Shown here one piece after another: positions 1 through 64,000 of a DNA stretch of 64,000 nt. The stretch spans positions 124,001-188,000 of the forward strand of contig NZ_AFNU02000003.1 in the NCBI RefSeq assembly GCF_000215935.2, in the 5' to 3' direction. Within the stretch, counting starts at the first letter, position 1. The number at the start of each line of letters is the position of its first letter. The DNA is from Haloplasma contractile SSD-17B (lineage in GTDB: Bacteria; Bacillota_I; Bacilli_A; Haloplasmatales; Haloplasmataceae). The position numbers and the translations under genes are program-made. The notes under the pieces are model-generated. The model saw only the letters and a list, made by a program, of their open reading frames with translations. It searched no databases and was not told the DNA's origin.

Positions 1-762
<762 letters not shown>

Positions 763-816
763 CTATTCTATATTGGAATCAACTAATATTAATATTGCAA
801 TCCTTTATACATCTCG

Positions 817-1845
817 TTACCGAATGAACATGGCATCGCCAAAACTAAAAAATCGATATCTTTCTTTAATGGCTTCGTGATAAGCTTTCATGATAGGGTC
901 ACGCCCTGCAAGTGCACTTACCATCATGACTAGTGTAGACTTTGGTAAATGGAAGTTTGTAATTAGTGAGTCGATTCCTTTAAATTCATAGCCTGGATAG
1001 ATAAATATATCCGTCCATCCACTACTCTCTTGAAAAGTCCCATCAAACTTGCCTGCTATTGTCTCTAAAGTTCTGGTTGAAGTCGTTCCAACCGTAATAA
1101 TCCGTTTATTCTTTTCTCTTGTATCATTCAATAGTTTAGCCGTATCAGCAGTCATTTGATAATATTCTGCATGCATTTTGTGTTCATCAATTGTATCTGC
1201 CGTTACTGGTCTGAACGTTCCAAGACCAACGTGCAATGTGATATAGGCGATATTAATCCCTTTCTCTTCTACTTTCTTAAGAAGTTCCTGAGTAAAGTGA
1301 AGACCTGCAGTTGGTGCAGCTGCTGAACCAACATTTTTAGAGTATACCGTTTGATATCGCTCCTGATCATCTAGTTTTTCAGTGATATATGGTGGTAATG
1401 GCATTTCTCCTAATTCATCTAATACTTCATAAAAGATTCCATCATATATAAATTCAAAAATACGTCCACCTTCATCAAGAGTTTCTATACACTTAGCTTT
1501 TAATAGTCCATCACCAAATTCAATTACTGTACCTTGTTTTACTCGTTTAGCAGGTTTACACAATGTTTCCCATCTGTCACCCTCTACTTGTTTCAGTAAC
1601 AGAATCTCAATGTTTGCACCTGTATCTTCTTTAACTCCAAAGAGACGAGCTGGCATTACTCTCGTATCGTTTAGAACTAACGTATCACCGACTTCAAAAA
1701 AATCAATAATATCATAAAATCGTTTGTGAGTAATATCTCCGGTTTCTTTATCTAGAACAAGTAATCGTGACTGATCACGATCTTCAAGTGGTGTTTGTGC
1801 AATTAATTCTTGTGGTAATTCGAAATCGAAATCTTTAACTTGCAT
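817..1845 (-). CDS. queA: S-adenosylmethionine:tRNA ribosyltransferase-isomerase QueA
   Basis: QueA transfers the ribose moiety of SAM onto preQ1-modified tRNA to give epoxyqueuosine, the step after Tgt. The 342-residue length is normal for the family. Diagnostic segments include the N-terminal [42 protein letters not shown] and the C-terminal [11 protein letters not shown] and SFGDAMFI. The gene lies about 75 bp upstream of tgt in the same orientation. The 240 bp between it and ruvB show no recognisable preQ1 riboswitch. Confidence 0.96.
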
Positions 1846-2085
1846 TCCTAGTCCTCTTTTCTATATTAATCGTATTTAAATTTCATTATTTTAAGTAGTT
1901 TATAAACTCTAATATCATTATATTGTGAAGATGGAGTAATCTTTTATAAATCAGATTAATACTTATAACGAATCTAGTTATAATATAACCAAAATTTAGC
2001 AATCTAATCATTATGCGGCAGTATCGAATATCGGTTGTCGTTATTTAAGTAAGACACTAGTTTTATAGGAACTTAGAGATACGAA

Positions 2086-3114
2086 TTAGCCTTTTTTATG
2101 ATTAAATAATGTCTCTTTAGTCGTTATGTTAAGATGGTTAAACGCCTTTTCAGTTACAATCCGGCCTCGTCTTGTCCGCTTAATAAAACCTTCTTGAAGC
2201 AAATAAGGTTCATAAACATCTTCAAGTGTTTGAACTTCTTCACTTATAGATGCGGCAAGTGCTTCGACACCAACAGGCCCTCCATCGTATTTCTCAATTA
2301 TGCCTAGTAAATATTTATGATCAGTATGATCAAGTCCTGCCTCGTCAACATTTAAACGGTTAAGCGCCTCTTTACATAAATCTATGTTAATAATACCATC
2401 TCCAATGACCTGGGCAAAATCACGAACACGCTTAAAAAGACGGTTTACAATTCGCGGTGTTCCTCTTGAACGTTTCGCCATTTCGACTGAAGCCTTGTCG
2501 TCGATTGGTATATTAAAAATATCAGATGTCCGTTTTACAATTTTAATTAAATCATCTTGATTATAATATTCAAGTCTACTAATTACTCCAAATCGATCTC
2601 TTAATGGAGATGATAAATCTCCAGCACGTGTCGTTGCACCGACTAATGTAAAGGGTGGTAAGTCGATCCGGATCGATCTCGCTTCAACATCCTTACCCAC
2701 TACGATATCAAGACAGTAGTCCTCCATGGCAGGATATAAGATTTCTTCAATAGATTTAGGTAAACGATGAATTTCATCAATAAATAATACATCTCCAGGT
2801 TCTAGTGACGTTAGAATAGCAGCCAAGTCACCACTTCGTTCTATCGTCGGTCCTGATGTATGTTTGATATTCACTGCTAATTCATTTGCAATGATATTAG
2901 CAAGCGTTGTTTTACCAAGTCCTGGAGGACCATAGAGTAAGACATGATCAAGCGCCTCTTCTCTTAACTTAGCAGCTTCGATAAAGATTCGTAAATTCTC
3001 TTTAACATCCGTTTGCCCTATGTATTGGTTTAAGTATTTGGGTCTTAAAGACAGTTCAAAATCTTCATCATGCATTTTTTCAGCATCTAACAAACGTTCA
3101 TCATTAGGTGTCAT
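2086..3114 (-). CDS. ruvB: Holliday junction branch migration helicase RuvB
   Basis: RuvB is the AAA+ motor that drives branch migration on RuvA-bound Holliday junctions. The protein (342 residues) has Walker [10 protein letters not shown] at about residues 62-70, the Walker B/DEIH element at about 110-115, the sensor segment [21 protein letters not shown], and the C-terminal winged-helix signature [12 protein letters not shown]. It follows ruvA with a 67-bp gap, the usual ruvAB order, and precedes queA-tgt as in Bacillus. Confidence 0.97.
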
Positions 3115-3181
3115 TTTAAAAACCCCCTAAGGTTTAAATTTCATTAATTCATAGTAATAGTCCTATTATGGTCACAAATCT

Positions 3182-3739
3182 CTATTTTAACATAAGCTTA
3201 AGTGCTTTTGTAATATACTCCTGTGTTGACAATTGTTCACTTGATAATACTTTTTTAACTTTGTCTATTTCTTTTCTTGTATAACCGAGTGCTGTTAAGG
3301 CTTCAACTGCTTCTTCTAGTGCTTTATTAACATTCCCTTGCTCTGAAACCGTTAGCTTACCTTGGAGATCCAAAATAATCTGTTGGGCAGCTTTTGGTCC
3401 AATTTTCGGGAATTTTTTTAGATATTTCACATCGCTTGTTTCAATTGCGTGAATCACACCACTCACATCACCTGTCGCTAAAATTGCACAGGCAGTCTTC
3501 GGACCAATCCCTTTTACGCTTATTAACCGTTCAAATAATCCTTTTTCTTCATTACTCAAAAATCCAAACAATTCCATAGCATCTTCTCTCACGTGAAAAT
3601 AGGTATAGATTTTATAGTCTTCATTCATTGTAAAGTTATATGGATTAGGGGTATTAATTTTATACCCAATACCGTTGTTTTCAACTACAATAATATCTTT
3701 ATCGATTCCTCTTATTGAACCTGTTATAAAGCTATACAT
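3182..3739 (-). CDS. ruvA: Holliday junction DNA helicase subunit RuvA
   Basis: RuvA forms the tetramer that holds the four-way junction and loads RuvB. The N-terminal OB fold starts MYSFITGSIRGIDKD. The helix-hairpin-helix pair is clear at VKGIGPKTACAILA and FPKIGPKAAQQIILDL, and the C-terminal RuvB-binding helices include ALTALGYTRKEIDKV. At 185 residues it is slightly shorter than the roughly 200 of Bacillus, with the shortening in the flexible linker before domain III. Confidence 0.96.
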   Translation of the reverse strand: MYSFITGSIRGIDKDIIVVENNGIGYKINTPNPYNFTMNEDYKIYTYFHVREDAMELFGFLSNEEKGLFERLISVKGIGPKTACAILATGDVSGVIHAIETSDVKYLKKFPKIGPKAAQQIILDLQGKLTVSEQGNVNKALEEAVEALTALGYTRKEIDKVKKVLSSEQLSTQEYITKALKLMLK

Positions 3740-3874
3740 CTAAACACATCCTTTTTATCATAAACATTGTTCGTCATCCGTTGTATTTGTTCCGAGTTGA
3801 ATAATCACTAAATAAATATTATAACATATTTTTAGAGTAAAAAAGTTAAATTTTATATAATTATGCAAATATTG

Positions 3875-4219
3875 TTAACCCATGATAACGTAATGATCAT
3901 AAAACCGTTCTGAAAATTCGACAAGTGCTTCAATCTGTTCTTTTGAGTATATGTTTCCTTTTTTCGCTACAACAAGTTTATTTTCTACATCATTTTTTCT
4001 AACAATCACCGCAATCACAATCCCTTGATACACTGAAAGTGGCACAAATTCACCAACAATATAGGCATCAATCTCTCGATGATCCTCTGCTAACGTATTT
4101 GGGATATAACCATAATTAATTGGATAATATAACTCATTATATCTCGGATGAGTTGAACCAAGCGGCCGATCCATTACAACCGTTACTTGTTTACCCATAA
4201 AGTTTAAGTATTGTTCCAT
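3875..4219 (-). CDS. Short inorganic-pyrophosphatase-like protein
   Basis: This 114-residue protein resembles the core of family I soluble inorganic pyrophosphatases: RYNELYYPINYGYIPNT matches the conserved N-Y-G-Y-I-P-x-T element, and EIDAYIVGE sits where the metal-binding D-x-D-P-x-D motif lies. Only part of that acidic motif is kept, and the protein is well short of the roughly 175-residue enzymes, so hydrolysis is not assured. Proteins of this length are often annotated as pyrophosphatase in Bacillota. It stands alone between ruvA and the formate/nitrite-type transporter. Confidence 0.7.
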   Translation of the reverse strand: MEQYLNFMGKQVTVVMDRPLGSTHPRYNELYYPINYGYIPNTLAEDHREIDAYIVGEFVPLSVYQGIVIAVIVRKNDVENKLVVAKKGNIYSKEQIEALVEFSERFYDHYVIMG

Positions 4220-4300
4220 ATAAAAACACTCCTTACTTTTATATAAACTTTATTTTCTTCTTTCGTTGTTAGAGACTACACTTATTTAATATTGTATCAT

Positions 4301-4338
4301 AAAAAAGACCCTTAAACGAACGAATCATTTAAGGGTCT
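4301..4338 (-). terminator. Rho-independent terminator of the formate/nitrite transporter gene
   Basis: An 11-bp stem (agacccttaaa at 4306-4316 with tttaagggtct at 4328-4338) is followed on the minus strand by six T residues, just past the transporter stop at 4349. Confidence 0.85.
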
Positions 4339-4348
4339 AGACTATTAG

Positions 4349-5167
4349 TTATTGCTTTGGTTCTCTTTGTTCTCTTCCCTTGCGTAGATAGATAAAGTAG
4401 TAAACAACAGGAACAATTATTCCTCCACCTATAATATTACCAAGTGTAACTGGTACAAGGTTACCTAATATATCAGCTACTGAAAAGTCTCCACCTAGCA
4501 TTTTAGCAACTGGTAAAACAAACATGTTCGCAATACTATGCTCATATCCTGATAGAGCAAACAACATAATTGGGAACCAGATTGCAAGGATGCGTCCCGA
4601 AATGTCTTTTGCACTATAGGCCATCATAACTGCTAGTGTTACGACAATATTACATAGAATCCCTCTTAGTAATGCCTGGCTAAATGATAAACTTGTTTTT
4701 GCCGCAGATAATTTAATAGCCGCTGCTCCTGCAGAGTTTAAGCCAGTTACTTTTCCATCTACAACTACCTCAAACATTCCTGAACCCCAAATTAGAAGTG
4801 CTAATATTAGCGCACCAATTAGGTTTCCTATAAGTACAATTGACCAATTTCTTAATAAGCCTTTTAACGTAGATTTACGGTTTAGAAAGCTTAATGTAAT
4901 TAAGTTATTCCCAGTAAATAATTCAGCCCCAACAATTAGTACTAACATTAATCCTGCCGGGAACACAGATGCCCCAATAAACTTCCCGATTCCTGGATCT
5001 TGTATCTTCGAAGCTACAATTAAGTATCCTACATATCCAAGTCCAATAAAAAATCCGGCCAAAATAGCGGATAAGAATACTGATAAATTATCTTTTGTTG
5101 TCTTAGCAGTTCCTATTTCAACTGTTTCATTGACAACTTCTTTTGGTGTTAACATTAAATTACTCAC
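4349..5167 (-). CDS. Formate/nitrite transporter (FocA/NirC) family channel
   Basis: A 272-residue polytopic membrane protein of the FNT family, pentameric channels for formate, nitrite or hydrosulfide. Six hydrophobic helices are visible. The characteristic segments are VGAELFTGNNL (loop after helix 2), GNLIGALI, RGILCNIVVTLAVMMAY, GYEHSIANMF and the glycine-rich GNLVPVTLGNIIGGG. The substrate cannot be decided from sequence. The gene is monocistronic: it has its own strong terminator and about 575 bp of non-coding DNA upstream. Confidence 0.93.
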   Translation of the reverse strand: MSNLMLTPKEVVNETVEIGTAKTTKDNLSVFLSAILAGFFIGLGYVGYLIVASKIQDPGIGKFIGASVFPAGLMLVLIVGAELFTGNNLITLSFLNRKSTLKGLLRNWSIVLIGNLIGALILALLIWGSGMFEVVVDGKVTGLNSAGAAAIKLSAAKTSLSFSQALLRGILCNIVVTLAVMMAYSAKDISGRILAIWFPIMLFALSGYEHSIANMFVLPVAKMLGGDFSVADILGNLVPVTLGNIIGGGIIVPVVYYFIYLRKGREQREPKQ

Positions 5168-5680
5168 GATAAGTACCTCCCAAATTTATTTAATCAATTA
5201 TTATTTAATAAATAGTATTGTATATACGAAAAAAAAGACCCGTTAATTATATCACGAGTACATCACTTCATCAAGAAGATTAAACCAACATACATATGGG
5301 ATTTATTTCCGAAAGATGTGGTAAATAAAAATGAAAAACCATACATTTGTTTAAAGATATGGTTTCCTCATGATAAGAACATTTTTTCCACGTACATTAT
5401 ATCATAAAAACAGAATAAATAGTTAAAAAAATTCAAAAATTTTTATTTTTTGAAAACGCTTTATAAAAAATTCTCTTACCTGTTTAAGCACACCTTCTTG
5501 TTATTCGTATTTAAGGAGAAAAAAATACACTATAAGTGTTGGTGTAACCCATACAAGAAAAAATCAATTAATTATTAGTGCATTACTAAGGTATTATAGG
5601 AAATTAAAATTAAATTTATTTAAATGAATTCTAATCCATTACACAATACACCTTTATTTATACTTTTTGGATTCACTTAA
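5168..5680 (-). other. Long non-coding leader region upstream of the FNT channel gene
   Basis: About 510 bp between the transporter start and the yebC terminator contain no convincing ORF. On the minus strand there is an inverted repeat, aaaccata (5337-5344) with tatggttt (5358-5365), followed by T-rich sequence, which could be a terminator or attenuator in the channel-gene leader. I could not match the region to a known riboswitch class. Confidence 0.3.
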
Positions 5681-5715
5681 AAGACGGTACTCAAACAGAA
5701 TACCGTCTTCTTCAT
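5681..5715 (-). terminator. Terminator downstream of yebC
   Basis: A perfect 9-bp inverted repeat (aagacggta at 5681-5689, taccgtctt at 5701-5709) lies 30 bp past the yebC stop. The T-tract is short on the minus strand and richer on the plus strand. Confidence 0.65.
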
Positions 5716-5742
5716 CTTTATATAATAAAGTAACGTTAGTCA

Positions 5743-6480
5743 TTAGTCAAGTGAAGCTGAATCTAGGTTATGATAAACAACTTGAGCATCATCATCGTCT
5801 TCTAATACATCAATTAAATCTAATACTTTTTCAGCATCTTCTCGTTCTAACTTTATATAAGTTTGGGGAACCATTGTGATTTCACTCGTTGTAAAAGTAG
5901 CACCTAAATTTGTTAACGCTTTTTTGACAGAATCAAATGCTTCTGATTCTGTTGTTACTTCAAAACTATCCTCATTTACTTCAATATCCTCTGCTCCACC
6001 TTCTAGAGCAGACATCATAATTTCTTCCTCACTAAAATCATGCATCTCGCGGCTTATAATTAGTAAGCCTTTACGGTCAAATAAATAGGAAACTGATCCA
6101 TTTTCTCCCATGTTTCCGTCATGTTTATTAAATGCAGCACGTACATTGGCAGCTGTACGATTACGGTTATCGGATAAACAATTCACCATAACTGCTACTC
6201 CATTTGGCGCATACCCCTCATAAACGATCTCAAAGAAGTCCTGTCCATCTAAATCTCCTGCTGCCTTTTTAACTGCTCGTTCAATATTATCTTTTGGCAT
6301 ATCAAAAGCACGTGCTTTATCAATCGCTAGTCGTAAATTTGGGTTCGTATCTGGGTCTTTATCGCCTTGTTTAGCTGCTACATATATTTGTCTAGATAAT
6401 TTTTGAAATTGTTTTGCTCGCTTAGCATCTTGAGCACCTTTACGATGCATGATATTTTTCCATTTTGAATGTCCTGCCAC
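5743..6480 (-). CDS. yebC: YebC/PmpR family transcriptional or translational regulator
   Basis: This 245-residue protein belongs to the widely conserved YebC family; members bind DNA and some relieve ribosome stalling at proline runs. The N-terminus MAGHSKWKNIMHRKGAQDAKR is the family signature, followed by NIERAVKKAAG, YEGYAPNGVAVMV and DNRNRTAANVRAAFNKH. Full length. In Bacillus the homologue also lies in the ruvA-safA-yebC neighbourhood, so the synteny supports the call. Confidence 0.95.
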   Translation of the reverse strand: MAGHSKWKNIMHRKGAQDAKRAKQFQKLSRQIYVAAKQGDKDPDTNPNLRLAIDKARAFDMPKDNIERAVKKAAGDLDGQDFFEIVYEGYAPNGVAVMVNCLSDNRNRTAANVRAAFNKHDGNMGENGSVSYLFDRKGLLIISREMHDFSEEEIMMSALEGGAEDIEVNEDSFEVTTESEAFDSVKKALTNLGATFTTSEITMVPQTYIKLEREDAEKVLDLIDVLEDDDDAQVVYHNLDSASLD

Positions 6481-6716
6481 TATAAATCACTCCTATTTGC
6501 TAAGTTATATATTATACTATTATACTAAAGAACTGTAAGTTTAGTCAAATTTAAGGACAGTCCTACTAGTTTTACCCTTAGACGTTCTTAGATGCAAGGT
6601 TCAATTCGTAATACTATAAAAATACGCTCTGTATCGATGATTGTTATGACTTTGCATCAACGACCATTCATTACAAGAGCGCTGTATTTAGAATATAGAA
6701 AAAAACTGTCGCCTCT

Positions 6717-8318
6717 TTATTTCTTGTTCTTTCGTAAGTCAACATGTATTTTTTTCTTAATCTTTGTAACGGTGAACCCATCTGTATCATCTTCATTCGT
6801 TGGCTCATTCATTATAGCTCCGTTATGTACTTCTTTTCTGAATATTTCTTGCATGTGACGGCTCCCGACTAATCCTTGTTGATTTCCATTGCTTTGATAT
6901 AAAGAGGCGTAGTCATTAGAACTATTTCCATTATTGTTCTTTCTATTTATTTCATTAGGATTTACTGGTCCCATATTAACATATGGATTCGGGTTCATGT
7001 TGTATGTCATATTTTGTTGTTGTTGTTGTGTATTGTACATCTGATTAGGTTGATTAAGTTTTTGTTGATTTGTCATAGTCTTCTCTATATTTTCATTGTA
7101 TGAATTGTCTTGTGATACTGGAACATTGAACGGAATGTGCGGATTAAAATAAGGAACATTTTGGTTTACTGTAGATTCGTGTTTACTGCAATCCCCCCCC
7201 ATATTAGTCTGAGAATTCATATTTTGAGATTGAGGGTATTGTTGATTAAACCCTATATTTATTTCGTCCCCACTTCCTTGTGCATGTTGTCCATTTAAAG
7301 CCCGAAGTTCTTGAGAATTTGGTTCACTTTGTCTATTGGTTTGATGATAAGTCGTTCCTTGGTTAGTTTGATACGATTGATTTTGCGTTGGTTGTTGGTA
7401 CACACCACCAATTGGTGCCTGCTGCATCTGTTTTTGTGTTGGTTGTTGGTACACACCACCAATTGGTGCTTGCTGCATCTGATTTTGTGTTGGCTGCTGG
7501 TACACACTGCCTATTGGTACCTGTTGCATCTGATTTTGTGATGGCTGCTGGTACACACTGCCTATTGGTACCTGTTGCATCTGATTTTGCGCTGGTTGTT
7601 GGTATGTAGAAACTTGTTGTTCACATGGACATGGACCTCCCGAACGATAAAAGTTAGGATTCGCATAATATTGATCTGGAGTGCCTTGATAGTAAGTTGG
7701 CTGATGTTGATTATAACCATATTGCTGTGGAACGGTGTATTGGTATTGTGGGGTCACTTGATATGGCTGTTGGTATGCATATTGTTGATACGGTTGTTGT
7801 GGGGAATTGTAATGATAAGATTGCTGATTTTGTTGATCGTTCTTTGAGTAAGGATTAGCAGAATGTGAAGGTTTGTATTGCTTACCGTCATCTGTCTGAT
7901 CCTGTTTTTCATTATCTATGTCTCCACTGTAACCCTCAATTTCTAATTCATTTTCTAACTCTTTACCATCCTCGTACTGACCATAAATAGTGTTGACCTC
8001 CTCAGTCTTACTAATATCAGTTTGATTATTAACCTCCACCTTTTCCTTTTTATTTGTGCTATCCATGTCCTGATCTTGTTCCTCATATGCATTAATATCA
8101 TCTAAACTAGGGTAATAACTTTCAACACTTGGACTATTATCAATGAGTTCCTCTTCGACAGTCTGAGTGAGAACCGGAATTTTTAGTTTCATTCCCGGTG
8201 CAATCGATTTGAAATTATTAATTTGCCGATTATGTTTTTTGATATCTTCTACATCTACATCATATTTTTTTGCGATACGATCGATTGTATCGTTTACTTG
8301 TACAATGTGAATTTTCAT
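6717..8318 (-). CDS. LysM-domain spore coat/morphogenetic protein, SafA-like
   Basis: A 533-residue protein with one N-terminal LysM domain (about residues 1-50: VNDTIDRIAKKYDV and SIAPGMKLKIPVL) followed by a long acidic stretch and a Gln/Asn/Tyr-rich low-complexity body. Residues about 240-310 carry four near-perfect 17-residue repeats of the type QQxPIGxVYQQPTQNQM, and a Cys pair (GGPCPC) sits just before them. It begins without a signal peptide, as SafA does. In Bacillus safA is next to yebC, so position and LysM/low-complexity architecture both point to a coat-cortex interface protein. The assignment is by architecture and synteny, not overall identity. A lysine-rich C-terminal tail ends the protein. 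Confidence 0.72.
   Translation of the reverse strand: MKIHIVQVNDTIDRIAKKYDVDVEDIKKHNRQINNFKSIAPGMKLKIPVLTQTVEEELIDNSPSVESYYPSLDDINAYEEQDQDMDSTNKKEKVEVNNQTDISKTEEVNTIYGQYEDGKELENELEIEGYSGDIDNEKQDQTDDGKQYKPSHSANPYSKNDQQNQQSYHYNSPQQPYQQYAYQQPYQVTPQYQYTVPQQYGYNQHQPTYYQGTPDQYYANPNFYRSGGPCPCEQQVSTYQQPAQNQMQQVPIGSVYQQPSQNQMQQVPIGSVYQQPTQNQMQQAPIGGVYQQPTQKQMQQAPIGGVYQQPTQNQSYQTNQGTTYHQTNRQSEPNSQELRALNGQHAQGSGDEINIGFNQQYPQSQNMNSQTNMGGDCSKHESTVNQNVPYFNPHIPFNVPVSQDNSYNENIEKTMTNQQKLNQPNQMYNTQQQQQNMTYNMNPNPYVNMGPVNPNEINRKNNNGNSSNDYASLYQSNGNQQGLVGSRHMQEIFRKEVHNGAIMNEPTNEDDTDGFTVTKIKKKIHVDLRKNKK
7381..7605 (-). repeat. 51-bp tandem repeats inside the safA-like gene
   Basis: Four full copies and one partial copy of a 51-bp unit begin at about 7381, 7432, 7483, 7534 and 7585. 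They encode the 17-residue repeats of the LysM protein. Units 1-2 and units 3-4 resemble each other more than the two pairs do, suggesting stepwise duplication. The apparent plus-strand ORFs here are shadows of the repeat. Confidence 0.93.
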
Positions 8319-8453
8319 ACATTCATCACCTCTTATTTATAACGATTTCAATTAATTATATGAGGCAGAAAATATAATCATACATTATCATTTATTTTAT
8401 ATTGATTTTCACCTTGATGAGTAATAAATTTTAGCATTATAAATGAATGCGTT

Positions 8454-8478
8454 AAAAAAAGGATCAAATGATCCTTCA
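8454..8478 (-). terminator. Terminator of the Ig-like surface protein gene
   Basis: Minus strand reads a hairpin AAGGATC-ATTT-GATCCTT running into seven T residues, about 100 bp past the stop at 8578. Confidence 0.85.
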
Positions 8479-8577
8479 TAAATTCTTTAGAGATCTAGTA
8501 GGTCGAGCAGTACTTAGTGTCAATTATTATCGAGACTCAGGAGCGTTACCATTACAACTCTACCATAACATATAGGT

Positions 8578-9747
8578 CTACTTTCTATTTGAATGTATTC
8601 TCTTTCTCAATATTAATACAACAGCTGTAAGCACCAATCCCCCTATTAAGACATAACGTATCGAGTCTTTAGTTATTAGGGTTCTATTGACCGTTAACTG
8701 ATAGGTAATAATTGATTTATTACCACTACTATCAGATACCTCTAATTTTATTTCCTGTTTACCTACCTTATTTACATCATAGTCACTAACAACTTTTAAA
8801 CGGCTTGTTAAATCTCCATCGTATTGATCAGTAGCAGTAATTCCTTCTAATGGATCAAACGGCTTACCTTGGTCAATATCTACATCATTTGTTCCGTTAA
8901 TTATTGGTTTTATAGTATCCACAATATGCACTGTTTCTTGATGAATAATCTCATTACCGCTAGAATCCGTAACAGTAAATAAAACCAGGTAAGCTCCTAA
9001 CTGTTCAAGATTTATAGCCTCAGTATCAACTGTTTGATTTAACACTTCATCATAATTATCATCGAACTCAATATAGTCTGACCAGTTTATTTCATCTAAA
9101 TTAGATAATACCTCAATTGTAATCGGTTTATTTTTAGATATAAATGGGCTTGTTGTATCTCTCACTTCTACCGTGATTGAGGCAGTACTTTCATTATTAC
9201 TAGGATCAGAAACAGTAATATCAATGTTATACGTTCCTAGTTGATTAATATCTACTCCATTTTTATTGATTTCAATGTCTAATTCATTAAGTCCATAATA
9301 ATTATCGCTTACTCCCACGTAACTCGACCAATCTGGTGTAACTGAGTTCACTTCTATTATCAACCTATTCTCTTCTAGTACAATAGTGGGTGGGACCGAG
9401 TCAACAACTGAAATAATCGTTTTTAGTGTTTCACTTGGACCATCTTTAAACTTAGTGTTAGTATACACAGTATAATCACCAACAACATCCAAATTTAGTT
9501 TAGAATAATCAAAATCAAGTGTGAATTGCTTGTTCTCTAACTTTAATATCTCAACATCTAAGCTTACATCAGATAGATGTGTACCGACTTCAATCTCTTT
9601 TCGAGCAATCCTTATATATTCAGATGAGGAAACCACCGTTTCTTCTGTCGCACTAGTCGTTTGGTTCGTTTCAGACGCGAATACTTCAGTTATTAAGGAT
9701 GAAAATAGTAAGACAGCTAACAACATTATACTCATTAATTTCTTCAT
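8578..9747 (-). CDS. Membrane-anchored surface protein with Ig-like (DUF5011/HYR-type) repeats
   Basis: A 389-residue exported protein. It has an N-terminal signal peptide (residues about 1-24, MKKLMSIMLLAVLLFSSL), then three or four Ig-like modules of the bacterial DUF5011 kind, each with the pattern D-(T/S)-x-P-x-I near the start and Y-x-(V/I)-x-x-x-V-x-D-x-x-(G/N)-N near the end. A single membrane helix (YVLIGGLVLTAVVLILRK) and a basic tail close the C-terminus. There is no LPxTG motif, so anchoring is by the helix. Such modules usually act as stalks or in adhesion; no enzymatic domain is seen. It is transcribed alone. Confidence 0.8.
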   Translation of the reverse strand: MKKLMSIMLLAVLLFSSLITEVFASETNQTTSATEETVVSSSEYIRIARKEIEVGTHLSDVSLDVEILKLENKQFTLDFDYSKLNLDVVGDYTVYTNTKFKDGPSETLKTIISVVDSVPPTIVLEENRLIIEVNSVTPDWSSYVGVSDNYYGLNELDIEINKNGVDINQLGTYNIDITVSDPSNNESTASITVEVRDTTSPFISKNKPITIEVLSNLDEINWSDYIEFDDNYDEVLNQTVDTEAINLEQLGAYLVLFTVTDSSGNEIIHQETVHIVDTIKPIINGTNDVDIDQGKPFDPLEGITATDQYDGDLTSRLKVVSDYDVNKVGKQEIKLEVSDSSGNKSIITYQLTVNRTLITKDSIRYVLIGGLVLTAVVLILRKRIHSNRK

Positions 9748-10031
9748 AATATACCTCCATTTTCAGAAATTTTTCTATATTTTCATATAATAGAACCGTA
9801 TATTCATAAATAATGGGATTTTATTGGCTTAAATATTCAATAATTATAAATTTAATCGAGTTATAGATCGGAGTATATCGTATTAACAAAATAAAGTTGC
9901 GTTATTTAACTCTATTTTCTGAAATACATAAATATTTTTTTTATAAACTCAAACTATAAAAATGTATAAAAAGGATTTCTCATAATACTCTAGATTCGAC
10001 GTGTGATCCTTTTAGAAAACGGAGGTAAATT

Positions 10032-11570
10032 ATGAACCCAAACAACCAATCAATGTGGTTAAACTCAATAAAGAAAAAAGACTATCCACCTTTAAGTCAA
10101 AAACATGAGACAGATCTTGTGATCGTTGGTGGTGGGATTACAGGAATTACATTAGCCTACTTATTAAAGAAAGAACAAATTAATTTTACACTAGTCGATG
10201 CCAACGAGTTTTTTAGTAAAACAACAGCCCATACAACAGCAAAAATCACGTCACAACATAGTTTAATTTATGATGAATTAATAAACACGTTTGGAGAAGA
10301 CAAAGCTAGACTCTATGCTGAATCTAATGAACAAGCAATTGATTTAATTGAATCCATAATTAAAGAACTAGATATCAAATGTAACTTTGAACGATTACCC
10401 GCATATGTGTATACAGATGATGAATCAGAGACTAAAAAGATTAAGAAGGAAGTAGAAGCTGCAAAACGAGTTGGGATTGATGCAAGTTTAGAAACCGATA
10501 TTGGTTTACCGTTTGACATTTTAAATGCTGTAAAATTCAATAATCAAGCCGAATTTCATCCTTTAAAGTATTTGGTGGCATTACTCCAACAGATTGATGA
10601 CGGTAATACACCACTCTTTGAACATACATTAATTGAGTCTTTAAAGGAAGAAGAAATCGAAGAAGATGGTATAACCTATAAAAAAAATATTCTAACGACT
10701 CATCAGGGACATGAAATTCACGCTAAGAAAGTAGTCATTGCATCACACTTCCCATTTTATGATGGATTTGGACTTTATTTCACTAAATTAATACCTACAC
10801 GTTCCTACATTGTATGTGCAGAAACTAAACGAAAACTACCTAAAGGGATGTATATTTCTTCAAAGAAACCGATCCGTTCGTTAAGAACTCATAAATCAAA
10901 TGATAAAGAATATATTCTTTTTGCAGGTGAAAATCATAAAACAGGGCATAGTCCTAATACTGAAGATCATTACTCAAATTTAATAAATTTCGGAAACACT
11001 CATTTTAATATAACTAGTACACCATATAAGTGGTCGACACAAGATTATTACACACTCGATCATGTTCCCTATATTGGAAATCTTACCGAAAAGCACGACA
11101 CGATATATGTCGCTACCGGGTACGGCAAATGGGGAATGACGAATAGTACAGTAGCTGCTATTTTATTAAAAGACCTATTAACAAACAAAGACAATCCATG
11201 GACGTCACTTTATACACCTTCTAGGGCAACAACACTAGAATCAGCAAAGAACTTTGTAGCACAAAATTTACATGTCGCAAAAGAATTTATTAAAGGTAAA
11301 GTTACACCTGGCTCACTAAATATTGATTTAGAAATAGATGAGTCCAAAGTCATTTCAATTAAAGGCAAGAGTTATGGTGCATACAAGGATAAAAATGGTG
11401 ATGTCTATATCCGTGATATTACCTGTACCCATCTAGGCTGTGAGTGCATGTGGAATCAAGCAGAACGAACCTGGGATTGCCCATGTCATGGTTCCCGATA
11501 TGACTATACTGGTAAAGTAGTCGATGAACCTGCATTAAAACATCTCAAACCATTAGAAATAGATGAATAG
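10032..11570 (+). CDS. FAD-dependent oxidoreductase with C-terminal Rieske [2Fe-2S] domain (YhfW-like)
   Basis: A 512-residue two-domain protein. Residues about 27-60 form the dinucleotide-binding fold ([16 protein letters not shown]) of a D-amino-acid-oxidase-type flavoprotein; the segment [12 protein letters not shown] near residue 360 is the second FAD contact. Residues about 425-512 are a Rieske domain with CTHLGC and CPCHGSRYD, the two Cys-His pairs that hold the cluster. The architecture matches Bacillus YhfW, whose substrate is unknown to me. It is one of few plus-strand genes here, with a clear GGAGGT site six bases before the ATG, and it stands alone. Confidence 0.88.
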
Positions 11571-11869
11571 TCACGTAATCTATAGTAGATAATTCATTGA
11601 ACACTTTGTTAAAAAACTTTTTTAATAAATTAATTGATTCTTGCATAATTATGGAATATTATACCTATACTATAAACTGTATTTTAAAAATATTTAATAT
11701 CTAAAATTTAACATTTAAATGTAAAATTTTTCTTGTGTTTTTAAAATATTACTGATAGAATTACTCTATAAACATAGGTTAATATTTTAGAACTCTAATA
11801 CCCCCTCCTTCTGTTACTATAGGGGATAAGAGACCAGTCTAAATATTACCCCAAAAAGAAGGAGGTTTA
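11571..11869. other. AT-rich intergenic region without a gene
   Basis: About 300 bp between the Rieske oxidoreductase and the zinc-ribbon gene. It probably holds the promoter of the latter; a C-run/G-run pair (ccccc near 11802, gggg near 11821) could form a weak hairpin in its leader. No ORF with a ribosome binding site was seen. Confidence 0.3.
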
Positions 11870-11872
11870 ATG

Positions 11873-12058
11873 ATGGCTGACAAGACAATTGTTTGTAAAG
11901 ATTGTAGTGAAGGATTCACATTTACTGAAGGTGAACAAGAATTTTACAAGGAAAAAGGATTTGAAAATGATCCTGTAAGATGTACTGATTGTAGACAAAA
12001 AAGAAAAACACAACGAAACAACCGTAGTAATAACCGCAGTTATAATAACCGTTATTAG
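11873..12058 (+). CDS. Small zinc-ribbon protein
   Basis: A 61-residue protein with two CxxC knuckles, CKDC near the N-terminus and CTDC near residue 38, plus the segment FTEGEQEFYKEKGF that is typical of the small zinc-binding family often annotated as zinc-ribbon or cytochrome-c-like protein. The C-terminus is a basic Arg/Asn tail that could bind nucleic acid. The second of two adjacent ATGs is chosen because it is seven bases from a perfect GGAGG; the first is only four bases away. A strong terminator follows directly. Confidence 0.82.
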   Translation: MADKTIVCKDCSEGFTFTEGEQEFYKEKGFENDPVRCTDCRQKRKTQRNNRSNNRSYNNRY

Positions 12059-12065
12059 TACATCT

Positions 12066-12096
12066 AAAAGAGAGGATTTCAATCCTCTCTTTTTTG
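12066..12096 (+). terminator. Rho-independent terminator of the zinc-ribbon gene
   Basis: Hairpin agagagg-type stem (aaaagagaggatt / aatcctctctttttt) with a short loop and a T6 tail, eight bases past the stop codon. Confidence 0.93.
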
Positions 12097-12202
12097 TATC
12101 TATAAAAATATAATCTAAAGACTCTTTAAAATAAATGTTGATTTGATAAGTAATTTAAATAACAATAGAAGGAGTCGTTCGATAGTAACGTTAACACTAT
12201 GT

Positions 12203-12243
12203 AAAAAAAGCAGTGAATTTAATTTAATAAGTCTCTGCTTTTT
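12203..12243 (-). terminator. Terminator downstream of the small membrane protein gene
   Basis: The stem aaaaaaagcag (12203-12213) pairs with ctgcttttt (12235-12243) around a 21-base AT-rich loop. It can work in either direction and lies just past the stop at 12258. Confidence 0.6.
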
Positions 12244-12257
12244 GTATTTATTATCTA

Positions 12258-12668
12258 TTAATTTTTATCTAACTCATATCTAATAAAAATCACATCACTT
12301 ATTGACAATTGTGTAATTTGTGCAACACGCTCTATTGAGACGTTCTTTTTAAGGTTATGAATGGCACTTATACGCATCGCTTTTAATTGCTTTTGTTTTC
12401 TTTTATGATAAAAATAGATCGCATTACATAAAATTAATCCAATAAAACCTGTAATATAGATTATTCTTCCGAGTCTAAATCTTGATAAATTAATAGAAAG
12501 ACCACCATTCATTTTTGTGACTGAATTTTGATAAGTAGGGTAAGGATTTTCGAAATATTGATCTACTTCGTAAAACCCTTTAACGATTAATCCTGTAAAT
12601 AGGATTAAAAAAAGTAGGTATAAAAGTAGATAAAGTTTTTCTTGTTTTTTTGAACTTAAAACACTCAT
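12258..12668 (-). CDS. Small two-helix membrane protein, unknown function
   Basis: 136 residues from the chosen ATG at 12668, which has a GGGAGG site six bases upstream; longer in-frame starts lack one. Two hydrophobic helices are present (LYLLLYLLFLILFTGLIV and IIYITGFIGLILCNAIYF), followed by a basic stretch (HKRKQKQLK) and a soluble tail (about residues 105-136) with a helix-turn-helix-like pattern, SIERVAQITQLSISDVIFI. I do not recognise a family. A membrane-tethered sensor or regulator is possible but unproven. Confidence 0.6.
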   Translation of the reverse strand: MSVLSSKKQEKLYLLLYLLFLILFTGLIVKGFYEVDQYFENPYPTYQNSVTKMNGGLSINLSRFRLGRIIYITGFIGLILCNAIYFYHKRKQKQLKAMRISAIHNLKKNVSIERVAQITQLSISDVIFIRYELDKN

Positions 12669-12782
12669 ACTAAAGCCTCCCATCATAAAGTAACAAAACC
12701 ATATTATCATAATAACTTCTAATTGTAAATTTTTACCTTTGCTTCTTACAATCAACAATCTTCTTTAACAGAGCCAAAATAA

Positions 12783-12812
12783 AAAATGCCCTATCATTTA
12801 ATAGGACATGTC
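12783..12812 (-). terminator. Terminator of the 217-residue membrane protein gene
   Basis: Minus strand ATGTCCTAT-TAAATG-ATAGGGCAT followed by six T residues, immediately after the stop codon at 12817. Confidence 0.8.
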
Positions 12813-12816
12813 ACCA

Positions 12817-13470
12817 TTAGATATTAATATTGTCGTACATATATTTAATAAGTACTATAATCTTATTGTTGATGATCATAGGGAAAATAGCAGCTACACT
12901 ACTTAAAACAAAATGATAAGTAATACCTTTGGGCTCTAGTGACGAAACATCACAAACAATAAAACTAATGAAATAGATTAGCATAATAGAAAGTATAAAT
13001 GAAAGTACATCTTTCTTAGTAAATGCAACGTTATACTTAAGATTATGCTGAGTTAGATCAAAGTGATCATTCACACGCCAAGATATTAATAATAAGATAA
13101 TCAGATGAACAAATAAAACAGATATTATAAAATAGACGTATTTGCTCGTATCAAATATAAATAAATCAAATAAATGATAGTAAAGTAAGCATTGAATAAT
13201 CCATAGACTGATAATTTTATAGATTACTTTCTCCCGATTATCATCGAGTTCTACTTTAAATAAATACACTAAAGCGAATAGAGCCGAGATAATCTTAAAT
13301 GTAATAACAAATAAAGTTAACAATTCACTAAAATTTGATTCAAAGCTTAATTCAAATAACTCATCAAAAGCATAATATTTCAGTGGTTCAACCACAAATG
13401 TTAAAGCAATAAATACGAGTAGAAATAAGGACGTTTTTTTGGACGATATTGAAAGATTTAATTTTAACAT
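12817..13470 (-). CDS. Polytopic membrane protein, unknown function
   Basis: 217 residues with five or six predicted membrane helices (for example LFLLVFIALTFVVEPL, ELLTLFVITFKIISALFALVYLF, VYFIISVLFVHLIILLLI and VLSFILSIMLIYFISFIV). The ATG at 13470 follows a good AAGGAGGC site. The DNA is very AT-rich, more so than the housekeeping neighbours, and no family is recognised. It is convergent in context with small membrane genes and next to the structured RNA and the HTH regulator, so this stretch looks like accessory DNA. Confidence 0.6.
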   Translation of the reverse strand: MLKLNLSISSKKTSLFLLVFIALTFVVEPLKYYAFDELFELSFESNFSELLTLFVITFKIISALFALVYLFKVELDDNREKVIYKIISLWIIQCLLYYHLFDLFIFDTSKYVYFIISVLFVHLIILLLISWRVNDHFDLTQHNLKYNVAFTKKDVLSFILSIMLIYFISFIVCDVSSLEPKGITYHFVLSSVAAIFPMIINNKIIVLIKYMYDNINI

Positions 13471-13667
13471 AATAATGCCTCCTTTTATTATTTACCTACT
13501 CTATCATATGAAATAAAAGGAAGCATCATATCTAATTGATTCATATAAAGGTATTTTTGCTATTTTTTTACAGATATTATTCGTATATTTAAGCATAAAA
13601 AAAGCATCTTCCCCAAGATACTTTTTCAAACAAACTAATAATTATTCCTTAAACTTTTACTTAATAA

Positions 13668-13696
13668 TTCAAATCACCAAAAAAATTTGGTATAAT
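13668..13696 (+). promoter_or_regulatory. SigA-type promoter of the 13.7-kb structured RNA
   Basis: TTCAAA (13668-13673), a 17-bp spacer, and a perfect TATAAT (13691-13696). Transcription would start near 13703, exactly where the first stable hairpin begins. Confidence 0.7.
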
Positions 13697-13702
13697 TAGT
13701 AT

Positions 13703-13885
13703 TCAGGGTGAGCATGACGTTAATCTTGCTCAAGCCCTGAAAGAAGAAATAAAGAAACAGAATAAAAAAACAAGTTTTAGAAGGGTAATGCCCGAACACA
13801 GGTGAAGACTAGTTTAAATCCATGGGAAGATCCCGCCGTTGTCTAGTAACTGACAAAGTGTAATTACTAGATACGTTAGAAAAAA
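13703..13885 (+). ncRNA. Candidate structured non-coding RNA, class not assigned
   Basis: The transcript would begin with a strong composite hairpin (cagggtgagca at 13704-13714 pairing with tgctcaagccctg at 13727-13739). After an A-rich linker comes a G/C-rich folded region: gggtaatgccc, gggaagatccc, and a long-range pair actag (about 13808-13812) with ctagt. This segment is far richer in GC than its surroundings and contains no ORF on the plus strand. Parts such as gatcccgccgttgt recall the core of cobalamin riboswitches, but the order of elements is not convincing. The raiA-motif RNA of Bacillota is another possibility of similar size, which I cannot confirm. It lies upstream of an HTH-TPR regulator. 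Confidence 0.6.
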
Positions 13886-13925
13886 CAGTTTTAATGAGAA
13901 CATCATAAGTAGGTTTTTCATACAT
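13809..13925 (-). CDS. Possible 38-residue small protein antisense to the structured RNA
   Basis: On the minus strand an ATG at 13925 is preceded five bases away by a full GGAGGTGA ribosome binding site and opens a 38-codon frame (MYEKPTYDVLIKTV... ending ...RDLPMDLN). It overlaps the 3' half of the structured RNA. The strength of the ribosome binding site is the only support. A chance match, or pairing between this cacctcc and the downstream gggaggt, is equally plausible. Confidence 0.3.
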   Translation of the reverse strand: MYEKPTYDVLIKTVFSNVSSNYTLSVTRQRRDLPMDLN

Positions 13926-14014
13926 GTCACCTCCACTGGTTCGTACTATCTATATTATCAGAAAAACATTACCCTGTAAATTGACTAATTAGTCCGATTT
14001 GGGAGGTATTTACA

Positions 14015-14962
14015 ATGAAAACGTTAACAGACCAAGAAAAAAACAAGATGTTTGGTAACTATCTATATGAGATGAGAAAGCAAAGGGGACTTACTCAGGA
14101 GAAGTTGGCTAACAATATCTGCGATCCTAGGCAGATTTATCGATACGAAAAAGGTAGGAGTCTACCCTCTGCTCAAAAAATGTTTCTAATGTCTGAGCGA
14201 TTAGGTGTTGACTTAATGAACTTTTTTGAACAATTTGAAATCAACAACTACCGCATGCTTTCAGAACTTAAACAAAAAATAGAAGTTTGCTTTTATAAGA
14301 ATGATTTCAAGACCCCACTAAACCTTATTAAAGAGCTTGACGATAAATTAGAGTATCTCACTGATAAAAATATTCAATATTATCTATGGGTAAAATCAAG
14401 TTGTTTATATAGAACAGGGGATAATTATGATGAAGTTATTAAAAATATTAATAAGGCTCTAAACAAGACCTATATAAAAGAAGTTAAGACCCTTACAACT
14501 CAAGAGGTTAATTTATTGAACCTAAAGGCAATTATCCTAATGGAAAACAATCAAGATGATCACGCAGTTGAAATATGGAATTTAATTTTGGATAAAACTG
14601 ACCTAACGTTTAGTGATGAATTAGAAAAATTACTACCAAAGATTTTTTATAACTTATCTTATATTTATAGAAAGAATAAACAATTTGATCTTGCAATCTC
14701 TTTTAGCCAAAAGGGAATTGATTATTGTATTAATCAAGGTATTTTACTTGGACTAGCTTATCTCTATTATAACAATGGTCTTTCGAAGTTAGCATCTAAC
14801 CGTAAAGATGAAGGAATTGAGTCCATAATCAGGACATTTCAATTATTAAAGATTGAAAATAATACAAATGTAATTAAACTCTTTAGGACTGGTTTAAAGG
14901 AAGACTTTGATTTAAATATTGACGATTATCTCTCATGCAAAAAAGGCTATACCACTTCCTAA
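14015..14962 (+). CDS. HTH (Xre-type) transcriptional regulator with C-terminal TPR-like helices
   Basis: 315 residues. Residues about 12-70 are a Xre-type helix-turn-helix (YEMRKQRGLTQEKLANNI, IYRYEKGRSLPSAQ). The remaining 240 residues are helical repeats of the TPR kind seen in Rgg/PlcR-type quorum regulators (for example YNLSYIYRKNKQFDLAISF). Peptide binding is typical of that architecture, but no signal-peptide gene is visible next to it. The ATG at 14015 has a GGGAGGT site. An upstream acctcc at 13929-13934 is complementary to that site and could mask it in a longer transcript. Confidence 0.78.
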   Translation: MKTLTDQEKNKMFGNYLYEMRKQRGLTQEKLANNICDPRQIYRYEKGRSLPSAQKMFLMSERLGVDLMNFFEQFEINNYRMLSELKQKIEVCFYKNDFKTPLNLIKELDDKLEYLTDKNIQYYLWVKSSCLYRTGDNYDEVIKNINKALNKTYIKEVKTLTTQEVNLLNLKAIILMENNQDDHAVEIWNLILDKTDLTFSDELEKLLPKIFYNLSYIYRKNKQFDLAISFSQKGIDYCINQGILLGLAYLYYNNGLSKLASNRKDEGIESIIRTFQLLKIENNTNVIKLFRTGLKEDFDLNIDDYLSCKKGYTTS

Positions 14963-14982
14963 CAAGTGATATAGCCTTTTTT
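14941..14982 (+). terminator. Bidirectional terminator between the HTH regulator and htrA
   Basis: A long stem (aaggctataccactt with aagtgatatagcctt) overlaps the regulator's stop codon and is flanked by A and T tracts. It serves the plus-strand regulator and could also terminate the minus-strand protease gene. Confidence 0.9.
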
Positions 14983-14996
14983 ATATTTATTGTTTT

Positions 14997-16133
14997 TTAT
15001 TCATTTGGGTGTTCTTTTAAAGTGATTTGGATCTCGAGTTCTACACCATTTCTATAGACAGTTAACGTAATGGTATCAGAAACTCGCGATTGTAATAAAT
15101 GCTCTCTCAATTCTCTAAAGGTATCAACTTGCTCATTATTATATCCCACAATAATATCGCCTACCTTTAAGTTGCTATCAGAAACACTAGAACCATCATA
15201 AATCGCACCTACATACACACCACGATTAATTGAATCTGGAATATCAGTAGAACCAGATTGCTTTATTGCTAAAACATCATTTCCAGAAATCCCTAAAAAT
15301 GGTCGAATTATTTCACCTTTTTCTTCTAACTCAGCAGTAATTCGTTTCACTAAGTTAGATGGAATTGCAAATCCAATATTTGATACCGCATCTTTTACGA
15401 TTTTCATGTTATTGATCCCAATGACGTTTCCATTGATATCAAATAGTGCTCCACCACTATTTCCAGGACTAATTGCTGCATCGTGTTGCAATAAATTTGC
15501 TTCCCAATCTTGAATACCATCAGCATCCGTATCCATACTAATATAACGCGTTAAGCCTGATACAACTCCCATTGTAACTGAACCAAAAAAGTCATATCCA
15601 TCCGGGTTACCGATTGCTAATACTAATTGACCTCGTTCAATATTGTCCGAGTTTCCTAGTTTTGCAATCTTTAAGTCTTCACGAGAGGAAAACTTAATGA
15701 CCGCTACATCGGTCTTCTTATCTTGACCTACAAGAATTGCTTTAATGTATTCACCTGTCTCAAGTACCGCATAAATTTCCTCTGCATCATTAATAACATG
15801 TTCATTCGTAACAGCGTAATACATTCCTTGCTGCTTTTTATAAATAACACCAGACCCCGTACCGAATTCTTTTACCTTTGAATCTCTAGGATCAGTTTGA
15901 AAGTTCGATACCCCAATGACTGATCTAGCGTTTTCATCAACGACAGCCGTTAACATATCTTCAATATTAACAACATCATTTACAACATCCCGTTTAAATT
16001 CTCTTTTAACTTCTTCGAGTAATTCTGCCTTTATATCTTCAATTGTAGCGTTATAATAGTTCTCTGCCTCATTTTTAATGCCACAACCTACTAATGTAAG
16101 GCTTAAGAATAAAATTAAAATTATTTTTTTCAT
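14997..16133 (-). CDS. HtrA/DegP-like serine protease, lipoprotein
   Basis: 378 residues. The N-terminus has a lipoprotein signal ending LTLVGC (lipid-attachment Cys about residue 17), so the protein is expected on the outer face of the membrane; Bacillus HtrA uses a membrane helix instead. The chymotrypsin-fold protease domain shows His112 (TNEHVIND), Asp142 (KKTDVAVIKF) and Ser226 (SPGNSGGAL), a complete triad. A PDZ domain covers about residues 280-375 (VGDIIVGYNNEQVD). The role would be quality control of exported proteins. It is transcribed alone. Confidence 0.92.
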   Translation of the reverse strand: MKKIILILFLSLTLVGCGIKNEAENYYNATIEDIKAELLEEVKREFKRDVVNDVVNIEDMLTAVVDENARSVIGVSNFQTDPRDSKVKEFGTGSGVIYKKQQGMYYAVTNEHVINDAEEIYAVLETGEYIKAILVGQDKKTDVAVIKFSSREDLKIAKLGNSDNIERGQLVLAIGNPDGYDFFGSVTMGVVSGLTRYISMDTDADGIQDWEANLLQHDAAISPGNSGGALFDINGNVIGINNMKIVKDAVSNIGFAIPSNLVKRITAELEEKGEIIRPFLGISGNDVLAIKQSGSTDIPDSINRGVYVGAIYDGSSVSDSNLKVGDIIVGYNNEQVDTFRELREHLLQSRVSDTITLTVYRNGVELEIQITLKEHPNE

Positions 16134-16311
16134 TCCTAAAACCTCCCTTAATATATTTATATCTTTTTAATTATATCATAAAGTAAAATAATGTAACAGT
16201 ATATCTTACTCTATAACGTTCTAATACAGAATGATTATAGCAGTAAATTATGAAGTTCTTGTGAGAAAATACATTAATAGCTATAATTTCATATCTAGAA
16301 CCATTTGAATA

Positions 16312-16341
16312 AAAAAATGACCCACCAAATTGGCAAGTCAC
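16312..16341 (-). terminator. Terminator of obgE
   Basis: Minus strand hairpin (GTGACTTGCC-AATTT-GGTGGGTCAT, imperfect) followed by seven T residues, 15 bp past the obgE stop. Confidence 0.7.
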
Positions 16342-16355
16342 CTTTAAATATCTTT

Positions 16356-17639
16356 TTATTCGATAAATTCAAATTCAAAGTTAATAACCCGTACGACGTC
16401 ACCATTCTTAACTCCATGTTCTCGTAGTGCCTCATCAACACCCATTTGGCGTAATTGACGTGAAAAACGTTTTATGGATTCATAGTGATCAAAGTTTGTC
16501 ATTTTAACTAACTTCTCAAGTTTTTCTCCATAAACTTCATAAACATTATCATCGGCCAAACGAATCTCAAATGGTTTTTCCTCTGCTTCGAATTTATAGA
16601 CAACGCGATCTTCAAATTCTTCTTCTTCAAATAATGGAATTTCCTCTGATACATCGAGTAAATCTGCTACTTTAAATAGTAATTCGCGTAATCCATCACG
16701 TGTATATGATGAGATTGGAACCACTTCAAAGTCTTCACCAATCTTCTCTTGGAATTTCTTTAAATTCGCTTCTGATTCAGGTAAATCCATTTTATTAGCA
16801 GCAACAATCTGTGGGCGCTTCATTAGATTATACTTATATGAAGCTAACTCTTCATTAATCTTAACAAAATCATCATATGGTTCACGGCCCTCAGAACCCG
16901 ACATATCAACCACATGTACAATAACACGAGTTCGTTCAATATGTCTTAGAAATTGTATTCCAAGTCCTGTTCCTTTCGATGCACCCTCTATAAGTCCTGG
17001 TAAATCAGCCATTACAAACGAACGTCCATCTTCTACTGAGACAACCCCTAGATTAGGTACTAACGTTGTAAAATGATACGCTGCAATTTTAGGTTTAGCT
17101 GCTGTTACTGTTGAAATCAGGGTAGACTTACCCACTGATGGAAATCCAACGAGTCCAACATCAGCTAGGACTTTAAGTTCAACACGAATCTCTCGTTCAA
17201 CACCTGGCTCACCATTTTCACTGATTTCAGGAGCAGTGTTACGTGATGAAACAAAGCGCATATTTCCTCTACCGCCACGACCACCTTTTGCAATCACCGC
17301 TTCTTGACCATGTTCAGTTAAGTCGGCAATTACTTTATCAGTTTCCTGGTCATATACAGTGGTACCTTGTGGGACTTTAACGATTAAATCGTCTGCATTT
17401 TTTCCATGTTGATGCTTAGGCCTACCATTTTCACCTTCTGGTGCTTTTAAGTGTTTTTGGAAACGAAGGTCCATTAAAGTAGATAATCCTTCATCCACTT
17501 TAAAGATAATACTTCCTCCGTTCCCGCCATCTCCACCAGCAGGACCACCTTTATCTATAAATTTTTCTCTCCAAAAGGCAACGATTCCATCGCCACCATT
17601 TCCGGCTTTTATTTTAATTTTGACCTCATCTACAAACAT
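16356..17639 (-). CDS. obgE: GTPase ObgE/CgtA
   Basis: A 427-residue essential GTPase involved in 50S assembly and stress control. The glycine-rich Obg fold occupies about residues 1-158 ([29 protein letters not shown]). The G domain has [10 protein letters not shown] (G1), DLPGLIEG (G3) and NKMDLP (G4). A C-terminal OCT domain follows (about 345-427). In B. subtilis obg is followed by spo0B; here the next gene is rpmA, and spo0B is missing from the gap. Confidence 0.97.
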
Positions 17640-17770
17640 TTTAACACCTCTTTAGTTTGTCCACTACTATATATAGTATGTTTCTATTCTATTGTATTTA
17701 TTATAGCAATTAGTTCTATTTTTTATTAGTTTGTGTTATTAGTTACATTATACTAGTAAAAGTCTTCACA

Positions 17771-17803
17771 CAAAAAAGAAAGCCCTGAAGAAACAGGGCT
17801 TAA
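17771..17803 (-). terminator. Terminator of the rplU-prp-rpmA operon
   Basis: Minus strand AAGCCCTG-TTTCTT-CAGGGCTT followed by a T-rich tail, 12 bp past rpmA. Confidence 0.92.
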
Positions 17804-17814
17804 GTAGTTAATAT

Positions 17815-18096
17815 TTATTCAGGGTAAACAGAAACACGTTTCTTATCTCTACCCCATCTTTCGTATTTTACGATTCCATCAACTTTAGCGAATAATGTAT
17901 CGTCTCCACCACGTCCTACATTTTCACCAGGGTGAATTTTTGTACCACGTTGACGATATAAAATAGATCCGGCTAATGTATATTGTCCGTCTGATTTCTT
18001 CGCTCCTAAACGTTTTGATTCAGAATCACGACCGTTCTTCGTCGAACCAACACCCTTTTTAGATGCGAATAATTGAATATTTAATACGAATTTCAT
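17815..18096 (-). CDS. rpmA: 50S ribosomal protein L27
   Basis: 93 residues with the conserved core [29 protein letters not shown] and [10 protein letters not shown]. Like other Bacillota L27 proteins it has an N-terminal extension ([11 protein letters not shown]) that must be cut after LFA to expose the peptidyl-transferase arm. The protease for this, Prp, is encoded by the adjacent gene. Confidence 0.97.
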
Positions 18097-18108
18097 AGGT
18101 TACACCTC

Positions 18109-18426
18109 CTACACAATAGATATGTCCATGTATTCAGGAAAAGATTGCCACACTGTATTCAGTTGAACAACCATTGTATTTAATACTAGTTGCACTTGTG
18201 GATCATCAAAGATATCAGGAATATGAACATAACCTTCTTTAATTGTCACTTGGTCTGTGTTGTAATCAGTTAGTTCTCCTAGTGCATTCAGAGCACCTAT
18301 CACAATGCTCGATACACCAGCGCATACGACATCTTTACCGAATTCGGCAAAAAGTGCATGTCCTGAAACTTCAACATCTTTTAAATTGTCATGTCGTTTT
18401 AATTTAACTTTAATCATAGATTTCAA
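18109..18426 (-). CDS. prp: Ribosomal-processing cysteine protease Prp
   Basis: 105 residues, between rplU and rpmA as in other Bacillota (YsxB). The catalytic His is in VSGHALFAEFGKD and the catalytic Cys in VVCAGVSSI, both family signatures. Prp removes the N-terminal extension of L27, which is present in the downstream gene. It follows rplU by four bases, so the three genes are one translation-coupled operon. Confidence 0.93.
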   Translation of the reverse strand: MKSMIKVKLKRHDNLKDVEVSGHALFAEFGKDVVCAGVSSIVIGALNALGELTDYNTDQVTIKEGYVHIPDIFDDPQVQLVLNTMVVQLNTVWQSFPEYMDISIV

Positions 18427-18430
18427 CTCA

Positions 18431-18739
18431 TTATGCGTTTATTTTTTCTACGACTAGCTTTGTATAAGGCTGACGATGACCTTGTTTTCTACGGTAGTTC
18501 TTTTTAGGCTTGTATTTGAAAACAGTGATTTTCTTACCACTTCCATGCTTTTCGATTTTAGCAGTAACAGTTGCACCGTTTACTAATGGAGTACCAACTT
18601 TAGTATCGTCTCCACCAACTAAAAGAACTTCGTCAAAAATTACAACGTCTGAAACTTCTGAATCAAGTTTCTCAACGTAGATTGCTTGTCCTTCTTCAAC
18701 ACGAATTTGCTTTCCACCTGTTTTGATAATTGCGTACAT
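18431..18739 (-). CDS. rplU: 50S ribosomal protein L21
   Basis: 102 residues beginning [18 protein letters not shown], with the C-terminal [19 protein letters not shown] that is invariant in L21. It is the first gene of the rplU-prp-rpmA operon and is preceded by a candidate autoregulatory leader. Confidence 0.97.
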
Positions 18740-18749
18740 AATCGCACCT

Positions 18750-18850
18750 CCTTTAATTGTTGTACTAAGACTCGCCTTTAAAGGTACGCAGACTTGCGAT
18801 TTTAAGACCTGTTAAGTGCGGTTGTAGCACTAGGTGCTAACAACATTACA
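18750..18850 (-). promoter_or_regulatory. Candidate L21 leader RNA
   Basis: Upstream of rplU the minus strand carries a roughly 100-nt segment with several short complementary blocks (for example GTTGTTAGCACC / AGTGCTACAACC and AAATCGCAAGTCTGCG). Many Bacillota have an L21-binding leader at this place. The fold was judged by eye only. Confidence 0.45.
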
Positions 18851-18886
18851 ATATTACCATACTCTAATATATTAGTCAACGTATAA

Positions 18887-19624
18887 TCATGATTTTGTTT
18901 TGAAGTACTCTTTTAATACCTTTTCTTCGCTTATAACTTTATGATCATTAATGACCATATTATTATAGCCTTTATAGAAGTCATCAACATAAGAATCGCT
19001 CTCTACTATTTTAGGACTTAACTTTTTATTTGGATTTAAAAACTTAAACAATAAAAATGAAAAATATTGATAAGTCAAGTTCGAATAGGATTTAATATTT
19101 AAATAAACAAAATAAGCAATAATTAATATATAGTTAATATTATTTCGACTCCAATAGAATAACACAAAAAGAGCTATTAGGATAGATAATCCATGGATAA
19201 ATTTTAATAGCTTTTTATATGGAATGATATATTGTAGAACTGATAAGAGTATTTTTCCTCCATCTAACGGAATAATCGGAATAAGATTTAACACTAAAAC
19301 ATACCATGCAGAATTAATAAGTAATTCATTTGTTGAATACCTACTAACAATAAAATATACAAGCAGACTCATTAAGGGACCCGATGCATAGATTATAACT
19401 TCTTTATAATTATAATCATTTATTGTTCCTTCTATTGTCATGATTCCACCAAAAGGGGATAAGATTATCTCTTTTATGTTTTTCTTTAATAAAGTAAGGG
19501 CAATAATATGCCCTATTTCATGTAATAAAATACAGATATACATCGTATAGACTTCGTGAAAGTATCCCGCTAGTAGACTCATAACTACTAAAACCTGCGT
19601 TAAGAAACTTACTTTTATTCTCAT
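18887..19624 (-). CDS. spoIVFB: SpoIVFB-like intramembrane metalloprotease
   Basis: A 245-residue polytopic site-2-type protease. The zinc site HEIGH (LLHEIGHIIAL, about residues 35-39) and the second motif PLDGGKI (about 118) are both intact. In sporulation this enzyme cleaves pro-sigmaK in the outer forespore membrane. It lies directly after spoIVFA (six-base gap) and before rplU, the B. subtilis order. BofA and SigK are not in this window. Confidence 0.9.
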   Translation of the reverse strand: MRIKVSFLTQVLVVMSLLAGYFHEVYTMYICILLHEIGHIIALTLLKKNIKEIILSPFGGIMTIEGTINDYNYKEVIIYASGPLMSLLVYFIVSRYSTNELLINSAWYVLVLNLIPIIPLDGGKILLSVLQYIIPYKKLLKFIHGLSILIALFVLFYWSRNNINYILIIAYFVYLNIKSYSNLTYQYFSFLLFKFLNPNKKLSPKIVESDSYVDDFYKGYNNMVINDHKVISEEKVLKEYFKTKS

Positions 19625-19630
19625 AACCCT

Positions 19631-20425
19631 TTACTCATCTACCGATCCAAAACCAATTGGGGTAACTTCACCATCTGAGTCATCATCATTTATTGAACTT
19701 TCTTCATCATTACCTAATGAAATGACCTCAACTACATCTAAATAATTGTTATTATTTCGTACCGCAAGATAGTAAGCTCCATTATAGTCACTAGATGTCT
19801 TTGCAATGCCAAGTACCTCACCATATTGAATACGGCTATATATTCCAACCTTCACATCTTCAACTCCTGCATACACATAAACATTATTATTAATATCTTG
19901 AATTTCAATTACCTTCCCTAATTCTTCATCAGTATATACATTGGTTACAATTCCTTCTATATGTGAACTAACGGGAGCAAAGAGATCAGTTGATACCATC
20001 ACGCCATCCCTATAGTCCGTTGTATTATCTACCCCTACATACCCACCACTAACGAATAAGTCATCATTCTTTGGTATAGGAAATAATGCCCCTAGGTTTG
20101 TTGTAATGAAGCGGTCGATTTTCATAAAGTTAATATTGTGGCTATACATTTTATAGACACTATGAGTTATAACAGATGAAGATTGCTTTCTACTTATAAG
20201 TACGACTAATAAGATAATTGCACTTATTAGTACACGATAAGTAACTCGCCACAAAAAGTGTTCATCAATATTCAACTTTGATTCTTTATGCTCGCGCTTA
20301 TAGATTTTTGGTAAAGGATTATTGACTAATTCGTTTTTACGTTTGGGCTTATGTCCTCTAAACTCATGATAAAACTTTGAACGATATTTATTCTTTTTCT
20401 TAATCCTTTCAATATCTCTATTCAT
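19631..20425 (-). CDS. spoIVFA: SpoIVFA-like regulator with degenerate M23 domain
   Basis: 264 residues: a basic N-terminus (RIKKKNKYRSK), one membrane helix (about residues 67-85, YRVLISAIILLVVLI), and a C-terminal lysostaphin-like M23 fold (HIEGIVTNVYTDEELG, VYVYAGVEDVKVG, YGEVLGIA) lacking the full zinc ligands, as in SpoIVFA. It holds SpoIVFB inactive and is itself cut by SpoIVB. The low-complexity acidic C-terminus is unusual. Confidence 0.82.
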   Translation of the reverse strand: MNRDIERIKKKNKYRSKFYHEFRGHKPKRKNELVNNPLPKIYKREHKESKLNIDEHFLWRVTYRVLISAIILLVVLISRKQSSSVITHSVYKMYSHNINFMKIDRFITTNLGALFPIPKNDDLFVSGGYVGVDNTTDYRDGVMVSTDLFAPVSSHIEGIVTNVYTDEELGKVIEIQDINNNVYVYAGVEDVKVGIYSRIQYGEVLGIAKTSSDYNGAYYLAVRNNNNYLDVVEVISLGNDEESSINDDDSDGEVTPIGFGSVDE

Positions 20426-20539
20426 ATAATCAACTCCATAATCTTCTACTTATATATAAATAATATGAACAGAAAAATTAGTTTATACATGAATACGATA
20501 AAGCTAGTACATTATTATTTAACAAAAGTTTCTTTGCAT

Positions 20540-20575
20540 AAAAAAATGTCAAGATAAAATCATCCTGACATTTTC
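20540..20575 (-). terminator. Rho-independent terminator
   Basis: Minus strand AATGTCA and TGACATT arms around a 14-base loop, followed by a T7 run. It ends the short transcript that includes the 69-residue membrane gene. Confidence 0.75.
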
Positions 20576-20579
20576 AATA

Positions 20580-20696
20580 TTATTTATTTACTAATTCAAG
20601 GTTAGTTCCAAACTGATTATGGTTTGGATGTCTTACGATATGATCTTCATATTTTAAGGCATGGCATCCTTTTTTAAAAAAACGTTCTACCTTAAT
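20580..20696 (-). other. Coding-like 38-codon open stretch without a normal start
   Basis: Directly downstream of the 69-residue membrane gene, one minus-strand frame stays open for 38 codons (KKGCHALKYEDHIV, then HPNHNQFGTNLELVNK) and ends at TAA just before the terminator. Its composition is protein-like, but there is no ATG, GTG or TTG and no ribosome binding site; only an ATT could start it. It may be the remnant of a degraded gene. Confidence 0.25.
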
Positions 20697-20710
20697 TCGT
20701 CATTAACGCC

Positions 20711-20920
20711 TTATTCGTTTGCATTGACTTCTTTTTGTCTCTTACTTCTATTTAAATAATAATAAAGAAATAAGTTAATAAATAGAAAAATTAAAAAATC
20801 CCAAAAAGTAAATAAGAAAAAATCATTTCCTAAAAAAGTTGCCATAAGCCAGGATACTAAGAATCCTGCTATAACAGTAAATAATATAATAATTAAAATA
20901 TTCTTAATGTGTTTGTCCAT
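20711..20920 (-). CDS. Small two-helix membrane protein, unknown function
   Basis: 69 residues from the ATG at 20920 (MDKHIKNILIIILFTVIAG). Two hydrophobic helices (about residues 7-27 and 35-54) and a basic tail (NRSKRQKE). A 21-codon longer frame upstream lacks any membrane or signal logic and has a poorer start context. No family recognised. Confidence 0.55.
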   Translation of the reverse strand: MDKHIKNILIIILFTVIAGFLVSWLMATFLGNDFFLFTFWDFLIFLFINLFLYYYLNRSKRQKEVNANE

Positions 20921-21142
20921 TTTAAAATCCCATCCTTTACTCTTTAATTGCCTCGTATCTCTATTGTAAAGCATTTTAATCAAAAATAGAAGATTTAATC
21001 TTAATCTTTATAAGTATTTTAGCTAATTTTGGTTGCTTGCTTACATAAATGAAGTAGATTAGAAAAATGTTGTTTAATAATTTCCATATATAGGTAAAAT
21101 AATGATATAATAGATTATAAGTTAAAAAGGGAGGGAATTATT

Positions 21143-21712
21143 TTGAGTAAGATTTTATGTTTTATTTATAACGACATGGCCGATTTTGAGTTAACGATGG
21201 CCACTACAGCAGTAAGTTGGCTAAAGATGGACGTTGTTACAATTGCCTACACTAATGAAACAGTAACTGCTAGGCCTGGATTACAATATCAACCTCATAT
21301 GACAGTAAAAGACGCGATTAATTTAGAGGATGTTGCAGGTATAATTATTCCAGGAGGATGGAATAGCGAACAACAACCAGAGCTAATAGAGTTAATAACC
21401 AAGCTATATAGCGATGATAAACTAGTATCTGCTATCTGTGCAGGTCCACAATTTTTAGCACATGCCGGAGTACTAAATAACCGTAAATACACAACAACAT
21501 GGACAGAAGATCATCTAAAGGAACAGGGAATTGAAGACTTCTTCCCAAGAGAAAATTACGTTATTCAAAATGTAGTAAGAGATCAAAACGTTGTAACAGC
21601 TGTTGGCCATGCATTTATTGATTTTGCTATGGAGATTATCGATTATTTTGATGCGTTTAAAGATGATGAAATGAAACATAACTTTTCAAAGCATTATAAA
21701 GGATTAGATTAG
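21143..21712 (+). CDS. DJ-1/PfpI family protein
   Basis: 189 residues with the DJ-1/PfpI flavodoxin-like fold. The nucleophile elbow is AICAGPQFLAHAG (Cys about residue 99), and GIIIPGGWNSEQQPEL marks the glutamate-bearing loop. The family covers deglycase-, chaperone- and amidotransferase-like activities, so a precise function is not given. It has its own promoter region (TATAAT at 21106-21111), a GGGAGGG ribosome binding site and a strong terminator. Confidence 0.85.
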   Translation: MSKILCFIYNDMADFELTMATTAVSWLKMDVVTIAYTNETVTARPGLQYQPHMTVKDAINLEDVAGIIIPGGWNSEQQPELIELITKLYSDDKLVSAICAGPQFLAHAGVLNNRKYTTTWTEDHLKEQGIEDFFPRENYVIQNVVRDQNVVTAVGHAFIDFAMEIIDYFDAFKDDEMKHNFSKHYKGLD

Positions 21713-21731
21713 TTACCTTATAAATAAATTG

Positions 21732-21766
21732 AAAGACCAATCAATTTAGGCGATTGGTCTTTTTTA
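21732..21766 (+). terminator. Terminator of the DJ-1/PfpI gene
   Basis: Stem aaagaccaatc (21732-21742) with gattggtcttt (21752-21762), then a T run; 20 bp after the stop. Confidence 0.92.
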
Positions 21767-21814
21767 TTTTTACGGACGGATTTAAATATTCAGTATAAAA
21801 TAAAGCGTATTAAG

Positions 21815-22294
21815 TTATTCATTAGAATGTAATTCTAAACATATTAACAACATCTTTAAATCAACTTCATCAACGTATCCAATGCTACTTTTTAAATCCC
21901 AAAGCATTAAATCACTCATCTCTTCATTTTCATGAAATTCAGTAATCTAATTAATTTCAGTTAAATATGCGGCTCTATATTTGATCCGATTGTAACGCTT
22001 GTCATAAATTTTAAATAATCCCTTAAATTCTAGGTCCTTTACCTTTTGACCTGTCTCCTCAAATAACTCTCTTATGGCACATTCCTTCGGCGTTTCTAAA
22101 ACTTCAATTTTACCGGCAGGAAACTCCCATTGTTTTCTCCATTTATTATAGACGATCAAATAGTTCGTATCACATTTTATAAATGCAAATGAACTTGTGA
22201 TTGGATGAAAATTATTGCTAGATTCTACATCCTGTTCTGTAACCTTAATAAACTCTAAAAGTTGTTGCTCTTCTTTATTCATAGCTAAAACCAT
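21815..22294 (-). pseudogene. Nudix hydrolase interrupted by an in-frame amber codon
   Basis: The first 115 codons encode a Nudix fold with the box AGKIEVLETPKECAIRELFE followed by ETG, matching the GX5EX7REUXEEXGU signature. The frame then meets a TAG at 21947-21949. Past it, the same frame continues for 44 sense codons (EFHENEEMSDLMLWDL, VDEVDLKMLL) to a TAA at 21815. The continuation is exactly the C-terminal end expected of this family (N-E-E-M, then V-D-E-V-D). So a single base change, probably CAG to TAG, has cut the gene; readthrough or a sequence error are alternatives. The catalytic box is intact in the short form. Confidence 0.8.
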
Positions 22295-22325
22295 ATTCCC
22301 TCCCTAAATATTAACTATAGTTTAC

Positions 22326-22802
22326 CTACTCTAATTCCTTTACCATTTTAATGATTTCGCTTTCATAGTCTAATTTTTTATAAAACTCTACTGCCCTTTC
22401 ATTTTTTGAAAAAACATTTAGAACTAATTGTTTATAGCCTTTCTCTTTAGACCATTGTTCGGCTTTTTTCATTAACTTCTTACCAATCCCTTTTCCCTCT
22501 CCCGCTTTAGAGACAACTATTGATGAAATATAGCCTTTATGCTCATCGGTAAAATAATCAATTTGCTTAGTCATATGAAGGTATCCTAATGGCGTTTTAG
22601 ATTCATCTTCAACTACATACATATCGGAATCAGAATCACTCTTTGCCACGGCTTCTTTTGCCATTTCTAGTTGTGCCTGCTTCATTTTTTCATGATCACG
22701 CCAGTTCATCATCTCAAATTCATTAAAGCGCGTAGACAAGTCAATAATAAATGCTACATCTTGGTCTTTCATCTTTCTTATGTTCAGATTGTTCATACTC
22801 AA
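22326..22802 (-). CDS. GNAT family N-acetyltransferase
   Basis: 158 residues with the GNAT core: GYLHMTKQID (strand 4), ISSIVVSKAGEGKGIGKKLM containing the acetyl-CoA-binding Q/RxxGxG/A-type loop (GEGKGIG), and LVLNVFSKNERAVEFYKKLDY (strands 6-7). The substrate is unknown. It is separated by 30 bp from the broken Nudix gene, probably in the same transcript. Confidence 0.88.
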   Translation of the reverse strand: MSMNNLNIRKMKDQDVAFIIDLSTRFNEFEMMNWRDHEKMKQAQLEMAKEAVAKSDSDSDMYVVEDESKTPLGYLHMTKQIDYFTDEHKGYISSIVVSKAGEGKGIGKKLMKKAEQWSKEKGYKQLVLNVFSKNERAVEFYKKLDYESEIIKMVKELE

Positions 22803-22944
22803 TCACCTCTGACCTAATTTATTATATACCTTATTTTACCATATCTATATAAATATGTCTGTAGACGATCAATATGCTGGACATTAAATAAAATTACAAG
22901 ACACCTTGAGTAAACATAGTTATACATAAGTAAAAAGAGAAGCA

Positions 22945-23171
22945 CTAAATATACTTCTCTTCTCGTAAACTAATATAACCCTGTGAGCCAACGACTAAAT
23001 GATCAAGCACCTCGATTCCCATTAAATCCCCAACATCGATCAAACGCTGTGTAACCCGTATGTCTTCTTTACTCGGTGTAGGGTCCCCCGATGGATGGTT
23101 ATGTGCAACAATGATCGAAGCACAACCATGGCGCAGAGCCTCTTTAAAGACCTCTCTTGGCGAACATATGG
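22945..23171 (-). pseudogene. radC 3' fragment (copy 1, most distal)
   Basis: Encodes the last 75 residues of RadC (from [17 protein letters not shown] to EEKYI) identically to the intact gene, but has no start codon of its own. The JAMM histidines and aspartate ([14 protein letters not shown]) are present, while the upstream glutamate of the active site is missing, so no enzyme is expected. The radC terminator overlaps the stop codon (22933-22960). Confidence 0.9.
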
Positions 23172-23301
23172 CAGTTAGGCATACGAAAAGCAGATTAAAA
23201 TTATAACTATAATTTGTTAATAATTATGAATCCATTTACATATTAGATAAACCGTGATGGAGTAACGTTCAGTTATTCATCAAAGTATAGTTATAACAAT
23301 A

Positions 23302-23342
23302 AAAATCTCACATAAGTCCATTTGCGGATTATGTGAGATTTT
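23302..23342. terminator. Bidirectional terminator in the smallest cassette
   Basis: A 14-bp perfect stem (aaaatctcacataa with ttatgtgagatttt) around a 13-base loop, flanked by A and T runs. It lies downstream of the 67-residue membrane gene. Confidence 0.9.
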
Positions 23343-23441
23343 AGTTTTAATTTAATTTTTACAAAAAGCATTTCCAAGTAAATGTTTCTCGCATTGGACT
23401 TTTTTCTCCTCATTACAGTTTGTTTAGAAGGAAAACTTTAT

Positions 23442-23645
23442 TTAATTTTCTTTTATTATTATCCCTATGAATATTAAACCGAAACCTATATATGCCGTGA
23501 TCAACGACCAAAACAGGTGAAGTATAAATTTACTATGAATTGTAGCAAAATTGTGACCACCATGAATAGGATCACCTTTAGCAAAATAAATAATAAGTGA
23601 AATTATAAGAACTATTATACCGCCTGAAAAGTATTGACTTTTCAT
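23442..23645 (-). CDS. Small two-helix membrane protein (lone gene of the third radC cassette)
   Basis: 67 residues from the ATG at 23645, which has a GGAGGGG site six bases upstream. Two membrane helices (about residues 5-21, GGIIVLIISLIIYFA, and 40-60, LFWSLITAYIGFGLIFIGIII) are joined by a short His-rich loop (GDPIHGGHNFATIHS). No family recognised. The other two cassettes each have a small membrane protein behind a secreted protein; this one has no secreted partner, so it would be an orphan immunity-type gene under the effector/immunity idea. Confidence 0.6.
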   Translation of the reverse strand: MKSQYFSGGIIVLIISLIIYFAKGDPIHGGHNFATIHSKFILHLFWSLITAYIGFGLIFIGIIIKEN

Positions 23646-23824
23646 ATTGTACCCCTCCAATATTATTTGATTTCTTCTCTTAATTTTATCATATATTTTC
23701 AGATTTTAGCATATTTTAACAAAAAAAAGAATGTCTAATATCTTAGAATGGAGTAAATAAACCTAATCTTTATCAAATGAATTTTTAACTTAACAATTAA
23801 ACAACAAGAGAAAAAAGAGAAGCA

Positions 23825-24052
23825 CTAAATATACTTCTCTTCTCGTAAACTAATATAACCTTGTGAGCCTACAACTAAATGATCGAGAACCTCAATACCC
23901 ATCAGGTCACCGACATCAATTAACCGCTGTGTGACTCGGATATCTTCTTTACTTGGTGTAGGGTCCCCCGAAGGGTGGTTGTGAGCTACAATGATTGATG
24001 CACAACCGTGACGCAGGGCTTCTTTAAAGACCTCTCTTGGCGAACATATAGC
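23825..24052 (-). pseudogene. radC 3' fragment (copy 2)
   Basis: Encodes the same 75 C-terminal residues of RadC with no amino-acid change but with the most silent differences of the four copies. An accidental in-frame ATG two codons before the fragment gives a 77-residue ORF; no ribosome binding site supports it. Terminator hairpin over the stop codon is kept. Confidence 0.9.
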
Positions 24053-24124
24053 AGTCATGCATACGATAAGCAGATAAATCCAAAGAACATTTTGCTAATT
24101 TAATAAAATGGTATCTAAAATTAT

Positions 24125-24157
24125 AAAGTGTCAGACATTATCTTTGTCTGACACTTT
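24125..24157. terminator. Strong bidirectional terminator at the end of cassette B cargo
   Basis: Perfect 13-bp stem aaagtgtcagaca (24125-24137) with tgtctgacacttt (24145-24157), located between the 101-residue membrane gene and radC copy 2. Confidence 0.9.
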
Positions 24158-24210
24158 CACTTTATTAAACCATTGTCTCCTACTAAGATGGACTTTAAAA
24201 GTTGAGAGAT

Positions 24211-24516
24211 TTAAATAATAACAGTATAAATAACAAATAAAACAAATATTATAAAAGATAATAAGAAATGCATTTTCTTAAACCATACTTTGCTTATTTC
24301 AACGACATTATGATTTATAGTAAATCCCATAAGTAATGTAACACTTATTTTCATAGAATAATCAATAAATACATTATAAATCATTAAACACATTGTTAAG
24401 AAAAAAATGAATGCATTAATAATTATAAATTTATTTTTGCCAATTTTTTTCTTGTTCAATAAAGTAATAAATGTAACTATATATAAAATAGCACTAAAAA
24501 TAAGCACTAGTAACAT
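24211..24516 (-). CDS. Small three-helix membrane protein (cassette B)
   Basis: 101 residues, three or four hydrophobic helices (LLVLIFSAILYIVTFITLL, FIIINAFIFFLTMCLMIYNVFI, FLLSFIIFVLFVIYTVII), strongly AT-rich codons. The ATG follows a full AAGGAGGTG site. It starts 11 bp after the secreted-protein pseudogene ends, so the two form an operon. No family recognised; a protective partner for the secreted product is a hypothesis. Confidence 0.65.
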   Translation of the reverse strand: MLLVLIFSAILYIVTFITLLNKKKIGKNKFIIINAFIFFLTMCLMIYNVFIDYSMKISVTLLMGFTINHNVVEISKVWFKKMHFLLSFIIFVLFVIYTVII

Positions 24517-24527
24517 AATCCACCTCC

Positions 24528-25824
24528 TTAATATTCATCTATTGTTGTTGTATAATCATAATAAAAGATTTCACTATAATAATATGATTCCTGATCCCAT
24601 GGACCAATAGTCATTTGATAATTACTTACTGAACCATTTTCTAATCTTAAAGCTATATAAATACTCTCACTATCCATTTCATCAATTTTTTGTGTTGTAT
24701 AGTCAATAAACCTTGATTTTTCATTATTATCCAAGAAAAAAAGGCTCTCTGTATTAAAACCTATAAAAGGGTTTGTTACTGTCCCTGCAATAACACCAAT
24801 ACCATAGTGTCCCCATTGAGCATTTGTACCAGTAGATAATGAGTTAATAAATAATTTTGCCTTATCTTTTGTAGTAAAATAACCTATATCATATCCTTGA
24901 TATCCATCAATATATCCTGGATAAGAATATACCACACTTTTAGAAAAAGATTTGCTATTCAGTTCGATCGTTTGCATACCAATATCATAGTATTTATTAA
25001 TATTATAGGTTCCTATATTTGAACCTTCAATTCTAATAGTATAATGTCCTCCTTCTTTAAAAGCAAAAAACGAGGAATTAGTTAATTTATAATTTGCACT
25101 ACCGTATTTAGTGTATACCGAATTACTATACTCTATATCTTTATCATTACATATTATCGATATATCAGCATTTAAGATTCCAGTAACCTTATATCCCCAT
25201 ACTCCACTTTCCTGCGCTGTAAATTGATAATAATCAACATCACCCTGATAGTCAATCGCCCCATCAATAGATGTAACCGTACTACCTACATCTATCTCCT
25301 CCATGTGGTCACTATTATTGTCATCTACATATCTTGTTACTGAAAAAGTATAATCGTTGGCACTGTCTGGATATGAATGCCATAGGCCATCTATAAATAA
25401 GTAATACGTTTGGCCTCTTTCTATTTTTATGTCGTATACACTATCTTTACCGCCATCAGCCGACATAAATGCTATAACATTACCATTACTATCTTCAATA
25501 GATGCATATAAATATGAATTAGTGCTTTTTATTGAGAAATTCCATCACCGGTAATTCTATGCACATCTGTATCTCCTTCATAGTCTAATGTACTAGTGTG
25601 AACTGGTTATTATAGTTAATATCTAAATACCTAGAATCTGTTTTTGTGTTCGGTGCATCATCAGGTACACCACCACCTCCTCCTCCATTATCATCACAAA
25701 TCGTTCCTATATCTAAACACATAGTCGATATTGGTTCCTCTAAATAGTCAATTTCTTGCGCACTAGCATTAACACTAAACATAGAAACTAAAATCAGTGT
25801 AATCAATACTACTATTTTCTTCAT
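24528..25824 (-). pseudogene. Secreted protein with PPC-like domains, broken by two frameshifts (cassette B)
   Basis: The start is the ATG at 25824 with a signal peptide (MKKIVVLITLILVSMFSVNASA), a Cys pair (MCLDIGTIC) and a glycine run. Around 25605 the frame must slip for the reading to continue as HTSTLDYEGDTDVHRITGDG, and around 25540 it must slip again to enter the long downstream frame (SIKSTNSYLYASIEDSNGNV onward). The restored protein is about 430 residues. It holds at least two units like the pre-peptidase C-terminal domain, each with D(Y)xGDxDxxxxT (LDYEGDTDVHRIT and IDYQGDVDYYQFT). The remainder is not recognised. The frameshifts are not in long homopolymers, so real decay is likely. 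The sequence before the ATG encodes MERDDT in frame, but the ribosome binding site lies inside it. Confidence 0.75.
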
Positions 25825-25965
25825 TGTATCATCCCTTTCCATATTTTAGTATATTTTACCAAAAAAAAAATATAAAAAGAATGTCAAATAATGTAGAAAG
25901 AGAATATCGAATCAAAAGTTTAATCTAATATATTTAATTCTAACAAAGGCAAGAAAAGAGAAGCA

Positions 25966-26193
25966 CTAAATATACTTCTCTTCACGTAAACTAATATAGC
26001 CTTGTGAGCCAACGACTAAGTGATCGAGCACTTCTATTCCCATTAAATCTCCTACATCGATCAAGCGTTGTGTGACCCGAATGTCTTCTTTACTCGGTGT
26101 AGGGTCCCCCGATGGATGGTTATGTGCAACAATGATCGAAGCACAACCATGGCGCAGAGCCTCTTTAAAGACCTCGCGCGGGCTACATATAGC
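25966..26193 (-). pseudogene. radC 3' fragment (copy 3, adjacent to cassette A)
   Basis: Encodes the last 75 residues of RadC without any amino-acid change. The core-proximal 113 bp (26081-26193) are identical to 28071-28183 of the intact gene, while the remaining 3' part has about 17 silent differences. That sharp change marks a recombination boundary. An upstream ATG opens an 82-residue ORF through the border sequence, without a ribosome binding site. Confidence 0.9.
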
Positions 26194-26229
26194 AGTTAGG
26201 CATACAATAAACAAATAAAAATCTATTTA

Positions 26230-26472
26230 TTACTTATCACAATTATTATTGAGTTTCTTTAATTCTATAATAATAATGGTCAGTAATAAAATTATAATAG
26301 AAAAAAGTAAACATAATAGTACATTATTAAAAGTAATTAAATCTCTAACCATCGTATATAATGGGTCGGATGCATCACTGTTCGTACCCACTAAACTTAG
26401 AAATATTGATGTTCCGAAGTATAACGAGAAAAACATTATAATCAAAATAAAAATAAACGTTATAATTTTCAT
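26230..26472 (-). CDS. Small two-helix membrane protein (cassette A)
   Basis: 80 residues with helices at about 4-25 (FIFILIIMFFSLYFGTSIF) and 49-70 (NVLLCLLFSIIILLLTIIII) joined by an acidic/polar loop (VGTNSDASDPLYTMVRD). The ATG at 26472 follows AAGGGGGC. It starts 29 bp after the secreted-protein gene and ends just before radC copy 3. No family recognised. The layout matches the membrane gene in cassette B. Confidence 0.65.
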   Translation of the reverse strand: MKIITFIFILIIMFFSLYFGTSIFLSLVGTNSDASDPLYTMVRDLITFNNVLLCLLFSIIILLLTIIIIELKKLNNNCDK

Positions 26473-26500
26473 AACAAGCCCCCTTCACATATAGTATAAT

Positions 26501-27823
26501 TTAGTTGAAATTAAATTGAATATCATTTTTTCTTGATAAATCAGCTGATATTGTAGGTGTTATCTTTACTCCTAAAAAAGCCTGTTGTTTATCAAAGTAT
26601 GCCCTTAAAGTAAAACCATCAAATGTTATATTCCAATCTTCATATGTATGTCTATAGTCACCCCAAATTGTTGTTGATTTCAAAGCTGCATATGAATTAG
26701 TTTCAATTAAATTAAAATCACTATTTAATGTATACGTAACTTCTACTATAGAAATACCCTCCTGAATACTATCATGTCCTGGAATACGTGGAGCAGTGGG
26801 TCCTTCAGTAGTTCCCCAATATGATTGGTATACTTTTTCTATATCCCACGAAAGTAAACCATTAATACGATCTATTTTTATTACATCTTTATTTTCTGAG
26901 TAAGTCAAGGTTTCGGGAACATAAATATAAGAAAATGTTGAATCTAGATACCCATATTGATTAGTTGGAATATAACGAACTACAGTCTCAGCTTGAATGC
27001 TATTTAGATCTGGTTCTAACCATGCACTATTATATCCAATTCCACTAAAATCTTTAACACTGTGTTCAGGAGACCCTGTCCATGTTAATTCATTCCTTAC
27101 ACTAAGTCCTGTAGTTGATTGAGGATTTAAAGAAACAGTTGTAACCAGTTTTGTTAAACTTCTAGTTGTTTGTGCAGCTCCTTGACATGTTTCAAAATGT
27201 AGCTTACAAGTTACAACAGTAGTATTAGTAATTTCTTCCCATTTTGCATACAAATTAATGTCGCTGCTAGGCATAGTCGAAAAAGAGTATTCCTGTGTTA
27301 AATTAGAATCTTTATACCATCCTTCAAAATTATAACCATAACGAGTTGGACTATCTGGTTCTTGAAACGTTGTTCCGTACCCTTGGGTAATTGATTGTAC
27401 GTCTGTCCCTCCATTACTATCAAAGGTAATAGTCGGTTCACCCCCACCTGGAGCTATAGGAGTATCACAAACAAATTCTAAACATGACGAGGTTAGACTA
27501 TTTATTTCGCTATGGTTTAGATTCGTATCATTTAAATCATTCTCATACGTGTCAAAATTACTTGTTTCATCATGCTTTTTTATTTTTTCTAGTTTTTTAG
27601 CTTTTACTTCTTTAACTTTCTTACCATACTCGTCTTTATTTAATTTCCTTTGCTCTTTAATTTTTCCATTTTCATAAACAGTCTCATAGTAAGACACTTC
27701 TTCATAAACAATTGTTTCATCAGTCTTAACCTTGGTCTTATCTTTTGCCTGAACAGTTGTCTGACTACAAATAAACGCTACAAATACAAATAATACAGTT
27801 ACTAAAAGAAACATTTTCTTCAT
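26501..27823 (-). CDS. Secreted protein with InlB B-repeat-like module (cassette A)
   Basis: 440 residues from the ATG at 27823. A signal peptide (MKKMFLLVTVLFVFVAFICS, then TVQAK) is followed by a charged Lys/Glu region, a Cys pair (SSCLEFVCD) next to a Gly-rich stretch, and an InlB B-repeat/Flg_new module (ITFDSNGGTDVQSI, YGYNFEGWYKDSNL, INLYAKWEE) at about residues 135-205. The last 240 residues match nothing I know. The longer in-frame start (MERDDI) contains the AAAGGGATG ribosome binding site and is rejected. Cassette B has a related leader, signal peptide and Cys pair. A cell-surface or effector role fits, with no catalytic motif visible. Confidence 0.75.
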   Translation of the reverse strand: MKKMFLLVTVLFVFVAFICSQTTVQAKDKTKVKTDETIVYEEVSYYETVYENGKIKEQRKLNKDEYGKKVKEVKAKKLEKIKKHDETSNFDTYENDLNDTNLNHSEINSLTSSCLEFVCDTPIAPGGGEPTITFDSNGGTDVQSITQGYGTTFQEPDSPTRYGYNFEGWYKDSNLTQEYSFSTMPSSDINLYAKWEEITNTTVVTCKLHFETCQGAAQTTRSLTKLVTTVSLNPQSTTGLSVRNELTWTGSPEHSVKDFSGIGYNSAWLEPDLNSIQAETVVRYIPTNQYGYLDSTFSYIYVPETLTYSENKDVIKIDRINGLLSWDIEKVYQSYWGTTEGPTAPRIPGHDSIQEGISIVEVTYTLNSDFNLIETNSYAALKSTTIWGDYRHTYEDWNITFDGFTLRAYFDKQQAFLGVKITPTISADLSRKNDIQFNFN

Positions 27824-27941
27824 TATATCATCCCTTTCCATAATTTAGTATATTTTACCAAAAAAAGGAATGTCATATATTGTGGAAAGAGGATAATGAA
27901 TCAAAAGTTTAATCTCTAATAGATTAAGTTATGACAAAATC

Positions 27942-27971
27942 AAAAAAGAGAAGCACTAAATATACTTCTCT
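27942..27971 (-). terminator. radC terminator overlapping the stop codon
   Basis: The stem AGAGAAG / CTTCTCT encloses an 11-base loop that contains the radC TAG stop, and a T6 run follows on the minus strand. The same hairpin is kept in all three radC fragments. Confidence 0.88.
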
Positions 27972-28642
27972 TCTCGTAAACTAATATAACCCTGTGAGCC
28001 TACTACTAAATGATCGAGAACCTCGATTCCCATCAGATCACCGACATCAATCAACCGTTGTGTAACCCGTATGTCTTCTTTACTCGGTGTAGGGTCCCCC
28101 GATGGATGGTTATGTGCAACAATGATCGAAGCACAACCATGGCGCAGAGCCTCTTTAAAGACCTCGCGCGGGCTACATATAGCCCTGTTTAAAGACCCGA
28201 TGAAAATCGTTTTCTTAGCGAGTACTTTATTTTTAGTATCCAAATAAATGCCAATAAAATGTTCTTGTTCGAGGTTTTTCACTTCATCCATTAGAAATTT
28301 AGCACAATCACTTGGAGACTTGATTTGGAGCCCACGTTCTAGTTCGGTTGCATTAATGCGATATCCGATTTCAATGGCAGCTAATATTTGTATTGCTTTT
28401 GCACGACCAATCCCTTTTATTTCAGTTAATTGGTCAATAGTACATATTTTAAGCTTATCTAATGTCTTAAATTTTTTTAGTATTTCATAAGCTAAGTTAA
28501 GTGCTGAGTACTCTTTTGTACCGGTTCGTATCAGGATTGCTAATAAATCTTGATTATTAAGTTGTTTAGGACCTTTTAGTTCAAATTTCTCTCGTGGTCG
28601 TTCATTTAGTGGCATGTCTCTAACTAAATCGTAGTGGATCAT
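27956..28642 (-). CDS. radC: RadC family JAB/JAMM-domain protein, intact copy
   Basis: 228 residues, full length. Residues about 1-100 hold the helix-hairpin-helix region (LTEIKGIGRAKAIQILAAIE). The C-terminal JAMM domain has the E of NLEQEHFIGIYLD and the metal-binding [14 protein letters not shown] motif. The cellular role of RadC is unsettled despite its name. In B. subtilis radC precedes mreBCD; here it is followed by the cassette array, and mre and min genes are absent. The point from which the C-terminal part has been duplicated is codon Ala in NRAICSPRE. Confidence 0.95.
   Translation of the reverse strand: MIHYDLVRDMPLNERPREKFELKGPKQLNNQDLLAILIRTGTKEYSALNLAYEILKKFKTLDKLKICTIDQLTEIKGIGRAKAIQILAAIEIGYRINATELERGLQIKSPSDCAKFLMDEVKNLEQEHFIGIYLDTKNKVLAKKTIFIGSLNRAICSPREVFKEALRHGCASIIVAHNHPSGDPTPSKEDIRVTQRLIDVGDLMGIEVLDHLVVGSQGYISLREEKYI
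28170..28185. other. Palindromic core at the cassette junction in intact radC
   Basis: gggctacatatagccc is a 6-bp inverted repeat around a 4-base centre. Identity between intact radC and the fragments ends at its right edge, so it is the likely crossover point. Fragments 1 and 2 have lost the left arm (cgaacatatagc or gc variant), fragment 3 keeps gggctacatatagc. Confidence 0.6.
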
Positions 28643-28890
28643 AGTACCTCCTAAGTTGATGTTTCGTCTAGATTTTCGGTTGAATAAGTTTAAAATTCTT
28701 ATTAATATTACGATTTATTACAGTTCGTAGAGTCTGCTGTTTATAATATAGTTTTTTTATAATTATTAGATTATTAGATACCTTACATTTATATATACGG
28801 TATTATAGTATAAATTACTCTTAAGAACTAAATTTATTTTAAAACACATGGTAGATTGAGGGTTTATTATTAAGGCGTTCATAATACAAT
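28643..28890. other. AT-rich intergenic region upstream of radC
   Basis: No ORF with a ribosome binding site on either strand. It should contain the radC promoter. A structured RNA candidate occupies the next 130 bp, and 29018-29205 is again empty AT-rich sequence. Confidence 0.35.
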
Positions 28891-29017
28891 TAAAAGGGCT
28901 ACAAACGTTGACAGTAGTGACAGCTAGTTAGTTGACGATAAAAGACTAATTCCTTATAAAAGGATGGTCCGTCAAATAAATCATGCTCCCCACTGTAAAC
29001 GTCAAGCCCTTAGGGTT
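28891..29017 (-). ncRNA. Candidate rod-shaped small RNA, class not assigned
   Basis: Read on the minus strand, about 125 nt fold into a long interrupted hairpin. The closing stem is AAGGGCT / AGCCCTT, then ACGTT / AACGT, ACAGT / ACTGT, TTGACG / CGTCAA, and an apical CCTT-TTAT-AAGG. A T4 follows the closing stem. A promoter-like TTTACA and TATATT (or TATAAT) lie just upstream. A rod with internal loops recalls 6S RNA, but it is shorter than known 6S RNAs and I cannot match the conserved bubble. Confidence 0.5.
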
Positions 29018-29205
29018 TTATTATAATATAAACTGAATAAACCATATGTAAAGTTAGATAACTAATTTTAACTGTTATAGTATTTAACAACCCAATGAAT
29101 ATAATCTTTCTTGTTCTTACAATTATACGATTATATCTATCAATATAATTCCTTTTCTAGATTGTTTTCTTCATCAATAAGATCAATTGAATGCAACAAA
29201 ACTCA

Positions 29206-29802
29206 CTAAGTTAATGTTTCGACTAGATTTCGATATGTGTAAAGTTTAAACTCCCCACTCTTATTTTGATTAATATTACTATTCAATCCATTTAAACTTG
29301 AATAAAAAGGCATTCTAGGTTCAGTTATAGAATTTATATAGTCTTCACTAAACATAACGGATTGGTTATTTAATAAGGACAAGTAATAGTTAATACTTTT
29401 ATACCAAAAAGTATATTCAGATGAATTCGAATCTAAGAAACTAAGTAATGAAAACAATGACTTAGCTTTTATGACAGCATTCAGATTATGACTTTCTAAA
29501 TACTCTTTTTTCATGACTAAATCCTCTTCACTCGTTGAAATACCAACATATATATTATACGTTGTACTTTCATTCACAATTAATGCGAATGTATCTAAAG
29601 AATAAAGTTCACTAAGTGCTATATTAGCAGGAATTTCTTGCTCATAGCTCCCCACCTGAAGTAAATAGACTGTATCACTTGTTGATGCCCCTGTAGGCAT
29701 GGTGTTACTTGGCTCAAGTTTATTCCCTAAAAACAGTCCAAATGAAATTCCAATAGTAATCGCCATTAAAAAATTTAAGAATAACCTAGCATCAGAGCGC
29801 AT
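29206..29802 (-). CDS. SpoIIB-like membrane protein with SPOR-type domain
   Basis: 198 residues. A short cytoplasmic N-terminus and one membrane helix (residues about 8-26, LNFLMAITIGISFGLFLG) precede a SPOR-like segment (VYLLQVGSYEQEIPANIALSEL, then FALIVNESTTYNIYVGIS). In B. subtilis the gene between radC/maf and folC is spoIIB, which localises engulfment proteins to the septum through a SPOR domain. The call rests on this position and topology, since sequence similarity is weak by eye. Confidence 0.6.
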   Translation of the reverse strand: MRSDARLFLNFLMAITIGISFGLFLGNKLEPSNTMPTGASTSDTVYLLQVGSYEQEIPANIALSELYSLDTFALIVNESTTYNIYVGISTSEEDLVMKKEYLESHNLNAVIKAKSLFSLLSFLDSNSSEYTFWYKSINYYLSLLNNQSVMFSEDYINSITEPRMPFYSSLNGLNSNINQNKSGEFKLYTYRNLVETLT

Positions 29803-29871
29803 TTTATCACCTCATCTATAATAATACTTGGTGACAGGTAGCTCGAGATGGTCTAAGATAATAAGAATGAT

Positions 29872-31161
29872 CTATACGGTTCGTTTTAAGTAATGTAAAA
29901 CTTGTGCTGTAAAATATAATGAACCAGTAATAAGCAGCAATTCATTATCACCCTGTGTGTTTACAACACCATCAATTGCCTGCTTAAAATCTTCTTCATA
30001 TGTAATATGTTTTTTGTTCGTTTGATTATATAGGTCGTAAGCATCTGCTGCCCTGTAAAACGAAAAGCTTGTTAACACTAACTGTTTTGTTATTTCTTGA
30101 AGTTTTATAATCATTTTAGAAGTGTCCTTGTCTTTTAAGGCAGCAAAGATACAAGTGATCTTATACCCTCGTTTAATATACTGATTCATCACCGCACATA
30201 ATGTTTCAATTCCATTAATATTATGAGAACCATCAACCATAATAAAAGGTTTCTTACTAATCACATCTAGTCTACCATGCCATTTTGCTTTTTTTAACCC
30301 ACTATAAATATATTCAGGAGACAGAGACATATTGCGCTCTTTAAGTAAAAACTCATATAAGTTGAGTGCAAGCACTACATTGTAGACCTGGTGTTCCCCA
30401 AGCATTGGGATCGTAAACCCTTGTTCAAAGTCTTTATATTTAAACTGTGTATGGTCTTCGTTAAATTGAATATTATGTATACAGTCTAAATTTAGTTTTA
30501 CTAGTGTAGCACCTACTTGTACTGAATAATCACTAAACACATTCATGACTTCGTCATCTTTTGCTGTCGTATAAACAGTCTTTCCTTTCTTAGCAATACC
30601 TATTTTCTCATAAGCAATTTCCCCTAACGTATTTCCCAGGACATTCATGTGATCATATCCAACATTAGTAATTCCAATCACAATCGGCTCAATTACATTT
30701 GTGCCGTCGTATCGTCCTCCTAATCCCACTTCATAAATGACATAGTCAACATTATGATCTTTAAAGTATAAAAATGATAGTAAAGTTATAATTTCATATT
30801 CCGTCATGAAGTCATCTGTCTCTTGATTCGCACGTTCTACGACATCACAGATTTCATTGCCATACTTTATGAGGTCGTCATCACTAATATATACACCATT
30901 AATTGCGATTCTCTCATTAAATACTTCAATATACGGTGAAATAAATGTCCCTACTTTAAAACCCGTACTCTCAAGCAGGTGTCGTAGATAGTTTAGTGTA
31001 GACCCTTTACCATTGGTTCCGCCAATATGAATGGTTTTTAATTTATCTTGAGGATTGTTAAGTAGTTTACATGCATATTTTATTCGGTTTAAATTTAATT
31101 TCATACCAAATTTACGTTGATTTTCTAACCAACTATGAAACTGATCGATTGTTTTAAACAT
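29872..31161 (-). CDS. folC: Folylpolyglutamate synthase / dihydrofolate synthase
   Basis: 429 residues. The Mur-ligase-type ATP site is HIGGTNGKGST (about residues 46-56), followed by GTFISPYIEVFNERI, YVIYEVGLGGRYDGTNV and DGSHNINGIETL. The enzyme adds glutamates to folates, and often also makes dihydrofolate from dihydropteroate. Synteny with the spoIIB-position gene agrees with Bacillus. Confidence 0.95.
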   Translation of the reverse strand: MFKTIDQFHSWLENQRKFGMKLNLNRIKYACKLLNNPQDKLKTIHIGGTNGKGSTLNYLRHLLESTGFKVGTFISPYIEVFNERIAINGVYISDDDLIKYGNEICDVVERANQETDDFMTEYEIITLLSFLYFKDHNVDYVIYEVGLGGRYDGTNVIEPIVIGITNVGYDHMNVLGNTLGEIAYEKIGIAKKGKTVYTTAKDDEVMNVFSDYSVQVGATLVKLNLDCIHNIQFNEDHTQFKYKDFEQGFTIPMLGEHQVYNVVLALNLYEFLLKERNMSLSPEYIYSGLKKAKWHGRLDVISKKPFIMVDGSHNINGIETLCAVMNQYIKRGYKITCIFAALKDKDTSKMIIKLQEITKQLVLTSFSFYRAADAYDLYNQTNKKHITYEEDFKQAIDGVVNTQGDNELLLITGSLYFTAQVLHYLKRTV

Positions 31162-31286
31162 GTTTTTCCCTTCCTTATCCTTAGCTTAACTTTAATTAGT
31201 TAACGGTTTTAGATAATAATACCATTTTTTAACCTTATTTTAAAATACTATTCTCTAATTTCTTAAACGGTTACTTTAAGAACATA

Positions 31287-31307
31287 AAAAAACCGGGAAA
31301 CCCGGTC
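31287..31307 (-). terminator. Terminator downstream of nth
   Basis: ACCGGG-TTT-CCCGGT followed by a T run on the minus strand. It lies directly after the frame-restored stop of nth at 31310, not after the premature stop at 31371, which supports the longer reading. Confidence 0.92.
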
Positions 31308-31309
31308 AG

Positions 31310-31943
31310 TTAATCATTATTAAATTCCGTACAAATATCTTTAAGTTTACATTCATCACAATTCGGTTTTCTAGCTGTACAGTGATAGCGTCCAAAAAAA
31401 GATCATTTGGTGATGTAAGGCGCACCACTTTTCTTCAGGAAATACATCAATCAACTTTTTCTCAATTTTTAGTGGCGTATCGTTTTCATTTGCAATACCT
31501 AAGCGCTTGCTAACACGAGCTACATGGGTATCAACAGCGAATGCTGGCTGATCAAAACATACAGACAATACAACATTTGCAGTTTTACGTCCTACACCCG
31601 GTAACTTTTCTAATTCTTCACGAGTATCAGGTACCTTCCCGTCATATTCATCAATCAATATTTGACTCATCTTTTTTACGTTTTTTGCTTTTGTCTTATA
31701 TAACCCAATACGTTTTAAATCTTGTTCTAATTCAACAATTGGTGCATTCGCATAATCATTTGGTATTTTATATTTCTCAAAAAGAGCTTCCGTTAGTTGA
31801 TTCACACTTTTATCGGTCGTCTGTGCAGACAACATGACCGCAACTAATAATTCAAAATGATTTGAATGATTCAGTTCACAATACGCATCAGGAAACATTA
31901 CATCGAAAACATCGAGAATGTGGTCAACTTTTAATCCATCCAT
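31310..31943 (-). pseudogene. nth: Endonuclease III with a frameshift before its iron-sulfur cluster
   Basis: Nth is the DNA glycosylase/AP lyase for oxidised pyrimidines. The uninterrupted frame gives 190 residues with the helix-hairpin-helix LEKLPGVGRKTANVVLSVCF (catalytic Lys) and VDTHVARVSKRLG (catalytic Asp), then ends wrongly at 31371. At a run of seven T (about 31395) removing one base restores GRYHC-TARKPNCDECKLKDIC, which is the family's C-x6-C-x2-C-x5-C cluster, and a stop at 31310. The corrected protein is 210 residues, the normal length. Either the gene is mutated, or the homopolymer was miscounted. Confidence 0.9.
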
Positions 31944-32644
31944 GAAACGTACACTTCCTCTTTTTCATTTTGGTTGTTAGTCGTTTTCTTTTTTGCATCT
32001 TCATAACGACGGAATTTTTTTGTAAAATCCTTTGCCTTTTCAATTGTATTAACATTATTCTTTTGCCAATTGAGTAAAATTCGGTCTATATATTTTAGTG
32101 ATAACTTTCCTAAACCAACAGACTCTTTAAGTGCTTGTCTTATTAGACTTAAATCATAATCATCTACTTTAATCCAATCTGAAATGATTTCAATTTCCAT
32201 TGAAGATAGTGGTCTACCAAATTCATTTTCAAATGTGCTAGCTAGTTCAGAGATTGTACCTGTCTGTTGCTTTGTGTTCTGGATTACACTTTCTTTTGTA
32301 ATAACACTAGCGATTTTATCATATAGTGGCTGAAGCGTAAAATGCTCTTTTACTTTACCATTTTCGTCCATGTTTACTTCAATAGATAGATAACCACTTT
32401 GCACTAAGTCATGTACATAGTTTGAACACGTGTTTAAGTCTAGCGTTACTTTTTCTGTTAACGCCTTAATTGATAAAAATTTAACTCCGCTTTTTGAAAA
32501 ATTATATATATGTAATAATAGCATTGCACTAGTCTCATTAAGACCTAATTTTTTATAATGCTCGATAATAAAGCCTTTGACGTCTAATACATTTAAATCA
32601 ATAATTTTCTTAATTAAAGGATTTTGCGTCATATCATTCTTCAC
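31931..32644 (-). CDS. dnaD: DNA replication initiation protein DnaD
   Basis: 237 residues with an N-terminal winged helix (about 1-110) and the C-terminal DnaB_2/DnaD domain, including the signature YDLSLIRQALKESVGLGKLSLKYIDRILLNW. DnaD helps load the replicative helicase. It overlaps nth by 13 bp, the dnaD-nth pair being conserved in Bacillus. Confidence 0.92.
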   Translation of the reverse strand: MKNDMTQNPLIKKIIDLNVLDVKGFIIEHYKKLGLNETSAMLLLHIYNFSKSGVKFLSIKALTEKVTLDLNTCSNYVHDLVQSGYLSIEVNMDENGKVKEHFTLQPLYDKIASVITKESVIQNTKQQTGTISELASTFENEFGRPLSSMEIEIISDWIKVDDYDLSLIRQALKESVGLGKLSLKYIDRILLNWQKNNVNTIEKAKDFTKKFRRYEDAKKKTTNNQNEKEEVYVSWMD

Positions 32645-32726
32645 CTCTTACGACAACGATTACATTTATAAATAGTTCGCAAATAACTCGAACATTTTTT
32701 ATAGATACAAAAACGATTATAACATA

Positions 32727-33887
32727 CTATAGCGACTTTTTTAATAGGTAATTTTTTATTTCCACTTGTTCATTTTTAAGTTCACCGAGTAATACCTTGT
32801 AACTTATGTCATCTATTAGATCGCCAATCCAACCCCCTGGTTTTCTATTGTACAGTGCAATTATATCGTCCCCCTTAAACGCTAAGTCACAGACTTTCTT
32901 AATTGGGAGTTCTTTATAGGTCGCTTTTATTTTTAGGTTTAAGTCATCTGAATCATCTAAGATAACGTTAAGACGATTCGCAACTAGACATGCGTCTAGA
33001 CCATTTCTAAAAAGATAGATTGGACTAGTTACATCAATACCTACTAAGTACATCTCAGCTGCTAATTTACTAATGGTTTTAATTTTATTTGAAAGCTTTA
33101 TGTCATCGAGAATCCCAAATCCTTCTGTTGTTAAACTAATTGCCAAAAGCTCAATTAGATTTCCAGGATTTCCTTTATATTCAACCATTTTTAAGATTCC
33201 TGATCCAATGTGTGGGATGTAATCATGAGCTTCTGCAATCACCATATTACGAAGTGATTTCTTTGCATATTTTCCTTGCAATAAACCGTTTAATTCCTTG
33301 AAAATACGCTCTTGTGAAATATTTTTAAGTAAATGCACCTGATTTTTCATTCCCTTTAATGTAGCTTCTTCTATGTCAAATCCTAACCGACTACTAAACC
33401 TAAATGCACGAAGTATTCGTAATGCATCTTCTTTAAATCGTTCATCCGGCGAATCACCTACGGCACGAATCACCTTATTGTGTAGGTCTTTTTGGCCGTT
33501 AACATAGTCGATAATCGTTTCATCACGTGTCATTGCAAGTGCGTTAATAGTAAAGTCACGTCTACGTAAATCACCTTCGAAATCTTTAATATACTCGACT
33601 TCTAAAGGTTTTCTATTATTCACATAACGTGACTCTTTTCTAAATGTCGTTATTTCATATGAAAAGTTTTGATGTATGACTGTTATAGTCCCATGTTTTA
33701 AACCAGTTGGAATATGTTTTGGGAACAAATTGATCACGTCATCAGGCGTAGCACTTGTTGCAATGTCAATATCCTCACTCTTTATACCTAACAATCGATC
33801 ACGAACAAAGCCCCCCACAATATATGCCTCATATCCATGATTTGTAAAACGAGTTAGTATTTCTTTTGCTATCTCTAATTTCTTCAT
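32727..33887 (-). CDS. cca: CCA tRNA nucleotidyltransferase
   Basis: 386 residues. The class II nucleotidyltransferase motif is YIVGGFVRDRLLG with metal-binding EDIDIATSATPDD; the RRDFTINALAM and ERFKEDALRILRAFRFSSRLGF motifs of CCA enzymes follow. It repairs or adds the 3' CCA end of tRNAs. Confidence 0.95.
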   Translation of the reverse strand: MKKLEIAKEILTRFTNHGYEAYIVGGFVRDRLLGIKSEDIDIATSATPDDVINLFPKHIPTGLKHGTITVIHQNFSYEITTFRKESRYVNNRKPLEVEYIKDFEGDLRRRDFTINALAMTRDETIIDYVNGQKDLHNKVIRAVGDSPDERFKEDALRILRAFRFSSRLGFDIEEATLKGMKNQVHLLKNISQERIFKELNGLLQGKYAKKSLRNMVIAEAHDYIPHIGSGILKMVEYKGNPGNLIELLAISLTTEGFGILDDIKLSNKIKTISKLAAEMYLVGIDVTSPIYLFRNGLDACLVANRLNVILDDSDDLNLKIKATYKELPIKKVCDLAFKGDDIIALYNRKPGGWIGDLIDDISYKVLLGELKNEQVEIKNYLLKKSL

Positions 33888-33987
33888 CTACTGACCCACC
33901 TTCTATTAGATAAATGATTGTTTCGACTTTATTACTAAGATTTAGTGTTTAACCTATTTTTTTTACATCAAAACTTCATTGAAACAC

Positions 33988-34659
33988 CTATATATTCACT
34001 TTTACAAAGTTTTCATTGTAAACCAAGCGTATTGCCTCTTCAATTCCTCCTAAAAATGCATCTCTACTGTGAATCGTATGAGAAATTGAAATTGTTTCAA
34101 ATTCATCAGCAAATAAAATTTGATGATTTGCTAATATGTTTGGCAGTCGTATTGAATGGACTTGATCAATTTCCATATCGAGAACTCGAGCCAAATATTT
34201 AGCCGTACCACTTGGTTTATCCTTTTTATGAGTTGAATGTTCCTCAATAATTTCGTGGCTCTTAAATTCATCTTTTAGCTTTTTTAGCATCTCGACGGTA
34301 TATTTAGTACCTTTTGAGAAATTTGGAGAAATAAAAACACCAACCTTATTCTTTCTCGCTGCTTCTTCAATTATTTGTACATCTGCTTCTTTATATCCTG
34401 TGGTACCACTTACCACATTGATTTCATTATTAATAGCAAATAGAATTGTATCTAAACAACTTGGATAAATGGTAAAGTCAACTAATACATCAAATTCGCT
34501 ATCAAGAAGACACTCCGAAATGTGATTATAGATTGGTACCTCAAACGTTTTATTCGTGCGATCAATCCCACCAACAACTTCTATATTTTCAATTGATTTT
34601 AAATACTCGTATAGAAACGAGCCCATTTTACCGAAAATCCCATTAATGATCACCTTCAT
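33988..34659 (-). CDS. dapB: 4-hydroxy-tetrahydrodipicolinate reductase DapB, compact form
   Basis: 223 residues, clearly shorter than the 250-270 usual for DapB. The nucleotide-binding NGIFGKMG, VDFTIYPSCLDTI, SGTTGYKEADV, SPNFSKGTKY and the catalytic segment STHKKDKPSGTAKYLA (normally HHxxKxDxPSGTA) are all present. The product feeds diaminopimelate, lysine and spore dipicolinate. The loss is in the C-terminal tetramerisation region. No other lysine gene is near it. Confidence 0.88.
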   Translation of the reverse strand: MKVIINGIFGKMGSFLYEYLKSIENIEVVGGIDRTNKTFEVPIYNHISECLLDSEFDVLVDFTIYPSCLDTILFAINNEINVVSGTTGYKEADVQIIEEAARKNKVGVFISPNFSKGTKYTVEMLKKLKDEFKSHEIIEEHSTHKKDKPSGTAKYLARVLDMEIDQVHSIRLPNILANHQILFADEFETISISHTIHSRDAFLGGIEEAIRLVYNENFVKVNI

Positions 34660-34669
34660 ATTTTACCCC

Positions 34670-34843
34670 CTAATTCTTCTTATGTGATCTGTATTTTGTT
34701 TTATAACGGTGACGTTTTTGTACTCGATTGCCAAGTTCATATTGTCTTTTAGCATAATAAACGTAACCTGTTACAATGATTATCGGTAAAAAGATCATTA
34801 ATAGAACTGCGGTTATATTTTCAATTACTATAGTCATAATCAT
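34670..34843 (-). CDS. 57-residue single-helix membrane protein between aroA and dapB
   Basis: A small gene with a strong TAGGAGGG site before the ATG at 34843. One membrane helix (AVLLMIFLPIIIVTGYVYYA) is followed by a very basic tail (KRQYELGNRVQKRHRYKT). It ends eleven bases before dapB and so shares its transcript. No family recognised. Confidence 0.7.
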   Translation of the reverse strand: MIMTIVIENITAVLLMIFLPIIIVTGYVYYAKRQYELGNRVQKRHRYKTKYRSHKKN

Positions 34844-34984
34844 ATCGATTCCCTCCTACTATAAAATATGTCGGAGTTCCTCAATAAATAACATGATTTA
34901 TTTATTTTAGGCTCATGCCTTACTGTTTAGCTATCACAATCATTTAACTAAATTATATAGATTTAACACTAAAATAAATCACCA

Positions 34985-36244
34985 TTATTTTAGTAATTGT
35001 TTTAAGTCTTCTTCAAAGTTTGGATATGAGATAGTATCACAGTTATGATTATGTATGATTAGTTCATCTACAAGTAATCTTGCAACTTTTAACATCATAC
35101 TGATACGGTGATCGTGAAAGCTTTCGACTTCACCGCTCATGAATGTCGTTTTCCCCTTAATAATCATTCCATCCTCTGTCTCGTTGATCGATGCACCTAA
35201 CTTATTAAGTTGAGATACAACGGCGTGAATTCGGTCTGACTCCTTTACTCTCAGCTCGCAAGCATCTTTTATGATCGATACGCCGTCTATTTGCGTAGCA
35301 AGTAATGCTAAAATAGGAATTTCATCAATCAGTAACGGGACTAGTTCCTTGTTAATTGTAAATGGCTTTAAATCTTCTGTATAGGTGATTTCTAAATCTG
35401 CAATTAATTCACGACCTGAATACCTCTCGTTAACACGTTTATAATTTGCATGTATATGGTCTAATACGGTTAGTAACCCTGTTCTTGTTGGATTTACTCC
35501 TACCTGTTTAATAATAATTTTACTCCCTGGAACAATGAGCGCAGCAATGATGAAAAAAGCAGCAGATGACAAGTCACCCGGCACATCAATGTCTTGACAG
35601 ATTAACTTATTTATTCCTGAAACCGTAATTTGACGTCCTTTAACTGAAAGATCAGCTCCCATATGTTGTAGCATTAATTCCGTATGATTCCGACTCTCAC
35701 CTTTCTCAACAATGGTTGACCGTGTAGTATTTTTTAAAGCGACTAAAATCAAGGCAGATTTTACCTGAGCACTTGAAACCTTTAACCTATAGTCACTTGC
35801 ATGTACCCTTGTAGGCTTTATAGTCGCCGGTAAGTAGTTTTGTTTATGAAGTGTTATATTAGAACCAAATAAAGACAAAGGCTCGCTCACCCTTGCCATA
35901 GGGCGTTTTTGTAAAGACTCATCGCCTGTTAAGACAGATTCAAATGGTAATCCAGATAGAATCCCCATCATTAATCTAGCAGTAGTTCCAGAGTTTTTAC
36001 AATCTAATAGCTGCGCTGTTTTCCTAAGACCACTAAAGCCTTTACCTTTGATTTCTATATAATTTCCGTAATCTAGAATAGAGACACCCAACTCTCTTAG
36101 AATCGAAAGGGTTGCCAAACAATCTTCACTTCTTAGAAAGTTTTTAATTATTGCTTTACCATGAGCAATAGCATTTAACATGAGCGCACGGTGAGAAATT
36201 GATTTATCGCCTGGTATTTGAATCGTTCCGACTAATGGTTTCAT
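34985..36244 (-). CDS. aroA: 3-phosphoshikimate 1-carboxyvinyltransferase (EPSP synthase)
   Basis: 419 residues. PGDKSISHRALML near the N-terminus, NSGTTARLMMGIL, and the C-terminal RVKESDRI and DHRISM are the standard EPSP synthase motifs. It is the last gene of an aroC-aroB-aroA operon and starts one base after aroB stops. Confidence 0.96.
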   Translation of the reverse strand: MKPLVGTIQIPGDKSISHRALMLNAIAHGKAIIKNFLRSEDCLATLSILRELGVSILDYGNYIEIKGKGFSGLRKTAQLLDCKNSGTTARLMMGILSGLPFESVLTGDESLQKRPMARVSEPLSLFGSNITLHKQNYLPATIKPTRVHASDYRLKVSSAQVKSALILVALKNTTRSTIVEKGESRNHTELMLQHMGADLSVKGRQITVSGINKLICQDIDVPGDLSSAAFFIIAALIVPGSKIIIKQVGVNPTRTGLLTVLDHIHANYKRVNERYSGRELIADLEITYTEDLKPFTINKELVPLLIDEIPILALLATQIDGVSIIKDACELRVKESDRIHAVVSQLNKLGASINETEDGMIIKGKTTFMSGEVESFHDHRISMMLKVARLLVDELIIHNHNCDTISYPNFEEDLKQLLK

Positions 36245-37324
36245 TTATATCACCAAATTTTTAATATTGATTAAGAATTCTTTCATTTTTTGAAAAAACA
36301 GGTCTTTTGATATCTCGATTTTATAAGGTTCTCCTAAGTTTTTTAGTCCAATGAAGACAAGGTTTTCATCCCTGTTTTTCTTATCATGTCTCATAACTTT
36401 ATATAATTTCTTTGCATCAATTGTATTTAAATCTCTAAAATAACCTAGCCTAAAAAAATAGCTATATAAGTCTAGAAAATTCACACCTTCATCTCTTGTT
36501 GTTTTAGATAAAAATAGGTCAAAACACATTCCAAATGCAACTGCCTCGCCGTGCGTTAGTTCGTACTGTTTTTCAAGACCGTGCGCAAGTGTGTGACCAA
36601 AGTTTAAAAATTGCCTTACTGAGGTATCATATACATCTTCTAGAACATAATAGTTTTTTACCTCTATGCAGTCTGTGATCAACTTCAGTAACTTCTGCCT
36701 TTCTAGCACCAATTGATCCATCGATGTAATGGTATTCATTATGGTTATAAGAAATGGTTCTTTAGAAAGCATGCTATGTTTAACAGCTTCAGAAAAACCA
36801 GAACGCTGTTCCGCTTCATTCAGTGTGTCTAAAAAAGATAGCTCATAGATCACACAATCCGGTTGATAAAAAGCACCGACCATATTTTTGACATCTTTGA
36901 AGTTGATTGCTACTTTACCACCTACTGAACTATCGTGTGCTAAAATAGTCGTTGGCACTTGAATAAACGAAACTCCCCGTTTATAGGTTGCAGCAAAGTA
37001 TCCGGCTAAGTCACCAATCGCACCACCACCAAAAGCAATAACCTGTAGTCCGCGTGGATAGTGTTTTTTGTATGCAAACTCAAGAATATGTTGATAACCA
37101 TTTAAAGTCTTGGACTGTTCAGGTGGATTACTGAATGATATCACTTCATGTTGAGATGGTAAGTATTCTACAAGTTCTTTATAATGGAGTTGTTTCACGT
37201 AATCATCTGTTATGACTAAGATTGGTCTATTCGCATCAATTACTTCGTTTAGTTCAGAAAGTATCCCATAACCAAGTTTAACTTGATAGTCTTTTTGTAC
37301 TGTTTTAACATCAATTATATTCAT
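36245..37324 (-). CDS. aroB: 3-dehydroquinate synthase
   Basis: 359 residues. NAD-binding FGGGAIGDLAGYFAATYKRG, the PTTILAHDSSVGGKVAINF block, and the zinc ligands in FGHTLAHGLE and HGEAVAFGM are conserved. Catalyses the second step of the shikimate pathway. Tightly coupled to aroC (two-base gap) and aroA. Confidence 0.96.
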   Translation of the reverse strand: MNIIDVKTVQKDYQVKLGYGILSELNEVIDANRPILVITDDYVKQLHYKELVEYLPSQHEVISFSNPPEQSKTLNGYQHILEFAYKKHYPRGLQVIAFGGGAIGDLAGYFAATYKRGVSFIQVPTTILAHDSSVGGKVAINFKDVKNMVGAFYQPDCVIYELSFLDTLNEAEQRSGFSEAVKHSMLSKEPFLITIMNTITSMDQLVLERQKLLKLITDCIEVKNYYVLEDVYDTSVRQFLNFGHTLAHGLEKQYELTHGEAVAFGMCFDLFLSKTTRDEGVNFLDLYSYFFRLGYFRDLNTIDAKKLYKVMRHDKKNRDENLVFIGLKNLGEPYKIEISKDLFFQKMKEFLINIKNLVI

Positions 37325-37326
37325 GA

Positions 37327-38469
37327 CTAAAACTCCTTAAGGTAGTCTCTATACCGCGATACAGAATCAATCAATTGTTCAATTGTATCACTTGTGAATT
37401 GTGCTAATATTGCGCGTGTAATTTCAATTGAAATAGTATGCTCTAAAATCACGCTTGCAGCCGGTATTGCGGTAACATCAGCTCGTTCAACGTGGGATAA
37501 TACTTGTTCTTTTGTATCAATGTGAACACTTCCTATCGGCTTCATTAGTGTAGGAATAGGCTTAAATACACCTCTTACAATGATTGGCATTCCTGTTGTC
37601 ATTCCGCCTTCAAATCCACCATAGTGATTCGTTTTCCGCTTAAATGTCTGTTCAGTATAGGTGATTTCATCATGTACTTCTGAGCCTTTATAATTCGCAA
37701 TATCAAACCCATCACCAAATTCAACTCCCTTACACGATTGAATACCGAGTACATGAGCTGCAATATTAGCATCCAACTTTTGTTCATGACTTACGTAGCT
37801 GCCAAGTCCTGCAGGAACATTCAAAACAAATGCTTCACATATTCCTCCTAATGTATCCCCTTCTAATTTTGATTCATCAATTCGTTTCATTGCTTCACTT
37901 GTTTTGACTTTATGGACCATCCTTACTTTAGAGTCCATTGTCCTAATATCATCAAGTGAATAGTTAGATACATCTATACCACCCAAATTAATAACATGGG
38001 ATAATACCTCTATATCTAGCTCTCTAAGGATTTGTTTACACACTGCACCTACTGCTACTCTAGAAACTGTTTCTCTGGCAGAAGAACGCTCTATAATCGT
38101 TCTCATGTCTCGTTGATTATACTTTAAAGCACCTACTAAGTCAGCATGCCCTGCTCTTGGCATCTTGACAGGACGATATGAATCTTGTTTATAGTTAAAC
38201 GGGCTGGTAATCGTTTCCCAGTTTTTATAATCCTTATTTTTAATTACAATAGTGATGGGAGCACCCGTGGTTTTACCAAATAAAACACCACCAACAAACT
38301 GCGCTTGATCGCGTTCGATTTTCATTCGGTTTCCACGACCATAACCAGATTGACGCCTTGATAACTCCTTATTTATATCATCTAAATTGAGTTCTAAATT
38401 AGCTGGAATTCCTTCTAAAATAATCGTAATCTGTTCTCCATGGGAATGCCCACTCGAAATATAACGCAT
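37327..38469 (-). CDS. aroC: Chorismate synthase
   Basis: 380 residues from the ATG at 38469, where the family's usual N-terminus MRYISSGHSHGE begins; an in-frame ATG six codons earlier is less likely. Motifs GRGNRMKIERD, RPGHAD-like MPRAGHADL, ERSSARETVSRVA and FGDGFDIA are present. The FMN-dependent enzyme makes chorismate. It is first in the aro operon, and hup-spoIVA lie upstream as in B. subtilis. Confidence 0.95.
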   Translation of the reverse strand: MRYISSGHSHGEQITIILEGIPANLELNLDDINKELSRRQSGYGRGNRMKIERDQAQFVGGVLFGKTTGAPITIVIKNKDYKNWETITSPFNYKQDSYRPVKMPRAGHADLVGALKYNQRDMRTIIERSSARETVSRVAVGAVCKQILRELDIEVLSHVINLGGIDVSNYSLDDIRTMDSKVRMVHKVKTSEAMKRIDESKLEGDTLGGICEAFVLNVPAGLGSYVSHEQKLDANIAAHVLGIQSCKGVEFGDGFDIANYKGSEVHDEITYTEQTFKRKTNHYGGFEGGMTTGMPIIVRGVFKPIPTLMKPIGSVHIDTKEQVLSHVERADVTAIPAASVILEHTISIEITRAILAQFTSDTIEQLIDSVSRYRDYLKEF

Positions 38470-38487
38470 ACTACCACTCATTTCCAT

Positions 38488-38762
38488 TTATTCAGTACAG
38501 TTTCATTTTATCACATTCAATTATATTTTTCATTATATTATGCAGTGTAAGTATGATATCAAACTAGTAGCTATTAAACGAATCCTTATTTTATATTCTT
38601 ATATTATATACTGTTAAGCATTCATATATTTAGTTTAAACTAAAGCAATAAATCATCCACAATCAATGAATAGCCTAACGAATTTCACTATAGTGAATAG
38701 TATAAAAGTAGAATAATATATAAGAGTTGCTAGGAAATTAGCTACACGTATAAATATGCGCA
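38488..38762. other. Intergenic region between aroC and hup
   Basis: About 275 bp of AT-rich sequence without a plausible ORF. It should hold the aro operon promoter. I see no chorismate- or tyrosine-linked regulatory element. Confidence 0.35.
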
Positions 38763-38793
38763 TTAAAAAAAGGGTTACTTTCGCAACCCTTTT
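38763..38793 (-). terminator. Terminator of hup
   Basis: Minus strand AAAAGGGTTGCGAAAGTAACCC followed by seven T residues; just beyond the hup stop. Confidence 0.92.
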
Positions 38794-38799
38794 ATATAC

Positions 38800-39081
38800 T
38801 TATTTATTACCCTTTAACGTTTCTTTAAATGTTTTTCCTGCTTTAAAAGACGGAACGGTTGATTCAGGAACAATAATTTTCTCACCTGTTTTTGGATTTA
38901 CACCATTACGTTCAGGTCGATGCTTAGGTTCAAATGTTCCAAATCCAGATAAAGTAACTTTGTCGGCTGATTTTAGCGTTTCGTATACAGTGTTTATAAA
39001 TGCATCTAGAACTAAATCGATGTCTTTTTTTGTTAGGTCAGTTTTTTCATGGATGCTAGAGATTAATTGTGATTTGTTCAT
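38800..39081 (-). CDS. hup: HU-family DNA-binding protein
   Basis: 93 residues beginning MNKSQLISSIHEKTDLTKKD, with the signature GFGTFEPKHRPERNGVNPKTGE that forms the DNA-binding arms. It is a nucleoid protein. Placement between spoIVA and the aro genes equals hbs in B. subtilis. Confidence 0.95.
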   Translation of the reverse strand: MNKSQLISSIHEKTDLTKKDIDLVLDAFINTVYETLKSADKVTLSGFGTFEPKHRPERNGVNPKTGEKIIVPESTVPSFKAGKTFKETLKGNK

Positions 39082-39205
39082 CGTTGTTCCTCCTTTGTAA
39101 TTCTAAATTATCTTTAAACAATATATCACACTTGTTAGCAATTAACAATATTTCACATTAATATTTTTGTATTTTTGCTATTAAATATTCAACTTTAATT
39201 TAATA

Positions 39206-40678
39206 TTATAAAATAATAGCAATTAATCCGCCTTTTCCTTTGTTAACTACCTTTTCTAATGTTTCTCTGAACTTATCTCTAGCATTTTCAGGCATTACAT
39301 GAAGTTTAGCATTAATCCCATCGTTTACAATCTGGTCAAGCGTACGACCGAAGATTTCAGCATTCCAAATTGATAATGGATCTTTATCATAATCCTTCAT
39401 TATATAGTTAATTAAATCTTTACTTTGTTGTTCACTACCAATGATTGGTTCAAATGTAGACTCTACATCCACTTTTATCATGTGAATTGAAGGTGCAATA
39501 GCACGTAATTTAACACCATAACGAGACCCTTGCTTTGTGATTTCTGGACGCTCAAGTGTCATATCCTCAAGTCTAGGTGTAGCTATACCATAACCAATTT
39601 GGCGTACCATCTTAACAGCCGTATCAATTGAATCAAATTCTCGCTTTGCCTCTGCGTAATCTTGTAACATACGAACAAACTCAGCTTTGTCTTCAACACG
39701 GTTACCAACTATCTTTTCAATTACTTCATGATATAACTCTTCATCACAATCAATCGTAATTTCAGCACGACCAGATGATGGATCGATATTTGTCAAGGAA
39801 ACATCACGCACTAAGTCATTTTCCTTTAGGACACCTACAATATCTTCAACTTCGCGTAAGCGTCTAAATTCGTTACTAACACCACTTATTACATCATCGA
39901 ACTCAACACGTATTGGGTGACGATCATCTAACACGCTAATCCAACTTGGCACATTAATATCGAGTTCTTTTATCTTAAACTCGTATAATGCTTCTCTTAG
40001 TACCTTGTTAACATCTCGAGTAGACATTCCATCTACGTTCATAGGTACAATAGGAACATCGTAGCGTTCTGACATTTCCTCTTTAAGTCTAAGTGTTTCC
40101 TCCTTTTGTGGATGCTTACTGTTTAGCACCACAATAAAAGGCTTATCATAAGTTTTTAATTCTTCGATTGTTCGTTCCTCTGCATCTAAGTAATCATTAC
40201 GATCAAAGTCACTGATTGAACCATCAGTTGTCATAACGATTCCAATTGTTGAGTGGTCTTCAATCACCTTACGCGTTCCGATCTCTGCAGCATCTCTGAA
40301 CGTGATTGGTTCTTCAAACCATGGTGTACGTACCATCCTAGGTCCCTCTTCATCTTCGTAACCTTTTGCATTTGGAATCACATAACCAACGCAATCAACT
40401 AGTCGAACACGAACCTCTAAGTCATCGATATTAAGAGACATGATTTGATTAGGAACAAACTTAGGCTCAGTAGTCATGATTTGTCTTCCGTCTGAACTCT
40501 GAGGTATTTCATCTAAAACTTTCTTGTAAATTTCTTCATCATCAATATTCGGTAACACTAATGACTCGACGAATTTCTTAATGAATGTAGATTTTCCTGA
40601 ACGAACAGGGCCTACCACACCGAGGTAGATTTCACCACTTGTACGTTCAATAATCTGACGAATGTATTCTTCGCTCAT
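39206..40678 (-). CDS. spoIVA: Stage IV sporulation protein A (coat morphogenetic ATPase)
   Basis: 490 residues, close to the 492 of B. subtilis. SpoIVA polymerises on the forespore surface with ATP hydrolysis and anchors the coat. Walker A is GPVRSGKSTFIKKF near residue 24; the N-terminal domain is a TRAFAC GTPase-like fold, and the C-terminal end GKGGLIAIIL is highly conserved. It is the clearest single sign that this organism makes true endospores. Confidence 0.97.
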   Translation of the reverse strand: MSEEYIRQIIERTSGEIYLGVVGPVRSGKSTFIKKFVESLVLPNIDDEEIYKKVLDEIPQSSDGRQIMTTEPKFVPNQIMSLNIDDLEVRVRLVDCVGYVIPNAKGYEDEEGPRMVRTPWFEEPITFRDAAEIGTRKVIEDHSTIGIVMTTDGSISDFDRNDYLDAEERTIEELKTYDKPFIVVLNSKHPQKEETLRLKEEMSERYDVPIVPMNVDGMSTRDVNKVLREALYEFKIKELDINVPSWISVLDDRHPIRVEFDDVISGVSNEFRRLREVEDIVGVLKENDLVRDVSLTNIDPSSGRAEITIDCDEELYHEVIEKIVGNRVEDKAEFVRMLQDYAEAKREFDSIDTAVKMVRQIGYGIATPRLEDMTLERPEITKQGSRYGVKLRAIAPSIHMIKVDVESTFEPIIGSEQQSKDLINYIMKDYDKDPLSIWNAEIFGRTLDQIVNDGINAKLHVMPENARDKFRETLEKVVNKGKGGLIAIIL

Positions 40679-40752
40679 ATTAACTCCTCACTTCCTTCTT
40701 TTGTTTTCTCATAATATTATATTTTCAACTATTACTACATATTCAAGAAATA

Positions 40753-40783
40753 GCAAAAAACTTAGGCATATTGCCTAAGTTTT
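40753..40783 (-). terminator. Terminator of the SpoVIF-like gene
   Basis: AAAACTTAGGCA-ATA-TGCCTAAGTTTT followed by T residues on the minus strand, overlapping the stop codon of the small gene. Confidence 0.92.
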
Positions 40784-41021
40784 AGAATAAATCGCCAATA
40801 TTCTTAGGAACTCCGTCCTGTTTGATCTGTTCTACTAGCTTATCCTCAAGTTCTTTAGGTACATTTTTGTTTGCAATTTTGCTTACATCACGAATTAATT
40901 GTCGTAAAACCTTCTCATCTTTTAAATTCGCATTCTTGATACTATCAGCAATTTTAAAAATTGATTCCTTATCAACACTTGCTTTACTATTTATTTCATC
41001 AAATATACGGTTTAAACCCAT
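40782..41021 (-). CDS. SpoVIF-like small sporulation protein
   Basis: 79 residues. The pattern (IFDEINSKASVDKESIFKIA, then LRQLIRDVSKIANKNV and VPKNIGDL) resembles the stage VI sporulation protein F family as I remember it: a short, all-helical protein needed for coat assembly. It has a good AGGAGGT site and its own terminator, and lies next to spoIVA. Family identity is by recall of the motif only. Confidence 0.55.
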   Translation of the reverse strand: MGLNRIFDEINSKASVDKESIFKIADSIKNANLKDEKVLRQLIRDVSKIANKNVPKELEDKLVEQIKQDGVPKNIGDLF

Positions 41022-41122
41022 TTAAAAAACCTCCTCAAAAATCATTCACATTATAAATATATGATTTCTGAGAAGGTTATGTGCATTATTTAGTTTATAT
41101 AAATATATTTGTTCCTCTATCT

Positions 41123-42124
41123 CTATTCTGGTTTTAAATTACGAGACATCAATTCTTTTAAAGATTCTTTTGGATTTTTGTAATTAAATAGTATATCATA
41201 AATAGCAAATGTAATTGGTAATTCAACGTTTAACTTCTGAGCCCACTCATAAGCAGCCTCACACGATCTTACCCCTTCAACTACCATTGTCATACTATCA
41301 AGGGTCTCTTTTAAGTTTTTACCATTACCAATCTTATATCCGGCTTGAAAATTACGGCTATGTTTACTTGTCGCTGTTACCACTAAGTCTCCAATTCCCG
41401 TTAAGCCAAATAATGTTTCTTCTTTTGCACCAGCCTTTACAGCTAGACGTCTCATTTCAGTTAATCCTCTTGTAATAAGAGCAGCCCTAGTATTATCACC
41501 ATAACCTAGACCCGCAATAATACCTGAAGCTAATGCAATGATATTCTTTAAGGATCCACCTAATTCAGCACCAATTAAGTCGTTAACTGTATACACTCTA
41601 AAATACTCATCATTATTAAAACAACCTTGAATGAATGTTGCACATTTAACATCATCACTTGCTGCAGTTACAAGCGTCAATTGACGGTCAATAACCTCTT
41701 CTGCATGAGAAGGTCCTGTTAATGCAACGAATCCTTTGATTAGTTTAGATTCGATTTCTTCACTTACAATCTCTGAAACACGTTTAAATGTCTTAGGTTC
41801 GATTCCTTTACTCGCATTAACAAAGATTGCAGGATGGTTTAGTTCCTGATTAATCTGATTTAATACTAATCTCATAACTTTAGTCGGAACAACAGTAAGT
41901 ATAACATCTGTGTTCTCAAGAGCATCTCGAAGATTATTAAACCCTTTTATCGTTTCAGGTAATAGTGACCCTGGTAAGTACTTACTATTTGTATGATTTT
42001 TATTGATATCTTCTAATAGTTCTTCATCTCGATCATAAACTTTCACTAAATGACCATTATCAGCTAATATTAGTGATAATGCACTTCCCCAACTACCTGC
42101 ACCTATAACAGTTATTGTAGACAT
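41123..42124 (-). CDS. gpsA: Glycerol-3-phosphate dehydrogenase [NAD(P)+]
   Basis: 333 residues. GAGSWGSALSLILADNGH binds the cofactor; KGIEPKTFKRVSEIV, GPSHAEEV and GGSLKNIIALASGIIAGLGYGDNTRAALITRG are diagnostic and include the catalytic Lys. It makes sn-glycerol 3-phosphate for phospholipids. Next to der as in Bacillus. Confidence 0.96.
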   Translation of the reverse strand: MSTITVIGAGSWGSALSLILADNGHLVKVYDRDEELLEDINKNHTNSKYLPGSLLPETIKGFNNLRDALENTDVILTVVPTKVMRLVLNQINQELNHPAIFVNASKGIEPKTFKRVSEIVSEEIESKLIKGFVALTGPSHAEEVIDRQLTLVTAASDDVKCATFIQGCFNNDEYFRVYTVNDLIGAELGGSLKNIIALASGIIAGLGYGDNTRAALITRGLTEMRRLAVKAGAKEETLFGLTGIGDLVVTATSKHSRNFQAGYKIGNGKNLKETLDSMTMVVEGVRSCEAAYEWAQKLNVELPITFAIYDILFNYKNPKESLKELMSRNLKPE

Positions 42125-42174
42125 AGAATTACTCCCACCTTTACTATATGATTAATTTCAATGTAACAACACAT

Positions 42175-43482
42175 TTAATCTCTAGCTCTTGCTATCAGTT
42201 TTATTGGTGTTCCCTCAAAGTCAAAACTTTTTCGTATTTGGTTCTCGAGATAACGTTCATATGAAAAATGCATAAACTTTGGATTGTTAACAAATAAAAC
42301 AAATGTTGGTGGTTTCACCGATACCTGAGTCGTGTAATAAACTCTCAGTTTTCCACCTTCGTGGGTTGGTGTAGGATTCATAGCAAGTGCATCTGATATT
42401 ACATCATTTAATACATGTGTTTTAACACGTCTTGTATAGTTATTAAATGCTAACTTTAATGGTTCAAATAAAGAATTAACTCTACGCTTTGTTAGAGCTG
42501 ATAAAAATACAATTGGTGCATACTCAATAAATTTAAAATGACTTCTGATTCGTTCTTGCCATTCCTTCATCGTTTTATTGTCTTTTTCAATGATATCCCA
42601 TTTGTTCACGCAGATTATAATGGCTTTTCCTGCTTCATGAGCGTATCCTACTATTCGTTTATCATATTCAATTATTCCTTCTTCTGCATTTAACACAATG
42701 ATTGCAATATCAGCCCTATCGATTGCCTTTAGTGCTCTTAAAACACTATATTTTTCTGTTTTTTCATAAACTTTACCTTTTTTTCGCATACCTGCAGTAT
42801 CGATCACAACGAATTCATCATCATCTTTTTTAAATTTGGTATCAATTGCATCACGTGTCGTTCCTGCTATATCACTAACAATAACACGCTCTTCTCCTAA
42901 TATCGCATTGGTCAGTGATGATTTACCAACATTAGGTCTACCTATTAAACAAAATTTGACAACATCTTCATCATAAACAATATCAGGTTTTTCAGGAAAC
43001 CTATTAACAACCTCATCTAACAAATCTCCAAACCCAATTCCATGAGTTGAACTGATTGCAATAGGTTCACCAATTCCTAAAGAATAAAATTCATAAATGT
43101 CATTCTTGAAACTAATATCATCTACTTTATTGACTGCTAATATAATCTCTTTATTAGACTTATATAGCATTTTTGCTACAGTTTCATCTTCGATTGTTAC
43201 TCCATCTCGTACATTCGTTACAAAAACAATAACATCTGCTTCTTCAATTGCGATTTCTGCCTGTTCCTTTATCTGTTGTAAAAAAGGTGCATCACCTATT
43301 TCAATCCCACCAGTATCAATCAGACGAAATTCTTTTCCCAACCACTCAGCATTTGAATATATACGATCCCTAGTTACACCCGGTGTGTCTTCTACGATTG
43401 AGACTCTTTCGCCAACAATACGATTAAAAATAGTAGACTTTCCACAATTAGGACGTCCAACTATTGCTACAACTGGTAACAT
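42175..43482 (-). CDS. der: Ribosome-associated double GTPase Der (EngA)
   Basis: 435 residues with two tandem G domains: GRPNCGKST with DTGGIE (first) and [10 protein letters not shown] with [10 protein letters not shown] (second), plus NKVD and NKWD base-recognition motifs. A C-terminal KH-like domain ([19 protein letters not shown]) follows. Needed for 50S subunit assembly. Confidence 0.97.
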
Positions 43483-43511
43483 TTGATCACCTACTTAAAT
43501 TATTTACTAAA

Positions 43512-44912
43512 TTAGTCTTTCTTAATTAAATCTTTTAATTTATCTCCGAATAAATCTCCTACAGTTACATTTTGTTGTTCTGATTCTTGTTTTTTCATGA
43601 AATTCTCGTATTCCTTGCGTTCAGCATCTTCTTTGATTCGACGAATACTTACTTGTAAGTTACGATCTCTTGGGTTAAAGCGTGTTACTTTAACTTGAAC
43701 TTGATCTCCTACAGTTAATTCATCTTCAACACGATGAACACGTTTCTCAGCACTTATTTGGTTTTTGTGTAAAAATCCTACTATATCTTCTGTATACAAG
43801 ACTTCAGCTCCAACATCTGTTATGTCAGTAACCGTAACGTCAACGATTTTTCCAGGTTTAAGATCTGTTGTTTCCCATGGATTATCTTTTAGAGCACGAA
43901 GCGATAATGATAAACGTTCACGATTGCGATCGATATTTAATACTTTCACTTCGATTTCTTGTCCTTCTTCTAGAACATCCTTAAACTCAACATTCGGGTT
44001 GTATGATACTTCGTTTTTATGTAATAAACCATCCACTAAAGGTAATACATTAACAAATGCTCCGAAGTCGGTAATACGAACTACTTTACCTTTAATAACG
44101 TCTCCCTCGTTTAATTCATTATTTGCAATATCCCAAGGTTTAGGTAATAGAGCTTTCACAGAATAAGTTGCACGCATACGATTTTCATCTTTATCAATTA
44201 CCTTAACATTTACAGTGTCGCCTTCATTGATTACATCTTCAGTTTTTTTGAATGGTAAATGTGATAATTCATTATTAGGTACAAGTCCTCTAAAGTCATT
44301 AGCAACAACAAGTGCACCATACTTCTCCACTCGATCTACTATACCCTCATAAAGTCCTCCAACCTCTAATGCGTTAAATGCAGCTTGTTTCGCCTTAAAG
44401 TTATCTTCTTTTATAACGATTGTTCTAGAGACTTTAATACGAGTACGGTTTTTACGCTTGTTAAAGTCAACAATTCGCACTGTAACTTCTTGGTTCATTA
44501 ATGAAACTGGGTCAAAATCTGTATCTAAATCTGCCTCTTTATTATGCATATAGCAGTCGATTCCATTTATACGAACGATTAAACCACTCTTTACTTCTTT
44601 GACTACTTTTCCTGTTAAACGGTCTTTGTTACGGTAATGCTTGTATAATTCGTCTACCATTTCACGCTCATCTAAAATTTTGCGTGACAATAAAATTTCT
44701 TCTTCATCTATCTTTTTAACCATTGCTTTAATGATGTCTCCCTCACTAACTATATCATGGCATGAATCAACATTTTTTAATGTTAATTCATTTAAATAGA
44801 TTAATCCTTCTGTAAATGTACGAATATCTACTAAAACCTCTGAATCGGTTACTGATACAACCTCTCCTTCAACAACTTGTCCAGTTTTTATTGTATTCAT
44901 TTCAAATTCCAT
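43512..44912 (-). CDS. S1-domain protein (RpsA/YpfD-like) with five S1 repeats
   Basis: 466 residues. Five S1 RNA-binding modules can be traced, beginning near GQVVEGEVVSVTDSEVLVDI, LTGKVVKEVKSGLIVRI, GLYEGIVDRVEKYGALVV, GDVIKGKVVRITDFGAFVNV and GKIVDVTVTDITDVGAEVLY. Bacillus YpfD has four, so this version is longer. The start codon overlaps the cmk stop (TAATG), showing translational coupling with cmk, the conserved cmk-rpsA pair. Confidence 0.9.
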   Translation of the reverse strand: MEFEMNTIKTGQVVEGEVVSVTDSEVLVDIRTFTEGLIYLNELTLKNVDSCHDIVSEGDIIKAMVKKIDEEEILLSRKILDEREMVDELYKHYRNKDRLTGKVVKEVKSGLIVRINGIDCYMHNKEADLDTDFDPVSLMNQEVTVRIVDFNKRKNRTRIKVSRTIVIKEDNFKAKQAAFNALEVGGLYEGIVDRVEKYGALVVANDFRGLVPNNELSHLPFKKTEDVINEGDTVNVKVIDKDENRMRATYSVKALLPKPWDIANNELNEGDVIKGKVVRITDFGAFVNVLPLVDGLLHKNEVSYNPNVEFKDVLEEGQEIEVKVLNIDRNRERLSLSLRALKDNPWETTDLKPGKIVDVTVTDITDVGAEVLYTEDIVGFLHKNQISAEKRVHRVEDELTVGDQVQVKVTRFNPRDRNLQVSIRRIKEDAERKEYENFMKKQESEQQNVTVGDLFGDKLKDLIKKD

Positions 44913-45577
44913 TATTGTTCCACCTTCCTCTTTATTATCACAATTAACTTATTTACGACCTCATCTATAGAAAGCGCTGACGTATCAACTTCGATTGCAT
45001 CATCCGCTTTTCTTAATGGATTAAGTTCTCTAGTTGAGTCTAAGTAATCACGTTTAATAATATCTTGTTTTATCTGTTCAAAATTAGACTCGATTCCTTT
45101 TTTGCTATTTTCTAAATAACGACGTTTTGCACGTACATCAACACTAGCATTTAAGTAAAATTTAACATCTGCATTTGGTAAGACGTTTGTACCGATATCT
45201 CGACCATCCATTACAACATGGTTTTTTTCTGCAATATTACGCTGTAAAGAAACCAACTTTTCCCGAACGGTTTTAATTGAAGATACTATAGAAACATTAT
45301 TAGATATTTCAGTGCTTCTTATTTCCTCTGTCACTTCATGTTCATCAACTAACACCCTATTATCTTTTGTTAATGTAATACTAGTGTCATCAATGAACTC
45401 ATACATTGTTTCATCTTGTGTATCAATCCCCAATTTTAGAGCTTTATAAGTTATTGCTCTGTACATTGCACCCGTATCGATGTAGATAAATTCTAATTGT
45501 TTTGCTAATAATTTTGATATTGTACTTTTACCTGCTCCGGCCGGTCCATCGACTGCTATACTTATATTTTTCTCCAT
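44912..45577 (-). CDS. cmk: Cytidylate kinase
   Basis: 221 residues. Phosphorylates CMP and dCMP. The P-loop is DGPAGAGKSTISK at residues 9-21, then IDTGAMYRAITYKAL and the DGRDIGTNVLP motif. The ATG at 45577 follows GGAGG and lies 50 bp inside the upstream gene. Confidence 0.96.
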   Translation of the reverse strand: MEKNISIAVDGPAGAGKSTISKLLAKQLEFIYIDTGAMYRAITYKALKLGIDTQDETMYEFIDDTSITLTKDNRVLVDEHEVTEEIRSTEISNNVSIVSSIKTVREKLVSLQRNIAEKNHVVMDGRDIGTNVLPNADVKFYLNASVDVRAKRRYLENSKKGIESNFEQIKQDIIKRDYLDSTRELNPLRKADDAIEVDTSALSIDEVVNKLIVIIKRKVEQ

Positions 45578-46877
45578 CGATTGCCTCCATTTCTAGCTTG
45601 TCCTCACCTTTAGTAAGAATTAAAAAAATCTCACGGATTTTGTCGTAGGTAGGGCGTAGTATGTCTTTTATTTTATCTGGGAGAATATCGCCTATTTTTT
45701 CAATGATTGGGCGAATAAAATCTTTTATACTTTGATAAAATGGACGTGCTAAATCAATTAGATCGTTCGCCCACTCCGGATAGATTTCTTTATTCACTCG
45801 ATATACAATCAGTAAACTAACGAATAAAATAGATAAGATTAATCCTGCTACAATTGATCCTTTAATAAGTTTAATAAAACCAGAAATAACAGTTGACATA
45901 ACATTTTTTTCATAGAAAGTTTCATCAATTTCTGTTTGATGTTTTTCTTTTTCAGAAGAAGTTTCATTTAAAGATGCATTAATTTCTTTAACAGAATTGA
46001 TTTCCTCTTTACTAGATGGTGTTAACCCATCCTTATTTGGTAATTGTACTTTTGTTGTATCTGATTCTTCATCAATTTGTTTTTGATGAATATCAGCTCC
46101 CGTAATCTCTTTAATGTTGTCATCGTATTTATTATTTATCGAAATATTAGAATTATCACTATTATATGAATTAGGCCTTACATTTTGTTCCTCGTATAAC
46201 CCGTTCATAATATTATCGATATTTTCTTTAAAGCGATTATGGTCATAGGCTGTTTGGTTATTATCGCTACTCACATCACGTATTAAGTCTTTTAATAGTG
46301 CTTTATGGTTACCATTATCAAACATTTGTCTTTCTGAAGTCTTTATTATATGATCAATATTCAAACGTTCTGAATCGTGCTCATCTTGTATAGCATGTTC
46401 AATCGTCGATTCATCAAGGTCTTCAGCACCTAGCGTTTCAAAAAAGGCTTGTTCAGATGTCGCAAAGTCCTCATTGTATAAGTCCACGTCATCATTTGAA
46501 TAGATATCCTCATCAGTTGTTTTGGTCTTTGGCTCAATATCATATTCCTTATAATAGCGATTTAATGTGTCCTTATATTGACCATTTAACTCGTCTACAT
46601 AATTTAAGAGCTCATCTGTAGCATCTGCATTTTCTAGAGAAATAATGTTCTCGACCGAATATTCAATTTTTTCTTTTAAGGTTTTAAAGTGTTTAGCTGT
46701 TTCTACGTTTGAGCTAAAACGCTTCGATATTTTGTCAATATCCTGTGCTATAATTGATTCTATTTCTTCATCGATGGCTTCATGATCATATTTATCGGCC
46801 TGTTTATCTTCTGACTGAGAAAATAGATGCCGAACTCTTAAACTTCTATAGCCATGAAGATTATCATTAGTAGACAT
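45528..46877 (-). CDS. Large acidic membrane-anchored protein of unknown function
   Basis: 449 residues. The first 325 are hydrophilic, acidic and partly coiled coil (for example SRKHF-like helices, DATDELLNYVDELNGQYKDT). One membrane helix follows (about 335-358, GSIVAGLILSILFVSLLIVY). The last 90 residues contain amphipathic repeats of the form (F/L)xRPxxxKIxxIL (RPFYQSIKDFIRPIIEKIG, LRPTYDKIREI). No family is recognised. It overlaps cmk by 50 bp, more than usual, so its true C-terminus could be affected by a frameshift. It is the first gene of the cmk-rpsA-der-gpsA run. Confidence 0.6.
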   Translation of the reverse strand: MSTNDNLHGYRSLRVRHLFSQSEDKQADKYDHEAIDEEIESIIAQDIDKISKRFSSNVETAKHFKTLKEKIEYSVENIISLENADATDELLNYVDELNGQYKDTLNRYYKEYDIEPKTKTTDEDIYSNDDVDLYNEDFATSEQAFFETLGAEDLDESTIEHAIQDEHDSERLNIDHIIKTSERQMFDNGNHKALLKDLIRDVSSDNNQTAYDHNRFKENIDNIMNGLYEEQNVRPNSYNSDNSNISINNKYDDNIKEITGADIHQKQIDEESDTTKVQLPNKDGLTPSSKEEINSVKEINASLNETSSEKEKHQTEIDETFYEKNVMSTVISGFIKLIKGSIVAGLILSILFVSLLIVYRVNKEIYPEWANDLIDLARPFYQSIKDFIRPIIEKIGDILPDKIKDILRPTYDKIREIFLILTKGEDKLEMEAIDGEKYKYSSRWTGRSR

Positions 46878-47024
46878 GATAAATCCCCCTTCTCCATTTA
46901 CATCTATATGATTATATCATATTTTAATTTTTTTTATAAGTAATTTTGTATTAAATTTAAATTTAATATTCATAATAAGTGTATAATATTAATTGGAAAA
47001 AATTTGTAAATACAGGTGGTAAAA

Positions 47025-47237
47025 ATGAAAATTATTGTAAAAATAAAGGAAAGTAAATGCATTAAATGTGGAATGTGCATCACATATGCACCTGATTATT
47101 TCGATTATGATGAGGATGGATATGCTAAATATATTTATTATGAATATGGTTATCATATGAGGGGAGACGAATTCGATCGAGATAAGATAAATAAAACATC
47201 CGATTTCTGCCCTGTTTCTTGTATTAGTACAGTATAA
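47025..47237 (+). CDS. Single-cluster ferredoxin
   Basis: 70 residues from the ATG at 47025, which lies five bases after AGGTGG. The [4Fe-4S] motif is CIKCGMC near residue 12, and the distant fourth ligand is in DFCPVSCI near the C-terminus, as in Bacillus Fer. The C-terminal half is short. It is an electron carrier; the partner is not evident from context. Confidence 0.9.
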   Translation: MKIIVKIKESKCIKCGMCITYAPDYFDYDEDGYAKYIYYEYGYHMRGDEFDRDKINKTSDFCPVSCISTV

Positions 47238-47390
47238 GAAAGACTTTTTTTACTATCTATAGAGCTGATTTTATTCAATTCTTTTCCTTATATATATATA
47301 AAAAAAGGAAGACAGCTTTTCACAAAAATAAGTGATTATTTTAATTACTTTTATTATTTTAATGTTTTTTTCATATTTTTCAATTAATAT

Positions 47391-47419
47391 TTGCTAAAAA
47401 TATAAAATTTTGCTATAAT
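47391..47419 (+). promoter_or_regulatory. SigA-type promoter of the membrane pyrophosphatase gene
   Basis: TTGCTA at 47391-47396, 17-bp spacer, TATAAT at 47414-47419, about 50 bp before the start codon. Confidence 0.8.
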
Positions 47420-47474
47420 TTTCGTGTTAAATTACTTTAACAAACAACTTTATATTGTAGGAGGAGACTTGAAA

Positions 47475-49532
47475 ATGAATAATTTGGACACAACGTTCAT
47501 TATTGTTGCGATTGCAACAGCAGTAGTTGCATTACTATATGCACTACTATTAAATTCAAGAGTTAAACGAGTTAGTCAAGGAAATGACAGAATGAAAGAA
47601 TTAGCTACACACATCCAAGAGGGTGCAATGGCATTCTTAACTCGTGAGTACAAAGCATTAGTTTTATTTGTTGTAGTGTTATTTTTTGTAATGGGGTTAT
47701 TCTTACCTGTTCATAGCTGGCTTACAGCTACTAACTTTTTAATTGGTGCAACATTATCAGGACTAGCTGGATTCTTCGGAATGAGAGCAGCTACGAGTGC
47801 AAACGCACGTACTGCAAATGCTGCTAAAGAAGGCGGAATGAATAAAGCTTTATCTGTTGCATTTAGTGGTGGAGCAGTTATGGGTATGAGTGTAGTTGGA
47901 TTAGGTTTAATTGGTTTAACTGGACTATATTTTATTGAAACACAAATAATTGGTGTTTCAGACACAAATATCGCAAGCGTGTTAACCGGATTTGGTTTAG
48001 GTGCCTCATCAATTGCTCTATTTGGACGTGTTGGTGGAGGAATCTACACGAAAGCCGCTGACGTTGGTGCTGACTTAGTTGGTAAAGTAGAAGCTGGAAT
48101 CCCTGAAGATGACCCACGTAACCCTGCAACAATTGCAGATAATGTTGGTGACAACGTAGGTGACGTTGCTGGTATGGGTGCTGACTTATTTGAATCATTT
48201 GTTGGTTCAATCATCTCAGCTATTACTTTAGGTTTCCTTGCTTTCGGTGTAGAAGGTGCTGTGTTCCCAATGATTTTAGCTGGATTAGGAATCCTAGCAG
48301 CTGTATTAGGTTCATTATTTGTTCGTGGTGGGGAAAATACAGATCCTGCAAAGTCTCTACACTTTGGTACTTATGTAAGTGCTGGTTTAGTTGTTATAGC
48401 AGCTTACCTATTAAGTTATTTCTACTTAGGTGAATTAGGTCCTTTCTTTGCAATTATCGCTGGTCTAGCAGTAGGATTAATTATTGCATTTATTACTGAA
48501 ATATATACATCTGGTGAATATGGATCCGTTAAGAAAATTGCAGAACAATCTGAAACAGGACCTGCGACAAACATTATCGCTGGTTTATCAGTAGGAATGA
48601 AATCAACCGCATTACCAGTTTTATTCATTGTTATCGGAATCATTGTAGCATTCTATGCTGCAGGTGGGAACACTAGCGTTGATAATGGACTTTATGGTAT
48701 TGCATTAGCTGCTGTTGGTATGTTATCAACTGCTGGTATTACAATCGCTGTAGATGCTTATGGTCCTATTGCTGACAATGCTGGTGGTATTGCAGAGATG
48801 GCAGAACTTGATCCGTCAGTACGTGAAGTAACGGATAAGCTAGATGCTGTTGGTAATACAACTGCTGCAATCGGTAAAGGATTTGCAATTGGTTCTGCTG
48901 CCTTAACAGCATTAGCACTATTTGCTTCATATGCTAAAGTTGCTGGATTAGAGGGAATTAATATCCTAGAACCTAAAGTTATTGCTGGATTATTAATTGG
49001 ATCAATGCTTCCATTCTTGTTCTCAGCTATGACAATGATGAGTGTTGGTAAAGCTGCTAATAAGATGATCGAAGAAGTACGTCGTCAGTTCCGTGAAATC
49101 CCTGGAATCATGGAAGGGACAGCAAAACCTGAATATGCAAAATGTGTTGATATTTCAACTGCTGCTGCATTAAGAGAAATGTTATTACCTGGAGTTCTAG
49201 CAGTTACTGCACCGCTTTTAACTGGTTATGTATTAGGTGCTGCTGCACTTGGTGGATTACTAGCTGGAGCTTTAGGTGCTGGTATCATGATGGCAATCTT
49301 CATGTCAAACGCTGGTGGAGCATGGGATAACGCTAAAAAGTATATTGAAGAAGGACATCACGGTGGAAAAGGTTCAGAGCCTCATAAAGCTGCTGTAACT
49401 GGTGATACTGTAGGTGACCCATTCAAAGATACATCAGGACCATCAATCAACATCTTAATCAAATTAATGACAATTGTATCGTTAGTATTTGCCGGTCTAT
49501 TTGGATCAGGACTTATCGAACAATTATTCTAA
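47475..49532 (+). CDS. hppA: Ion-translocating membrane pyrophosphatase, K+-dependent type
   Basis: 685 residues from the ATG at 47475, eight bases after GGAGGAG; an upstream in-frame ATG lacks such a site. About 16 membrane helices. Substrate-binding motifs [20 protein letters not shown] and [20 protein letters not shown] are complete, as is the third acidic site [22 protein letters not shown] carries Ala and Gly at the two positions that are Lys and Thr in K+-independent enzymes, so K+ dependence is predicted. That subfamily includes both Na+ and H+ pumps; sequence alone does not decide here. It couples pyrophosphate hydrolysis to membrane energisation and is rare in Bacillus. Confidence 0.95.
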
Positions 49533-49539
49533 TAAAGAT

Positions 49540-49575
49540 AAAAAAGCTGAATGCGTGTGCATTCAGCTTTTTTTT
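49540..49575 (+). terminator. Terminator of hppA
   Basis: Perfect stem aaaaagctgaatgc / gcattcagctttttt with a 6-base loop and T8 tail, right after the stop. It can also serve the minus-strand rluB. Confidence 0.95.
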
Positions 49576-49641
49576 GTCTATTCAGTAATAAAATATAGAT
49601 TTGATAATAATATAGTGTAAACTAATACTACTTTTATTATG

Positions 49642-50394
49642 TTAACGATTTAAATAGTCTGGCCCATGTGTTGACAAGTGAACTAATTGTTTCACTTCAT
49701 GTGGTTTTAGTGGACGAAAATCACCTGGTGTAATTCCCTGAACATCAATGAATGCATAGCGGTCACGACGTAATTTTTTAACTGGGTAACCAATTGATTC
49801 AAACATGCGTTTCACTTGATGGTATTTACCTTCATGGATTACAAGTTCAATTAAAGCTGAATTATGTTTCTTATCAACTCTAACAACTTTCACTTTTGCA
49901 GGAGCTGTTTTAAATCCACCGATATCAACACCCTTTTTTAACGGTGTTAATTCATGTTTTTGTGGAATTCCTTTTACTCGTGCTAGATAAGTTTTATTCA
50001 CTTCATATCGTGGATGCATTAAGCTATTAGCAAAATCACCGTCATTTGTTAATAGTAGCACACCGGTTGTATCATAATCTAAGCGACCAACTGGAAATAT
50101 GCGCTCCTTTACACCTGCATTTTTTAAATAATCAATGACAAGCGTACGATCTTTTCCTTCCTCATCTCTATTAGCAGATAAACATCCACTAGGCTTATTA
50201 ATAACAAAATATACTTTTTCTTCACTTTCCACCTTAACTTCGTCCACTGATACGACATCTTTACTACTTACCTTTGTTCCAAGTTCTTTGACAACTTTTC
50301 CGTTTACTCTAACTCGACCATCGACAATCATTTGTTCTGCCTTTCGTCGACTCGTTATTCCTGCTTGTGCTATTACTTTTTGTAGTCTTTCCAT
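49642..50394 (-). CDS. rluB: 23S rRNA pseudouridine synthase RluB-type
   Basis: 250 residues. An S4 domain (MERLQKVIAQAGITSRRKAE) precedes the RsuA/RluB catalytic domain with VGRLDYDTTGVLLLTNDG (catalytic Asp) and EGKYHQVKRMFESIG. Probably modifies U2605 of 23S rRNA. Located next to spmB-spmA-dacB as in B. subtilis. Confidence 0.93.
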   Translation of the reverse strand: MERLQKVIAQAGITSRRKAEQMIVDGRVRVNGKVVKELGTKVSSKDVVSVDEVKVESEEKVYFVINKPSGCLSANRDEEGKDRTLVIDYLKNAGVKERIFPVGRLDYDTTGVLLLTNDGDFANSLMHPRYEVNKTYLARVKGIPQKHELTPLKKGVDIGGFKTAPAKVKVVRVDKKHNSALIELVIHEGKYHQVKRMFESIGYPVKKLRRDRYAFIDVQGITPGDFRPLKPHEVKQLVHLSTHGPDYLNR

Positions 50395-50436
50395 TTTTTC
50401 ACCTTCTGTTAGTTTCTAGTGTCATCTCTTATTTTA

Positions 50437-50949
50437 TTACAACAAGTAATATTTTACTACAAAAAAGGCACAAATGAAACTAATAATGTCAACTAATAGT
50501 CCAGCTTTTAATGCATAACGCGATTCTTTGATGCCAATTGCCCCAAAATAGACGGTAATAATATACAATGTTGTATCGGTTCCACCTTGAATTGTTGATG
50601 CCAACATACCAGGAAAGCTGTCAGGACCATACCCTTTAAGTATGTCATGTAAGACAGCAAGCGAGGCTACACCAGAAATCGGTCTAAAAAAAGCTAATGT
50701 CATAATATCGGTATAGAAGGCATCAACGCTACTAAAAAGAAATTTAAATGAATCTTGTAAAACGTTTGAGCTTCTAAATACAGTTGTAGCTATAATCATA
50801 CTCGCAACATACGGAAGAATTTCATACACATATTTTACGCCTTCTTTCGCACCTTTAATAAAACTGTCATAAGCGTTAATGCCCTTGAAATTTGCGTAAA
50901 TCATAAGAGATAGTATGGCTACTGGTATAATATAAATCGTTACATTCAA
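50437..50949 (-). CDS. spmB: Spore maturation protein B
   Basis: 170 residues, integral membrane, with a nucleoside-recognition (Gate) type domain. Segments FKGINAYDSFIKGAKEGVK and SFPGMLASTIQGGTDTTLYIITVYFGAIGIK are typical of SpmB. With SpmA it is needed for full spore core dehydration. The pair spmA-spmB follows dacB. Confidence 0.93.
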   Translation of the reverse strand: MNVTIYIIPVAILSLMIYANFKGINAYDSFIKGAKEGVKYVYEILPYVASMIIATTVFRSSNVLQDSFKFLFSSVDAFYTDIMTLAFFRPISGVASLAVLHDILKGYGPDSFPGMLASTIQGGTDTTLYIITVYFGAIGIKESRYALKAGLLVDIISFICAFFVVKYYLL

Positions 50950-51073
50950 ATTATCACATCCAGTTCATTTGTTTCGTATTGCTTTTTTCTTTATTCGTTT
51001 CTATATATACTTAACTTGTCTTTAAAATAAAATCTAGACTTATTTTTCTTTTAGGCCATAATACACAATTAAC

Positions 51074-51655
51074 CTATTTTTTTGAAAGTTTTGCAAAGAG
51101 ACGATCAACAACAATTGCGAAGAATGTTGATAAGCTTGTCGCTAATATAATCATTGGTATCACATTGCTTGGATTAATGCTTCCATTTATTTTTCGCATT
51201 GAGACGATTGTTGTCGGTATTAGAGTTAAACTACTTGTGTTAATTAAAAGAAGTGTAATCATAGAGCGTGTTGCGTGATCTTTATCACCATTAATTTTCT
51301 TCATTTCCTTCATCGCCTTAATACCGAGTGGTGTCGCAACACTCCCTAGTCCTAGCATATTAGCAGCCATATTACTCGCAATTAAACCATGTACCTCATG
51401 CTGTTTAGGTAACTCTGGAAAGAGAAACCGTGTAACAGGATGAATTAATCTCGCAAACGCACTGATTAACCCACAATCCTTGGCAACCTGTAATAATCCA
51501 TTCCATAATATAAATAAACCAGTCAAGTTTAAAATCATTTCAATAGACGCCTTAGGAGAACTTAATATGGCCTCATTGATTGTTGCCGCGCGTCCTGTAA
51601 AAATCGCATAGGTAATTCCAATGATAAATAGAAAGATCCAAATCTTATTGACCAT
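51074..51655 (-). CDS. spmA: Spore maturation protein A
   Basis: 193 residues from the ATG at 51655 (MVNKIWIFLFIIGITYA), which matches the normal SpmA N-terminus; longer in-frame starts run inside dacB. Membrane segments and the Gate motif NMAANMLGLGSVATPLGIKAM are clear. Overlaps the end of dacB by 11 bp, indicating coupling. Confidence 0.92.
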   Translation of the reverse strand: MVNKIWIFLFIIGITYAIFTGRAATINEAILSSPKASIEMILNLTGLFILWNGLLQVAKDCGLISAFARLIHPVTRFLFPELPKQHEVHGLIASNMAANMLGLGSVATPLGIKAMKEMKKINGDKDHATRSMITLLLINTSSLTLIPTTIVSMRKINGSINPSNVIPMIILATSLSTFFAIVVDRLFAKLSKK

Positions 51656-52784
51656 CGTATACACCATGTAGACGATCATCAATCCATGTTACAAGATCCA
51701 TGACATCAAAGAAATCATCTTGTTCCTTTAAATGAGACATATCTGCCTTATTAACTGGTTTACTCATAATCTCTTCTCCATTATGCTTTAATATAAGATT
51801 CGCTTCATTACTCGCTTCATTACGAACTTCTATAACGAATTTATAATCTTTTAATTCATTAGCTTTTACTGGATACAAGATATCATGATCGTTAAAATAC
51901 AAATCTTTTTGATCATTAGGTACCTCAAAAATTCCTCGTCTCATAAATGTTTTCATCTCATATTGATTGAAACCATAATCAAACATACGTTTATGATCTT
52001 GCCAGTCATTTGGTCCATTTAAAGTCACAGTTATTAACTCTAATTCATCTTTACGTGATACGGTAACTAACGTTCTTTTTGCTAGTTTTGTATAGCCAGT
52101 TTTTCCACCAATAATATCATCGTAGTATTTAATTAATCTATGTTTGGTGGTCCATACATAAGTTCTACCATTTTGTGTCGTTGTTTTATAGACTTCTGTA
52201 CCAGTAATTTTGCGGAACATAGGATTGTTCATCGCATATTGCATTAATAACGCCATATCATATGCAGTTGAGATGTTTTTAGTTGTCTCATCCAGTCCAG
52301 AAGAATTTTCAAATGTTGAGTTGTTCATGCCAATTTCTTTTGCCTTCTCATTCATCATGGTATAAAAGGTATTAACATCGCCATCACCTACATATTTAGC
52401 AATAAGATATGCAGCGTCATTCCCTGAACGTAGCATCAGTCCATATATCAAATCTTCTAGCGTTAATGAATCTCCTTCTTGAAGATAAATAGAAGACCCG
52501 ATTTGTAAGGTAGTTTCCTGATCGACTGTTACCATATCATCTAATCGCTTGTTTTCGATGGCTACAATTGCTGTCATAATTTTTGAGATACTTGCAATGG
52601 GTCTTCTCTTATGAGCATCCTTTTGAAACAATACTCTTCCTGAATTTGACTCTAACAATGTTGCACAATCGGCGCTCACAAAAGGGGCATCTGCCGTTAG
52701 TTCTTCGTCAGCTTGTACGGTACTACCAAAATTAATCAATAATACCATAATAAAACTAATGATTATAAGTAGTCTTTTTTTCAT
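51645..52784 (-). CDS. dacB: D-alanyl-D-alanine carboxypeptidase (DacB/DacF type)
   Basis: 379 residues from the ATG at 52784, preceded by AGGTGAT. Signal peptide (MKKRLLIIISFIMVLLINF) then the peptidase S11 domain with SISK (SxxK), RSGN (SxN) and KTG motifs. In Bacillus, DacB trims spore cortex peptidoglycan and is encoded with spmA-spmB exactly as here. Confidence 0.92.
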   Translation of the reverse strand: MKKRLLIIISFIMVLLINFGSTVQADEELTADAPFVSADCATLLESNSGRVLFQKDAHKRRPIASISKIMTAIVAIENKRLDDMVTVDQETTLQIGSSIYLQEGDSLTLEDLIYGLMLRSGNDAAYLIAKYVGDGDVNTFYTMMNEKAKEIGMNNSTFENSSGLDETTKNISTAYDMALLMQYAMNNPMFRKITGTEVYKTTTQNGRTYVWTTKHRLIKYYDDIIGGKTGYTKLAKRTLVTVSRKDELELITVTLNGPNDWQDHKRMFDYGFNQYEMKTFMRRGIFEVPNDQKDLYFNDHDILYPVKANELKDYKFVIEVRNEASNEANLILKHNGEEIMSKPVNKADMSHLKEQDDFFDVMDLVTWIDDRLHGVYDGQ

Positions 52785-52884
52785 TTTTATCACCTATGAA
52801 AGTATATGATAGTATACAGATTGATTATGATTAAAAGACCATATTTAAAGGGACAAACCATAACTATAGAGGTTCTTAAAAGTA

Positions 52885-52919
52885 CAAAAAAACTGAACCA
52901 TACAAGTGATTCAGTTTCT
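52885..52919 (-). terminator. Terminator of the NhaC-family transporter gene
   Basis: AAACTGAA and TTCAGTTT arms with a 12-base loop and T7 tail on the minus strand. Confidence 0.82.
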
Positions 52920-52953
52920 AAGAGAACTAAATTATGATAATTACGTCGTTTAA

Positions 52954-54285
52954 CTATGACAATTGTTTCCTTAATTTTGGAAACCCTATAAGAATCGCAA
53001 TACTTCCAAACACAAACAACAATTGAGAATACGTTAAATAAGGAATAATATCAAAAGGAGAAATTGAGAGTCCTGCATCTTTTGCTAAACTAGTGATAAA
53101 TAATAGTTGAAAACCGTAAGGTATAATTCCTTGCCATGCACATGAAAATATATCTAGTAAACTTGCACTCTTTCTTGGATCAACACCAAATTCATCACTA
53201 ATTTCCTTTGCAACAGGACCAGATACGACAATTGCAACCGTGTTGTTAGCAGTACAAATATCGACAGCACTTGCAATCGCTGCGATTCCAAACTGTGCAC
53301 CCTTCTCTGATTTAACGAATTGCTTAATCGTCCTTATAATCAAATCTAACCCTCCATTTACTTTAATAAGTTCAACAGTTCCTGATACAATAAGCGTTAA
53401 TAGAACAAGGTCTAACATGCCTCCGATTCCAAAATGTATGTTTGAGATATACGATAGGAATGTTAAGTCACCATATAAAAATCCGATTATACCAGATAAG
53501 AGAGTTCCTAAAACTAGTATAATAAACACATTCATTCCAGATATAGCGAGCACTAACACCGCTATATAAGGTAGTACGTTTATAAAATCGGTATAAGTAA
53601 ATGATTCTACATGAACGGAAAGCTCATAGTTTGTTGTAAGCATAATTAATACAAATGAACTAACGATAAATGCTGGTAGAACAATAAAGAAGTTTACCTT
53701 AAACTTATCTCGCATAGAACACCCTTGTGTTTTTGTAGCCGCTATTGTCGTATCAGAGATAAACGATAAATTATCTCCAAACATTGCTCCTCCGACAATT
53801 GCTGCAAGTACGATTGCAATAAATGGTGTACTAGTTGAAGTTGTATTAATAAGACTTAAGCCGATGGGTGTCAATGCACCGATTGTTCCAACTGAAGTTC
53901 CCATAGATATGGATACAATAGCAGAGGTTAGAAATAAACCAAAAATCAGTAGATTAGTTGGTAGGATATTTAATCCAATTTTGACGAAGGACTCAGCACC
54001 ACCGATTGCACCAGTAACACTACTGAAGGCACCTGCTAATATAAAGATAAAACACATATATAAAATATTATGGTCACTTGCTCCATTAAAGAAAATGGTC
54101 AGTTTCTTCTCAAAGTTGTGGGTTCGGTCAATGATTAACCCAACAATTGCAGCTATTAAAAATGCAACTGTAGCTGGCATAGCGTAAAAGTCGCCAGTTA
54201 CAACTCCTGTACCTAAAAATAAAATAAGAAATATGATAAACGGTAGTAATGATAAAGCTTGCCTGAATGTCGACTTTGTTTGCAT
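52954..54285 (-). CDS. NhaC-family transporter under a SAM riboswitch, probable methionine transporter (MetT)
   Basis: 443 residues from the ATG at 54285 (AGAGGAA site upstream), with about 12 membrane helices. Conserved NhaC-superfamily segments: ISMGTSVGTIGALTPIG, GGAMFGDNLSFISDTTIAA, CTANNTVAIVVSGPVAKEI and AWQGIIPYGFQ. Family annotation would say Na+/H+ antiporter. Because the gene follows a SAM riboswitch (54464-54576) and sits beside metNIQ, methionine uptake as proposed for S-box-linked MetT proteins is more likely. Transport itself is not shown by the sequence. Confidence 0.82.
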   Translation of the reverse strand: MQTKSTFRQALSLLPFIIFLILFLGTGVVTGDFYAMPATVAFLIAAIVGLIIDRTHNFEKKLTIFFNGASDHNILYMCFIFILAGAFSSVTGAIGGAESFVKIGLNILPTNLLIFGLFLTSAIVSISMGTSVGTIGALTPIGLSLINTTSTSTPFIAIVLAAIVGGAMFGDNLSFISDTTIAATKTQGCSMRDKFKVNFFIVLPAFIVSSFVLIMLTTNYELSVHVESFTYTDFINVLPYIAVLVLAISGMNVFIILVLGTLLSGIIGFLYGDLTFLSYISNIHFGIGGMLDLVLLTLIVSGTVELIKVNGGLDLIIRTIKQFVKSEKGAQFGIAAIASAVDICTANNTVAIVVSGPVAKEISDEFGVDPRKSASLLDIFSCAWQGIIPYGFQLLFITSLAKDAGLSISPFDIIPYLTYSQLLFVFGSIAILIGFPKLRKQLS

Positions 54286-54403
54286 GTCATTTCCTCTTTC
54301 CTTTATATAGATGGTAATTAACTTACTGGTTATGAGTAAATAAATATCCTTCATTTACTTAACATCATATAGTATTTATTTCTGATTCTTATACATATTA
54401 AAT

Positions 54404-54440
54404 AAAAAATCCCTTATACACAAGAGTAGAAAGGAGTAAC
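54404..54440 (-). terminator. Intrinsic terminator of the SAM riboswitch upstream of the NhaC-family gene
   Basis: Minus strand CTCCTT / AAGGGA-type stem extending through ACTCC..GGGAT with a following T6. It is positioned 25 nt after the aptamer as in transcription-attenuation S-boxes. Stem is less perfect than at metN. Confidence 0.65.
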
Positions 54441-54463
54441 ATCATAAATCATAAAAAATGTGT

Positions 54464-54576
54464 CCTCTCGTATCTCTCAAGGTTAACCTTGCAGAAGTTA
54501 GCACCTTGTAGACATAATAATTGTTGTTAGTTACCTGCATCGTAGGGCCAGTCCCTCTGTCGCTCTTGATAAGAGT
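54464..54576 (-). promoter_or_regulatory. SAM-I (S-box) riboswitch, copy 1
   Basis: Minus strand shows the canonical order: P1 strand CTCTTATCAAGAG, then GAGGGACTGGCCCTACGATGC, AGGTAACT-type P3/P4 region, GGTGCTAACTTCTGCA and the closing AGATACGAG. Binding of SAM should favour the terminator and stop the transporter transcript. Confidence 0.95.
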
Positions 54577-54702
54577 ATTTATTAACTTTTCTTAACCAAA
54601 ATCAATTATATCAATGAATATATTAAAGTCAATTATTTTTTCTGATTTATATGATATTAAATACCTAAAAAGTTATACACCCTATTATACTAATATCACA
54701 AA

Positions 54703-54756
54703 TAAAAATACCTCACCATGACGTTCTTAAGGTCAATACGTGAGGCATTTTTTATA
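54703..54756 (-). terminator. Terminator of the metNIQ operon
   Basis: Minus strand AAAATGCCTCAC and GTGAGGTATTTTT arms, with a secondary GACCTTAAGAACGTC hairpin in the loop, directly after metQ. Confidence 0.88.
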
Positions 54757-54766
54757 TTCACATGCG

Positions 54767-55585
54767 TTAGTTTACTGCTACAACCGCACCGTCATATGTA
54801 TCAATAATAAATTGCTTTACTTCTTCTGATTGTAATACATCTACCAATGCTTTAATTTTCTCAGTATTTTGATCGCCATCATTTACTGCTACGACATTGA
54901 CATATGGCGAATCAGCCCCTTCAATAGCAATTGCATCCTCTAATGGATTTAAACCACCATCTAAAGCAAAGTTCGTGTTGATTAATACAGCAGCTCCTTC
55001 ATCATTGTTATAAGCTGTCACTAGGTACCCTGCATCAACTTGCTTAAATGTTAAGTTGTTTGGATTTTGAGATGTATTTTCTTCTAATTCATCTATATCG
55101 ATTGGGTCAAAATTGACACCATCTGGTAAGCTAATAAGGCCATTTGAGTTTAGTAGTCTTAATACCCGAGGATGATCACTAACAGATTTACTGATTATAA
55201 TGATTGATCCATTTTCAATATCGTCTAAAGAATCAATACTTGCATCAGGTGAATAAATTCCGATTGGCTCAATATGAATTCCACCTGCATTTACAATATT
55301 AGTGCCATGTTCCTTATTATATAACTCTAAATAAGGGATATGTTGAAAATAGTTTGCATCAAGTTCTCCCTCTGTGAGGTTTAAGTTAGGTAGAACATAA
55401 TCTTGAAACTCTACGATTTCAAGTTCATACCCTTTTTCTTTAAGTATTGGTTTAGCGAATTCTAAGATTTCAGCATGCGGAACATTAGTTGCACCAACTA
55501 CAATTTTATTTTCTGCTTGAGACCCGCAAGCAGTTAGTACAGTAATAATTGAAACTAGAATAAATAAGATACTTAATTTTTTCAT
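54767..55585 (-). CDS. metQ: Methionine ABC transporter substrate-binding lipoprotein
   Basis: 272 residues. Lipoprotein signal (SIITVLTACGSQAE, Cys about residue 20) then the NlpA/MetQ fold: VVGATNVPHAEIL, VEFQDYVLPNLNL, DANYFQHIPYLE and QVDAGYLVTAYNND. It captures methionine for MetNI. Third gene of the metN-metI-metQ operon, controlled by the upstream SAM riboswitch. Confidence 0.95.
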   Translation of the reverse strand: MKKLSILFILVSIITVLTACGSQAENKIVVGATNVPHAEILEFAKPILKEKGYELEIVEFQDYVLPNLNLTEGELDANYFQHIPYLELYNKEHGTNIVNAGGIHIEPIGIYSPDASIDSLDDIENGSIIIISKSVSDHPRVLRLLNSNGLISLPDGVNFDPIDIDELEENTSQNPNNLTFKQVDAGYLVTAYNNDEGAAVLINTNFALDGGLNPLEDAIAIEGADSPYVNVVAVNDGDQNTEKIKALVDVLQSEEVKQFIIDTYDGAVVAVN

Positions 55586-55601
55586 TTTATACTCTCTCCT
55601 T

Positions 55602-56303
55602 TTATCGTTTATCTATATGTTTAGTTATTTGATCTCCAATGAATTGGATGATAAATACAATGATAAGAATAATGATTGTTGAAACAAACGTGATTCCCAT
55701 ACGGTTTCTTTGAAATCCATCAAAATAAGCTAGGTCTCCTAGACCTCCTGAACCAATTGCTCCTGCAAGAGCAGTATACCCCACTAACATGATTGTTGTT
55801 ACTGTAATACCTGACACTAATGCTGGCTTTGATTCAGGTAATAAAACTTTAAAAATGATTTCTAATTCATTTGCACCCATTGAACGTGCTGCTTCAATAA
55901 CACCTTTATCAACTTCACGTAGTCCGATTACAACTAGACGTGCATAAAATGGAGCAGAACCAATGACAAGCGCTGGTAATGCAGCATTCGGCCCCAAAAT
56001 CGTTCCAATTAAAACTTTTGTAAAAGGAATTAATAAAATAATCAAGATCAGAAATGGTATTGATCGAAACACATTAATAATAGCTGATACAGCTAAGTTT
56101 ATTAGTTTACTACCTGTACTTTTATTATTTTTACTTGTCATGTATAAAAGCAAACCTAGAATAATACCAATTATAAATGTCAGAACTGCTGTAATAAGTG
56201 TCATATATAAGGTTTCATAAGTTGCCTCTATCATTTTGTCCCATTTTACTTGATCAATTAACCCCTTAAGAGATGAGTTATCGACTCGGAGTATTATATT
56301 CAT
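55602..56303 (-). CDS. metI: Methionine ABC transporter permease
   Basis: 233 residues, five or six membrane helices. The EAA loop reads VIEAARSMGANELEIIFKVLLPE, with SAPFYARLVVIGLREVD before it. Start overlaps the metN stop by four bases (translational coupling). Confidence 0.95.
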   Translation of the reverse strand: MNIILRVDNSSLKGLIDQVKWDKMIEATYETLYMTLITAVLTFIIGIILGLLLYMTSKNNKSTGSKLINLAVSAIINVFRSIPFLILIILLIPFTKVLIGTILGPNAALPALVIGSAPFYARLVVIGLREVDKGVIEAARSMGANELEIIFKVLLPESKPALVSGITVTTIMLVGYTALAGAIGSGGLGDLAYFDGFQRNRMGITFVSTIIILIIVFIIQFIGDQITKHIDKR

Positions 56304-57316
56304 TTATTAATCACCTCTACCTTTATGCCTCTACCTATAAGATAATCAATACATGGTTGTATGTCATCTCCTGTAAATTGAGTATACAACGTTCCATATG
56401 AACCATTAGACGTTTGAACGATTTTTCCATGTAAGATGTTTATATGCGTGTTAAATTTCTTAATAGCATTTGATATGGCAGGTTCATCTATATCATTCTT
56501 GATATATTTTAATATTACTATTTCACCGTCTGGATATTGTTTAATTAGGTGATTGATAATCTCATTAGAATCATCATCCTCTATCACTTGTTTTACAAAG
56601 TTCTGAGTTGTTTTTTGTTTAGGATTCGTAAAGACTTCAAGTACATTGCCAGATTCGATAATCGCTCCATTTTCCATTACAGAAACACGATTGCATATTT
56701 TTTGTATTACATGCATTTCGTGTGTTATTAGAACAATCGTAATATTTAGTGTCTTATTTATGGTAGATAGTAAATCTAGAATTGAATCTGTTGTTTGTGG
56801 GTCGAGTGCTGATGTTGCCTCGTCACAAAGTAAAATACTAGGTTTATTTGCCAGTGCTCGAGCAATTCCAACACGTTGCTTTTGTCCTCCACTTAATTCA
56901 GACGGATAAGCATCTTCTCGACCCTCTAATCCGACCAATTTGATCAACTCTAAAACGCGTTCATTTAATTCCTCACGGCCACAACCAGCAATTTCCAATG
57001 GAAACGCAATATTTTCACGAACGGTACGTGACCACAGAAGATTAAAGTGTTGAAAGACCATTCCAATTTGTTGACGAGATTTTCTTAATTGTCTGCTCGT
57101 TAATTGATTAAGATTTTGACCATGAACTATGACTTCACCACAGGTAGGCGTTTCAAGTAGGTTTAAAATTCGAATTAGTGTGCTTTTTCCTGCACCACTA
57201 TAGCCAATAATCCCATAAATTTCACCTTTCTCTATATCCAAGTTTATATCAGTTACCGCATGAATTGTCTTTTGTTTAGAATTAAATACTTTAGATATAT
57301 TCGTTAATGTAATCAA
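56300..57316 (-). CDS. metN: Methionine ABC transporter ATP-binding protein
   Basis: 338 residues. Walker A GYSGAGKSTLIR, signature LSGGQKQRVGIARAL, Walker B ILLCDEATSALDP, switch His in LITHEMHVI. The C-terminal about 90 residues are the NIL ligand-binding domain that senses methionine and inhibits transport. First gene after the second SAM riboswitch. Confidence 0.96.
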   Translation of the reverse strand: MITLTNISKVFNSKQKTIHAVTDINLDIEKGEIYGIIGYSGAGKSTLIRILNLLETPTCGEVIVHGQNLNQLTSRQLRKSRQQIGMVFQHFNLLWSRTVRENIAFPLEIAGCGREELNERVLELIKLVGLEGREDAYPSELSGGQKQRVGIARALANKPSILLCDEATSALDPQTTDSILDLLSTINKTLNITIVLITHEMHVIQKICNRVSVMENGAIIESGNVLEVFTNPKQKTTQNFVKQVIEDDDSNEIINHLIKQYPDGEIVILKYIKNDIDEPAISNAIKKFNTHINILHGKIVQTSNGSYGTLYTQFTGDDIQPCIDYLIGRGIKVEVINK

Positions 57317-57370
57317 TAAAATCCCTCCTATATCGTTCTCTCTTTCATTTAATTGATCATTTATGTATAA

Positions 57371-57404
57371 AAAAAATCCCTTCTACCATAAGAGTAGAAA
57401 GGAT
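57371..57404 (-). terminator. Intrinsic terminator of the metN SAM riboswitch
   Basis: Minus strand AATCCTTTCTAC / GTAGAAGGGATT with a 7-base loop and a T8 tail, between the aptamer and metN. Confidence 0.93.
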
Positions 57405-57424
57405 TAACATATAAAAAAATGTCT

Positions 57425-57541
57425 CCTCTCTTATCTCTCAAGGTAAATATACCTTGCAGGAGTTAGCACCTTTTCAACATAAGTAGTTGAAGGTTGCCGG
57501 GCATCGTAGGGCCAGTCCCTCTGCCGCTCTTGATAAGAGTA
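57425..57541 (-). promoter_or_regulatory. SAM-I (S-box) riboswitch, copy 2, upstream of metNIQ
   Basis: P1 pairs CTCTTATC (minus strand 5' arm, 57532-57539) with GATAAGAG (57427-57434). Core blocks GAGGGACTGGCCCTACGATGC, CCGGCAACC and AAGGTGCTAACTCCTGCA are all present in order. Turns off the uptake operon when SAM is plentiful. Confidence 0.97.
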
Positions 57542-57603
57542 ATCAATTAAATTTTTAATATAAAAGTAATTATAGCAATATTTTTATAAATGTCAATTGT
57601 TTT

Positions 57604-58206
57604 TTATTCATTTTTTTCAATTTCCTCATTATTCATTCCGTGAGTTGAAAATAAATCGGTTTCATCAGGTACGCCATCATTAAAGTCGCCTAATAACTCA
57701 GGAAGTTCCTCTAGAGAATTTAGGCCAAAATAGTCTAAGAAGTCAGAGGTTGTACCATATATAATTGGGCGTCCTGGAGTTTCTAAACGACCAACCTCTT
57801 TGATCAGTGACATAGCAAGTAAACGTCTTACAATATTATCACTATTTGTTCCTCGAATGTCTTCAATTTCAGCACGTGTTACAGGTTGCTTATAGGCAAC
57901 GATTGATAATACCTCCATCGTTGCATTTGATAATCGCGTTTTTTTAGGATCCGTTAAAAATTTCTTAAAATAGTCGAAGTACTCTCTACTCGTTGCCATT
58001 CGAAATGATTCTGCTGTATTAATAATCGTAATTCCTCGTCCATTATCGTTATACATCGATTGTAACGTAGTAATGAGTTCTTTTGCGTCTTGACGATTAA
58101 GGTCAAACACATATTGAATTTGTTCTATAGTAATACCATCATCACCTGAAACATATAAAATAGCCTCTAACGCTGCTAATAAACGGCTTTTATTCAATTC
58201 CTGCAT
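57604..58206 (-). CDS. scpB: Segregation and condensation protein B
   Basis: 200 residues from the ATG at 58206, with AGGTGAG upstream. Two winged helices; EALLFVSG-like ALEAILYVSGDDGIT near the start, VLSIVAYKQPVTRAEIEDIRG and LGRPIIYGTTSDFLDYFGL are ScpB signatures. Part of the SMC condensin complex. Overlaps scpA by 17 bp. Confidence 0.95.
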   Translation of the reverse strand: MQELNKSRLLAALEAILYVSGDDGITIEQIQYVFDLNRQDAKELITTLQSMYNDNGRGITIINTAESFRMATSREYFDYFKKFLTDPKKTRLSNATMEVLSIVAYKQPVTRAEIEDIRGTNSDNIVRRLLAMSLIKEVGRLETPGRPIIYGTTSDFLDYFGLNSLEELPELLGDFNDGVPDETDLFSTHGMNNEEIEKNE

Positions 58207-58954
58207 TAATCTCACCTGTCTCTATTTCTGTTTTACGAATTAAAATGTCATCGTATGTGTGATCTTGTTCAATGCTAATCGTCTTTGCTTTTGCCAACTC
58301 TAATATTGCTAAGAACGTCGTTACAACTAGTTCACGAGTCGTGTTCTCGTCGAATAAATTCGCAAACATGATTTCATCTACATCCGCAAATAAATCATTT
58401 AACTGATTAATACGTTCCTCAATTGTTATAGTACGCGTCCTAATCTTTGTCTGTAACGGTTTATGAAGATTATACCGACGTAACACACGATTGAATGCAC
58501 TAAGTAGCTCAGTTGCATCAACATCATCCGATAATAATTCCCTAGCATCTGTCTTAACCTCAGAAGATAAATCAGTCGGGAGTTTAGTTAAATGTTTGCC
58601 ACGCTCTTCTTCTAAATCTTTAAACTTCTCAGATACATCTTTAAAGAGTTTGTATAACTTTAATCGACGCTTTAACTTTTCTTCAGGGTCTTCTTCTTCA
58701 TATTCAAGATCTTCATCTAACTTAGGCTTTGGTAGAATCATTTTACTTTTTATATAAGTAAGATGCGCTGCCATTACTAAATACTCACTTGCAACCTCTA
58801 GATTCAACTCTTCCATTGATCGAATAAAGTTTAAGTATTGATCTGTAATTTCAGTTACATTCACATCATCAATATCTACTTTCATATCTTTAATCATAAA
58901 TAATAATAAATCTAAAGGTCCCTCAAAAGCATCTATTTTTACTTTATACTCCAT
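58190..58954 (-). CDS. scpA: Segregation and condensation protein A (kleisin)
   Basis: 254 residues from the ATG at 58954 (AGGTGAT site). The kleisin N-terminus FEGPLDLLLFMIKDMKVDI and YLVMAAHLTYIKSKMILP are diagnostic, with the C-terminal winged helix (TTFLAILELAKAKTISIEQ) that contacts SMC. Confidence 0.96.
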   Translation of the reverse strand: MEYKVKIDAFEGPLDLLLFMIKDMKVDIDDVNVTEITDQYLNFIRSMEELNLEVASEYLVMAAHLTYIKSKMILPKPKLDEDLEYEEEDPEEKLKRRLKLYKLFKDVSEKFKDLEEERGKHLTKLPTDLSSEVKTDARELLSDDVDATELLSAFNRVLRRYNLHKPLQTKIRTRTITIEERINQLNDLFADVDEIMFANLFDENTTRELVVTTFLAILELAKAKTISIEQDHTYDDILIRKTEIETGEINAGIE

Positions 58955-59141
58955 TTTTATCACCTACATTTACATAGCAATATTTTAACGTTATTTAGTC
59001 ATTATTGTCAATTGATTTTCGAATATAATGTAAAATGTTCGCGAATTCAATCACAATTTATTGAAAATCTCTTTAAGTTACTGTTATTTGTGCTTAAACT
59101 CGTTATAAAATCATCCTATTATCTGTTACTTTTTAACAAAC

Positions 59142-59186
59142 AAAAAAGTAGTTGTATACACTCAGTTTGAGTTTACACAACTACTT
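59142..59186 (-). terminator. Terminator of the spoVA operon
   Basis: Minus strand AAGTAGTTGTGTAAACTC with GAGTGTATACAACTACTT and a T6 run, just past spoVAF. Confidence 0.92.
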
Positions 59187-59197
59187 AATAAGTAAAC

Positions 59198-60640
59198 TTA
59201 TTTTTTAGATTTTTTTTGATCGGTATTTCCGTCATAGACTCTAAGGAAAATGTTTAAAAATCCCTTTAGGTTAAATGGTAATAATGGATACAGATAAGGT
59301 TGGTTAAAACTCTTAGTAAATGCTAACCCTAGAGTAAAGAAAGCAAAACTTCCAACAAATCCCCATAAACCAAAGAACCATGTACAAATAATCATGACAA
59401 TTTTTACGATTTTATTTGCAATACTTAGTTCATAACTTGGTGTCGCAAATGTTCCTAATTGAGAAATAGCAACATAAAGTACAACTTCAGGAGTGAATAA
59501 TCCTACATCGATTGCAATCTGTCCAACTAAAATACCGGCTACAATTCCCATTGCAGTTGACAATGGTGTTGGAGTGTGAATTGCCGCCATTCTTAAAATT
59601 TCAAGACCAAATTCGCCAAGCAATACCTGAAAGATAATTGGAACATTTCCCGGGTCATCGGGACCTATATACCTCAGATTTTCAGGTAATAAGTCGGGTT
59701 GTTTTACTACTAAGATCCAAAGTGGAACTAAAAAGATTGAACCGACTACACCTAATACTCTAGAAAATCTTAGAAATGATCCTGCTACCTTTGTTTGTCT
59801 ATATTCCTCAGCATGCTGTAACTGATCAAAGTAAGTGGTTGGAGCGATGATCACACTTGGCGATGTATCAACGATTATTCCAATTTTCCCATGGTAAAGA
59901 TGGATGGCCAAAGTATCTGGTCTTTCCGTATACCGAACTTTTGGAAACGGATTGATTCCTTGATTTAAAATCAAGGTTTCAAGTTTTTTATCTGACATTG
60001 TTAATTCGTTTACATCAATTTTCTGAATTCGATCTCGTATGTCATTAACAACTTTTTCATCTGCTTTCCCTTTAATATAGGTGATACAAACATCAGTCTT
60101 GGATTTCTTTCCGACTTTAAAAATTTCATGTCTCAAATTTCCATCCCGTATACGACGCCTAGTAAGCGCGGTATTAATAATGATATTCTCCGTAAATCCG
60201 TCACGACTACCTCTTACAACTTTCTCAGTATCAGGCTCTGCAGGCTGTCTACCTGGGTAACTCCTTACATCAACAATTAATCCTTTTGTTTCACCATCAA
60301 TTAAGATTCCTAATAAACCAGATAAAACATCGACAGAAAAGACTTCAAGGTCTTCGACTTCTTCAACCTGTTGATGAACAACTCGGTTATAGATAATAGA
60401 ATAGGCCTCTTTACCGCTTACCTTTTCTACATCATTTAAACGAACTAATGATTGAATCAATTCAATTACATATTCTACATTCGTTAAACCGGTCACATAG
60501 AATAGATGTACCTTACGGTCTCCTATTATTAAATCTCGTACGCCTACATCAAAACTTTCGTCTACACCTAACTTCTTCTTTAAATACTCTGTATTTTCAA
60601 ACAGTTTTTTAGATATTGGTGTGTAATCTTCATATTCCAT
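59198..60640 (-). CDS. spoVAF: Stage V sporulation protein AF (GerA-family)
   Basis: 480 residues from the ATG at 60640, six bases after AGGAGG; the earlier ATG touches the site. A soluble N-terminal GerA-type domain (SRDGFTENIIINTALTRRRIRD) and five C-terminal membrane helices (LRFSRVLGVVGSIFLVPLW). In Bacillus, SpoVAF forms a channel with FigP that amplifies germination ion release. Last gene in the operon. Confidence 0.93.
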   Translation of the reverse strand: MEYEDYTPISKKLFENTEYLKKKLGVDESFDVGVRDLIIGDRKVHLFYVTGLTNVEYVIELIQSLVRLNDVEKVSGKEAYSIIYNRVVHQQVEEVEDLEVFSVDVLSGLLGILIDGETKGLIVDVRSYPGRQPAEPDTEKVVRGSRDGFTENIIINTALTRRRIRDGNLRHEIFKVGKKSKTDVCITYIKGKADEKVVNDIRDRIQKIDVNELTMSDKKLETLILNQGINPFPKVRYTERPDTLAIHLYHGKIGIIVDTSPSVIIAPTTYFDQLQHAEEYRQTKVAGSFLRFSRVLGVVGSIFLVPLWILVVKQPDLLPENLRYIGPDDPGNVPIIFQVLLGEFGLEILRMAAIHTPTPLSTAMGIVAGILVGQIAIDVGLFTPEVVLYVAISQLGTFATPSYELSIANKIVKIVMIICTWFFGLWGFVGSFAFFTLGLAFTKSFNQPYLYPLLPFNLKGFLNIFLRVYDGNTDQKKSKK

Positions 60641-60667
60641 TGACATCCTCCTTTCTTCTTTTTTCCA

Positions 60668-61033
60668 CTAACCTTTTGGCTTAAAAAATACCGCAACTAA
60701 GAATCCAAATAGAATGGCTGCTGTAATACCACTTGCAGTTATATCAAACATGCCCATACCTATACCTAAAATTCCTGGATCGACTTCATGGGATTTTGCA
60801 ATAGCACCATGCATTAAGGAGTGACCAAAACTTGTGATTGGCACAAGAGCTCCTGCTCCTGCAAAATCTACCAATTTATCATATAACATAAATGTGTCAA
60901 GAGCTGCGCCCGCTACTACAAATGAAACCGTTACGTGCCCTGGCGTTAACTTAAAACGATCAACTAATAGTTGTCCTATAACGCATATTATACCAGCTAC
61001 TAAAAACGAATATAAATAAACCATTGGAAACAT
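60668..61033 (-). CDS. spoVAE: Stage V sporulation protein AEB
   Basis: 121 residues, three or four membrane helices. [20 protein letters not shown] and [19 protein letters not shown] are the SpoVAC/AEB-type motifs. Part of the dipicolinate channel complex. The soluble AEA protein that separates AEB from AF in B. subtilis is absent. Confidence 0.93.
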
Positions 61034-61058
61034 TAATAATCACCTCTTATTTCTATGA

Positions 61059-62062
61059 TTAACATCGTTCAAGCACAACCGCGTGTGCTATGGATGGGAT
61101 AGTATCTTTCTGGAGAATCATGTTCGGATTAAGTAATGCACCCGTTGCAACAACTAGAACTTTATTTAATTCACCTTGTTCTAATTGTTTTTTATATAAC
61201 CATATGTAACGACTGCACAGCAAGCACAACCACTGCCACCTGAGAACGTTGGTTGATCATCACTATAAATCATAAGTCCACAGTCGTTATGAACCTTATC
61301 AATACTGTAGCCTTTATCATTCATGATATCAAGCAAGATTGGTTGCCCCTGTTTTGATAAATCACCTGTTACGATTAAATCATAATAATCAGGTGTGCGA
61401 TTTAGGTCTTTCAGATGTTGAATGATTGTATCACTTGCTGCAGGTGCCATAGCAGTTCCCATATCATTAGGATCGCTCTGCTTAGCATCGATTACCTTTC
61501 CGATCGTGACCGAATCAATTTTAATCTTACTTTTCTCTTTTGAAACTAGTGCTGCGCCACTGCCTGTCACGGTATATGTCAATGTATGTGGTTTTTGACC
61601 AACATACTCAGTAGGATACCTAAACTGCCGTTCTGCTGTTGAATTATGGGAACTCGTTGCAGCAATTATATGATTAAAGTTTCCTCCATCGACTAAGAGT
61701 GCTGCAGTTAGTAACGTTTCCATTGATGTTGAACAAGCACCATACATTCCCATAAATGGGATTTCAAAATCACGCATGACATAGTTACTGATTACCGTCT
61801 GGTTAATTAAATCACCAGCTAATACTAAATCTATTTGTTCTTTTTTAATATTTCCTTTTCTAATTGTATTTTCAAGTGCATCTTGTAATAATCGCTGTTC
61901 AGCCTTTTCCCAATTATCTTCGCCACAATAATTATCTTTATATGTTTTATCAAAGTAATTTTTAAGTGGTCCTTCACTTTCTAATGGTCCAACTACTGAG
62001 TATGCACTTTGTAGATATATATCATGATTTAATTGAATACTTTGTTTTCCGGCCTTTGCCAT
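61059..62062 (-). pseudogene. spoVAD: SpoVAD with a -1 frameshift at A AAA AAC
   Basis: SpoVAD is the thiolase-fold protein that binds dipicolinic acid. The zero frame from the ATG at 62062 (AGAGGGTGA site) runs through FMGMYGACSTSMETLLTAALL and GGSGCACCAVVTYG, then stops at 61181 after GYIKNN. The stop codon is preceded by ATA AAA AAC AAT TAG. A slip of -1 on A AAA AAC continues as QLEQGELNKVLVVATGALL and ends VVLERC at 61059. With it the protein has about 334 residues, close to the 338 of B. subtilis; without it the last conserved strands are lost. Programmed slippage, polymerase slippage on A6, mutation, or a missing A in the sequence are all possible. Confidence 0.88.
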
Positions 62063-62100
62063 AATTTCACCCTCTATCTTAATATTCAAGTTCTAATTGC

Positions 62101-62541
62101 TTAACCTCCAACGAATACAACGCGAATAATTCCAAATATATAGGCAGATACAATACCAAATGTGATAACAGCACCTGCTAGTTTAAACATGTTAGCAGCT
62201 ACTCCAAGTACTAACCCTTCGCTTCTTGCCTCAAGTGCTGCACTCGTCATAGAATTTGCAAATCCCGTAATGGGAACGAATAAACCTGCTCCTGCAAACT
62301 GACCAAATGTGTCTAATACTCCAAAACCTGTTAAAAGAGAAGCTGCTAAAATAAGAGTTACAAGCATTAATGAGTTTGCGTTATCTCGACTTAACTCAAA
62401 ATAGATGAAATATAAGTCGCTTAGTCCTTGACCAATAATCCCGAGTGAACCTCCTACAATAAATGCCCTAAATGAATTTATAAAGTAATTAGGCTTCGTT
62501 TTATTTCGGTTAATATATTTACTGTAATCTTTAGTAGGCAT
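62101..62541 (-). CDS. spoVAC: Stage V sporulation protein AC
   Basis: 146 residues with four or five membrane helices. GGSLGIIGQGLSDLYF and GAGLFVPITGFANSMTSAALEARSEG are typical. It is the mechanosensitive core of the channel that moves dipicolinate. First gene of this reduced spoVA operon; spoVAA and spoVAB are missing between it and sigF. Confidence 0.94.
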   Translation of the reverse strand: MPTKDYSKYINRNKTKPNYFINSFRAFIVGGSLGIIGQGLSDLYFIYFELSRDNANSLMLVTLILAASLLTGFGVLDTFGQFAGAGLFVPITGFANSMTSAALEARSEGLVLGVAANMFKLAGAVITFGIVSAYIFGIIRVVFVGG

Positions 62542-62703
62542 TAAAAAAACCTCCTCGTTTGCCGAATATTTTCATACTAATAATATCTGTAAATCTGTGG
62601 TACTTTATTCTCTTTTAGCATCTAGAATAATTACCATTTATTAACTATTAAGTCTTTATACTACATAAATTCAATCTTTTGCCAGTATGGAAATTGAGAC
62701 ATC

Positions 62704-62737
62704 AAAAAAAAGGATGTCTACAGAGTAAACATCCTTA
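62704..62737 (-). terminator. Terminator between the sigF operon and spoVA
   Basis: Minus strand AAGGATGT and ACATCCTT arms with a T8 tail right after sigF. The two operons are therefore separately expressed. Confidence 0.92.
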
Positions 62738-62762
62738 ATTATAATTTCCTGTTATTTAATTT

Positions 62763-63497
62763 TTATCCTGCTATGTAATACTCTTTTAATTTCTGTAAAA
62801 TTTGTTTTTCAAGTCGTGATACTTTTGATTGTGATATGGCTAATTTCTTAGAGACTTCATTTTGTGTTAGTCCGTAGTAATATCGGTAATAAATTAAATT
62901 CTTTTCAACTTCAGGTAATTTACTAATATAGTCTCGTAAGTAGATTTGGTCAATATTAATATCATACTTATTATCTAAGTTTTTATAACTTAACATGGTT
63001 TGATCATCTACAACCGTTTGCTCTAGTGACATCACTTTATTTCGAGAATTATACGAAAGAATGACATCCTCATAATTCATATCTAATTTGTTTGAAATAT
63101 CCATAATCGACAAGTTTTCATCGCTCTCTTCAATTACTTTATTGATTTTTCGTTGATTCGATAAAACTTTTTTACTTAATTTAATCTGATTTTTATATCT
63201 AAGATAATTTCTCACTTCACCTAATATATACGGTACAGCAAAAGTTGAAAACTGTGTACCATAATTACGATCGAACTTCTTGGCTGCTAGAACGAGTCCG
63301 ATACATCCAGATTGAAATAAGTCTTCCTTTTCATCTCTTAGATATGAAAACTTATTAACGATTGACCAAACGAGTTTATAGTTTGCCTCTACTAACCGAT
63401 TATAATCATTATTCTCTGTAGTCGTTTTCTTTTTTACTCGCTTCTTCTTATTGATTTGTTTTTTTTTTAGTTCGCCATGGTTTTTGTTTGCACTCAT
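62763..63497 (-). CDS. sigF: RNA polymerase sporulation sigma factor SigF
   Basis: 244 residues. Region 2 (LVWSIVNKFSYLRDEKEDLFQSG), region 3, and region 4 (LTQNEVSKKLAISQSKVSRLEKQIL) are all present, with the SigF/G-type spacing. Preceded by a Lys-rich N-terminal extension (KKKQINKKKRVKKKT). Last gene of the spoIIAA-spoIIAB-sigF operon, separated from spoIIAB by two bases, so this is SigF rather than SigG. Confidence 0.95.
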   Translation of the reverse strand: MSANKNHGELKKKQINKKKRVKKKTTTENNDYNRLVEANYKLVWSIVNKFSYLRDEKEDLFQSGCIGLVLAAKKFDRNYGTQFSTFAVPYILGEVRNYLRYKNQIKLSKKVLSNQRKINKVIEESDENLSIMDISNKLDMNYEDVILSYNSRNKVMSLEQTVVDDQTMLSYKNLDNKYDINIDQIYLRDYISKLPEVEKNLIYYRYYYGLTQNEVSKKLAISQSKVSRLEKQILQKLKEYYIAG

Positions 63498-63499
63498 AT

Positions 63500-63943
63500 C
63501 TATGCCGACTTAATTTCTTTTTCTCGAATCTTTTTTACCACTTTTATTTCTGTTCCTTTTCCTAATGACGAACTAATTGTAAATCCATCAGCGAATGCTT
63601 CCATGATCGTAAGTCCCATACCGGAACGTTCTTCATCAGGTTTAGTAGTAAAAAAGATTTCTTTTGCTTTTTCTGTATTTGGTATACCTTTTCCGTAGTC
63701 TCTGATTTTTACAGTTACCTTATTTCCAACATATTCAACTCTTAATTTAATTTGTCCAAAACTATCCTCATATCCATGAACAATACTATTAGTTACTGCT
63801 TCTGATACGATTGTCTTGATTTCATTTACTTCCTCTAGCGTTGGATCTAAAGGCATAATGAATCCAGCTACAAAAATTCTTGCAAATGCTTCATTTTCAC
63901 TAATTGCATCAAACACAACTTCAGCACGATTTGTTCTACTCAT
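63500..63943 (-). CDS. spoIIAB: Anti-sigma F factor / serine kinase SpoIIAB
   Basis: 147 residues of a GHKL kinase: EIKTIVSEAVTNSIVHGYE (N box), VKIRDYGKGIPN (G1) and RSGMGLTIMEAFADG (G2). Binds and inhibits SigF, and phosphorylates SpoIIAA. Confidence 0.96.
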   Translation of the reverse strand: MSRTNRAEVVFDAISENEAFARIFVAGFIMPLDPTLEEVNEIKTIVSEAVTNSIVHGYEDSFGQIKLRVEYVGNKVTVKIRDYGKGIPNTEKAKEIFFTTKPDEERSGMGLTIMEAFADGFTISSSLGKGTEIKVVKKIREKEIKSA

Positions 63944-63945
63944 GA

Positions 63946-64000
63946 TTACGCCACCCCTAGATAATTAATTGCTTGTGTCTCATCTTTAGTTACAACACAA
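63946..64000 (-). CDS. spoIIAA: Anti-anti-sigma factor SpoIIAA, C-terminal end only
   Basis: Seventeen codons (CVVTKDETQAINYLGVA) and a TAA two bases before the spoIIAB start. The ending and position match SpoIIAA. The rest lies outside the window. Confidence 0.8.
   Translation of the reverse strand, partial: CVVTKDETQAINYLGVA

Follow-up and report, generated by a model that had tools for sequence, protein, structure and literature searches.

A probable RNPP-type receptor and peptide gene pair with a predicted antisense receptor leader in Haloplasma contractile

In Bacillus, papR lies downstream of plcR on the same strand, and PapR is a short C-terminal peptide with aromatic residues. In the Enterococcus plasmid pCF10, according to excerpts of the source papers, the transcripts of prgX and prgQ overlap by 223 nt (PMC7855173), Anti-Q is made from a convergent promoter (PMC6540685) and the short Q RNA of about 400 nt ends at IRS1 (PMC5515443). 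Streptococcal rgg2 and rgg3 are divergent from their pheromone genes (excerpt of PMC4162386) and the ComR-box is described as a pseudo-palindrome with GACA/TGTC (excerpt of PMC5131891). Here we analyse a locus within 64,000 nt of Haloplasma contractile DNA (the whole stretch is called the window), where the best explanation as a whole, with a probability of roughly 0.7, is an RNPP-type peptide quorum-sensing pair with an antisense receptor leader. The features are collected in Table 1.

Table 1. Observed and predicted features of the locus (positions in the window; both promoters and the dyad are sequence signals).
Feature	Position	Strand	Description
Plus-strand promoter	13668-13696	+	TTCAAA-17-TATAAT, sigma-70-like, extended -10 (TGG); start near 13703
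Hairpin, 5' end of plus-strand transcript	13702-13741	+	folding; begins at the predicted start site
RNPP-family peptide receptor / transcription regulator (HTH + TPR), 315 aa	14015-14962	+	Pfam, profile, fold
Propeptide gene, 35 aa, MKNLLMMFSLKLFFLTYLVITLCQLLDNGGIFPWI	13814-13921	-	ATG at 13921, stop at 13814
Shine-Dalgarno sequence GGAGGTGA	13927-13934	-	perfect; 5 nt before the ATG
Propeptide gene promoter	13952-13980	-	TTTACA-17-TAATAT with TG; start near 13945
Probable intrinsic terminator (peptide transcript)	13597-13628	-	stem, GGGG loop, T run
Receptor mRNA 5' leader, antisense and Anti-Q-like (predicted)	13703-14014	+	deduced from promoter positions
Palindrome GACTAATTAGTC, 12 bp, likely receptor operator	13983-13994		centre ~44 nt ahead of the start of the peptide transcript

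An earlier note on this DNA had proposed a structured RNA of unclear class at 13668-13885, driven by a good promoter and lying upstream of an HTH-TPR regulator. The promoter is indeed good: it has the top plus-strand score within 13471-14014 (11.5), equalled in 1 of 500 dinucleotide-preserving shuffles. The stem-loop said to follow it directly is also found, with positions 13700-13745 folding far better than shuffles (z = -5.4 on the plus strand, -5.1 on the minus strand), and the entire region 13700-13885 has z-scores of -3.6 (plus) and -4.0 (minus). The ‘compact GC-rich fold’ (13770-13885) is no better than shuffles (z = -1.1 plus, -1.2 minus); within it a hairpin at 13836-13880 alone stands out (z = -2.9 plus, -3.9 minus), and this lies inside an ORF of the opposite strand. 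The best-folding of 344 tiles, 13579-13764, contains both the 5' hairpin and the nearby terminator. Other 186-nt stretches of the window that fold far better than shuffles are found near 11905, 44641, 47803 and 49477 (z = -4.0 to -4.7). Because both strands of 13700-13885 fold alike, the minus strand was read for genes. The plus strand has no ORF of at least 20 aa between 13517 and 13923, but the description of the region as having no ORF does not hold for the minus strand, which carries a 35-aa ORF preceded by a perfect Shine-Dalgarno sequence.

The encoded peptide starts with Met-Lys, continues with a hydrophobic stretch and ends in a short polar and aromatic tail; the signal-like N-terminus was called by a simple rule rather than by SignalP. 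We infer that its C-terminal end, for example GGIFPWI, is the pheromone. The promoter of the gene scores 10.5, a value that 5 of 500 gap shuffles reach, and the predicted peptide transcript would run for ~350 nt from the start near 13945 to the hairpin and T run at 13597-13628. This terminator is absent from the list of the consensus scan, which demands three G-C pairs. An ORF of 38 aa in another frame (13809-13925) uses the same Shine-Dalgarno sequence and was set aside for its poorer spacing and the lack of a signal-like stretch; judged by sequence alone, it may still be an alternative to the 35-aa ORF. The RNA of the 35-aa ORF folds better than synonymous versions (19 of 1000 are as good on the minus strand, 4 of 1000 on the plus strand), which at this one locus hints at a role at the RNA level. 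Downstream of the peptide gene lie genes for two small membrane proteins without a family assignment (12258-13470, minus strand). As no promoter scoring above 7.5 precedes the nearer gene (12817-13470), read-through of the peptide transcript into it is possible, and the two proteins are possible targets of such predicted read-through.

Known RNA families do not account for the region. The covariance-model search that the earlier note had suggested gave, at the Rfam gathering score over the 64-kb window, no credible family at this locus, that is no known RNA class, and no cobalamin riboswitch. The matches in the window are ordinary: an L21 leader (18758-18833, minus strand) and two SAM riboswitches (57428-57539 and 54467-54575, both minus strand). 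The earlier doubt about raiA and cobalamin RNAs, whose remarked likeness is one of approximate size only, was right: in a permissive scan of 13550-14020 with all 4227 Rfam families, neither raiA (RF03072) nor cobalamin matches up to E = 10. Four weak matches in that scan (E = 3.5-5.5) were judged to be chance. A whole-genome search also gave no raiA match, and its control genomes likewise gave none, so that the exclusion of raiA rests better on the permissive scan. At the DNA level no credible relative besides the locus itself was found among 100 genomes from its family and class; the other matches, in the own genome and in these 100, are short and mostly within an A-rich linker. The sequence of the region, 5' hairpin included, occurs once in the genome. 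No second close sequence was found from which covariation could be read or a covariance model built.

These results bear on the view that the plus-strand promoter drives a free-standing structured non-coding RNA (a small RNA or a new riboswitch class) unrelated to the opposite strand. Such an RNA would be in keeping with a good promoter running straight into a strong hairpin, with the plus-strand folding of 13700-13885 as a whole and with the scarcity of synonymous ORF versions folding as well on that strand. It is improbable given the lack of any credible Rfam match and of a second genomic copy, the loss of significant folding past the first hairpin and the gene on the opposite strand. The terminator consensus scan, moreover, found nothing to close a discrete plus-strand RNA of ~180 nt. 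What stands of the structured RNA is a plausible plus-strand transcript starting near 13703; a free-standing RNA of a new class is unsupported.

The downstream HTH-TPR regulator is, more precisely, an RNPP-family peptide receptor. Two Pfam families match over cut-off, HTH_3 (9.1e-12) and RNPP_C (PF18768, 2.6e-10), and phmmer identifies PlcR [PDB-id: 2qfc, 6.1e-7]. A profile built from 43 receptor homologues matches PlcR (2.3e-27), Rgg2 (1.5e-19), ComR (1.5e-15) and PrgX (1.5e-10). The top Foldseek matches of the AlphaFold2 model (pLDDT 89) are PlcR, ComR, PrgX and Rgg2 chains, at modest TM-scores of about 0.4-0.65, perhaps as a result of a different arrangement of the domains. As in an RNPP (RRNPPA) pair, an N-terminal HTH and a TPR peptide-binding domain, seen by Pfam, profile and fold, go together with an adjacent propeptide gene that has a signal-like N-terminus and a ribosome-binding site. 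Close orthologues of the receptor were found in none of the sets searched: the best full-length matches in 149 relatives are 24-28% identical, 392 genomes of the phylum gave four matches besides the receptor itself at E <= 1e-14, none of them close, and neither the genome-contig nor the viral-contig collections hold a close one. Phage and plasmid records gave one partial phage match and 15 matching plasmid records, with no closer orthologue among them, and the flanks of 80 obgE loci contain no receptor. The ObgE sequences nearest to that of the window include Turicibacter (67%), followed by Bacillales and others, which points to a host that probably belongs to the Bacilli. Peptide orthologues were likewise absent from the sets searched. 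As the receptor orthologues found reach no more than ~28% identity across most of the protein, evidence of conservation for the peptide itself is lacking.

The arrangement of receptor and peptide gene recurs nevertheless. Receptor homologues were gathered from the own genome and the 149 relatives and their surroundings fetched; the 59 matches were reduced to 45 distinct receptors with a length of 230 aa or more, the window locus among them. A divergent signal-like ORF accompanies 21 of the 45 by a loose rule and 19 by a strict rule, the ORF rule having been written after a first look at the ORFs of some of the loci. Under the strict rule 26 receptors have no such ORF. That rule found no ORF in the same-strand control (0 of 45) and none upstream of other genes (0 of 92), and 40 shuffled sets gave a mean of 0.125 with a maximum of 1. 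The gap between the divergent starts is typically 82-93 nt, and 93 nt at the window locus. A second receptor/divergent-peptide pair is present in the own genome (paralogue L035, C3:7329-8186), with the peptide MKKRVAIITILISFFIGVFYLNGINVRAAFDDVTYEEVDID; there an ApbE-family gene comes after the peptide gene. Three of the 15 matching plasmid records were inspected. The Niallia homologue has a divergent signal-like ORF, whereas the only ORF beside the Carnobacterium homologue is divergent and lacks a clear signal; in Cytobacillus (L111) a signal-like ORF lies downstream on the same strand and its propeptide contains GYPTQH twice.

In about ten related loci (L041, L042, L050, L054, L055, L072, L074, L081, L085 and L092) a conserved protein of ~92 aa follows the divergent peptide gene on the same strand. 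It has no Pfam match over cut-off and no NCBIfam match in the two examples that were searched, and may be a target of these systems; it is absent beside the peptide gene of the window.

The palindrome GACTAATTAGTC, which adjoins the -35 box just upstream of the peptide gene promoter, is likely the operator of the receptor (5 of 200 shuffles give one as good). Gap palindromes at homologous loci, such as GGTCATATATGACC and CGACATATATGTCG, have their centres 51-68 nt ahead of the peptide start, and a palindrome score of at least 7 is reached in 8 of 21 loci, where simulation gives 0.41 on average and 3 at most. The predicted placement of GACTAATTAGTC is that of an activator, which would mean activation rather than repression; for promoters controlled by ComR and RopB, the excerpted text of PMC4162386 places inverted repeats within the -35 region or immediately ahead of it. 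No genome-wide receptor regulon with this palindrome was found, as the genome contains a single exact copy of GACTAATTAGTC and a reversed control pattern gives more matches. That the receptor gene is the sole functional element, the small ORF, palindrome and hairpin being chance products of AT-rich intergenic DNA, would accord with the lack of an orthologue of peptide and RNA in the sets searched. We consider it very unlikely, since ORF, gap length and palindrome recur together at homologous loci and promoters beat shuffles on both strands.

How the receptor gene is transcribed is the less certain part. In the gap between the divergent genes (13922-14014) no plus-strand promoter scores above 7.5, which makes the convergent promoter at 13668-13696 the best candidate, and likely the receptor's own. 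The predicted transcripts would then overlap by ~243 nt (about 13703-13945), spanning the whole peptide gene, and the RNA reported earlier, if transcribed, is likely the receptor mRNA's antisense leader. The region 13702-14030 folds with z = -2.3, and 3 of 100 shuffles are as good. The convergent layout is not constant at homologous loci: 11 of 21 have no plus-strand promoter scoring at least 10, and in the others the best one is located between the genes (4, including the paralogue of the own genome) or within or past the peptide gene (6). The 5' hairpin was ruled out as a shared feature of such loci, as it was not seen in the nine others that were folded. The four loci with a promoter between the genes and the unshared hairpin favour a divergent RNPP pair without antisense control. 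In it a weak gap promoter would serve the receptor, as seems to be so in the paralogue, while the convergent promoter and its hairpin would be incidental. This account is unlikely, though the strongest competitor; against it stands the best gap score of 7.5 vs 11.5 for the convergent promoter.

The mechanism that we favour, the RNPP-type pair with an antisense leader, would extend what was computed (receptor family, peptide ORF and its recurrence, promoters and dyad) to secretion, processing, binding, activation and antisense transcription with its effect. The 35-aa propeptide, encoded on the minus strand of the reported ‘RNA’, would be secreted, and its cleaved C-terminal end re-imported, probably via an Opp-type transporter; three SBP_bac_5 (OppA-type) proteins of the genome score over cut-off. 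Inside the cell the peptide would bind the PlcR/ComR/PrgX-like receptor encoded head to head with it, and a receptor dimer on the palindrome beside the -35 box would turn the peptide gene on in a positive feedback. The receptor would be transcribed from the convergent promoter with a leader of roughly 310 nt that carries a stable 5' hairpin and covers the entire peptide gene in antisense. RNA pairing and polymerase collision may then set the two transcripts against each other, as in prgX/prgQ of pCF10, and sharpen the on/off switch.

The locus would add a further example to a known type of system, perhaps one with an Anti-Q-like RNA. It supplies a testable set of receptor, peptide and operator, and about 20 receptor/divergent-peptide pairs came to light within the same class, several with matching palindromes. 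It also illustrates that an unannotated pheromone gene can resemble a structured RNA if one strand alone is read. A more specific proposal is tentative, and we put it at somewhat under an even chance: a chromosomal peptide quorum-sensing switch of the Anti-Q type, bistable and not borne on a conjugative plasmid, in which a convergent promoter like that of pCF10 joins a PlcR/ComR-like receptor and an activator-type operator, and the receptor's structured mRNA leader doubles as antisense RNA to its pheromone gene. A real antisense leader would mean that convergent switches of the pCF10 type also occur outside such plasmids.

Among the described systems, PlcR of Bacillus matches the receptor best, in sequence as in fold. 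The candidate pheromone resembles PapR in its aromatic C-terminal end, and its gene is divergent from the receptor gene instead of downstream on the same strand. With Rgg/SHP of streptococci, as excerpted, the locus shares divergent receptor and pheromone genes; the receptor is only 14-17% identical to ComR and Rgg chains in structure alignments. Candidate operators at two related loci (L082 and L087) resemble the ComR-box in its excerpted form, whereas the operator letters in the window are not the same. PrgX/PrgQ differs in several respects: the locus is chromosomal, with ObgE- and L21-like neighbours and no sign of conjugation genes in the part that was read; the receptor is nearer to PlcR and ComR than to PrgX; and the palindrome is positioned as an activator site, with an antisense RNA that is predicted. 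In predicted layout the two are alike. Both have an RNPP receptor and a peptide gene on opposite strands, with convergent promoters whose transcripts overlap by ~243 nt here (predicted) vs 223 nt in the pCF10 excerpt. The distance from peptide start to terminator is ~350 nt, compared with about 400 nt excerpted for the short Q RNA, and in both the receptor transcript begins, here by prediction, with a structured RNA.

What the first reader, a model, noticed from the sequence alone, without database searches (positions are those of the whole stretch)
61150..61195. SpoVAD split at a canonical -1 slippery heptamer
The zero frame reads ATA AAA AAC AAT TAG; A AAA AAC in this phase is a textbook -1 slippery site, and shifting there restores the conserved SpoVAD C-terminus (LVVATGALL) and normal length. 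Such a site would yield a short and a full protein from one gene. The run of six A also allows a simpler reading, namely one missing A in the sequence.
Basis: partly seen in the sequence, partly recalled or inferred. Interest (0 to 1): 0.66.

Follow-up and report, generated by a model that had tools for sequence, protein, structure and literature searches.

The report
Likely single-base error in spoVAD gene
A spore gene of the bacterium Haloplasma contractile is cut short by one base missing near a run of six As, most likely a sequencing or assembly error (or else a recent mutation) and not a programmed ribosome shift, so the finding is ordinary.

Summary
On the minus strand spoVAD reads ATA AAA AAC AAT TAG and stops after 293 codons. 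An in-phase A_AAA_AAC lies at 61193-61187, and the -1 frame carries the missing conserved C-terminus (42 residues). Programmed frameshifting is not supported. All 100 related spoVAD loci examined, including all seven sampled from the same family, are uninterrupted. One of them has the identical in-phase heptamer in an open frame. The heptamer is weak evidence: losing one A from an in-phase NNA AAA AAA C creates it automatically, and 57 of 831 long ORFs sampled carry one. There is no Shine-Dalgarno-like stimulator, and the only strong hairpin begins inside the heptamer and is absent from 15 relatives. The genome matches the Haloplasma contractile draft, assembled from Roche and Illumina reads with the 454 Newbler assembler among others. 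A second gene in the window, endonuclease III (nth), is broken at a T7 run, needing a shift of the opposite sign. A related control genome shows no such break in about 360 kb of comparable coding DNA. The likeliest cause is a one-base homopolymer error in the assembly, next a genuine recent indel, with programmed frameshifting a distant third.

The parts
61184..62062 (-). spoVAD zero-frame part, 293 aa (stop TAG 61183-61181)
   Evidence: TIGR02845 positions 1-287, E 3.8e-126
61187..61193 (-). in-phase A_AAA_AAC heptamer (A6 run 61193-61188)
   Evidence: read directly
61181..61183 (-). TAG stop that ends the zero frame, one codon after the heptamer
   Evidence: read directly
61059..61187 (-). 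C-terminal 42 codons of spoVAD plus TAA, in the -1 frame
   Evidence: tail matches TIGR02845 positions 287-327, E 1.1e-14; 61% identical to a family member over the last 54 residues
61149..61189 (-). 12-bp hairpin whose 5' arm (61189-61178) begins inside the heptamer; not considered functional
   Evidence: absent from 15 relatives
31394..31400 (-). T7 run at which nth (endonuclease III) is also broken, with the opposite sign of shift

Best explanation
The split is a one-base homopolymer error in the draft assembly: one A is under-counted in or next to the A6 run of an otherwise intact spoVAD. The real gene would be a single frame of about 334 aa making one ordinary SpoVAD, the soluble protein bound to the DPA transporter. 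The in-phase slippery heptamer is a by-product of the lost A. Shown here: the split, the intact relatives, the conserved tail, the second homopolymer break and the control genome without any. Inferred: that the base is missing in the record and not in the cell.
For: All 100 related loci are uninterrupted through the C-terminus. The tail is conserved as in a working gene. The genome is identified as Haloplasma contractile: 34 contigs, with ftsZ at C3:201950, inside the dcw interval Contig3:198625-229704 of the published reassembly. That reassembly used Roche and Illumina data with 454 Newbler and gap closers (PMC3855842). 454 homopolymer errors are biased to A and T and produce many frameshifts in low-GC genomes (PMC3277595); the sampled GC is 32%. 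A second gene in the window, nth, is broken at a T7 run. In about 368 kb of comparable coding DNA this genome has 2 homopolymer breaks and 2 short tandem-duplication breaks, while family member G006 has none judged real in 360 kb. Loss of one A from NNA AAA AAA C makes the heptamer automatically, and 37 such sites exist in the sample. Isolated frameshifted genes confirmed by homology are attributed mainly to sequencing error (PMC3711429).
Against: The assembly also used Illumina reads, which usually correct homopolymers. The run is only six A, moderate for a 454 error. Both breaks lie near the 3' end of their genes, where genuine indels are relatively more common (PMC3711429). No raw reads or independent assembly were available.
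Confidence: 0.62

Rival explanations
1. A genuine recent one-base deletion in strain SSD-17B: spoVAD is a fresh pseudogene, or makes a protein lacking its last 42 residues.
For: A/T homopolymer indels are common natural mutations. The break is at 87% of the gene, where true indels are relatively enriched. Selection on sporulation may be relaxed in a cultured strain (inference).
Against: The neighbouring genes spoVAC, spoVAE, a spore germination GerXA-like gene, sigF and spoIIAB are open, and the tail shows no further decay. nth, which is not a spore gene, is broken in the same manner.
Confidence: 0.3
2. Programmed -1 ribosomal frameshifting at A_AAA_AAC makes a 293-aa and a roughly 334-aa SpoVAD from one gene.
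For: The heptamer is in the right phase, one codon before the stop, and the -1 frame carries the conserved C-terminus. A proven insertion-sequence case with A_AAA_AAC has no established stimulator (PMC4066793), so lack of one is not fatal.
Against: 100 of 100 relatives are uninterrupted. L010 has the same heptamer in an open frame. No SD-like motif lies upstream. The hairpin starts inside the heptamer with no spacer and is absent from 15 relatives; 1.4% of random coding windows fold as well. In-phase A_AAA_AAC occurs in 57 of 831 ordinary ORFs.
Confidence: 0.05
3. Transcriptional slippage on the A-run adds an A in some mRNAs and restores the frame.
For: An A-run is present at the break.
Against: Six A is short for efficient slippage in bacteria (general knowledge, not tested here). 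The sample holds many longer A-runs in ordinary open frames: 425 A7 and 71 A8.
Confidence: 0.02

Closest known systems
Homopolymer-associated artificial frameshifts of Roche 454 assemblies (PMC3277595)
   Same: A/T run, low-GC genome, single-base shift in a conserved gene, and another affected gene nearby
   Different: Illumina data were also used in this assembly, and raw reads were not checked
Singleton frameshifted genes of the GeneTack survey (PMC3711429)
   Same: Homology-confirmed frame transition not shared by any relative
   Different: This one happens to carry a canonical heptamer
Insertion-sequence -1 frameshifting at A_AAA_AAC (PMC4066793, cluster A_AAA_AAC_1)
   Same: Heptamer and phase
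   Different: No conservation of the site and no second ORF of its own function; ordinary relatives make SpoVAD in one frame
SpoVAD (TIGR02845; PDB 3LM6, 3LMA)
   Same: The protein encoded, about 64-69% identical to family members over the N part
   Different: Frame interrupted in this record only

Membership tests
Programmed -1 ribosomal frameshift gene | In-phase X_XXY_YYZ heptamer before the zero-frame stop | tested here: met
   61193-61187, stop at 61183-61181
Programmed -1 ribosomal frameshift gene | Shift site conserved in relatives | tested here: not met
   100 of 100 loci uninterrupted; the exact site is in no other of 100 class genomes
Programmed -1 ribosomal frameshift gene | Stimulator: upstream SD-like element or downstream structure at a spacer of about 5-9 nt | tested here: not met
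   No SD-like motif in the 40 nt upstream; fold downstream of the heptamer not clearly better than shuffles; hairpin starts inside the heptamer
Programmed -1 ribosomal frameshift gene | Both products made | not testable with these tools
   needs proteomics or a reporter
Homopolymer sequencing or assembly error | Single-base indel at an A/T run in a gene intact in all relatives | tested here: met
Homopolymer sequencing or assembly error | Other homopolymer indels in the same assembly, absent from a control genome | tested here: met
   nth T7; G006 has none; counts are small (2 versus 0)
Homopolymer sequencing or assembly error | Accurate reads disagree with the record | not testable with these tools
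   no reads held
SpoVAD | Full-length TIGR02845 match | tested here: met
   positions 1-287 and 287-327 across the two frames

The most novel reading that the evidence does not exclude
If the A6 is real, Haloplasma contractile could use a lineage-specific -1 ribosomal frameshift to make full-length SpoVAD alongside a form lacking its last 42 residues, tuning assembly of the DPA transporter.
Probability: 0.04. Interest if true: 0.55.

Novelty: not a real feature. Interest (0 to 1): 0.06.

Why it matters
It matters little as biology. It shows that in AT-rich drafts a canonical slippery heptamer at a gene break is a natural by-product of losing one A from a homopolymer, so it should not by itself be taken as recoding. 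It also flags two genes in this record (spoVAD and nth) that would be mis-annotated as broken.

Tried and rejected
Two of six frame-jump candidates, cmk/rpsA-like and an ABC permease pair, were rejected as ordinary separate genes that are fused or adjacent in the relative. The single hit in the control genome was an 86-aa stop-to-stop ORF match whose aligned subject itself contains stops, so it was rejected as non-coding. A 50-nt hairpin with z -5.2 was considered as a stimulator and rejected: it starts within the heptamer, relatives lack it, and its window was chosen after the fold was seen. A coding-potential scan of the window flagged one more homopolymer site (14923-14959), but its tail matched no family. 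The 2011 Haloplasma genome paper is not held. The one paper holding both 'SpoVAD' and 'frameshift' is a general sporulation-gene survey, known from its title and abstract only and not read further.

Full report
Observation. On the minus strand the spoVAD gene (ATG at 62062) reads ...TAT GGT TAT ATA AAA AAC AAT TAG and stops after 293 codons. The in-phase heptamer A AAA AAC is 61193-61187. From its last base the -1 frame reads QLEQGELNKVLVVATGALLNPNMILQKDTIPSIAHAVVLERC and ends at 61059. The zero-frame part matches TIGR02845 (spore_V_AD) over positions 1-287 and the tail matches 287-327. There is one spoVAD in the genome.

Where it comes from. The window is C3:124001-188000 of a 3.40-Mb, 34-contig genome. 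The published reassembly of Haloplasma contractile has 34 contigs and a dcw cluster at Contig3:198625-229704. ftsZ of this genome lies at C3:201950-202234, and a rhodopsin gene is present, as I recall is reported for this species. That assembly was made from Roche and Illumina data with Newbler, SOAPdenovo, Velvet, CISA and gap closers (PMC3855842).

Relatives. In 100 related loci, 20 from whole-genome relatives and 80 from named genomes (one genome evidently occurs in both sets), spoVAD runs uninterrupted through its C-terminus in a single tblastn match without stops. The seven same-family genomes read GYIK or GYFK, then one of K, N, H, R, Q, then LL or LF, in one frame. L010, evidently the same record as Inordinaticella fortuita L026, reads TAT ATA AAA AAC TTA CTT: the same in-phase heptamer in an open frame, with nothing to gain from a shift. 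Of 82 distinct full-length frames parsed, 9 have some in-phase slippery heptamer in the equivalent 12 codons, all in open frames. The exact 17-base site was found in no other of 100 genomes of the class.

How telling is the heptamer? In 831 ORFs of at least 150 aa (955 kb coding) sampled from this genome there are 61 in-phase A_AAA_AAC in 57 ORFs, and 37 in-phase NNA AAA AAA C, each of which would become an in-phase A_AAA_AAC on losing one A. Removing one A from every coding A-run of 6 or more leaves an in-phase X_XXY_YYZ heptamer in 267 of 1518 cases (18%), and in 160 of 403 for A7 runs. So the heptamer favours programmed frameshifting over homopolymer loss by only a few-fold.

Stimulators. 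No SD-like motif occurs in the 40 nt upstream. RNA starting just past the heptamer does not fold clearly better than shuffles (90 nt, z +0.8; 60 nt, z -1.1; 39 nt, z +0.2). A 12-bp stem (61189-61178 with 61160-61149) is strong in a 50-nt window chosen to contain it (z -5.2). Its 5' arm begins inside the heptamer, so by the usual geometry a ribosome on the slip site would have melted it. None of 15 relatives has it, and 1.4% of random coding windows fold as well.

Other breaks in this assembly. Proteins of family member G006 were compared with 1.2 Mb of this genome, and the reverse. In about 368 kb of comparable coding DNA six frame jumps appeared. Two are adjacent separate genes. Two are short tandem duplications on C1, about 13 bp near 154.0 kb in a transposase and about 16 bp near 219.7 kb in a glycosyltransferase. 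Two are homopolymer breaks, spoVAD and nth. In nth (endonuclease III) a T7 run at 31400-31394 throws the frame off, in the opposite sense from spoVAD, before the conserved FFGRYHC and cysteine-rich end; the relative reads ATG ATT TTT TTT GGT in one frame. It is the only nth over the family cut-off in the genome. The reverse comparison in G006 (360 kb) gave no convincing break. The counts are small and support the error reading without proving it.

Reading. A GeneTack survey attributes homology-confirmed frameshifts that are not shared by relatives chiefly to sequencing errors, with recent indels next; it also notes that breaks near the 3' end lean towards true indels (PMC3711429). 454 homopolymer errors favour A and T and affect low-GC genomes most (PMC3277595); the sample is 32% GC. 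I therefore rate a one-base assembly or sequencing error at 0.62, a genuine recent indel at 0.30, programmed frameshifting at 0.05 and transcriptional slippage at 0.02. Only reads or resequencing can separate the first two.

Noticed in passing
window 31313-31964 (-), T7 run 31400-31394: nth (endonuclease III) is broken at a T7 run before its conserved FFGRYHC and cysteine-rich C-terminus; the relative G006 is uninterrupted.
   Followed up: yes
G000 C1 about 219.68 kb (in L176): A glycosyltransferase gene is thrown out of frame by a roughly 16-bp tandem duplication (AATCAATGCTATTA repeated), possibly an assembly join.
   Followed up: partly
G000 C1 about 153.99 kb (in L173): An IS3-like transposase is thrown out of frame by a roughly 13-bp tandem duplication (TATGAACTTGCG repeated).
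   Followed up: partly
window 61149-61189 (-): A 12-bp RNA hairpin spans the slip site and stop codon; not found in 15 relatives, probably chance.
   Followed up: partly
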